Shown here one piece after another: positions 1 to 29,670 of a stretch of 29,670 nucleotides of DNA. This stretch comes from a virus. The notes under the pieces were generated by a model, which searched no databases, was not told where the DNA came from, and saw only the letters and a list, made by a program, of their open reading frames with translations. The position numbers and the translations under genes are program-made. Location of the stretch: the IMG/VR virus record IMGVR_UViG_3300025889_000656, positions 1 through 29,670 of that record. The stretch is one strand, 5' to 3'. How positions within the stretch are numbered: position 1 is the stretch's first letter; the number at the start of each line of letters is the position of its first letter.

Positions 1-2
1 TC

Positions 3-467
3 TTTGAAAGGTACTTAACAAAGTATATTGAATTAGATATTGACAGAGTTGTGATTGAGGAGCCTTTGTTGTCCTCTAACAACGTATATACCGTTGCTAC
101 ATTACTTAGGTTTAATGGTATGATATCTAAGGTTACGGAAGAAGTTTTGGGTGTTACACCTGAGTTTATTTCATCTAACGATGCTAGACGTTACGCTTTC
201 CCTGAGTTGGAACAAGTAAGAACTCACGACAAAAAAGGTAACCCTTATAACGAAAAACAAATGAAAAATAAAAAACCTGTTTTATTTGGTGCTTATCCGT
301 GGGATGTCGATAAGAAAATGATTGTTTGGGAAAAGGTCGCTGAATTGGAACCACATATTGTTTGGGAATATACACGAAACAACACCTTAAAGAAAGAGAA
401 TTTTGACATGACAGATGCGTACGCTACCGTACTCGCAGTGTTAAATCGAGATAAATTGGGAAAATAA
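3..467 (+). CDS. RuvC-like Holliday junction resolvase, 5'-truncated by window edge
   Basis: The frame is open to the left edge, so only the C-terminal about 154 residues are visible. The piece has the look of an RNase H-fold RuvC-like resolvase. A strand ending in VVIEEP supplies an acidic residue, SNNVYTVATLLRFNGMI resembles the helix that follows it, and the C-terminal TDAYATVLAVL resembles the last RuvC helix carrying a catalytic Asp. Such enzymes cut branched DNA during phage recombination and packaging. A GTG at 51 could be read as a start, but residues before it (RYLTKYIELDIDRV) continue the same fold, so the true start lies outside the window. A strong terminator follows. The family call is by motif and could be confused with other RNase H-fold nucleases. 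Confidence 0.7.
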   Translation, partial: FERYLTKYIELDIDRVVIEEPLLSSNNVYTVATLLRFNGMISKVTEEVLGVTPEFISSNDARRYAFPELEQVRTHDKKGNPYNEKQMKNKKPVLFGAYPWDVDKKMIVWEKVAELEPHIVWEYTRNNTLKKENFDMTDAYATVLAVLNRDKLGK

Positions 468-493
468 AGTTTTGTAATTTAAAAAATTATTAG

Positions 494-522
494 AAAATCG
501 GTCTTAGTACCGATTTTTTTTT
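494..522 (+). terminator. Rho-independent terminator after the resolvase gene
   Basis: Perfect 9-bp stem AAAATCGGT (494-502) and ACCGATTTT (509-517) with a 6-nt loop, running into a T tract. It ends the resolvase transcript just before the promoter of the glycosylase gene. Confidence 0.85.
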
Positions 523-529
523 ATCTTTG
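522..529 (+). promoter_or_regulatory. Bacteroidetes-type -7 element TATCTTTG
   Basis: TATCTTTG matches the TAnnTTTG -7 consensus of the Bacteroidetes primary sigma factor. It lies 23 nt before the ATG at 553 and directly after a terminator, which is where a promoter is needed. No TTG is seen at the expected upstream spacing, so the -33 half is weak or absent. Confidence 0.6.
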
Positions 530-552
530 TACTAAACTTTAAAATAATAAAA

Positions 553-1332
553 ATGCCAGAATTAGCTGAAGTTAAAATAATGTCTGAGTACATCAATTAT
601 GTTAATCAAGAGGAAACTTTTATTGGTGTAGAGAAATCCAAAGAAAACAAAAACCCTAAAATAGAAGTACCTTATAAAAGATTTAAGGTTTCGGCTAAAA
701 GTAGAGGTAAGGAATTGATGTTGACTATTTCAGATACCACTACTGAGGAATCAAAAAACATTCTTATGGGGATGGGTATGTCAGGTAATTGGCTTTTTAT
801 AGAAGAAGGACCAACACCTAAACATGCTCATTTAGTTTTTTATACTGATTGGGGTGGTAGGTTATGTATGGTTGATTTTAGAAGGTTTTCTAGGTGGAAA
901 GAATCTAACCAATGGTCTGATAACCGTGGTCCCTGTATGTTAACTGAGTGGGATGATTTTGTCACAAATTTAGAAAATAATTGTGACAGAAAAATATTTG
1001 ATAAACCTATCTATCAACTAATGTTGGACCAAAAATATTTTAATGGAATGGGTAACTATTTAAGAGCTGAGATTTTAGATAGGGCCAATCAAAACCCATT
1101 TGTATCATCTAGAGAGGCAATCCAAAATAAACACATGTTAAAATTGTGTAAAGATATTGTTGTTGAAGCTTATCAGTTGGGTGGTGGTCAATTATCACAG
1201 TGGACTAACCCTTACTTTAACGATAAACAGACATTTAGACAATGGATGCAATGTTATACTAAGAAAGAAAAAATAAAAGATAAAAGTGGTAGGACTTTTT
1301 GGTTTGATTCAAAATTTTTAGATTTTAATTAA
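553..1332 (+). CDS. Formamidopyrimidine-DNA glycosylase / endonuclease VIII family (Fpg/Nei)
   Basis: Base-excision repair enzyme that removes oxidised bases and nicks the strand through its N-terminal proline. MPELAEVKI supplies the catalytic Pro2 and Glu3. GMGMSGNW and HLVFYTDWGGRL with DFRRFSRW match the family core, and LLDQKYFNGMGNYLRAEIL is the helix-two-turn-helix signature. The C-terminus (QWMQCYTKKEKIKDKSGR then TFWF) keeps the beta-hairpin and the DNA-contacting Arg but has only one Cys, so the usual four-Cys zinc finger is missing; this looks like the zincless finger of NEIL1-like enzymes. At 259 residues it is near normal length. It has its own promoter and is closed by a bidirectional terminator. 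Substrate (8-oxoG or oxidised pyrimidine) cannot be told from sequence. Confidence 0.9.
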   Translation: MPELAEVKIMSEYINYVNQEETFIGVEKSKENKNPKIEVPYKRFKVSAKSRGKELMLTISDTTTEESKNILMGMGMSGNWLFIEEGPTPKHAHLVFYTDWGGRLCMVDFRRFSRWKESNQWSDNRGPCMLTEWDDFVTNLENNCDRKIFDKPIYQLMLDQKYFNGMGNYLRAEILDRANQNPFVSSREAIQNKHMLKLCKDIVVEAYQLGGGQLSQWTNPYFNDKQTFRQWMQCYTKKEKIKDKSGRTFWFDSKFLDFN

Positions 1333-1334
1333 AT

Positions 1335-1361
1335 AAAAACCCCTCACATGAGGGGTTTTTT
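1335..1361. terminator. Bidirectional terminator between convergent genes
   Basis: CCCCTC and GAGGGG arms around ACAT, flanked by A5 on the left and T6 on the right. It serves both the glycosylase gene (plus) and the ParB-like gene (minus), whose stop codon is at 1366. Confidence 0.85.
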
Positions 1362-1365
1362 GTTT

Positions 1366-2277
1366 TTAGTCGTTATGTATAAAGTATTTGGTTTTCTTAC
1401 CAATAACTGTTTTACCGATTAACCTTTTCTTTTGACTTTTATTGTAAACATCAACTAACAACTCTTTATAAGTTTCATCATTACCATAGTTTTTGTAGTC
1501 TATATCACTCCTATAAAGATTTATATGTTTTAATAATATCTCAGTATCTCTATCGGACCAACCGTCTATAGACTCAATCAAACTTAATATAGACCTAACA
1601 TATCTCCTTACGTTAATATTTAGTGGTAATGTATCTTCTTTCATGAATTGTTTAAGTAATTCACACTTAATCACAGTGTTATTGTAATCATTTTCACTAA
1701 TATTTAAAGTACCGTTTTTAAAATCTTTAGTAACTTTACTAGTCCAACCTGTAGCTATAAACAATATATCTGAAAACGTTAAAACTCTAACCGATTCATC
1801 TTCACAGTTTGAACCGTAAGAGTCAATTAATTTTTTTAATCTGTGATAAGACTGATAATCTTTTTCAGATTCTTCGTTAGTATATTTTTTTAAGAAATCT
1901 TTTAAAACCCAAACTTCTGAAGCGGTATTCATTAAAGATATATCATCAACAACTAAATTATTGTTCACAATAAAATCAATAGGTTGACTTAATTTAACCA
2001 AAGACTCGAATCTATGTTGACCTTCGTAAATATAGTAATAACCATCTTCGTGTTGTTTTACTAAAATTGTTGAAGCACCAAAAATGTTTTTTTGACTTAG
2101 AGACGAAATAAGTTTGTTTTTATTTTTTAATGAGATATCCCTGTTTGATGTCAGGAATCTAAATAGATTGTAATTGTAAGTTCTTAAAATTTGTCCTACC
2201 TCTTTAACACCGAATGTGTCTTTTAGCATTTGTTCTGTAACCATTTCGGCGGTTAAACCATTTTCTAAATTTTCCAT
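1366..2277 (-). CDS. ParB/sulfiredoxin-fold domain protein
   Basis: A 303-residue protein. Around residues 60-100 it has the ParB/Srx-like core: a strand ending ASTILVKQ, then YYYIYEGQHRFESLVKL, where GQHR matches the conserved G-x-H-R nucleotide-binding motif of ParB-like domains. The remaining two thirds is mostly helical and charged and is not recognised. In phages, stand-alone ParB-like proteins are usually called nucleases or DNA-binding proteins, and CTP binding is known for true ParB, but neither activity is proven here. No ParA partner is visible. The gene is alone on the minus strand with its own upstream region, which holds a perfect inverted repeat 20 nt from the start codon. Confidence 0.7.
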   Translation of the reverse strand: MENLENGLTAEMVTEQMLKDTFGVKEVGQILRTYNYNLFRFLTSNRDISLKNKNKLISSLSQKNIFGASTILVKQHEDGYYYIYEGQHRFESLVKLSQPIDFIVNNNLVVDDISLMNTASEVWVLKDFLKKYTNEESEKDYQSYHRLKKLIDSYGSNCEDESVRVLTFSDILFIATGWTSKVTKDFKNGTLNISENDYNNTVIKCELLKQFMKEDTLPLNINVRRYVRSILSLIESIDGWSDRDTEILLKHINLYRSDIDYKNYGNDETYKELLVDVYNKSQKKRLIGKTVIGKKTKYFIHND

Positions 2278-2296
2278 ATTTTTATTTTTTTTTATT

Positions 2297-2310
2297 AGAC
2301 CCTTGGGTCT
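2297..2310. repeat. Short perfect inverted repeat AGACCC-TT-GGGTCT
   Basis: Six-base arms with a 2-nt centre, 20 nt upstream of the ParB-like gene on the minus strand. It could be an operator for that protein or a hairpin at the 5' end of its mRNA. Followed in the minus-strand direction by an A-rich leader, so it is not a typical terminator for that gene. Confidence 0.5.
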
Positions 2311-2313
2311 CGT

Positions 2314-2327
2314 TTATTATTTATATC
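2314..2327 (+). promoter_or_regulatory. AT-rich promoter-like motif TTATTTATAT
   Basis: One copy of the recurring TATTTATA-containing motif found in the gaps before several genes in this window (14219, 15252, 17951, 22084, 29021 and, on the minus strand, about 28948). It precedes the gene at 2364 in the divergent gap. Function is inferred only from recurrence and placement. Confidence 0.35.
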
Positions 2328-2363
2328 CTAATTTTATGTTAAATAATTGGATTGTGAAGGTTT

Positions 2364-2735
2364 ATGGTTATTTTTTTTATTGCCAATTCAAATAAATTAC
2401 TTATATTTGAATGTATTAAAAATTATAATATGGGAGAATATAAAGATTATATGGGTAATAAGTTATACCCTAAGTTTTATTTAGGTGGTTTTAATAATGA
2501 AATAACTATTTGTGGTTTATATGTTGAAAGGAAACACTTACCTAAGTGGTTACCTGATTTTATTAGGTTAAAAAGAGTTTTTTGGTCGGTAACTACGGAT
2601 AACTTAGAAAAAGTCAATAAATGGGGTGAAGAGGATTTCAAATCACTGATATTAGATACGATTTATTCGTATAGTAATTCACATAATGTAGTTAGTAATA
2701 AATTAAAAAACATCAATAAAAAATACTTCAAATAA
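2364..2735 (+). CDS. Hypothetical protein
   Basis: A 123-residue protein not assigned to a family. The first 22 residues are hydrophobic (MVIFFIANSNKLLIFECI), after which comes a second possible start, MGEYKDYMGNKL, at 2430; the body then reads like a small soluble alpha/beta protein with WLPDFIRLKRVFW in the middle. If 2364 is right, the N-terminus could be a weak membrane anchor; if 2430 is right, the protein is about 101 residues and cytosolic. The stop codon overlaps the start of the next gene by one base (TAATG), which supports translation as one unit. Confidence 0.65.
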   Translation: MVIFFIANSNKLLIFECIKNYNMGEYKDYMGNKLYPKFYLGGFNNEITICGLYVERKHLPKWLPDFIRLKRVFWSVTTDNLEKVNKWGEEDFKSLILDTIYSYSNSHNVVSNKLKNINKKYFK

Positions 2736-2935
2736 TGACAGACAATAACAAAACAACAGGTGGAATTGGATTAGGAACTTTATTATTCTTAATATTTTTG
2801 GTAATGAAGTTGGCAGGAATCGGAAGTGTGGCTAACTGGTCATGGTGGTGGGTAACAGCACCCTTATGGATACCAGCAGCAATAGTAGTAGGTCTTGGGT
2901 TGCTAGTTTTAATTATAACTGTTATAAAAAATTAG
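2735..2935 (+). CDS. Small two-helix membrane protein, Fragile-X-F (TMEM185)-like
   Basis: A 66-residue protein with two hydrophobic segments (about 13-30 and 41-63) joined by a tryptophan-rich turn NWSWWWVTAPLWIP. This pattern is typical of the small phage and bacterial proteins annotated as transmembrane Fragile-X-F proteins. It may sit in the inner membrane; a holin role is conceivable by size and topology, but its place next to unknown genes, not the lysis genes, argues against assuming it. Its start overlaps the previous stop by one base. Confidence 0.75.
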   Translation: MTDNNKTTGGIGLGTLLFLIFLVMKLAGIGSVANWSWWWVTAPLWIPAAIVVGLGLLVLIITVIKN

Positions 2936-2939
2936 AAAA

Positions 2940-3065
2940 ATGAACAGAAAACACCTAACTAATCTAATGAAAAAGATTAAAAACATGGATGAAGCAACAA
3001 AAGTAAACTTATGTATCATCGGTTTTGGTATCATATTACTTTTACTAATAAAACACATTAAATAA
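2940..3065 (+). CDS. Very small single-helix membrane protein
   Basis: A 41-codon reading frame beginning at an ATG 5 nt after the preceding stop. A lysine-rich N-terminal half is followed by one hydrophobic helix (VNLCIIGFGIILLLLIKHI). Spacing, the A-rich sequence before the ATG and the membrane segment next to another membrane protein support a real gene, but it is short and no family is recognised. Confidence 0.55.
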   Translation: MNRKHLTNLMKKIKNMDEATKVNLCIIGFGIILLLLIKHIK

Positions 3066-3082
3066 CTAAAACAATTAAGAGA

Positions 3083-3559
3083 ATGACAAATAAAAAAATT
3101 AAAAAACTAGAGTGTCTGTATGAAGAGGCAAAATTTTACACGAATTTATACTACTCAACTGACGATGAAGATAAAAAAAGAACTTTTGTGTCGCATTTTA
3201 GGAGTCCTATTTTTGATGAGACTAATGTAAAAATATTTAAAAAACCTTATATTAGTTTAGCGGCTTACAACGGAGATGGTCCTATAACGGATGAGCATTG
3301 TAACGGTAGGACTAATATGGCTAAAGTTATTTTTGAAAAAATACATAGTGGTGACATAAATAATTTTGATGAGTTCTTACAATTTTTAATAGATTACGGT
3401 TATACTATAAAGATACTAAGAGGAGAAAATACTAGAGTAAAAACTTATTTAGAACAAAATACTGATAAAAATTTTATAGAGGCTTATAGTGATTTAGGTA
3501 TTGTTCTTTGTGATTTAAACGGTAACGTTGTTGAGGAACCTAATTTACTAATACTATAA
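3083..3559 (+). CDS. Hypothetical protein
   Basis: A 158-residue protein, cytosolic by composition, with no recognised domain. The middle contains YNGDGPITDEHCNGRTNMAK, a polar loop with possible metal or nucleotide ligands, and the rest is acidic alpha/beta sequence. It lies 17 nt after the small membrane gene and 43 nt before the primase gene, in the same direction. No function is proposed. Confidence 0.75.
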   Translation: MTNKKIKKLECLYEEAKFYTNLYYSTDDEDKKRTFVSHFRSPIFDETNVKIFKKPYISLAAYNGDGPITDEHCNGRTNMAKVIFEKIHSGDINNFDEFLQFLIDYGYTIKILRGENTRVKTYLEQNTDKNFIEAYSDLGIVLCDLNGNVVEEPNLLIL

Positions 3560-3602
3560 ACAAACACTTCAAACTTAAAAACAAAAGTATTATAATTAGT
3601 GT

Positions 3603-4568
3603 ATGGAAAACAAATCCCTTTTACTAACTTTAATAACTGAAGTTTTAGGTAGACCTAAAAAATCAAACAAACACAGAGGACAATATTCATTTATTTGTCC
3701 TACTTGTGCTGCTGAAAAAGACGACAACTACGATAAAGCTAAACTTGAGGTAAATGTTAAAAGGGGTGTTTATAAATGTTGGGTTTGTCATGAATCACAC
3801 GATACCCACGGTTCTATAAAAAAATTATTAAGTAAGTTTGGTGGACCTAGTGTTTGGAAGAAAGCTAAAAAACTAGGTATTGATTTTAGTAAGGATACTA
3901 GGAAAATAACTGAAATAACAATTGAAAATTTACATTTACCAAAAGGTTTTATTCGTTTTGAAGATTCCAACTCTAATACGATGGTACACAAACAAGGATG
4001 GAATTATTTAACCAAACAACGTAAACTAACCCCTGAAACCATATATAAACACCAAATGGGTTATACTTTAGATGAAGAGTATTCTAATCGTATCATAATA
4101 CCATCTTATAATGAAAAAGGTGAGTTAAATTACTTCACAGCACGTAGTTGGTTACCATATAGTAAACTAAGATACAAAAACCCTGAAGTCCCTAGAGAAA
4201 CGATTATATTCAACGAACACCTAATAAATTGGGATGGGACTGTTTATTTGGTTGAGGGACCATTAGACCATGTTGTAGTTCATAACTCAATACCGTTGTT
4301 GGGTAAAGATATACCTGATAAGTTAGTTAAAACTTTAATGGATAAATGTACTGGTCACATTGTTGTTTTGTTAGATGGTGAAGAAAAAGTGTGGGATACA
4401 GCTAAACGTATTTACTCTAAAATAAACATGGGTAAATTATACGGTAAGGTTAGAATAATAAAATTACACGACAACATGGATATCGGTGAAGTAAATGAAA
4501 AGTTCGGTAGAAAAGGTGTTGTTGAAGCATTACGTACACAATTTAAATTAAAAGAAAGTAAGATATGA
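3603..4568 (+). CDS. DNA primase (zinc finger plus TOPRIM)
   Basis: Makes RNA primers for lagging-strand synthesis. The N-terminus has a CPTC...CWVC zinc ribbon (Cys32, 35, 59, 62). A central domain follows, then a TOPRIM segment with the conserved glutamate in VYLVEGPLDHVVVHN and the second acidic cluster in HIVVLLDGEEKVWDTAK. Canonical TOPRIM has DxD at the second site; here the visible acids are D-G-E-E, a mild departure. Length (321 aa) is close to that of T4 gp61-type primases. It opens the replication operon: the next gene overlaps it by 4 bp (ATGA). No helicase of the DnaB type lies beside it in this window. Confidence 0.88.
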   Translation: MENKSLLLTLITEVLGRPKKSNKHRGQYSFICPTCAAEKDDNYDKAKLEVNVKRGVYKCWVCHESHDTHGSIKKLLSKFGGPSVWKKAKKLGIDFSKDTRKITEITIENLHLPKGFIRFEDSNSNTMVHKQGWNYLTKQRKLTPETIYKHQMGYTLDEEYSNRIIIPSYNEKGELNYFTARSWLPYSKLRYKNPEVPRETIIFNEHLINWDGTVYLVEGPLDHVVVHNSIPLLGKDIPDKLVKTLMDKCTGHIVVLLDGEEKVWDTAKRIYSKINMGKLYGKVRIIKLHDNMDIGEVNEKFGRKGVVEALRTQFKLKESKI

Positions 4569-5212
4569 GTTATTTGGTAGCTAATTTACCCCCTGTTGAA
4601 TGTTATATTAAAAAAGAATACCTATATGATTTTGAGAAAGGTCATGGTGAGTTTGAACCTTGTTATTGGGTTTCAGTAAAATCTATAAAAGGTAAGGCTT
4701 TATATATTGAATCACTTTTAACAAATTATGGGGCGTTATATGATAAATTACCGATTTCAGCTTACGTTTGGAAAACTGATATTAAAAAAGATGAACAATT
4801 ACCGTTAGATTTTTTGGAAATATGGGACGCGTTTAGTTATAATATAACGGTCATTGAAAAATCCACTCTATCAAAATTAGATTGTCAGGTTTATATGAAA
4901 GATAAAAAGTTTCATAAAGGACAATATATGTTTACAATAGATAGTTGTCACTCAGAACCTAATGAGTTAGATGTTAGTTTATCACAAACACCAAACGAAC
5001 ATAAATCATTCAATATAATTAAGATGGATAACGGACAGTTTGCTGCACAACCAAATAATAGGGTTTTATTCCATGACCAATCCTTAACACCGAAAGGCAT
5101 AACCAAACCCGATTTTAAAGTTTCAACACATGAATTTGTGTGTGAACAAGGTCATAAATGGGTGGCTGACGATAGTTATTTTTATGAAATAGAAGAAAGA
5201 GATGGGATTTAA
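4565..5212 (+). CDS. Conserved phage hypothetical protein
   Basis: A 215-residue protein starting MSYLVANLPPVECYI. It resembles a protein that recurs in large marine myophages (recollection, not verified), but no enzymatic motif is seen. It has a C-terminal portion with QPNNRVLFHDQSLTPKG and VSTHEFVCEQGHKW, rich in conserved-looking aromatic and His/Cys residues. Translation is coupled to primase by an ATGA overlap and it overlaps the next gene by 11 bp. Position between primase and a nuclease suggests a role in DNA metabolism, by context only. Confidence 0.8.
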   Translation: MSYLVANLPPVECYIKKEYLYDFEKGHGEFEPCYWVSVKSIKGKALYIESLLTNYGALYDKLPISAYVWKTDIKKDEQLPLDFLEIWDAFSYNITVIEKSTLSKLDCQVYMKDKKFHKGQYMFTIDSCHSEPNELDVSLSQTPNEHKSFNIIKMDNGQFAAQPNNRVLFHDQSLTPKGITKPDFKVSTHEFVCEQGHKWVADDSYFYEIEERDGI

Positions 5213-5402
5213 TAAAAGGTTTATAACTGAAGATAGTTTAAGACAGATATATAAAAATGATGGGTATCAGTTTTTAGTAGATAATATAACTAAACCTGAT
5301 GCTTTATACATTGGCGACGAGTTCTCAGAGAAAATAGTTGATTTGGTTTACAAAGGTGACTCTGAGGATGAAATAAAAAAAATAATGGAAGAAAATGGGT
5401 AA
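5202..5402 (+). CDS. Small hypothetical protein
   Basis: A 66-residue acidic protein (MGFNKRFITEDSLRQIYKND...). It overlaps the end of the preceding gene by 11 bp, the kind of coupling seen throughout this operon. No domain is recognised. It is likely soluble and helical. Confidence 0.65.
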   Translation: MGFNKRFITEDSLRQIYKNDGYQFLVDNITKPDALYIGDEFSEKIVDLVYKGDSEDEIKKIMEENG

Positions 5403-5428
5403 TAGAGAAGAATTAAAAACATTATTAA

Positions 5429-6376
5429 ATGACAAGGGAAAAACTACTTAATATATCTAAGGAAATACGTGAGATTGTTGATGAAAAACAAAAAGAGTTA
5501 GAACTTTCATTTATTGAGGACACTCACACTTATTATATTAAGGATTTGGATGGTAAGATAACTACTAAAATGCCAAGTGTTTCTTCGGTAATAAAACATT
5601 TTTACACACCTTTTGATGATATTAGTAAGTCCTATGATTTATCTCAAGGTTGTTTAATGACACAAGACGATATACTAAAAGGGTGGAAAGCTAGTGCTGA
5701 CTACGCAACCAATAAAGGTTCAAGGGTTCACTACATTTTAGAAATGAAACTATTAGAACAATATGGTTCTTATAAAGAAGTAAGACAACCCATTTTTGAG
5801 TGTGATGAAAAACAAACATCTGATGGTGACATCATGATTCAAGCTGGTATGGATTTTATAAAAGAAATGCATAGTAGAGGTGCTGTTCTTTTAGATACCG
5901 AAATGGTTTTAGGTAGTGCTAGGTTAGGTTATACAGGCCAACCCGATAAAGTTTGGTTGATGTTGGATAAAAATGGTAATTTAGGTTTTGTAATCACAGA
6001 CTGGAAAACGAATAAGCCTGAAAACTTTGAAGTAAAACCATTCACTGAGAAGATGTTATCACCGTTCCAAGACTATTATGATACAGCATTAAACCATTAT
6101 ATGATACAATTACCACTTTACGGTAGATTATTGTTAGATATGTTAAAAGGTACTAAATACGAGGACATAAAGTTCTTTGGTTGTGTTATAGTTCACCTAA
6201 TGAGTGAAGGTGTACACAAATACGTTGAATACAGAGTTCCTAACGAATTTAAAAACATAGTCCTTACAATGAACCCATTACCTAGAACAAAAGAAGTTGA
6301 GGAATATAAAAAAGAATACGAGTTTAAGAGTAAAAACAGGTTATTTAATTTGGATATGTACTTAGGATTGGTTTAA
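5429..6376 (+). CDS. PD-(D/E)XK nuclease, RecB/Cas4-like
   Basis: A 315-residue protein of the RecB-like exonuclease superfamily. The sequence shows GSRVHYILE (the G-x-x-x-H motif typical of RecB-like nucleases), an acidic residue in DTEMVLGSARLGYTGQPDKV (motif II), and VITDWKTNKP (D-x-K, motif III), in the right order. The Tyr-rich helix QDYYDTALNHYMIQLPLYG fits motif IV, usually Q-x-x-x-Y. Such enzymes degrade or process DNA ends. Its place between primase and the SbcD/SbcC genes fits recombination or host-DNA breakdown. No Cas4-type four-Cys iron-sulfur cluster is seen, so it is not a Cas4 proper. Confidence 0.85.
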   Translation: MTREKLLNISKEIREIVDEKQKELELSFIEDTHTYYIKDLDGKITTKMPSVSSVIKHFYTPFDDISKSYDLSQGCLMTQDDILKGWKASADYATNKGSRVHYILEMKLLEQYGSYKEVRQPIFECDEKQTSDGDIMIQAGMDFIKEMHSRGAVLLDTEMVLGSARLGYTGQPDKVWLMLDKNGNLGFVITDWKTNKPENFEVKPFTEKMLSPFQDYYDTALNHYMIQLPLYGRLLLDMLKGTKYEDIKFFGCVIVHLMSEGVHKYVEYRVPNEFKNIVLTMNPLPRTKEVEEYKKEYEFKSKNRLFNLDMYLGLV

Positions 6377-6432
6377 TTTAAAATCAATATTCACTTAAAC
6401 AATAAAATTATTTAAATTTAAAAATAAAAAAC

Positions 6433-7587
6433 ATGAGTAATAAACAAGAATTTGAGATTAAATTAAACGAGGAAGAAACATACGGATTGGTTTCAACTCT
6501 AACAAACTTTTACGAAAACTTAGATACAATCCAAGATTATTTTTTAGAGAGAAAGAAAGAAAAGGTTTTGGATATGGAATGGGAAGAATATGCTGAAGAG
6601 TTCTTTAATGATTTATCTATTGAACCTAAGGATATGGATATTAGTGTTGAGATTATTGATGGTAAAACTTTCACACCATCAACACAAATCGTAACTTCAT
6701 TACCTTTAGAATCACAAATTGGTAGGCAGATTACTATGGGTGTTAGAGAAAATAAAACTAACAAATGGTTAGGTTTTATTAGATTAGCTTCACCTGTGTT
6801 ATCTATTAAACCACGTAACGAGTTATTCGGTGGTAAAATTATGGCTACACAGGTAAATAGAAGTATGTTTAACGGAGCTATTATTGTTCCTGTACAACCA
6901 TTTGGATATAACGCTTTGGGTGGTAAGTTATTAGCTCTAATTTCTTCATCACATTTAGCTAGAGATTTATGGAAAGAAAAATATGGTGATAAGGTTGAAC
7001 CTTGTTTTATGGAAACAACTTCTTTGTATGGTGATATTAAAGGTGTCTCACAGTATGACGGTTTAAAACCTTTCGTAAGATATGGTTCTATGACTGAATC
7101 TGACTTGTTCTTATTCCCTAGTGAAGAAATTTATATGACAATCAGAGATTATTTAAGACCTATATACGGTAAAGAAGAATGGGGTGGTAATTTGGTTGAC
7201 CCAGGTCCATCAGGTCCAAAGATGAGAGAATTTAATAAGATTATTTCTATCCTTAAAAACCATTTAAGAGTTTTTAGTAAAAGAAGATATGAGGATTTCC
7301 ATAAATTCACTAAAGAAAAGATGAAAGCCAAAACTAAGAAAAGGTATTATTACACTAATTTTGGTTATGATAATGTTGTAGAACATGTTATGTCTAATGG
7401 TGAAATACCACTTAGGAAAAGGGATAACTACGATAGATATTCTCTAGAGAGTGTTATTGAGTTTTGGAGAAATAAAGCACAAAAACGTTTTGATAAATTA
7501 AAAGAAGAGGGTAGACTTAGAAACGAGTTAGAGATTTACACAACAGAAACTCTAAATAGTGAACAACAAATTGATATGGTGAGGTAA
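6433..7587 (+). CDS. DruA-like (DUF4338-like) protein
   Basis: A 384-residue protein with a central block like DUF4338, the domain of the Druantia defence protein DruA: KWLGFIRLASPVLSI, then NRSMFNGAIIVPVQPFGYNA, LGGKLLAL, a W-x-x-K-Y-G segment, and METTSLYGDIKGVSQYDGLK. The order N-R-S-x-F, long hydrophobic strand, LGGKLLAL, E-T-x-S matches that family as I know it. The C-terminal quarter is very basic (KFTKEKMKAKTKKRYYY), suggesting nucleic-acid binding. The biochemical activity of the domain is not settled. Here it sits in a phage replication operon with no other Druantia genes, so a DNA-metabolism role is more likely than defence. The stop overlaps the next start (TAATG). Confidence 0.6.
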   Translation: MSNKQEFEIKLNEEETYGLVSTLTNFYENLDTIQDYFLERKKEKVLDMEWEEYAEEFFNDLSIEPKDMDISVEIIDGKTFTPSTQIVTSLPLESQIGRQITMGVRENKTNKWLGFIRLASPVLSIKPRNELFGGKIMATQVNRSMFNGAIIVPVQPFGYNALGGKLLALISSSHLARDLWKEKYGDKVEPCFMETTSLYGDIKGVSQYDGLKPFVRYGSMTESDLFLFPSEEIYMTIRDYLRPIYGKEEWGGNLVDPGPSGPKMREFNKIISILKNHLRVFSKRRYEDFHKFTKEKMKAKTKKRYYYTNFGYDNVVEHVMSNGEIPLRKRDNYDRYSLESVIEFWRNKAQKRFDKLKEEGRLRNELEIYTTETLNSEQQIDMVR

Positions 7588-8174
7588 TGTATTTAGAAAT
7601 CTCAGGTAGACAAACAGGAAAAACTAGTAGATTGGTGGAACACGCTGCAAGTGAGTTAACCAGAAACATCCACAACTCTGGTTATACTATGTGTATTGTT
7701 AGTCCTACTATCTTTCGTGCTAGACATATTCGTGAACTTATTAAATCTCAGTTTAATACTAAGATTAATAACATGAGTCTTAACGTTATACCTGAGTTAC
7801 ATTACCCTAAAATAAAAACATCCACAACCATGATACAAGATAGGGGTTTAGGCCCCATAAATATGTATTATGTCGATGAGTTCGCCTTTATACCTAGTGA
7901 TAACTTGGCTATGTATGGGAGAGCTTATTATTGTACAACACCTAACGGTGACCATGAGTTTACATTAAATATGTTAGAACACTGTAGGTGGACTGGTGAG
8001 TACATAGTTTCTTACGATATATCAAGAGAGTTTAGACAAAACCCATTACTACAAAGTGATGTTGAAGAATTTGATGATTTTTGTATTGAACACGAATTAG
8101 AAATGTACCCACACCCCTTTGAGGTTATAGAGAAAAAATTTGGTGTGAGACATATTAAAAAACATAAATTATAA
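7587..8174 (+). CDS. Stand-alone terminase-like P-loop ATPase
   Basis: A 195-residue protein starting MYLEISGRQTGKTSRL, a Walker A of the terminase type (G-R-Q-T-G-K-T at 7-13). Walker B is MYYVDEFAFI and a coupling-type motif follows in YYCTTPNGDHEF. This order (RQxGKT, VDEFAFI, TTPNG) is that of the terminase large subunit ATPase. The protein ends soon after, with no room for the RNase H-like nuclease domain, so it is not a full packaging motor (usually above 450 aa). It could be a degraded terminase copy or a small helicase-like ATPase working with its neighbours. Overlap of stop and start codons on both sides argues for a functional operon member. Confidence 0.65.
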   Translation: MYLEISGRQTGKTSRLVEHAASELTRNIHNSGYTMCIVSPTIFRARHIRELIKSQFNTKINNMSLNVIPELHYPKIKTSTTMIQDRGLGPINMYYVDEFAFIPSDNLAMYGRAYYCTTPNGDHEFTLNMLEHCRWTGEYIVSYDISREFRQNPLLQSDVEEFDDFCIEHELEMYPHPFEVIEKKFGVRHIKKHKL

Positions 8175-8587
8175 TGGAAGATGAGTTAATTATAAAATGG
8201 GGTGATGTGGGTTTATTGGTTGATTTAACCGATGAACAGAAAATTGTGTTAGCACCACTATACGAATCAATGGCTCAACACATAATTGGGTTAAATATTA
8301 TTAATAAAAATTTCGGTGAACGTTCTATAGAAACTTGCATATTCCCAATAATGTATAGAATTGTAAAAAATGGTGGGACTATTAGTGATGTGATGATATT
8401 ACATCAAAATGTTGTAGATTTCTTTAATACACATGAAGAGACAACGTTAGATTTACAAACTACGTATATGGGTATTGATATTGAAGCTGAGTTATGTGCG
8501 TTATTCGTGGAAAACTACTTGAATAACACAATTAATTTAGTTAATAATTTAAAGATTAAAAAATTTATTAAAAGACATAGACTATGA
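8174..8587 (+). CDS. Hypothetical protein
   Basis: A 137-residue mostly helical protein without recognised domain. It is coupled on both sides: TAATG with the ATPase gene, and a 4-bp ATGA overlap with the SbcD gene. The C-terminus is basic (LKIKKFIKRHRL), similar to the basic tail of the preceding protein (FGVRHIKKHKL). Context alone suggests a part in DNA metabolism. Confidence 0.75.
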   Translation: MEDELIIKWGDVGLLVDLTDEQKIVLAPLYESMAQHIIGLNIINKNFGERSIETCIFPIMYRIVKNGGTISDVMILHQNVVDFFNTHEETTLDLQTTYMGIDIEAELCALFVENYLNNTINLVNNLKIKKFIKRHRL

Positions 8588-9372
8588 TTAAGAAAGTAAT
8601 ACATATCGCTGACATACATATAAGGTTATTTAAAAGACATGATGAATATAGAGAACAGTTTGAAAAGTTCTTAGAAAAGTGTGTGGAAGAAAAACCTGAC
8701 CGTATTGTTATAGTGGGTGATTTAGTACACTCCAAGAATCAAATGACACCCGAACTTATTGAGATAGTTACATGGTTCCTTAATAAATGTACTGAGATAT
8801 CTACAACTGTCTTAACATTGGGTAACCACGACTTCCTAGCCAACAACTTGGATAGAATGGATGCTTTAACACCTATTGTAACAACAATGAATAACCCTGA
8901 TTTGATGTTCTTAAAACATACAGGTTGTTACGAAGATGAAAACGTTGTTTGGTGTGTTTATGGTCACATGGAAGGTTCTAAAAGACCTGATATAGAAGAA
9001 GCTAAAAAGAAATACGGTGATAATAAAACTTATATTGGACTTTATCACGACCCATTAGTAGGTTTAAAAACGAATATTGGTTTTGAATTCGAAGATGGCC
9101 AAGACATATCTATTTTTGATGGTACAGATATAACAATGTGCGGAGATATTCACAAGTACCAAGTTATGGACTACCACGATACCCCTATTGTGATGCCTTC
9201 ATCCTTAATTCAACAAGATTTTGGTGAAGACCCTTATAATCACGGTTATGTGGTTTGGGATATTCAAACTAAAGAACATGAATTACATAGATTACCAACG
9301 GATTATGGTTTTTATACTTTTAAAGTGGATTCTATTGATGTTGTTGAACTAGAAAACGAGAAATTACAATAA
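8584..9372 (+). CDS. SbcD/Mre11-like recombination nuclease (T4 gp47-like)
   Basis: Calcineurin-type metallophosphoesterase that pairs with the SbcC/Rad50-like protein encoded downstream to resect DNA ends. Metal-binding motifs are in order: DIHI (Asp10, His12), GDLVH (Asp46), GNHD (Asn81-His82-Asp83), a YHDP histidine near residue 158, and CGDIHKYQ near residue 195. At 262 residues it is shorter than T4 gp47 (about 340), mainly lacking the C-terminal capping region, which may reflect a compact nuclease core. The stop overlaps the helicase start by one base. The pairing with the 11828 gene is inferred from families. Confidence 0.88.
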   Translation: MIKKVIHIADIHIRLFKRHDEYREQFEKFLEKCVEEKPDRIVIVGDLVHSKNQMTPELIEIVTWFLNKCTEISTTVLTLGNHDFLANNLDRMDALTPIVTTMNNPDLMFLKHTGCYEDENVVWCVYGHMEGSKRPDIEEAKKKYGDNKTYIGLYHDPLVGLKTNIGFEFEDGQDISIFDGTDITMCGDIHKYQVMDYHDTPIVMPSSLIQQDFGEDPYNHGYVVWDIQTKEHELHRLPTDYGFYTFKVDSIDVVELENEKLQ

Positions 9373-10742
9373 TGGAAAATACGATGATACAAGAAAATGT
9401 GGTTGAACCTTTAAATGACGAACAAAAAGAGGCTATTGAATCAATAACCGAGTTTATTAAAAGAGGTAACCCTAACGAATGGTTTGTTTTAGAGGGTAAA
9501 GCTGGGACAGGTAAAACAACCATCATGTCTAAAGCTATTGAACCATTTTTAGGTAAAAGAAGGGTTGAAATTTGTGCTTTGTCACATAAAGCTAAAAAAG
9601 TTTTATGGAATAAAGTAACATCAACACTTATAGATTTACCTGTGGGTCTTGATACGCATAGTGTAGCTGGGCTTTTGGGTATGACTTTAGACATGGAGAC
9701 AGGTAAATTTACCAAAGCCTTTAGTAGGAAAAAACCACCTATTAGATGGGCAGACATTATTGTGGTTGATGAGGCGTCAATGATTAATGAAGAAGCTCTA
9801 ATCTACATCATGGACTCTAAGAAACCAAAAGCTAAGGTTATTTTTGTGGGTGATATAGGTCAATTACCACCTATTAGAGAAGAAAGAGACCCGTCTAGTG
9901 GAAAACCTAGCCCAATATTTTTATCAGAGAATAAGGTTAAATTACTAAATAGAGTTAGACAAAAAGAAAATTCACGTATTTTACCTTATTCTGACTATTA
10001 TTGGGATAATTCTGTTTTACATGGTGGTGAAGAAGAAGACCCAGTTCCACTTGAATCTAGAAAAACTGACGAACATATCGTTTTTTCTAAAGACATAGAT
10101 AAGGTGTTAAAAGAAAATAAAGATTTATTTTTAAAGTCAACCAAAGAAAAAAACAACGATTTAATTAAGGTTATTGTTTATAGAAATAAAACTAAAAAAT
10201 CTTTGAATTGGTATATTAGGAATATGATATACGGAAACCCAAAAGAATACGAATTAGGTGATATTTTAATCTTCAATGATAACTACTATAAAGGGGACTC
10301 TATTATCTTTGAGAACTCTTCTGAGGTTAGTGTATTAAAGGTTACAAAAGGCGAGTTTAACGGTGAATATGCTGGACATATACTAACCGTTACTGATGGT
10401 GAAAAAACTGAAAATGTTGAGGTTTTATCAGAGGGTAGTAAACCCGCTTGGAATAAATACGTTGGGTCACTTTTTGAAGTGGCTAAAAAAATACCTAAAG
10501 GAATTAAACGTAATAGAGAGTTAAAAAGAGCGTGGGACGCTAAAAACAGGTTCGCTAATATTGATTACGCTTATGTTTTAACATCACATAAAGCTCAAGG
10601 TTCAACATATAATACGGTTATTGTTGTTGAAGATGATATTTTAGACGTATCTATGATTGATAACGTTGAAAAATCACAATCTATGTACGTTGGGATAACA
10701 AGAGCTTCTAATAAAGTTTATATTGTGTCAGAATTAAACTAA
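9372..10742 (+). CDS. dda: Dda-like SF1B DNA helicase
   Basis: A 456-residue helicase of superfamily 1, the right length for T4 Dda (439 aa). Motif I is GKAGTGKTT (residues 42-50), motif II is IIVVDEASMI, motif III is IFVGDIGQLPPI, and the C-terminal motifs YVLTSHKAQGSTYNTVIV (motif V) and MYVGITRASNKVYIV (motif VI) complete the set. Dda-type helicases unwind 5' to 3', help start replication and strip proteins from DNA. It sits between the two halves of the Mre11/Rad50 pair. The symbol is given by family resemblance. Confidence 0.9.
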   Translation: MENTMIQENVVEPLNDEQKEAIESITEFIKRGNPNEWFVLEGKAGTGKTTIMSKAIEPFLGKRRVEICALSHKAKKVLWNKVTSTLIDLPVGLDTHSVAGLLGMTLDMETGKFTKAFSRKKPPIRWADIIVVDEASMINEEALIYIMDSKKPKAKVIFVGDIGQLPPIREERDPSSGKPSPIFLSENKVKLLNRVRQKENSRILPYSDYYWDNSVLHGGEEEDPVPLESRKTDEHIVFSKDIDKVLKENKDLFLKSTKEKNNDLIKVIVYRNKTKKSLNWYIRNMIYGNPKEYELGDILIFNDNYYKGDSIIFENSSEVSVLKVTKGEFNGEYAGHILTVTDGEKTENVEVLSEGSKPAWNKYVGSLFEVAKKIPKGIKRNRELKRAWDAKNRFANIDYAYVLTSHKAQGSTYNTVIVVEDDILDVSMIDNVEKSQSMYVGITRASNKVYIVSELN

Positions 10743-11149
10743 TGGAAAAAAATAAAAAATATCCAGATAATATTGTCTATAATTACGAGACAAACGAGTT
10801 TGATGCTAATACAAAATCATACCCAACTACTATTGGGAGTCAGAACTTTGATATAGTTGAGGTTGATAGGTCTGAATCTTTTAAAGCTGATAAGTTCTTT
10901 AAGAAAAGGTTGGATGAAATAAAGAAAGAGTATGAATCATTGACTAAAATATACGAATCCACTAGGTTAGTTTATGATACAAAATACTCTTTTCAACCCG
11001 ACTTGGGTGTTGTTTACCATATGTATATAGGTAATGACGGTGAAACTTTTTTAAGTATAATAGACCCTAATCAGTGGGATAGAGAGTATTTAGGTTCTTT
11101 TGTTTTACATGCTAACGGAACTTGGGAGAAGGTTGATTATCATGATTAG
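10742..11149 (+). CDS. DUF2452-like protein
   Basis: A 135-residue protein whose C-terminal half reads VYHMYIGNDGETFLSIIDP, then NQWDREYLGSFVLHANGTW, a pattern I associate with DUF2452 proteins, which occur in phages and bacteria with unknown function. The N-terminal half holds an amphipathic helix (KKEYESLTKIYESTRLV). Its start overlaps the Dda stop by one base, and its end overlaps the next gene by 8 bp. Confidence 0.65.
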   Translation: MEKNKKYPDNIVYNYETNEFDANTKSYPTTIGSQNFDIVEVDRSESFKADKFFKKRLDEIKKEYESLTKIYESTRLVYDTKYSFQPDLGVVYHMYIGNDGETFLSIIDPNQWDREYLGSFVLHANGTWEKVDYHD

Positions 11150-11777
11150 TCAGAAGTTAAGGGATGAAATATGGGATTATTGTAGACTCAACGACATAAC
11201 CAATGTTGATGGTTTTATTGAACGTATGGTTCAACAAGGTTATAATGTTGAAAAGTATGGTAGTACCCCTTTTGAAATACCTGAACCTGAGGTAATTGAA
11301 AAAGAAGTTATTAAGGAGGTTGAGGTGGTTAAAGAGGTTCCTGTGGAGGTTATCAAAGAAGTTGAAAAGGAAATCATCAAAGAGGTAGTTAAAGAAGTTC
11401 CTGTGGAAAAAATAATAGAAAAGATTGTTGAGAAAGAAGTTTATGTAACCGATGATGAAACAGTACAGAAACTACAGGAACAATTAGAATTAGAGATAAA
11501 AACAGCTAACGCTCAAACAAAAATAAATGAGGAGTTAGTAGAAGAGAAAAATGCTATAGTTCGTGATAATGATGTTAAAATAAACACACTTAATCGGAAA
11601 ATTTCCGATTTAACTAGTAAAATTTCACAACTAGAATCAGAATTGGAAGAAGAAAAAAAGAAACCTAAACGTGAGAAAAAAGAAATAAAACCACCTGAAG
11701 ATTGGGGTGGTGGAAAAAGTTCCATAAACTGGGTTTCTAAAGAAGAACGTGAAGGTAGGGATATCTACGGAGACTAA
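11142..11777 (+). CDS. Coiled-coil protein with Lys-Glu-Val repeats
   Basis: The frame is open from 11100, but the ATG at 11142 (MISQKLRDEIWDYC) is the better start, overlapping the upstream gene by only 8 bp; this gives 211 residues. The N-terminal 45 residues look like a small helical domain. From about residue 50 to 90 there are approximate repeats built on KEV/VEKEV and KEVPVEVIKEV, then a long heptad-rich coiled coil (about 95-180) and a polar tail ending DWGGGKSSINWVSKEER. Such a rod suggests a linker or scaffold. It lies directly before the SbcC gene. No enzyme motif is present. Confidence 0.75.
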   Translation: MISQKLRDEIWDYCRLNDITNVDGFIERMVQQGYNVEKYGSTPFEIPEPEVIEKEVIKEVEVVKEVPVEVIKEVEKEIIKEVVKEVPVEKIIEKIVEKEVYVTDDETVQKLQEQLELEIKTANAQTKINEELVEEKNAIVRDNDVKINTLNRKISDLTSKISQLESELEEEKKKPKREKKEIKPPEDWGGGKSSINWVSKEEREGRDIYGD

Positions 11778-11827
11778 CCCTTTATTAAATAAAATATATT
11801 GATTATTTTTAAACAAAATAAAAATCT

Positions 11828-14197
11828 ATGAGTGCAACAAAAACAAAGAAAAAAATTGATATACCTAATAAAGCTAAAATAAGAGTTGTATGGGAAGATT
11901 CACCTGAGAACTACACAAAGGAGAGACAAAAAAGAATAGCTTCTTATTTTTCTGAAAAGTACAACAACAATAACGTACAGGTTATCTTTAAACCAAAAAA
12001 AGTTGATATTGAAGGTACTGATATAGAAATGACCGTTGCTGATAATGTAATGGATACAGAATACCAAAGACGATTATTCAAAGAATGGTTATCAATAAAT
12101 AATGTTGATGTTGACTACGAGAGGTTATTAAAATTAGACGACAAGGTTAATGAAAAGTTATCACAAGAAAGAGAAATAGATTATCGTTATAGAAATTGGT
12201 TTGTTAAAGAATTAGAGTGGAGTAATTTCTTATCTTTTGGTGACGGTAATAAACTATCTTTTAATAAGTTAGAAGGTATAACCACAATTGATTCCGTACC
12301 TGAGAACCAAGGTGGTAAAACAACTTTAACACTGGATTTATTGTTATTCCTTTTCTTTAATACAACAACAAAAGGTAATACAGCTATTAAAATGTTTAAC
12401 CGTTATCGTAATGATGTTGATGAGGTTAAGGTTAAAGGTACTGTTAATATAGATGGTATTGATTATATCATTGAAAGGAATGTTATTAGAAAATTGAAAA
12501 GGAATGGTGTTGATTATACTACTAGAACTGACCTTAATTTTCATAGAATACTACCTGATGGTTCTATTGAGAACTTGGAGGGCGAACAAAGACGTGAGAC
12601 TGATGAATTGATTAAGAAATCTATTGGTACTGTGGACGACTTCTTATTAACGATTATTGCTGACGCTGATAACCTAGAAGATATTATTAAAGCTAAACCA
12701 ACAGAGAAGGGTAGAACTTTATCTAGATTTATTGGTTTAGAGGTTATTGAAGACAAAGAAAAGATTTGTAAGGAAATGAAATCATCTTGGTCCAAAGGTT
12801 TAAAATCAGACCAATATGATACGGTTACTTTACAAAATGAAATAGAAGGTTTTAAAGAAAATATTGAAACTGAAAAAACTTCTATTGTTTCTAATGAAAA
12901 ACTTATTGAAGAGGTAACTAAATCTATCAAAGATTCAACTGAAATTAAGGAAGGGTTTATATCACAAAAATTTAAGATTGATAATGATATTATAAACTTA
13001 AGACCTGAGGATATTGACCGAGAGATAGAGTCTATCACCGATAAAGGTAAAAAGGTTAAAGAAAAGTTAGATGGCCTTAAGGAAGAGTTTAAGGGTATGG
13101 AAGACATTGATTACGATGAAGACCAGCACAACGAACTTGTTAAACAAGAAAGAAATTTGAGGGTTGAATTGGCTGGTTATGAGAGTGACCTTAAAAAAAC
13201 TGAGAAACTTATATGTGACTTAGAAGAGGGTGAATTCTGCCCAACCTGTAAACAACCTTTAGTTGATGTGGACCATAGTGAAGAAATACAGGAGAATAAA
13301 GATAAAATAGGTGATATTAAAAATCACATAACTGAGGTTAAGGAAAAGATTACTGAAGTTAGTGGGTTGGTTGAAGAACAAGATGGTATTAAGAAGAAAG
13401 CCGACGAATACTACAAACATTCAATAATGATTGATAAGATTGAGTTGGAGTTAGAAAACATGAGGTTACAACTTAAGGAACAAAACGAACTTAAGAAAAA
13501 ATATGAGTCTAATGTTGAGAATATCGAAAAAAACAAAGAGTTAGATACTAAGATTTTAGGTTACTCAAGTAAGATATCTAATTTAGAACAAGAAAAAACT
13601 TCTTACGAAAGGTCTATAACAATAAGTGAGAGTAGTATAAAAACTTTAACAACTAATATAGAAAAACACAAAGAGTTAATTGAAACCATTAAAGTTGAGG
13701 AAGAGGTTAAGATTATATTTGACCTTTATATTAGAATGTTAGGTAAGAATGGTATAGTTAAACTTATTATGAAGAGTGTTATGCCACTTATAAACTCTGA
13801 ATTAGATAGATTACTACAAGACGTGGTAAACTTTAAATTAAGAGTAAACATAAACGACAAAAATGAAGTTGAGTTTTTACTAACTAACCCTGAAAAAGGT
13901 GTTGAGTACCCTATACAAGAAGGTAGTGGTTTAGAAAAGACTGTGTCTTCATTAGCTTTAAGGGTTGTGATGTCAAAAGTAAGTTGTTTACCAAAACCAA
14001 ACATTATTGTATTTGACGAGTGTTTTGGTAAGGTAGCCAACATAAACTTAGACTTTGTTGGTGAATTCTTTCAAAAATGTTCGGATATGTTCCCTAACAT
14101 ATTCATTATTAGTCATAACCCAATAGTTAAGGATTGGGCTAAAAATATTATAACAGTAAATAAAGTTGACGATGTTTCATCTTTGACATTACAATAA
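11828..14197 (+). CDS. SbcC/Rad50-like recombination ATPase (T4 gp46-like) with N-terminal extension
   Basis: A 789-residue SMC/Rad50-type ATPase, partner of the SbcD-like protein. After an added domain of about 130 residues, the ABC head starts at WSNFLSFGDGNKLSF. The P-loop is in PENQGGKTTL near residue 160 and lacks two of the usual glycines (G-x-N-G-x-G-K-T becomes P-E-N-Q-G-G-K-T). Two long coiled coils flank a zinc hook CPTC near residue 470. The ABC signature region is GSGLEKTVSSLALRV and Walker B is NIIVFDECFG. T4 gp46 is about 560 residues, so both the N-terminal extension and the coils are longer. It ends the operon; the next gene has its own promoter. Confidence 0.88.
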   Translation: MSATKTKKKIDIPNKAKIRVVWEDSPENYTKERQKRIASYFSEKYNNNNVQVIFKPKKVDIEGTDIEMTVADNVMDTEYQRRLFKEWLSINNVDVDYERLLKLDDKVNEKLSQEREIDYRYRNWFVKELEWSNFLSFGDGNKLSFNKLEGITTIDSVPENQGGKTTLTLDLLLFLFFNTTTKGNTAIKMFNRYRNDVDEVKVKGTVNIDGIDYIIERNVIRKLKRNGVDYTTRTDLNFHRILPDGSIENLEGEQRRETDELIKKSIGTVDDFLLTIIADADNLEDIIKAKPTEKGRTLSRFIGLEVIEDKEKICKEMKSSWSKGLKSDQYDTVTLQNEIEGFKENIETEKTSIVSNEKLIEEVTKSIKDSTEIKEGFISQKFKIDNDIINLRPEDIDREIESITDKGKKVKEKLDGLKEEFKGMEDIDYDEDQHNELVKQERNLRVELAGYESDLKKTEKLICDLEEGEFCPTCKQPLVDVDHSEEIQENKDKIGDIKNHITEVKEKITEVSGLVEEQDGIKKKADEYYKHSIMIDKIELELENMRLQLKEQNELKKKYESNVENIEKNKELDTKILGYSSKISNLEQEKTSYERSITISESSIKTLTTNIEKHKELIETIKVEEEVKIIFDLYIRMLGKNGIVKLIMKSVMPLINSELDRLLQDVVNFKLRVNINDKNEVEFLLTNPEKGVEYPIQEGSGLEKTVSSLALRVVMSKVSCLPKPNIIVFDECFGKVANINLDFVGEFFQKCSDMFPNIFIISHNPIVKDWAKNIITVNKVDDVSSLTLQ

Positions 14198-14212
14198 TTT
14201 TTATTACCTTTG
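14183..14212 (+). promoter_or_regulatory. Bacteroidetes-type promoter TTG-19-TACCTTTG
   Basis: TTG at 14183-14185 and TACCTTTG at 14205-14212, 19 bp apart, match the -33/-7 consensus of Bacteroidetes primary sigma promoters. The -33 lies inside the last codons of the SbcC gene. Transcription would start near 14219, within the AT-rich motif ATATTTATATAAAA, before the ATG at 14242. Confidence 0.7.
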
Positions 14213-14218
14213 TTGTAG

Positions 14219-14230
14219 ATATTTATATAA
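14219..14230 (+). promoter_or_regulatory. Recurring AT-rich leader motif ATATTTATATAAAA
   Basis: Copy of the motif seen before several genes in this window, ending 12 nt before the ATG at 14242. It is either a second, phage-specific promoter or an A/U-rich translation leader. Confidence 0.4.
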
Positions 14231-14241
14231 AAACAGATGTT

Positions 14242-14727
14242 ATGAATGATTTAAACCGTTACATGTTGATTATAATTGGTGCTTCTAATGGTATAGATAA
14301 GGATTTAAACTTTATCGCTGATAGTGAGAGAGGTATTGATTTTGTTGAAAGTAAATTACTTTTTTTAGGTACTTTCTACAGCCCTTATAGTACCCACGAA
14401 ATACATGAAAAATTAGCTCACAGACCAGCTATGTTATTATTTGATATTACAGATGAGACTAGTTACGGCGTAAACCTACCAACTAAATATTATACAGGTT
14501 TATTCCCTGAAGTAGGTGACATTATAAAGAATGTTTATGGTGAAGAAACTAAAGCTAAGAGAAAAGGCAGGTCTAAAGCTAAATCTAGAGCCACTACTAA
14601 AACTAAAAAAATAGAAGAATATGATACTATTGATGATATTTTAGATAAGTTGAGTAGGAATCAGTATGATACTGGTTGTTTAACCGAAAACGAATTATCA
14701 ATCTTAAATTCACAAAATAATGATTAA
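14242..14727 (+). CDS. Hypothetical protein
   Basis: A 161-residue protein with an alpha/beta N-terminal domain (YMLIIIGASNGIDKDLNFIA), a strongly basic linker near residues 105-125 (KAKRKGRSKAKSRATTKTKK) and a small C-terminal helical unit (TIDDILDKLSRNQYDTGCL) that recalls the short helix-hairpin seen at the C-terminus of some Bacteroidetes membrane proteases. The basic linker suggests nucleic-acid contact. It has its own host-type promoter and overlaps the next gene by 8 bp. Function unknown. Confidence 0.75.
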   Translation: MNDLNRYMLIIIGASNGIDKDLNFIADSERGIDFVESKLLFLGTFYSPYSTHEIHEKLAHRPAMLLFDITDETSYGVNLPTKYYTGLFPEVGDIIKNVYGEETKAKRKGRSKAKSRATTKTKKIEEYDTIDDILDKLSRNQYDTGCLTENELSILNSQNND

Positions 14728-15211
14728 AAATTTTATTCAAAATCTAAAAGATAAGTTTTCTATTGTTAGTAAAAAAGAAAGACTTAAAAAACACCTTGAA
14801 TCTAGAGAACTTTTCAATAAAATGGTTAAGGAGGCAAGACAAAATAAATATAAAATTGAGTTAGGCCTTTCTGAAATTGAAAGGGACGGTTATACTTTTA
14901 GATTAGGAGATAAGGTTATATGTCGTTCTAATGAACCAGACCCTTTAGTTATTGGTGAGATTGTAGAGTTTTGGGACAACGATGGTAAGTGGACTAATTG
15001 TATACCTTATATTAAAGACGAGAACGGTAAGTTATGGGGTTGTATGGGTATTATTAGACCTTACTCAGAAAAACTTATGGCTGAGTTAAAAGATTTAAGA
15101 CCGTTAGAACAGTGGAACTACTTTGTTGACGAACCTTATAAGTATACACCTAAAAAGATGGACCAAAAAGAAAAAAGATACCATCAAATACAAAAAAACA
15201 GGGTTTTTTAG
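14720..15211 (+). CDS. Hypothetical protein with beta-rich core
   Basis: A 163-residue protein. The N-terminus is a basic helix (NFIQNLKDKFSIVSKKERLK). The core, FRLGDKVICRSNEPDPLVIG then FWDNDGKW and KLWGCMGIIRPYS, looks like a small SH3-like barrel of the type that binds protein or nucleic acid. No catalytic motif is seen. It is translationally coupled to the gene before it. Confidence 0.75.
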   Translation: MIKNFIQNLKDKFSIVSKKERLKKHLESRELFNKMVKEARQNKYKIELGLSEIERDGYTFRLGDKVICRSNEPDPLVIGEIVEFWDNDGKWTNCIPYIKDENGKLWGCMGIIRPYSEKLMAELKDLRPLEQWNYFVDEPYKYTPKKMDQKEKRYHQIQKNRVF

Positions 15212-15222
15212 ATAAATTTTCA

Positions 15223-15230
15223 TATATTTG
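15223..15230 (+). promoter_or_regulatory. Bacteroidetes-type -7 element TATATTTG
   Basis: TATATTTG matches TAnnTTTG. It lies in the 93-nt gap upstream of the 15305 gene and the sigma factor gene. No clear TTG is found at -33. A copy of the AT-rich motif (ACATATTTATAAAA, from 15251) lies 20 nt downstream. Confidence 0.55.
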
Positions 15231-15233
15231 TAA

Positions 15234-15270
15234 AAACAAATGGGTTGGTAAACATATTTATAAAACCCAA
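15234..15270 (+). other. Leader hairpin TGGGTT ... AACCCA before the sigma-factor operon
   Basis: After the -7 element, TGGGTT near 15240-15245 can pair with AACCCA near 15266-15271, enclosing an AT-rich loop that carries the ATATTTATA motif. It is a 6-bp stem only and may be chance; noted because it lies in the leader of the phage sigma operon. Confidence 0.3.
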
Positions 15271-15304
15271 AACAGATTTTTAATAATCAAGGTTTCAATA
15301 AATT

Positions 15305-15793
15305 ATGACAATTGAAGAATACAAAGAAATATTAAAAAACGGAGAAAGAACTGAGTGGTATGGTGAAATGGTACCAGTGGTACTAATAACACCAGTAGTT
15401 AAAGCTATTGCTGATATGATGATAAAAAGTATCAGTGATTTAGAATTTGAACTTGAGGAGACCACAACAGCGACCAAAAAGGCTAGTAAAAAAAGGTATT
15501 TAAACGATTTGTGGAATACCGTAAAAATACTACCTTACAGACAAAATGGTTTAATACACGATTTTACTTTGGCTAAATATAAAAGAATAATGGCTGAAAT
15601 AGAAGAAGAGGAAAAAAAGAATAAAAAAACGAAACCTAAAACAACAAGAACACGTAAAAAGAAAGTAGTAGAAAAAACAGAAACTAAAGAAGACGTTAAA
15701 ACAGAAAAAATTGAAGAAGAGGTTAAGGTTGAAAAACCTAAAAAACCTAGAACAAGAAAAACAAAAAATAGTAATTTAATATTTGGTAAATAA
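15305..15793 (+). CDS. Hypothetical protein with basic tail, upstream of sigma factor
   Basis: A 162-residue protein. The first about 95 residues form a helical domain (MTIEEYKEILKNGERTEW; LWNTVKILPYRQNGL). The rest is a low-complexity Lys/Glu/Thr tail with repeated basic patches (KTKPKTTRTRKKK, KPRTRKTK) and a short hydrophobic end, NSNLIFGK. The gene ends just before the sigma-factor start, so the two are probably made together. A co-activator role like T4 gp33, with the hydrophobic tail binding the sliding clamp or polymerase, is possible but is inference from position only. Confidence 0.7.
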   Translation: MTIEEYKEILKNGERTEWYGEMVPVVLITPVVKAIADMMIKSISDLEFELEETTTATKKASKKRYLNDLWNTVKILPYRQNGLIHDFTLAKYKRIMAEIEEEEKKNKKTKPKTTRTRKKKVVEKTETKEDVKTEKIEEEVKVEKPKKPRTRKTKNSNLIFGK

Positions 15794-15794
15794 T

Positions 15795-16619
15795 ATGAAA
15801 AACATGACAAACACTAAGAGATTTATTGACACATCGGAAGAATCAATTTCAAAATATCTTAAAGATGTTAGAAAAATTGATATGATTTCAGCGGATGAGG
15901 AAGCTGAATTAGCTAAACTTGTAGCTGAGGGTGACCCACAAGCTACAGAAAAATTAGTTAACTCTAATCTTAGGTTCGTTATATCCGTGGCTAAAGACTA
16001 TCAAAACCAAGGACTACCTTTATCCGATTTAATTTCGGAAGGTAACTATGGTTTGATTAAGGCTGCACAAAAGTTTGACCCGACTAGGGGGTTTAGATTT
16101 ATTTCTTACGCTGTGTGGTGGGTTAAACAATCTATCCTACAATCACTAAACGACAACTCAAGAACCGTTAGGTTGCCAGTCAACATCACAAACCAAATTA
16201 GTAAGGTTAAAAAAGAGATTGCTAGATTTGAACAGGAGAATGGTAGAAAAGCTACAGATTCAGATTTAGATATGTCTGTTATGAATCACCCAACATGTGG
16301 TTCTCTTAACGATAAAATCAACGAGGATGGTGATGAAGTTTTAGATATCGTATCTGATGATTCATTTGTTAGACCTGATGAAGATGTATATGGTGAGGAT
16401 GTTCTTAAAGATGAATTAGAAAAAACATTGTCCGTACTTTCTGAAAGAGAGAAGAAGATTATTGAAATGTATTTTGGTATGGATGGTAGTTCTATGACAT
16501 TAGAACAAATAGGTGACGAATATGGTCTTACTAAAGAGAGAATCCGTCAAATTAAAGAAAAGGCCTTAAGAAAGTTAAAAAACAACTGTACGAACCTTTT
16601 TGATTTCATGTATAAATAA
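15795..16619 (+). CDS. Phage RNA polymerase sigma-70 factor, Bacteroidetes primary-type
   Basis: A 274-residue sigma factor. The frame opens at a TTG at 15783, but the ATG at 15795 (MKNMTNTKRF) is a more likely start. Region 1.2 is SISKYLKDVRKIDMIS; region 2 is LRFVISVAKDYQNQGLPLSD through FISYAVWWVKQSI (2.3) and RTVRLPVN (2.4/3.0); region 4.2 is the HTH MTLEQIGDEYGLTKERIRQI. This closely follows the short Bacteroidetes primary sigma (which also lacks region 1.1). The stretch between region 3.0 and the DIVSDDSF linker is shorter and much altered, so the sigma-3 domain seems reduced. It likely directs host RNA polymerase to phage promoters. It is followed 6 nt later by the Sir2 gene. Confidence 0.92.
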   Translation: MKNMTNTKRFIDTSEESISKYLKDVRKIDMISADEEAELAKLVAEGDPQATEKLVNSNLRFVISVAKDYQNQGLPLSDLISEGNYGLIKAAQKFDPTRGFRFISYAVWWVKQSILQSLNDNSRTVRLPVNITNQISKVKKEIARFEQENGRKATDSDLDMSVMNHPTCGSLNDKINEDGDEVLDIVSDDSFVRPDEDVYGEDVLKDELEKTLSVLSEREKKIIEMYFGMDGSSMTLEQIGDEYGLTKERIRQIKEKALRKLKNNCTNLFDFMYK

Positions 16620-16625
16620 TAGATA

Positions 16626-17345
16626 ATGAAAATAGTAGTTTTTACAGGGGCAGGAGTGTCCAAAGAATCTGGTATAGATACATTTAGAGATAGTGACGGT
16701 ACTTGGGAAAAACATTCTGTTAAGGATGTTGCAACACCTGATGGTTGGAAAAAGGATAGAGAACTTGTGTTAGATTTCTACAACGCTAGACGTAATCAGT
16801 TGTCTGAGATTGAACCTAATGAGGCTCATAAACTTTTAGCTGAGTTAGAAAAAGAACACGATGTAACCATCATAACACAAAATGTGGACGACTTACATGA
16901 AAGAGCCGGTTCAACTAAGGTTTTACATTTACACGGTGAACTTACTAAAGCTCAAAGTTCTTTAGATAATAAATTAGTTTATCACGTTGGATACGAACCA
17001 ACAAAAATCGGTGATAAATGTGATAAAGGTTCACAATTAAGACCACACGTTGTTTGGTTTGGTGAATACCCTAATAATATTCACGAGGCTTATGATGTTA
17101 TTAGTGAATGTGATGTATTATTGATTATAGGTACAACGTTATTCATTGAGTATACGACACAGATGTTAGGTTCTGTTAGAAGTTTACATAACTCTAATAT
17201 GGGAGTGGCAGATGTTTATTTTATTGACCCAAACCCAACAACTATATTAGACCATAGGGTTAAAAACATTAAATATATTAAAGAATCAGCCACAGTCGGG
17301 GTTAAAAAATTTATTGAAGAATTAAATGAATTAGTTGGCCAATAA
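16626..17345 (+). CDS. Sir2/CobB-like NAD-dependent protein deacylase, zinc cysteines lost
   Basis: A 239-residue sirtuin. FTGAGVSKESGIDTFR (6-21) is the NAD-binding signature, TQNVDDLHERAG the second one, His103 in LHLHGE the catalytic base, and VVWFGEYP with FIDPNPT completes the Rossmann part. FYNARR (51-56) keeps the Tyr-x-x-Arg pair that in CobB and SIRT5 binds acidic acyl groups, so desuccinylase-type activity is likely. The zinc module is abnormal: between residues 105 and 140 only Cys132 remains of the usual four cysteines. The gene follows the sigma factor closely. Possible roles are acyl-mark removal on host enzymes or NAD-linked counter-defence; neither can be chosen from sequence. 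Confidence 0.88.
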   Translation: MKIVVFTGAGVSKESGIDTFRDSDGTWEKHSVKDVATPDGWKKDRELVLDFYNARRNQLSEIEPNEAHKLLAELEKEHDVTIITQNVDDLHERAGSTKVLHLHGELTKAQSSLDNKLVYHVGYEPTKIGDKCDKGSQLRPHVVWFGEYPNNIHEAYDVISECDVLLIIGTTLFIEYTTQMLGSVRSLHNSNMGVADVYFIDPNPTTILDHRVKNIKYIKESATVGVKKFIEELNELVGQ

Positions 17346-17365
17346 AAAGATTTACCTTATATTTG
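17335..17365 (+). promoter_or_regulatory. Bacteroidetes-type promoter for the small RNA
   Basis: TTG at 17335-17337, 20 bp, then TATATTTG at 17358-17365, a full match to the TTG/TAnnTTTG consensus. The predicted start is near 17371, immediately before the first helix of the structured RNA. Confidence 0.7.
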
Positions 17366-17370
17366 TTAAA

Positions 17371-17474
17371 AGAAAACGGGAGCGAGTTTGTTCAGTATCA
17401 CAGACAACCGATAAGTTCACAAGTTTAGACAAACCCACCGTTTTATCATTAAAGGGACTTAGGTCCCTTTTTTT
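17371..17474 (+). ncRNA. Probable small structured RNA of about 100 nt
   Basis: A gap between converging genes holds a promoter, a folded segment and a terminator but no reading frame of note. AAAACGG (17373-17379) pairs with CCGTTTT (17438-17444). Inside it GTTTGT (17386-17391) pairs with ACAAAC (17429-17434), giving two nested helices. The same GTTTGT can also pair with ACAGAC (17400-17405), so two folds compete. TATC (17396-17399) can pair with GATA (17410-17413). There is no downstream gene on this strand, so a trans-acting small RNA is more likely than a riboswitch. It matches no RNA family I recognise. Confidence 0.65.
17451..17474 (+). terminator. Terminator of the small RNA
   Basis: AAAGGGAC (17451-17458) and GTCCCTTT (17463-17470) around TTAG, then a T run to 17474. 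It overlaps the stop codon of the minus-strand gene ending at 17473. Confidence 0.85.
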
Positions 17475-17901
17475 ATTTCTCTATAACTAATTGGTCGGGA
17501 CCAACCCTAAATTTATTAGAAGGACATTCTCTCCATACAGTCAATATAACTAACTGCCAATACGTAGGACTTATTTTAACTGGTTTTAATGGTAAGGCTA
17601 AACCTTTTTCTTCACTTTTAATAACAAAAGATTCACCATCAACTATTTCACCGTAAACGATTTTTTCGGCAATATCTTTTCTGAATAAACTAATGAAATA
17701 TTTTAATTCACTATTAGTTACGGGTCTAGTATCATAATCATCAATACTTTCACGACCTTTAGCTTTACACCTATCAACAACATGACCTTTATGTTTAATT
17801 AGGTCCATAGATAAAACCACATCAACATTTTGAGTTATTTGGTCTATCCTTTTCTCTAATAATAAACTTGTTTCTTCAACAATTATTCTTTTCAAATCCA
17901 T
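17473..17901 (-). CDS. Hypothetical protein, possible small nuclease-like fold
   Basis: A 142-residue protein. It starts MDLKRIIVEETSLLLEKR, an amphipathic helix like those at the start of several other proteins here. Then comes HKGHVVDRCKAKGRESIDDY, a His/Arg pattern, and a beta-rich C-terminus (KPVKISPTYWQLVILTVWRE) that resembles small RelE/colicin-type nuclease folds found in phages; this resemblance is weak. It runs toward the small RNA and shares its stop region with the RNA terminator. The upstream gap is shared with the divergent gene at 17973. Confidence 0.7.
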   Translation of the reverse strand: MDLKRIIVEETSLLLEKRIDQITQNVDVVLSMDLIKHKGHVVDRCKAKGRESIDDYDTRPVTNSELKYFISLFRKDIAEKIVYGEIVDGESFVIKSEEKGLALPLKPVKISPTYWQLVILTVWRECPSNKFRVGPDQLVIEK

Positions 17902-17950
17902 ACTAATAAATAGATGAAACTATTCAAAATAACTTAATTTTTACTATAAT

Positions 17951-17966
17951 TATATTTATATAAAAA
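17951..17966 (+). promoter_or_regulatory. Recurring AT-rich motif TATATTTATATAAAAA
   Basis: Copy of the ATATTTATATAAAA motif ending 7 nt before the ATG at 17973, in the divergent gap. The match to the copy at 14219 extends over about 20 bases including AGAT-TATG. Confidence 0.45.
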
Positions 17967-17972
17967 TAGATT

Positions 17973-18296
17973 ATGAAAAAAATTATTGAATTAGTTAAAA
18001 AATACAATGTGTATATTTTAGCCTCGTTATTAGTAGTATTCTTTTTCCGTTCTTGTTCTAAATCGGTTAAAGTCGGTAGATTAGAAAAAGAAGTGGTTAA
18101 ATACCAAGACTCATTGGATGTAGTTAAAAAACACTCTTTTAATGAAGGTTTAGTTATTGGTGCTGATAAGGAAAAAGAACTTATATTAGATTTTATGGAT
18201 GACGAATTAAGAAGCCCACAAAATTTAAAAGTTAGAACTAAGTTTGAAGAACTTCACAATAATATCGATAACAACAAACATAGAGATGTTAAGTAA
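17973..18296 (+). CDS. Small membrane-anchored coiled-coil protein
   Basis: A 107-residue protein with a positively charged start, one transmembrane helix (about 12-26, VYILASLLVVFFF), a basic stop, then a helical, partly coiled-coil tail (RLEKEVVKYQDSLDVVKKH). The topology, anchored N-in with a helical periplasmic or cytosolic tail, recalls inner-membrane spanins, but it is not next to the lysis genes. Its end overlaps the start of the 2H phosphoesterase gene by 11 bp. Confidence 0.7.
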   Translation: MKKIIELVKKYNVYILASLLVVFFFRSCSKSVKVGRLEKEVVKYQDSLDVVKKHSFNEGLVIGADKEKELILDFMDDELRSPQNLKVRTKFEELHNNIDNNKHRDVK

Positions 18297-18825
18297 GATA
18301 GTAGAAGAAGCTCTTAATGAGGCTGATAAAAAACCGTATAACTATGGTTGTATGATGTTATATTATGACGTTCCTGAATGGTCCGATTATTTAGACATGA
18401 TTGATGAAGAAGATTTATATCAAGAAGATAACGGCCAATTCGGTTTAGAGGATGAACCACATATCACAGTTTTATATGGGTTACATTCAGACGAGATAGA
18501 TGACGAGGAGTTATTTAATCACCTACAAAAATTTAACCCACCAAAAGTTAGTATGTCAAACATTTCCTTATTTAATAATGATAATTTTGACGTGGTTAAG
18601 TTTGATGTTGAGGGTTCTGAGTTATTTGATATGAATAAAACTCTAACCGATAATTTCCCATATAGTACGGATTACCCTGATTACCACCCACATTCAACGA
18701 TTGCTTATGTTAAACCTGGTATGGGTGAAAAATATGTTCAGCAATTATCTGAACCATTTGTTTTACAACCAAATAAATTAGTTTATAGTAAACCTGACGG
18801 TTCGAAAATAACAAGAGAATTATGA
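18286..18825 (+). CDS. 2H phosphoesterase (LigT-like) protein
   Basis: The frame is open from 18244, but the ATG at 18286 gives the better start (179 residues) and a smaller overlap. Two H-x-T motifs define the family: HIT (59-61) in EPHITVLYGL and HST (136-138) in YHPHSTIAYVKPG, each followed by a hydrophobic strand. 2H enzymes act on cyclic or 2'-5' phosphate bonds: RNA 2',3'-cyclic ends, 2'-5' linkages, or cyclic nucleotides, as the T4 anti-CBASS protein Acb1 does. The sequence cannot decide among these. It begins with a short helix MLSKIVEEALNEADKK like other phage proteins here. It is coupled to the next gene by ATGA. Confidence 0.8.
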   Translation: MLSKIVEEALNEADKKPYNYGCMMLYYDVPEWSDYLDMIDEEDLYQEDNGQFGLEDEPHITVLYGLHSDEIDDEELFNHLQKFNPPKVSMSNISLFNNDNFDVVKFDVEGSELFDMNKTLTDNFPYSTDYPDYHPHSTIAYVKPGMGEKYVQQLSEPFVLQPNKLVYSKPDGSKITREL

Positions 18826-19844
18826 TTGAAAAATTAAAAAAAATAGATTGGACTAGGACCATGTTTTTGGTACCAATATTTTTGGTGGCTGGTATTTCCA
18901 TATCCCATGTTGTTACTTGGTATGATATGGCTAACCCTATAAATTGGGCTGTTTACTTATCTATAGCTATTGAGGTTGGTGCGATGACATCACTTATGGC
19001 AGCAACAAAGAAAATAAAAGGTGGTGTTTGGTTCATGTTTGGGTTGGTAACTTTTATACAGATGATAGGTAACATATTCTACTCTTATAAAGAAATTGAT
19101 GTTAATGGTGAATTATTTAAATCTTGGGTTGAATTGACGGGTCCAATATGGGAAGCAACTGGTACTGATTTAAACGATGTTGTAGGTGTTAGAAGATGGT
19201 TAGCATTTTTAGAAGGTGGGTTATTACCACTTATTTCTTTAACAGCGTTACATTTCTTTGTTAAGTATGAAAAAGAACAACCAAAAAAAGAAACTATTAA
19301 ATTGATGGGTGATAAAGAAAAAGAGGAGGTGTCTAATGAAATAATAAACTCTTTTATACCTCAGGAAAAAGAAATTATCCCTGAAGAAAATTATAGTGAA
19401 CTAAAACATGAAGAACATTTAGAGGGTGTGGACATAACTGAACTTAATGAAGATAAAGAGGTTGAAAAAGGTAGACCAGTCTCTGACATGACCAAGGAAT
19501 TAGTTAATCAGCATAAAAAAAAAGTAAAAACTGAAGAGGTATTAGGACCTATTGAAGAAGAAAACCCTTATGATGAAATTTTAGAGGGTGTTGAGGACTT
19601 AATATCAAAAACACCTGTTATTATTGAAGAAAAAAAAGTCAAAGAATTACCTGATATAGTTAAAAAAACACAAGAGAAATTTTACCCAAACACAAAAGAA
19701 GAACCAACTAGTGTAAAAAATACACAGGTTCAACAAGAGGATTATGATGGTAGAAGACGTGTTATGAGTAACGAAGACGGTAAAAAGATTTTAACTTATA
19801 AAAAAAGAAATAGGGGAGGCCAAAGTAGTATTAGTAGGATATAA
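18822..19844 (+). CDS. Multi-pass membrane protein with long acidic tail
   Basis: A 340-residue protein. Four hydrophobic helices are visible, about 13-31, 38-60, 67-85 and 125-147, the last followed by KYEKEQPKKE. The remaining about 190 residues are low-complexity, rich in Glu and Lys, ending in a basic YKKRNRGGQSSISRI. No transporter or enzyme motif is seen. It starts within the 2H phosphoesterase stop (ATGA) and is followed 3 nt later by an amidase gene, so it could take part in lysis control or superinfection exclusion; both are guesses from position. Confidence 0.75.
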   Translation: MIEKLKKIDWTRTMFLVPIFLVAGISISHVVTWYDMANPINWAVYLSIAIEVGAMTSLMAATKKIKGGVWFMFGLVTFIQMIGNIFYSYKEIDVNGELFKSWVELTGPIWEATGTDLNDVVGVRRWLAFLEGGLLPLISLTALHFFVKYEKEQPKKETIKLMGDKEKEEVSNEIINSFIPQEKEIIPEENYSELKHEEHLEGVDITELNEDKEVEKGRPVSDMTKELVNQHKKKVKTEEVLGPIEEENPYDEILEGVEDLISKTPVIIEEKKVKELPDIVKKTQEKFYPNTKEEPTSVKNTQVQQEDYDGRRRVMSNEDGKKILTYKKRNRGGQSSISRI

Positions 19845-19847
19845 TTT

Positions 19848-20450
19848 ATGAATATAGACAAAAAAACTTATTTATTACCTGAAAAAAATTATTATAAAGC
19901 TGAATACACTAAAAAACAAATAGTGGTAGGTCATAGTGGTAGAAAAAATATGTACCATTATTCATCTTGGATAAATAGGTTAAACGGTGAGTACAAAAAG
20001 ACCGCCGCTTTTACAATAGATAAAGACGGTAAAATATACCAACACTACGACCCAAAGTACTATAGCGATTATATAACAATACACGATATGGCACCTTTTA
20101 CAATACCAATTGTTTTAACAAACGTTGGTTGGTTAAACAGGGATAACCTAAATGATAGATATTACGATTGGTTAGGTCATAGTTATGTTAAAGAAGATGA
20201 AGAGGTTACTTATTCTAAATGGAGAAATCACTCTTATTGGGAAAATTACACTAACGAACAATTAAATTCATTAAGAAATCTAACAGATTATTTATGTGAT
20301 GAGTTTAATATAAAGAATGATTGTATTGGCCACACCGTTTTTAATGAAGACGTTGATATTTATGAAGGAATAGCTTTTAAAAGCAATTATTATCAAGAGT
20401 CAACTGACATTAGTCCAGCTTTTGATATGGATATATTTAAAATAAGTTAA
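19848..20450 (+). CDS. Divergent peptidoglycan amidase (Amidase_2/PGRP-like)
   Basis: A 200-residue protein resembling T7-lysozyme-type zinc amidases. QIVVGHSGR supplies the first zinc His, AFTIDKDGKIYQHYDP the strand pair after it, CIGHTVF the second His, and TDISPAFDMDIF matches the usual DPGPAFDW region with the third ligand Asp. Such enzymes cut the amide between MurNAc and L-alanine. No signal peptide is present. It lies 3 nt after a membrane-protein gene and upstream of the spanin-like pair, so it may be a lysis enzyme. The second amidase in the window, at 24928, is more typical; the division of labour is unknown. Confidence 0.7.
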   Translation: MNIDKKTYLLPEKNYYKAEYTKKQIVVGHSGRKNMYHYSSWINRLNGEYKKTAAFTIDKDGKIYQHYDPKYYSDYITIHDMAPFTIPIVLTNVGWLNRDNLNDRYYDWLGHSYVKEDEEVTYSKWRNHSYWENYTNEQLNSLRNLTDYLCDEFNIKNDCIGHTVFNEDVDIYEGIAFKSNYYQESTDISPAFDMDIFKIS

Positions 20451-20453
20451 AAA

Positions 20454-20957
20454 ATGGATAGTAGAAAATTTTTGGATAAAATTAGAAAGATGCAAGAATC
20501 TGGTGAGAGAATAGGTCTTACTGAAAATATTGGTGTTAAAAATGAAAAAAGTAATTTAATGGAAAATGTTTTTAAATTTCCAGTGATTACTGAAGGTATC
20601 GATGATGAAGAGGGTCAAGATATTTCTCCTGACGAACAAAGAGATGAGGAAAACACATTTAAAGATACAGTAACACAATTAGTTGAGTTCCAACCAATCA
20701 AAGTTTTTAGACAAAACGTTAAGTGGTCTGGTAGATTAGTTAGAGAAGGTATTAGTTGGGTTTATACGTTAGAAGATTCTATAGGTTGTTATATTAGTAC
20801 TGATGATGATAGCGTACTACAACTAACCGACGATAATTTAAGATTATTACAGAAAATTAGAGCTTACTACGATACTTGGCAAGACGAGTGGTCTAGTAGA
20901 CTAACAGGTGGTTCACCAGAACCTGAAGAAGGTGGTGAAGAAATGGGTGGATTCTAA
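20454..20957 (+). CDS. Hypothetical acidic protein
   Basis: A 167-residue protein. The first 50 residues are helical and contain ERIGLTENIG and FKFPVITEG, short L/I-x-E sites like those cut by T4-type prohead proteases. The middle (QPIKVFRQNVKWSGRLVREG then SWVYTLEDSIGCYIS) is a small beta-rich domain, and the C-terminus is an acidic glycine-rich tail (GGSPEPEEGGEEMGGF). A capsid-internal or scaffold role is possible. It overlaps the next gene by one base (TAATG). Confidence 0.7.
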   Translation: MDSRKFLDKIRKMQESGERIGLTENIGVKNEKSNLMENVFKFPVITEGIDDEEGQDISPDEQRDEENTFKDTVTQLVEFQPIKVFRQNVKWSGRLVREGISWVYTLEDSIGCYISTDDDSVLQLTDDNLRLLQKIRAYYDTWQDEWSSRLTGGSPEPEEGGEEMGGF

Positions 20958-21319
20958 TGAAATTAGGTTTAGAAAAAATAGTAATAATTGTTTTAGCCAT
21001 TGCTTTAATTTTTAGTCTTATTTTAAGACCGTCAAAACCTATTGACATGTATGAGGACGAAATAAACAACCTCAAAGAGAATAACAAAAACCTAATACTA
21101 TCAAACGATAGTTTAAAAAGTGAAAATATAAAACTAACCGAGGAGATTAAAAACATACTAATCACTATTGATAGTACACAATTAGTTTTGGATAGTAATC
21201 AGAGGAAAATAAAAGATTTAGAGGATGCGAAAGGTAATATCGGTAATATTGTTAATAAGCTCAATGCTAATGGGGTTACAAGGGAATTGTCAGAATACCT
21301 CAACAGAAGAAAAAAATAG
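20957..21319 (+). CDS. Inner-membrane spanin-like protein (Rz-like)
   Basis: A 120-residue protein with one N-terminal transmembrane helix (about 7-25, VIIVLAIALIFSLIL) and then an almost continuous coiled coil (INNLKENNKNLILSNDSLKS and onward). This is the layout of i-spanins such as lambda Rz. A second reading frame for an exported protein begins inside its 3' end at 21225, in a different frame, as Rz1 does with Rz. Spanins are not conserved in sequence, so the call is by architecture. Confidence 0.6.
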   Translation: MKLGLEKIVIIVLAIALIFSLILRPSKPIDMYEDEINNLKENNKNLILSNDSLKSENIKLTEEIKNILITIDSTQLVLDSNQRKIKDLEDAKGNIGNIVNKLNANGVTRELSEYLNRRKK

Positions 21320-21701
21320 GATAACCACTTATATAACAGATAAAGGTGATACCATGGTATCAATGTCTATTGAAGATGCCAAAACACTATTAGAAGATGT
21401 TTTAAATTACGAATATTCGGATAGTTTACTAACTGTGTATAAAGAGAGGGATAGTTTAAATACTAAAACAATTACCTTACAGAAAGAAGTTTTAATGAAA
21501 ATGGGCCAAGAAAAATTAAACTTAGAACAAATAAATAATAATTTAGAAGAGGTTATAAAAAACAAAGACAAAGAGTTAAAACTAAAAGAAAATACTATAG
21601 AAGAACAAAAAAAAGAAATTAAGAAACAAAAAACCTTTAAAATATTTGGTTTATCTGGTAGTGTTATATTACCAATAATAACAGTTTTACTAATACTTTA
21701 A
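21225..21701 (+). CDS. Exported coiled-coil protein, spanin-like, overlapping the i-spanin
   Basis: A 158-residue protein starting inside the preceding gene (95-bp overlap). MRKVISVILLISSMLMGL followed by QGNCQN is a clear signal peptide; cleavage before the Gln fits Bacteroidetes exported proteins, and the sequence does not fit a standard lipobox. A long coiled coil follows, and the C-terminus is a transmembrane helix (GSVILPIITVLLIL). An N-terminal export signal with a C-terminal membrane helix is the layout of single-protein (u-) spanins, though these normally have a lipid anchor. It may bridge the envelope alone or with the gene before it. Confidence 0.65.
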   Translation: MRKVISVILLISSMLMGLQGNCQNTSTEEKNRITTYITDKGDTMVSMSIEDAKTLLEDVLNYEYSDSLLTVYKERDSLNTKTITLQKEVLMKMGQEKLNLEQINNNLEEVIKNKDKELKLKENTIEEQKKEIKKQKTFKIFGLSGSVILPIITVLLIL

Positions 21702-21703
21702 AA

Positions 21704-22027
21704 ATGGACAGAAATAATCCACAAATTAAAAGACTAATTGAAGATATTCAAGCAAATACAGATAAAAATATAACATTATACTCAATAAATGGTTGTCCAG
21801 CTTGTGAAGAACTAAAAGGTAAATTAGCTAAGTTAGATATACAGTACGAAAACATTGATATGGAAGGTAATGATGAAATGTGGGATAAATTAGAATCCAT
21901 GGGTGGTTCTGAGTATGTTCCACAAGTCATGATTGAAAGTACCTTAATTAAAGATTACTCAAACGTAAATGAGTTATTAAGTAAGACCATATCGGAGATG
22001 ATAAATAGAAAAGTAATATTAAAATAA
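21704..22027 (+). CDS. Glutaredoxin-like thiol-disulfide oxidoreductase
   Basis: A 107-residue thioredoxin-fold protein. ITLYSINGCPACEELKGKL carries the CPAC active site (Cys31, Cys34), and EYVPQVMIES supplies the cis-proline loop. An N-terminal helix of about 20 residues precedes the fold. It probably reduces phage ribonucleotide reductase or other thiols, as T4 NrdC does; no reductase gene is in this window. A strong terminator follows. Confidence 0.85.
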   Translation: MDRNNPQIKRLIEDIQANTDKNITLYSINGCPACEELKGKLAKLDIQYENIDMEGNDEMWDKLESMGGSEYVPQVMIESTLIKDYSNVNELLSKTISEMINRKVILK

Positions 22028-22044
22028 AAAAAACATTATCACTT

Positions 22045-22072
22045 AAAAACCACCTAATAGGTGGTTTTTTTT
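22045..22072 (+). terminator. Rho-independent terminator
   Basis: AAAAACCACC (22045-22054), loop TAATA, GGTGGTTTTT and further Ts to 22072. It closes the lysis/glutaredoxin transcript. Confidence 0.9.
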
Positions 22073-22083
22073 ATGCACTTAAA

Positions 22084-22104
22084 CATATTTATAGATAAAT
22101 AATA
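22084..22104 (+). promoter_or_regulatory. Recurring AT-rich motif ACATATTTATAGATAAAT
   Basis: Copy of the TATTTATA motif between the terminator and the gene at 22125, where a promoter is required. Confidence 0.4.
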
Positions 22105-22124
22105 ATATAAAAAATTTTAAAAAA

Positions 22125-22277
22125 ATGGCAAAAAAAGTAGTAAGATACACAGAAGAAGAATTCGTAACATTATTAGAAAATATTGTTAACAGAGTTAAAA
22201 GAGAACAAGCTATTAACGAATCAAGAGAAAGAAGAGTTATTAAAAAAAACCGTAGACAACCAAGAAGAAGAGCATAA
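22125..22277 (+). CDS. Small basic protein made of the shared N-terminal phage peptide
   Basis: A 50-residue protein: KKVVRYTEEEFVTLLENIV, then a basic stretch ending KKNRRQPRRRA. Its first 25 aligned residues match the start of the minus-strand protein at 28930 (KKIVRLNESEFIGLVDKIV) at 11 of 25 positions with most others conservative. It is therefore nearly a free-standing copy of a module used as an N-terminal tag elsewhere. The very basic tail suits DNA binding inside the capsid. The stop overlaps the next start (TAATG). Confidence 0.75.
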   Translation: MAKKVVRYTEEEFVTLLENIVNRVKREQAINESRERRVIKKNRRQPRRRA

Positions 22278-22540
22278 TGAGAAATACTATACGTAAAATA
22301 TTAAAAGAAGAAGATTTTAGTAAAACCGAAATCAAGAAAATGATTGGTGATGAGTTTGAAAAGAAAATCAAAAGTACTGCTTTTAAGGATGCTGTTAAGG
22401 ATATTGTACGTACTCAACTTGGTAATGATAAGAAAACGGAAAAAGAGGTTGCTAAAATCACACAAAAGGTTTTAGTAAAACTTTATAAAACATTCTGGAC
22501 TAGAAGAAGTTTTTGGTCTAACAATTTAGAAAGTATTTAA
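22277..22540 (+). CDS. Small helical phage protein
   Basis: An 87-residue protein, MRNTIRKILKEEDFSKTEI at its start, helical throughout, with TQKVLVKLYKTFWTRRSFW near the end. The N-terminal LKEE resembles a prohead-protease site. Coupled by one-base overlaps on both sides. No known domain; a virion component is plausible by position. Confidence 0.75.
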   Translation: MRNTIRKILKEEDFSKTEIKKMIGDEFEKKIKSTAFKDAVKDIVRTQLGNDKKTEKEVAKITQKVLVKLYKTFWTRRSFWSNNLESI

Positions 22541-23895
22541 TGGATTTTGAATGGGCCAACATACCACGTAAATTAACGGTGGGTGATAGAATTAAATTAG
22601 TTTCTATGCCTGACGACCCTAACCCAATACCTAATGGTGAGATGGGTACAATAACAAAGATTCAAGATAGAGTTGGTGTTATTGATGTTGATTGGGATAA
22701 TAAAAATTATTCACTTAATTTGGTTTTTAATAAAGTGCCAGGTGATATGGATACTTTTGAAATTATGAGTGAAGGTACCGTAGATAAGTCTATAAATAAA
22801 TCAATGCCTAAACCAACCCTAACCGGTAATAAAAAAACCGACTTAGGTAAAAAATACGTTAAAAGTATGAATAAGGGTTTGAATAAAGGTAAAGTTAAAG
22901 ACATTAAAGTAGAACAAGATGAAGTTACTGGTGGTTTAGCTGACACTTTATCACCCGATGATTTAGCTAAAAAACACGGTGTTAGTAAAGAAGATATTCA
23001 AAAAGAAATTGAGCTTGGTATTGAGATTGAATTAGAACACACCAATGACCCCTTAATAGCTAAAGAAATTACTATGGACCACATTACAGAATTTCCTGAT
23101 TACTATTCTAATGAAAGATACGGACTTGTTGCTTCGGAAAAAGGTTTAGAAAAAGAATTGGATGAAATTACTAGTGCTGGAGGTGGTGGTGGATTAGCTG
23201 GAGCTTCTGGTTATTCTTATTCGGGACCTTTAGGGAAAAAGAAAAATGAATCTAGAATCTTTAACGTTTCAGAGTTAATGAAAGAAGTTACCGCTACTTA
23301 CAATAGTGGTGATTATGATAACGTTAGTGAAACCCCTTTTGACTCAAACAAAGATGGGTGGTTTTGGAATGATACAGCTTGGTACGAGGATGGTAAAATT
23401 GTTGATGATATAGCACAATTAGACCATAATTGGAAAGACGAACTAATCTCTATTACTAAAGAAGATTTAATTAAGTCCGTTAACTTACTAGAAAACCAAG
23501 AAGATATAACTGAGGAAGATTTGGATGAAACAACAACCTTTGGTTCCGTGTTTGGTGACGGTTTTCCCGTAACACCAACATTTGCAGCTAAAAAAGGCCA
23601 ACATATACCATCTAAGAAACCTATATGGAAAGGTGGTCAAATAGTTCAAAAAATTAAAAACAGTGGCGTTTTAACTGAGATAAATAAAATTAAATACAAC
23701 AAGGATGGTGACTTTGTTAAATTTGACCCGAAGTGTGTTAAATATAAAAACCAACCATGGTGTAGTCAGGGAGCCATAGACAACCCAATTAAATTAAGTA
23801 AAACAACTAGTGATAATATTACTGAAGTTGCTAAAAAACTGGGTGTTTCTGAAAAAGAAGTGGAAAAAATGGTAATTAATAAATTATCAAGATAA
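22540..23895 (+). CDS. Multi-domain phage protein with DUF4314-like and DUF5661-like domains
   Basis: A 451-residue protein. Residues about 10-75 (GDRIKLVSMPDDPNPIPNGE then GTITKIQ and VDWDNKNYSLNL) match the DUF4314 pattern of a small SH3-like barrel. Residues about 140-200 (GVSKEDIQKEIELGIEIE, HTNDPLIAKEITMDHITEF, PDYYSNERYG) match DUF5661. A glycine-rich spacer (SAGGGGGLAGASGYSYSGPL) follows, then a less defined region with ESRIFNVSELMKEV, and a C-terminal part with CVKYKNQPWCSQGAIDNP, where a Cys pair may bind metal. Domain names are from memory of their patterns. Likely a virion-associated protein by its neighbours. Confidence 0.7.
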   Translation: MDFEWANIPRKLTVGDRIKLVSMPDDPNPIPNGEMGTITKIQDRVGVIDVDWDNKNYSLNLVFNKVPGDMDTFEIMSEGTVDKSINKSMPKPTLTGNKKTDLGKKYVKSMNKGLNKGKVKDIKVEQDEVTGGLADTLSPDDLAKKHGVSKEDIQKEIELGIEIELEHTNDPLIAKEITMDHITEFPDYYSNERYGLVASEKGLEKELDEITSAGGGGGLAGASGYSYSGPLGKKKNESRIFNVSELMKEVTATYNSGDYDNVSETPFDSNKDGWFWNDTAWYEDGKIVDDIAQLDHNWKDELISITKEDLIKSVNLLENQEDITEEDLDETTTFGSVFGDGFPVTPTFAAKKGQHIPSKKPIWKGGQIVQKIKNSGVLTEINKIKYNKDGDFVKFDPKCVKYKNQPWCSQGAIDNPIKLSKTTSDNITEVAKKLGVSEKEVEKMVINKLSR

Positions 23896-23908
23896 TTATA
23901 TATAAAAG
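23896..23908 (+). promoter_or_regulatory. Partial copy of the AT-rich motif
   Basis: TTATATATAAAAGAAGATTATG precedes the gene at 23915 (shown in two parts: TTATATATAAAA and GAAGATTATG). It matches the 3' half of the motif at 14219 and 17951. Confidence 0.3.
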
Positions 23909-23914
23909 AAGATT

Positions 23915-24874
23915 ATGTCAGACTTGAAAAAACTTATAAAAGCCAACCTAACCAACTTATTTGAAGAGAAATACTTTGATGAGATGGAATCAAATTTTGG
24001 TGTTGGTAAAGAATCAAAAGGTAAGGAAGAAGAACAGTTTAATGACCTAGAAACTATACAAGATGTAGATTCAGGACAAATTAAAACTGAAAAGGTTCCT
24101 GGAACTGAGATTGTAGATAAAACTAGAAAAGAAGCTGGTAAAGAAGCTATTGATTATTATAAAGAAACTGCTAAGAAGATGAAAAAATTTCAAACATCTG
24201 ATGAGAATCAACAATCACAATCAAGAATTGGTGAGGCTTTAGAAGATACTAAAAAGGTTGACCGAGCTGATAGTGATGCTGAGAACGCTTACGAAGGTGA
24301 GGCATACGGAACTGGAATGCAAGGGTTGATGTATGATGATGAGGGTTCTGAGAAAGAAAAACAATTACAAGATAGAATGGACGATTTAAACGACGAAGAC
24401 CCAACATACGAAAAACTAAAAGACGCGTCTAAAAAGTTTAAAGACCATAAATACGGTGAAAATGAATACCACAATTCACCAAAAGCTAGAGTAAAAGAAA
24501 ATAAAATGGAATATAAAGGAGTAAACGAAAATAACATATTTAAAGCGAACGGTAAATTAGTTTCTGAAGAACAAGTGATGAAATTAGTTGATAAGATTCC
24601 TTCAAGAGTTAAGGTTGACGAGTCAGTATTCGCTATCACTGACGGTGAGAACTACTATAAATTACTATGGGAAGGTGATTTAAATGGTGAAGCTAAAATT
24701 ACTAACTTTAAAAACGTACACCAAGTAAACGAGTCTATTGATAAAATGAAATCTTTATGGAACTTTGATTCAACAGATTCAATTTCAACTAAGAAAAACA
24801 TAACCGAAAGTGGTGAAGACGCTTTTAAAAGAATGTTTAATAAACTAAGAGATACTGACGGATTAGTTGGTTAA
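23915..24874 (+). CDS. Charged, probably scaffold or capsid-core protein
   Basis: A 319-residue, highly charged, low-complexity protein beginning MSDLKKLIKANLTNLFEEKY, another amphipathic N-terminal helix. Residues about 30-190 are mostly Glu/Lys/Asp helix. A folded region near 205-270 (IFKANGKLVSEEQVMKLVDK, then VFAITDGENYYKLLWEG) looks like a small alpha/beta domain. The end is SGEDAFKRMFNKLRDTDGL. Composition and position between virion-like proteins and a terminator suggest a prohead core or internal protein, but no family is recognised. Confidence 0.7.
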   Translation: MSDLKKLIKANLTNLFEEKYFDEMESNFGVGKESKGKEEEQFNDLETIQDVDSGQIKTEKVPGTEIVDKTRKEAGKEAIDYYKETAKKMKKFQTSDENQQSQSRIGEALEDTKKVDRADSDAENAYEGEAYGTGMQGLMYDDEGSEKEKQLQDRMDDLNDEDPTYEKLKDASKKFKDHKYGENEYHNSPKARVKENKMEYKGVNENNIFKANGKLVSEEQVMKLVDKIPSRVKVDESVFAITDGENYYKLLWEGDLNGEAKITNFKNVHQVNESIDKMKSLWNFDSTDSISTKKNITESGEDAFKRMFNKLRDTDGLVG

Positions 24875-24890
24875 AAAAAAAATAATAATA

Positions 24891-24914
24891 CCCCTCTAAA
24901 CGAGGGGTTTTTTT
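24891..24914 (+). terminator. Rho-independent terminator
   Basis: CCCCTC (24891-24896) and GAGGGG (24902-24907), 5-nt loop, then seven Ts. The T run merges into TTATATAAAAC, a partial AT-rich motif just before the amidase gene. Confidence 0.85.
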
Positions 24915-24927
24915 ATATAAAACAAAT

Positions 24928-25809
24928 ATGGTTTTAAAAAAAGGTAGTAGAGGAGAACAAGTAAAACAACTACAAGAATTTCTAGGTCTTAAAGCTGATG
25001 GTATATTTGGTCATGGTACTGAAAGAGCTGTTAAAGATTTTCAAAAAGCTAATGGTATACGGTTTGATGGTATTGTTGGACCACAAACATGGGACTTAAT
25101 GGGTCTAGCGACAACAGATACATCAGAATCAATTTATGTAACTGAGAACGATTTAACCATTGAAAGGCATTATTTACCTAAAGGTGAATATAAAGAAGGC
25201 CCAACAGACAAAGAATATTTATTTTTACATCATACCGCTGGGTGGCACAACCCGTATAAATGTATTGACCAATGGGGTAGAGATACTAGAGGTTCAATAG
25301 CTACAGAATTTGTATTGGGTGGCCCATCAATTAAAGGCAATGATTTTGAATACGACGGTAAGATGTTACAAGCTTTCCCCGATGGTGGTTATGGTTGGCA
25401 CTTAGGTAAAAACGGTTCACAACATATGCACACACATTCGGTTGGTTTAGAAATATGTAACTTTGGTTATATAGAGAATGGTAAGACTTATGCTGGTACA
25501 AAAGCGGATTCTTCACAAATAGTTAGATTAGCCAAACCGTTCAGAGGACACCAAGAGTGGCATAGATACTCAAACACACAGATAGAGGCAACTAGAAAGT
25601 TGATACTACATATAGCTGAAAGAGATAATATAGATGTTAGGGACGGTTTAATTAGAACGATTAAAGAAAAAGGTGTTGACGCTTTTGAATTTAACGAAAA
25701 GGCTTATTACGGTAAAATAAAAGGGATGTGGGCACATACTAATGTTCGTAAAGATAAGACTGATATCTTTCCACAAGCTGAAATGATTGATATGTTATTA
25801 AGTTTATAA
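24928..25809 (+). CDS. Endolysin: peptidoglycan-binding domain plus N-acetylmuramoyl-L-alanine amidase
   Basis: A 293-residue protein. Residues 1-60 are a PG_binding_1 domain (GSRGEQVKQLQEFLGLKADG, IFGHGTERAVKDFQ, VGPQTWDLMG). Residues about 85-275 are an Amidase_2 domain: FLHHTAGWHNP with the first zinc His, GYGWHLG, HTHSVGLEICNFG, and a C-terminal MWAHTNVRKDKTDIFPQ with the second His and the Lys/Asp of the active site. It cleaves MurNAc-L-Ala bonds. No signal peptide, so release needs a holin. The last 22 codons have a diverged second copy at 26416-26484, beyond the homing endonuclease gene that starts 2 nt after this stop codon; this tail, including zinc-site residues, may have arrived with the insertion. 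Confidence 0.9.
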   Translation: MVLKKGSRGEQVKQLQEFLGLKADGIFGHGTERAVKDFQKANGIRFDGIVGPQTWDLMGLATTDTSESIYVTENDLTIERHYLPKGEYKEGPTDKEYLFLHHTAGWHNPYKCIDQWGRDTRGSIATEFVLGGPSIKGNDFEYDGKMLQAFPDGGYGWHLGKNGSQHMHTHSVGLEICNFGYIENGKTYAGTKADSSQIVRLAKPFRGHQEWHRYSNTQIEATRKLILHIAERDNIDVRDGLIRTIKEKGVDAFEFNEKAYYGKIKGMWAHTNVRKDKTDIFPQAEMIDMLLSL

Positions 25810-25811
25810 TT

Positions 25812-26411
25812 ATGGTAATTTATAAAGCAACATCTAAAACTAGTGGTAAATCTTATATTGGTAAAACTACCAATACCTTAAAACAAAGGATTGGTGAACA
25901 TAATAGAAAATCTATAAAATCTAAACATACAAATCATTTCCACAATGCTATAAAAAAATATGGTAAAGATGATTTTATATGGGAAATTTTAGATAGTTGT
26001 GATAATGAGATTGAATTAAATTTACTTGAAATTAAGTATATCAATACATATGAGAATGGTTATAACCTATCATTAGGTGGTGAAGGTCAAACTGGGTATA
26101 AATATACGGAACAACATTCTAAAAAAATGAGTGAAAGTATCAAAAAAGCGTATGAGGAAGGTAGAAAAAAATCAGTATTCGACACTATGACAGATGAAAG
26201 TATAAAAAAAATAAGGGAGGGGGCCATTAAATGGGCTAAAGAAAATACCATAGGTGAAAAAAATGGTATGTGGGGTAAAGGTAAAAAAATAATGATTGAT
26301 GGTAAGATATTTAATAATATGAGGGAAGCTGCTGAAGAGTTGAATGTACATAAAAAAACAATTCAATATAGGTTGAATTCTAATAACTTTAAAAATTATG
26401 AACGTTTATAA
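25812..26411 (+). CDS. GIY-YIG homing endonuclease with NUMOD DNA-binding modules
   Basis: A 199-residue mobile endonuclease. VIYKATSKTSGKSYIGKT carries the GIY (here I-Y) and YIG motifs, Arg26 in LKQRIGEH the catalytic Arg, Glu73 in LLEIKYINTY the metal-binding Glu, and Asn85 in GYNLSLGGEG. Residues about 95-140 resemble NUMOD3 (HSKKMSESIKKAYEEGRKK) and about 160-195 NUMOD1 (KIFNNMREAAEELNVHKKTI). Such genes spread by cutting phage alleles that lack them. It starts 2 nt after the amidase stop, leaving no room for a 5' intron segment. It ends in a different frame over the start of the leftover amidase tail. Confidence 0.93.
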   Translation: MVIYKATSKTSGKSYIGKTTNTLKQRIGEHNRKSIKSKHTNHFHNAIKKYGKDDFIWEILDSCDNEIELNLLEIKYINTYENGYNLSLGGEGQTGYKYTEQHSKKMSESIKKAYEEGRKKSVFDTMTDESIKKIREGAIKWAKENTIGEKNGMWGKGKKIMIDGKIFNNMREAAEELNVHKKTIQYRLNSNNFKNYERL

Positions 26412-26484
26412 AACCAATACTAGAAAAGATAAAACAGATTTATTCCCACAACAGGAATTGATAGATATGTTATTATCTATTTAA
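26398..26484 (+). pseudogene. Displaced, diverged copy of the amidase C-terminal tail
   Basis: In one frame (ATG at 26398) this reads NTRKDKTDLFPQQELIDM then LLSI and stop. The intact amidase ends NVRKDKTDIFPQAEMIDM then LLSL and stop. Over 22 residues 17 are identical, while codons differ at many synonymous positions (cgt/aga, aag/aaa, act/aca, ttt/ttc, att/ata, agt/tct). It is therefore a homologous but long-diverged tail, separated from the gene body by the homing endonuclease. It overlaps the last codons of the endonuclease gene. A 28-residue peptide could be made from it, but a remnant is more likely. Confidence 0.85.
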
Positions 26485-26513
26485 TTATTTAATATGGGTA
26501 GTATATTTTTATT

Positions 26514-26984
26514 ATGGAAAAAAGAATTTTAAATACTATCAACCTGATTGAATATGTTTCTAGACCTATGAAAAAGGAAGATGTGTTATTATTATATAGA
26601 GTAAATAATGTAACACCTGAAAGGACAGAACTTTATTTAGACTTTGTTAAATCACTATTCAAACTAGTTACATCGACCTATTTAGGGGATGATATTATGG
26701 ATGATAAAGAAATAAAAAAACACTTTAATTGGTGTTGGTCAAAGGTTTTAAATAATTTTAGAAAAGAACATATATATTTTGACGATAACGTTGAAATGTA
26801 TTCTTACTTTAACTCATTGTTTACAGAATTTTTTTATCAAGAAGAAGACAAATCAGAAAGTAATATAAAAGAACTTATGAATTTTTGGGTAAATTCTTTT
26901 AAGTATGAACCTATAAAAACTAGGTCAGAATTAGAAACATTTTTCGATTTATACAAACTTTTTGATAAAAGTATTCATGTGTAA
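26514..26984 (+). CDS. Conserved phage hypothetical protein
   Basis: A 156-residue, all-helical protein (INLIEYVSRPMKKEDVLLLY; DFVKSLFKLVTSTYLGDD; FNWCWSKVLNNFRKEH). No catalytic motif. It looks like a protein that recurs in Bacteroidetes and marine phages (recollection only). A TATATTTTTATTATG sequence before its ATG resembles the AT-rich motif. First of a run of short same-strand genes up to 28462. Confidence 0.75.
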   Translation: MEKRILNTINLIEYVSRPMKKEDVLLLYRVNNVTPERTELYLDFVKSLFKLVTSTYLGDDIMDDKEIKKHFNWCWSKVLNNFRKEHIYFDDNVEMYSYFNSLFTEFFYQEEDKSESNIKELMNFWVNSFKYEPIKTRSELETFFDLYKLFDKSIHV

Positions 26985-27035
26985 CCTTTAGTTTTAGTAC
27001 CCAATCCTTAATATTAAATCAAAAATAAGAGTTTC

Positions 27036-27275
27036 ATGATAGATATAAATGTTATCAACTTGGTTACAAAAAACTTGATACAGTCTAAAGAAGAGGTTGA
27101 ATATAAGTTAAATAGTTTAACTAATACTGAGGATAGAACCCCTAATAAATTAGAGGTTATAAAGACTACGTTAAGAGAGTATAATAATTTGATGGCTGAC
27201 ATACAATTATGGGAATCTATAATAAATGGTATTGAAGAACAGAATACCGAAAAAACACAGAAAGAAAATGTGTAA
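27036..27275 (+). CDS. Small helical hypothetical protein
   Basis: A 79-residue, mainly helical and acidic protein (NLIQSKEEVEYKLNSL; KLEVIKTTLREYNNLMADI). Spacing to neighbours (about 50 and 26 nt) and direction fit the small-gene run. No family recognised. Confidence 0.65.
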   Translation: MIDINVINLVTKNLIQSKEEVEYKLNSLTNTEDRTPNKLEVIKTTLREYNNLMADIQLWESIINGIEEQNTEKTQKENV

Positions 27276-27301
27276 TAACAAATAATTTTAATTAAAAAAA
27301 A

Positions 27302-27484
27302 ATGAACAGATTAGAAGAATTGAAACAGTTAGTAGCTACTTTTGAAGAGGATTACGTAAAATTCGTAGAAAAAGGTAATAAAACAGCTGCAACAAGAGCT
27401 AGAAAAACATTACAAGACATTAGAAATTTGTCTAAAGATGTTAGAGTTGAAATCAACGAAGCTAAGAAAACACAAGTAGCTTAA
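27302..27484 (+). CDS. Histone H1-like (Hc1-type) DNA-binding protein
   Basis: A 60-residue protein, ELKQLVATFEEDYVKFVEKG followed by NKTAATRARKTLQDIRNLSK, then a lysine-containing tail. This closely follows the Hc1-type histone-like proteins of Bacteroidetes and Chlamydiae, with the conserved KGNKxAxTRARKxLQxxRNL core. The host versions help compact the chromosome. A phage copy could package phage DNA, disturb the host nucleoid or alter transcription. The stop overlaps the next start (TAATG). Confidence 0.75.
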   Translation: MNRLEELKQLVATFEEDYVKFVEKGNKTAATRARKTLQDIRNLSKDVRVEINEAKKTQVA

Positions 27485-27690
27485 TGATTACACCTTTATT
27501 AAATAAAGTATTTTTCCTTATGTTTTTTATGGCTATAATGGTTGTACTTAAACACGTTATAGCTATAATAAGGAAACTAAAAGGAGAGGGGTATAAAAAG
27601 AAGTATGATGTAACCAAAACGGAACTCGTACTTCTTTGGGTATCCATCTCTTATTTGTTGTCCACGATATTTGTGGGGATTAAAGTATAA
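27484..27690 (+). CDS. Small two-helix membrane protein
   Basis: A 68-residue protein with two hydrophobic helices (about 7-28, VFFLMFFMAIMVVLKHVIAI, and 48-65, LVLLWVSISYLLSTIFV) and a basic loop between them (KLKGEGYKKKYDVTK). Holin-like in size and topology, but there is no direct link to the lysis genes, so function is left open. Coupled by a one-base overlap to the histone-like gene. Confidence 0.75.
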   Translation: MITPLLNKVFFLMFFMAIMVVLKHVIAIIRKLKGEGYKKKYDVTKTELVLLWVSISYLLSTIFVGIKV

Positions 27691-27695
27691 TTATT

Positions 27696-28124
27696 ATGAC
27701 AATAGACAAAATATTTAAGGACTTAGACCCTTATCTTCGTGGTATTAAAAAAGCGGATAATTATTCAATAGTTGAATCTAATTTAAAAAATTCTTGGTTG
27801 ATTCCTTCACACCAAAGTATTAAACACCAAAGTAAAAAAGTTGATGGTGGTCTTACTTACTATATGTTTTACGGTGAAAACAATGAAGGTTTTGATGAAA
27901 TTTTAAGTTGGTTGAAAACTGACGTTATAGACATGAACATTGAGGTTGAACAAAAAGAAACCTTATTAAAAGAAAAAGTAGCTGAGTTAAAAGAAGTTTT
28001 TGAATCGTCTACACTAGAAGAACTTAAAGAATTAAAGTTTACTTCAAAACCTGACGTACTAAAGTTGAATAATACCAATAATAAAACCGAAGAAAAGGCA
28101 GAAGAAGTAAAACAAGAATCCTAA
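27696..28124 (+). CDS. Conserved phage hypothetical protein
   Basis: A 142-residue protein. The N-terminal 70 residues look folded (KIFKDLDPYLRGIKKADNYS; GGLTYYMFYGENNEGFDE), and the rest is an acidic coiled helix with a Glu-rich tail. The stop overlaps the next start (TAATG). No domain known to me. Confidence 0.7.
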   Translation: MTIDKIFKDLDPYLRGIKKADNYSIVESNLKNSWLIPSHQSIKHQSKKVDGGLTYYMFYGENNEGFDEILSWLKTDVIDMNIEVEQKETLLKEKVAELKEVFESSTLEELKELKFTSKPDVLKLNNTNNKTEEKAEEVKQES

Positions 28125-28462
28125 TGGCATTACCTAAAAATTTTAACCAATTAGAAAAAAGAGTTGAGTCTTTAAATGACTTAACTTTTTACAAGGCATC
28201 CTACGAGTTTGAATTCACTGAAGAATTTAAAGAATCATTAAAAAGTGGTGATGAAACATCACAAAAAATATCTGAGCAAATAAACGGTACACATGAGTTT
28301 AGTGCTTTAGACGATGAAAAAGCTGAAACAAAGTTAAGGGGTTATTTAAAATCTCTTGTTGAAAATAAAATTATAACAGACTTTGATGTTGTTGAGTTAG
28401 ATTCAATGACCTTTGGTGAAAAGATTGTTGAAAAGAATTTAGATAAGATATTAAGTAAATAA
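28124..28462 (+). CDS. Conserved phage hypothetical protein
   Basis: A 112-residue acidic alpha/beta protein (NFNQLEKRVESLNDLTFYKA; DFDVVELDSMTFGEKIVEKN). It is coupled to the preceding gene and closed by a strong terminator. The two are probably functional partners by position. Not assigned. Confidence 0.7.
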   Translation: MALPKNFNQLEKRVESLNDLTFYKASYEFEFTEEFKESLKSGDETSQKISEQINGTHEFSALDDEKAETKLRGYLKSLVENKIITDFDVVELDSMTFGEKIVEKNLDKILSK

Positions 28463-28470
28463 AAAAAAAA

Positions 28471-28497
28471 GACCTGAATTTCAGGTCTTTTTTTTTT
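28471..28497. terminator. Bidirectional terminator between convergent genes
   Basis: GACCTGA and TCAGGTC arms (28471-28487) around ATT, with ten A upstream and ten T downstream, so it can act on both strands. The stop of the minus-strand gene is at 28496. Confidence 0.9.
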
Positions 28498-28930
28498 ATT
28501 CATAATCTTCATATGGGGAACCGTCCCTATTAACTGATTGTTTAATTTCTTCAACTAACTCCTCAAAACTTAAACCTCTATTTGTATCCATATCAAATGA
28601 TTGAGACTCACCACCATAAAATTCTTCATCAAAATCACCTGTAACTAAATCAGAATCATCACCAGGTCTAACACATAAACCACGTTTATTAACAATCTCT
28701 TCATTTTCATCATAACGATTACTTAATGTAATACAAACCATATCATCTTCAATAAAGGTTTCTAGGTTAGGGAATATAGATTTTAACCTACCCGTTAAAT
28801 CTTCTTTATTCTCTCTAATCATTCTTTTTCTATTTCTAGATTCTCTTAAAGGTTTTTTATTAACCTTTCTAACAATTTTATCAACCAATCCTATAAATTC
28901 AGACTCGTTTAATCTTACAATTTTTTTCAT
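28496..28930 (-). CDS. Phage protein with the shared N-terminal peptide
   Basis: A 144-residue protein. Its first about 40 residues, KKIVRLNESEFIGLVDKIV then RKVNKKPLRESRNRKRMIRE, match the whole 50-residue protein at 22125. The remainder is an unrelated acidic domain (FPNLETFIEDDMVCITLSNR; LCVRPGDDSDLVTGDFDEE; FEELVEEIKQSVNRDG), probably a folded alpha/beta unit. This tag-plus-cargo layout suggests delivery to a common place, most simply the capsid interior. The gene stands alone on the minus strand, with the AT-rich motif reading in its direction from about 28959 to 28948. Confidence 0.75.
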   Translation of the reverse strand: MKKIVRLNESEFIGLVDKIVRKVNKKPLRESRNRKRMIRENKEDLTGRLKSIFPNLETFIEDDMVCITLSNRYDENEEIVNKRGLCVRPGDDSDLVTGDFDEEFYGGESQSFDMDTNRGLSFEELVEEIKQSVNRDGSPYEDYE

Positions 28931-28943
28931 AATATATTATTTT

Positions 28944-28961
28944 TAATATATAAATATAGTC
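28944..28961 (-). promoter_or_regulatory. Recurring AT-rich motif, minus strand
   Basis: Read on the minus strand this is TATATTTATATATTAAAA, 13 or so nt before the ATG of the 28930 gene. It is the same motif and orientation relative to the gene as the plus-strand copies. Confidence 0.4.
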
Positions 28962-29020
28962 AAAAAAAAAAGATGCATCTTTCTGATCTTTTTTTTATGA
29001 TTTATAAAACCTATTTCATA

Positions 29021-29034
29021 ATATTTATATACAA
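29021..29034 (+). promoter_or_regulatory. Recurring AT-rich motif ATATTTATATACAA
   Basis: Copy directly abutting the ATG of the gp25-like gene at 29035; if it is a -10-like box the mRNA would be almost leaderless. Confidence 0.4.
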
Positions 29035-29418
29035 ATGGCAGAAGGAAGGACTATAAATATAAATTTTCCCTTTAAGGATAGTGATAAAGGGTATTACTTA
29101 GATATGACTGAGACATCTAGAGATGCGGTTAGATCTGATTTATTACATCTTTTATTAACTAATAAGGGAGAAAGACTTTATTTACCAGACTTTGGTAGTG
29201 ATTTAAAGAAATATATTTTTGAACCAAATGATAAAATCACACATGATGAAATCAAAGATAATTTAAATCAAAATATAAAAGCATATTTACCAAATCTACA
29301 AATTAACGAAATAAAGTTTGAGAATATGGATATTGAGGAGTCTATAAAAGTAATTTTATCATTTACAATAACAGAAGGTGTATTTAATAGTCAAGATACA
29401 GTAGAAATAACATTCTAA
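29035..29418 (+). CDS. Baseplate wedge protein, gp25/GPW-like
   Basis: A 127-residue structural protein of contractile tails. The conserved core is TSRDAVRSDLLHLLLTNKGE, RLYLPDFGSDLKKYIFEPND, matching the family's R-G-x-R...P-x-F-G-x-x-L...x-F-E-P pattern (the third residue of the usual EPR is Asn here), followed by the C-terminal strand pairs (IKVILSFTI). It forms part of the baseplate wedge around the tail tube end and marks the start of a tail module. A homing-endonuclease-like gene follows at once. Confidence 0.9.
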   Translation: MAEGRTININFPFKDSDKGYYLDMTETSRDAVRSDLLHLLLTNKGERLYLPDFGSDLKKYIFEPNDKITHDEIKDNLNQNIKAYLPNLQINEIKFENMDIEESIKVILSFTITEGVFNSQDTVEITF

Positions 29419-29419
29419 T

Positions 29420-29670
29420 ATGAGTAAAAAAATAGAAATAGAAAAAAGTGTTTTATTACAAAAATATGTTTTGGAGAAAAAAACTATTAGAGAAGTTGCT
29501 AGTGATTTAGGTTATTCTGTGGATACTATTCGTAAAAGATTAAAAGAATACAATCTAAGTAGAAGTTTTTCAGAATCACAAAAGATTAGGTGTGAAAAAT
29601 ACGGTGTACACAATCAGTTCGAATTAGATTATGAAGTGTTAAATGAATTATACGTAAACCAAAAGTTAAC
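29420..29670 (+). CDS. Homing endonuclease-like protein, 3'-truncated by window edge
   Basis: About 83 N-terminal residues are visible. They contain a helix-turn-helix (KKTIREVASDLGYSVDTIRK) followed by IRCEKYGVHNQFELDY, a pattern like the EKYGV-x-N-P-F repeats common in phage homing endonucleases, and a second HTH-like start (VLNELYVNQKL). No catalytic part is in the window, so the nuclease class is unknown. It begins 1 nt after the gp25 stop, as the GIY-YIG gene does after the amidase. Confidence 0.65.
   Translation, partial: MSKKIEIEKSVLLQKYVLEKKTIREVASDLGYSVDTIRKRLKEYNLSRSFSESQKIRCEKYGVHNQFELDYEVLNELYVNQKL

Follow-up and report, generated by a model that had tools for sequence, protein, structure and literature searches.

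The analysed stretch of DNA (the window) comprised positions 1 to 29,670 of the IMG/VR record IMGVR_UViG_3300025889_000656, 29,670 nt from an uncultured phage. All elements of the locus described here lay on the plus strand. A complete amidase gene encoding 293 aa (24928–25809), recognized by ORF calls, the domains PF01471 and PF01510 and a fold match, ended in a segment that we termed tail A (25732–25809). Tail A was taken to start at codon A269, an approximate boundary set by residue deviations. The amidase stop codon TAA was followed by two bases (TT) and then by the ATG of an ORF of 199 aa (25812–26411), identified by ORF calls, PF01541 and PHROG 314 as a GIY-YIG homing endonuclease gene. 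Directly behind its stop codon (TAA, 26409–26411), a second amidase tail appeared, tail B (26410–26484). Tail B started at the endonuclease stop codon, was in the amidase reading frame and carried a stop codon of its own; its first homologous codon was ACC at 26413. The next gene (26514–26984) encoded 156 aa of unknown function. We also observed a 28-aa ORF (26398–26484) whose ATG at 26398 was inside the last codons of the endonuclease gene and which ran in frame through tail B. Elsewhere in the window, a gene for a phage-encoded RNA polymerase sigma factor (15783–16619) was followed by one for a Sir2-like NAD-dependent deacetylase (16626–17345; PHROGs 351 and 2162).

The endonuclease matched the GIY-YIG family PF01541 over residues 2–85 (E = 1.3e-10) and PHROG 314, annotated as 'homing endonuclease' (7e-31). 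The catalytic domain was thus present, and Tyr4, Tyr15, Gly17 and Asn85 were invariant in the alignment of the protein. Its C-terminus showed a weak match to the DNA-binding domain of I-TevI.

The amidase consisted of a PG_binding_1 domain (PF01471) and an AmpD-like Amidase_2 catalytic domain (PF01510). Its AlphaFold model (pLDDT 87) gave Z scores of up to 14.6 against zinc amidases of the AmpD type, and the alignments reached residue 293. In the tail, His270, Arg274, Lys275, Asp276, Lys277, Asp279 and Pro282 were invariant among 23 diverse relatives. In AmpD-type enzymes, the lysine and the aspartate of the K-x-D motif are catalytic and zinc-binding residues. Since Lys277 and Asp279 are invariant and the K-x-D motif has this role, loss of the tail would very probably inactivate the amidase, and a replacement tail would very probably rescue it. 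The window also contained a second, shorter amidase-like gene (19848–20450). We considered it as a source of tail A and rejected it, as the similarity amounted to just 29% over 53 residues located upstream of the tail.

Tail A reads TNVRKDKTDIFPQAEMIDMLLSL before its stop codon (25738–25809), and tail B reads TNTRKDKTDLFPQQELIDMLLSI before its own (26413–26484). The two were identical at 18 of 23 residues and at 50 of 69 nucleotides, with a longest identical run of 12 nt, and a different codon was used at 7 of the 17 identical residues other than methionine. Compared across the endonuclease, the tails gave a similarity of 42.4 bits. The original prediction had described two tails around an endonuclease, sharing 17 of 22 residues and differing at synonymous codons. 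Sequence and ORFs confirmed the arrangement, the count was correct, and the recoding was borne out by the codon and nucleotide figures given above. Its further claim that the replaced tail holds active-site and zinc-ligand residues proved well founded, given the invariant Lys277 and Asp279 in an AmpD-like zinc amidase fold.

We collected 80 amidase relatives from viral contigs and 19 more with a C-terminal query. None of the fetched viral-contig relatives had an endonuclease or a second tail behind the amidase. In the nearest relative, L001 (amidase 77% identical in amino acids), the homologue of the window gene at 26514–26984 started 38 nt past the amidase stop codon, with no insertion. The same neighbour directly followed an uninterrupted amidase gene in L103. 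In L091, six genes after the likewise uninterrupted amidase gene were collinear with the window, again with no insertion; for four of them the match came from sequence, for two from size and position, and L091 also had an upstream relative. Judged by this gene order, L001, L091 and L103 are representatives of the insertion-free allele, so that the site occupied by the endonuclease in the window is empty in its relatives. The empty sites placed the insertion point at approximately codon 271, within the conserved catalytic tail.

The insertion-free amidases also served to identify the native tail. By amino acid sequence, 77 of 80 were closer to tail B, none was closer to tail A, and three were ties. 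At the 19 bases that differ between the tails, L001 matched only B at 13 and only A at 4 (p = 0.049). The nucleotide vote across all relatives (44 for B, 27 for A, 12 ties) leaned weakly to B; the comparison spans only 23 codons. Leu280 of tail B was found elsewhere in L001 only, and Ile293 in L091 and the distant L106 only, whereas Ala269, Val273, Ile280 and Met286 of tail A were absent or rare in 83 relatives. Moreover, at columns conserved to at least 95%, the window amidase with tail A deviated at 4 of 19 from residue 269 on, whereas only one of the 100 such columns in the body deviated (p = 0.002). The divergent relatives L103 and L106 likewise deviated at 4 of 19 tail columns, so the oddness of tail A is supporting and not decisive. 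Because of the amino acid votes, the unusual residues common to tail B and L001 or L091, and the odd residues of tail A, the identification of tail B as the stranded native tail is supported, with modest support from nucleotides. The same comparisons support the view that tail A arrived with the endonuclease or diverged beside it. Tail B has lost neither its stop codon nor any strongly conserved residue, which suggests that it fell out of use recently. The original prediction had expected tails of insertion-free relatives to resemble 26416–26484 more closely than 25744–25809 and had named, as outcomes that would speak against it, relatives resembling tail A and a spliced amidase mRNA joining the body to 26416. 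The former expectation agrees with the amino acid votes; at the amino acid level none of the 80 tails favoured A, and neither Rfam nor folding revealed an intron. Its central claim, an endonuclease insertion that brought a divergent tail and stranded the original one, is supported by the empty-site relatives and the tail comparison.

We then asked how often gene ends are duplicated around such endonucleases. Endonuclease scans of viral contigs, together with eight annotated phage regions, yielded 203 distinct GIY-YIG genes, 182 of them independent at 80% nucleotide identity. For each, 1.2 kb on either side of the endonuclease were compared in translation, and a locus passed if the similarity reached 28 bits and one copy directly adjoined the endonuclease stop codon. 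Nine of 182 loci did so, compared with none of 1452 mismatched flank pairs used as the control; by this measure, the similarity between tails A and B is beyond chance. In an earlier, smaller control of 406 pairs, a single pair, from related reductase genes, had passed by chance. Inspection of the nine left seven of the 182 loci, the window among them, as divergently coded duplicates of gene ends, three of tails and four of heads. The other two tails belonged to a portal protein gene (L189, PF16510), where the second tail ran from the endonuclease stop codon and 9 of 12 identical residues were recoded, and to a gene of unknown function (L263), the weakest case, with 42% amino acid identity. At the head loci (an RNA ligase gene, PF09511, in L127, and genes in L326, L203 and L254), the endonuclease was preceded by an orphan head, and its stop codon coincided with, or lay just before, the start of the intact gene. 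Nucleotide identity between the copies was 40–74% across the seven loci, with longest identical runs of 5–12 nt; the six loci other than the window had identities of 0.40–0.74 and runs of at most 8 nt.

Among the seven, the native copy was assigned at the window locus only. Relatives of the L326 gene were about 45% identical, too distant to discriminate between the copies; phage records held one distant relative of the L189 gene and none of the L203 and L254 genes. Two loci that passed the score filter were not counted. In L120 (2431–3530), the endonuclease was flanked on either side by repeat domains that resemble each other and may bind DNA, which is not a gene-end duplication, and L269 (2409–3320) had a near-identical nucleotide repeat that was not recoded. 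The L269 repeat may date from a more recent event or may surround the start of a gene. Annotated phage or phage-like records contributed 23 endonucleases, none of which was flanked by a gene-end duplication. Likewise, 80 loci in cellular genomes gave no convincing case, the matches being low-complexity or near-identical nucleotide repeats. Two other arrangements were observed along the way. In Vibrio phage VP-1 (MH363700.1; L371, 2485–3202), a GIY-YIG endonuclease is located within the annotated large-terminase gene, and its flanks resemble each other (38.5 bits) and look like intein splicing domains. In L085 (1398–6305), a DNA polymerase III alpha-like gene is interrupted by a GIY-YIG gene, either in an intron or as a split gene, beside what appears to be the conserved LGD-IDID motif of the polymerase gene.

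Several other explanations of the window locus have to be weighed. Homing endonucleases of the GIY-YIG family are often located in introns, and tail B is intact and in the amidase frame, so a group I intron or a similar element carrying the endonuclease might join the amidase body to tail B at the RNA level, with the mature amidase using tail B. The tail A stop codon and the endonuclease start are, however, separated by two bases, the homology of tail B begins at the endonuclease stop codon, and the protein is already completed by tail A. In an Rfam scan of the window no family reached the gathering cut-off, and around the insertion even E values up to 10 gave no intron but just two spurious miRNA/snoRNA matches. 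The folding stability of 25700–26500 was no better than that of shuffled sequences (z = −0.43). Neither the Rfam scan nor the folding thus revealed a group I intron core, in line with the remark in the original prediction that amidase and endonuclease leave no room between them for an intron ribozyme, and we regard splicing as extremely improbable. It is also hard to credit, if a little less so, that a free-standing endonuclease gene was simply inserted past the amidase stop codon, with tail B as an incidental flank from the donor or the product of a chimeric assembly. The endonuclease does sit between two stop codons, and metagenome contigs can be chimeric. Nevertheless, the insertion-free relatives match B and not A, B adjoins the native downstream gene, and six unrelated contigs have the same architecture at other genes. 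The junction between the endonuclease and tail B, moreover, has no shared sequence that could cause a false join.

A more serious alternative concerns the origin of tail A, which could have been copied from the same gene at insertion and then have diverged in place by escape selection or drift, instead of coming from another phage. No donor of tail A was found in viral contigs with the C-terminal query or in prokaryote genomes with a degenerate DNA pattern, a negative result that speaks for divergence in place; the motif HTNVRKDK occurs in the distant relatives L105 and L106, the remainder of whose tails differs. Moreover, Ala269, Ile280 and Met286 alter fixed or nearly fixed residues of the family, a pattern that selection acting on the DNA site could produce. 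On the other hand, 19 of the 69 bases separate the two tails, a distance similar to that between either of them and the tails of other species, and tail B, with its stop codon and strongly conserved residues intact, points to selection that lasted until recent times. An old duplication would be difficult to square with an undecayed tail B, and we therefore consider divergence in place unlikely, while giving it more weight than the two explanations above. Sliding identity to the relatives gave no clear step in the amidase body, and the breakpoint was marked only by the residue deviations from 269 on.

The reading that we prefer, and hold to be quite likely on the sequence data, is that a free-standing GIY-YIG cassette was inserted in the 3′ end of the phage's lysis-type amidase gene. 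On this reading, the cassette comprises two parts, first the divergent tail A up to and including the stop codon and then the endonuclease gene; the amidase is completed by the former, and the native tail B is left stranded beyond the latter. In the mechanism that we propose, alleles without the insertion would be cleaved by the endonuclease within the native tail, at or close to the codon-271 junction. Homology for the ensuing recombinational repair could be provided by the amidase body to one side of the break and by tail B with the downstream genes to the other, so that tail A and the endonuclease would be copied in together and the amidase kept whole. The junction of the amidase body with tail A would no longer be a good cutting site, as A differs from B in codons and in some residues. 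The A/B repeats may also be too dissimilar to recombine, and the cassette would thus not be deleted. In this scheme, it is the sequence difference between A and B that would confer both resistance to re-cutting and retention of the cassette. Similar events may take place at gene ends in other phages, where related cassettes carry a replacement tail or head.

The same architecture has been reported from the mitochondria of Glomus sp., where atp6, atp9, cox2 and nad3 carry an inserted C-terminus and an endonuclease ORF (mORFs), of the GIY-YIG type in the case of atp9 (PMC3630166). The native C-terminus is stranded downstream and is closer to the relatives (91–98% versus 64–81% nucleotide identity) (PMC3630166). 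The atp6 gene of Allomyces macrogynus is cited there as the first report of the architecture (PMC3630166). As in the mORFs, the endonuclease ORF in the window is located near the 3′ end of a gene and flanked by two copies of that end, of which the inserted first copy completes the gene and the downstream copy is the native, stranded one (77 to 0 in amino acids; in nucleotides, 13 to 4 against L001 and 44 to 27 overall). Unlike the mORFs, the window element resides in a phage, and related phage loci replace heads as well as tails. The nucleotide support in the window is weaker, the relatives are more distant, and the hybrid amidase is known from sequence alone. By analogy, the window element appears to work like the fungal mORFs; we do not claim common descent.

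Among phage elements, passages of a review on T-even mobile elements describe free-standing GIY-YIG endonucleases (the Seg family) with intronless homing and co-conversion of flanks, as well as gene-disrupting cases, mobE in nrdA and mobA in gene 60, where the gene is split (PMC2988022). Like the Seg genes, the window endonuclease gene lies outside introns and beside a conserved phage gene; it carries a duplicated gene end, whereas mobE and mobA split their genes. The passages retrieved by keyword from that review do not mention a duplicated gene end (PMC2988022). In those retrieved from a survey of homing endonucleases in phages, the insertions are intergenic, intronic or gene-splitting, and no duplicated gene end is described (PMC10448857). 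With I-TevI-type endonucleases of group I introns, the window protein shares the GIY-YIG domain and the weak match to the I-TevI DNA-binding domain; unlike them, it has no intron, and the gene would be kept whole by a replacement tail and not by splicing. Synthetic 'cleave and rescue' elements, such as those of PMC7951863, similarly combine a nuclease against an essential gene with a recoded, uncut version. The window element differs in being a natural phage element at the target site itself, and the likeness is an analogy with no shared origin. We found no phage report of a gene-end-replacing endonuclease architecture in open-access full text.

With our results, an architecture known mainly from fungal mitochondria is extended to phages and, beyond gene tails, to gene heads. 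Free-standing homing endonucleases of phages have mostly been described from sites between genes, from introns or inteins, or from genes that they split. The window suggests another way of living in an essential gene, in which the element brings a replacement for the piece that it breaks. We tentatively raise the possibility that 'cut-and-complete' homing cassettes form a general class in phages, targeting conserved, essential gene ends and carrying a recoded head or tail; the targets would include the lysis amidase, the portal protein, RNA ligase and others. If so, each homing event would insert an endonuclease and swap in a cut-resistant gene end, which would explain how the best-conserved residues could be targeted and the phage still survive. 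The cassettes would then be natural recoded-rescue elements, a counterpart to the engineered ones, that reshuffle gene ends between phages, and patchwork gene ends would be predicted in phage evolution.
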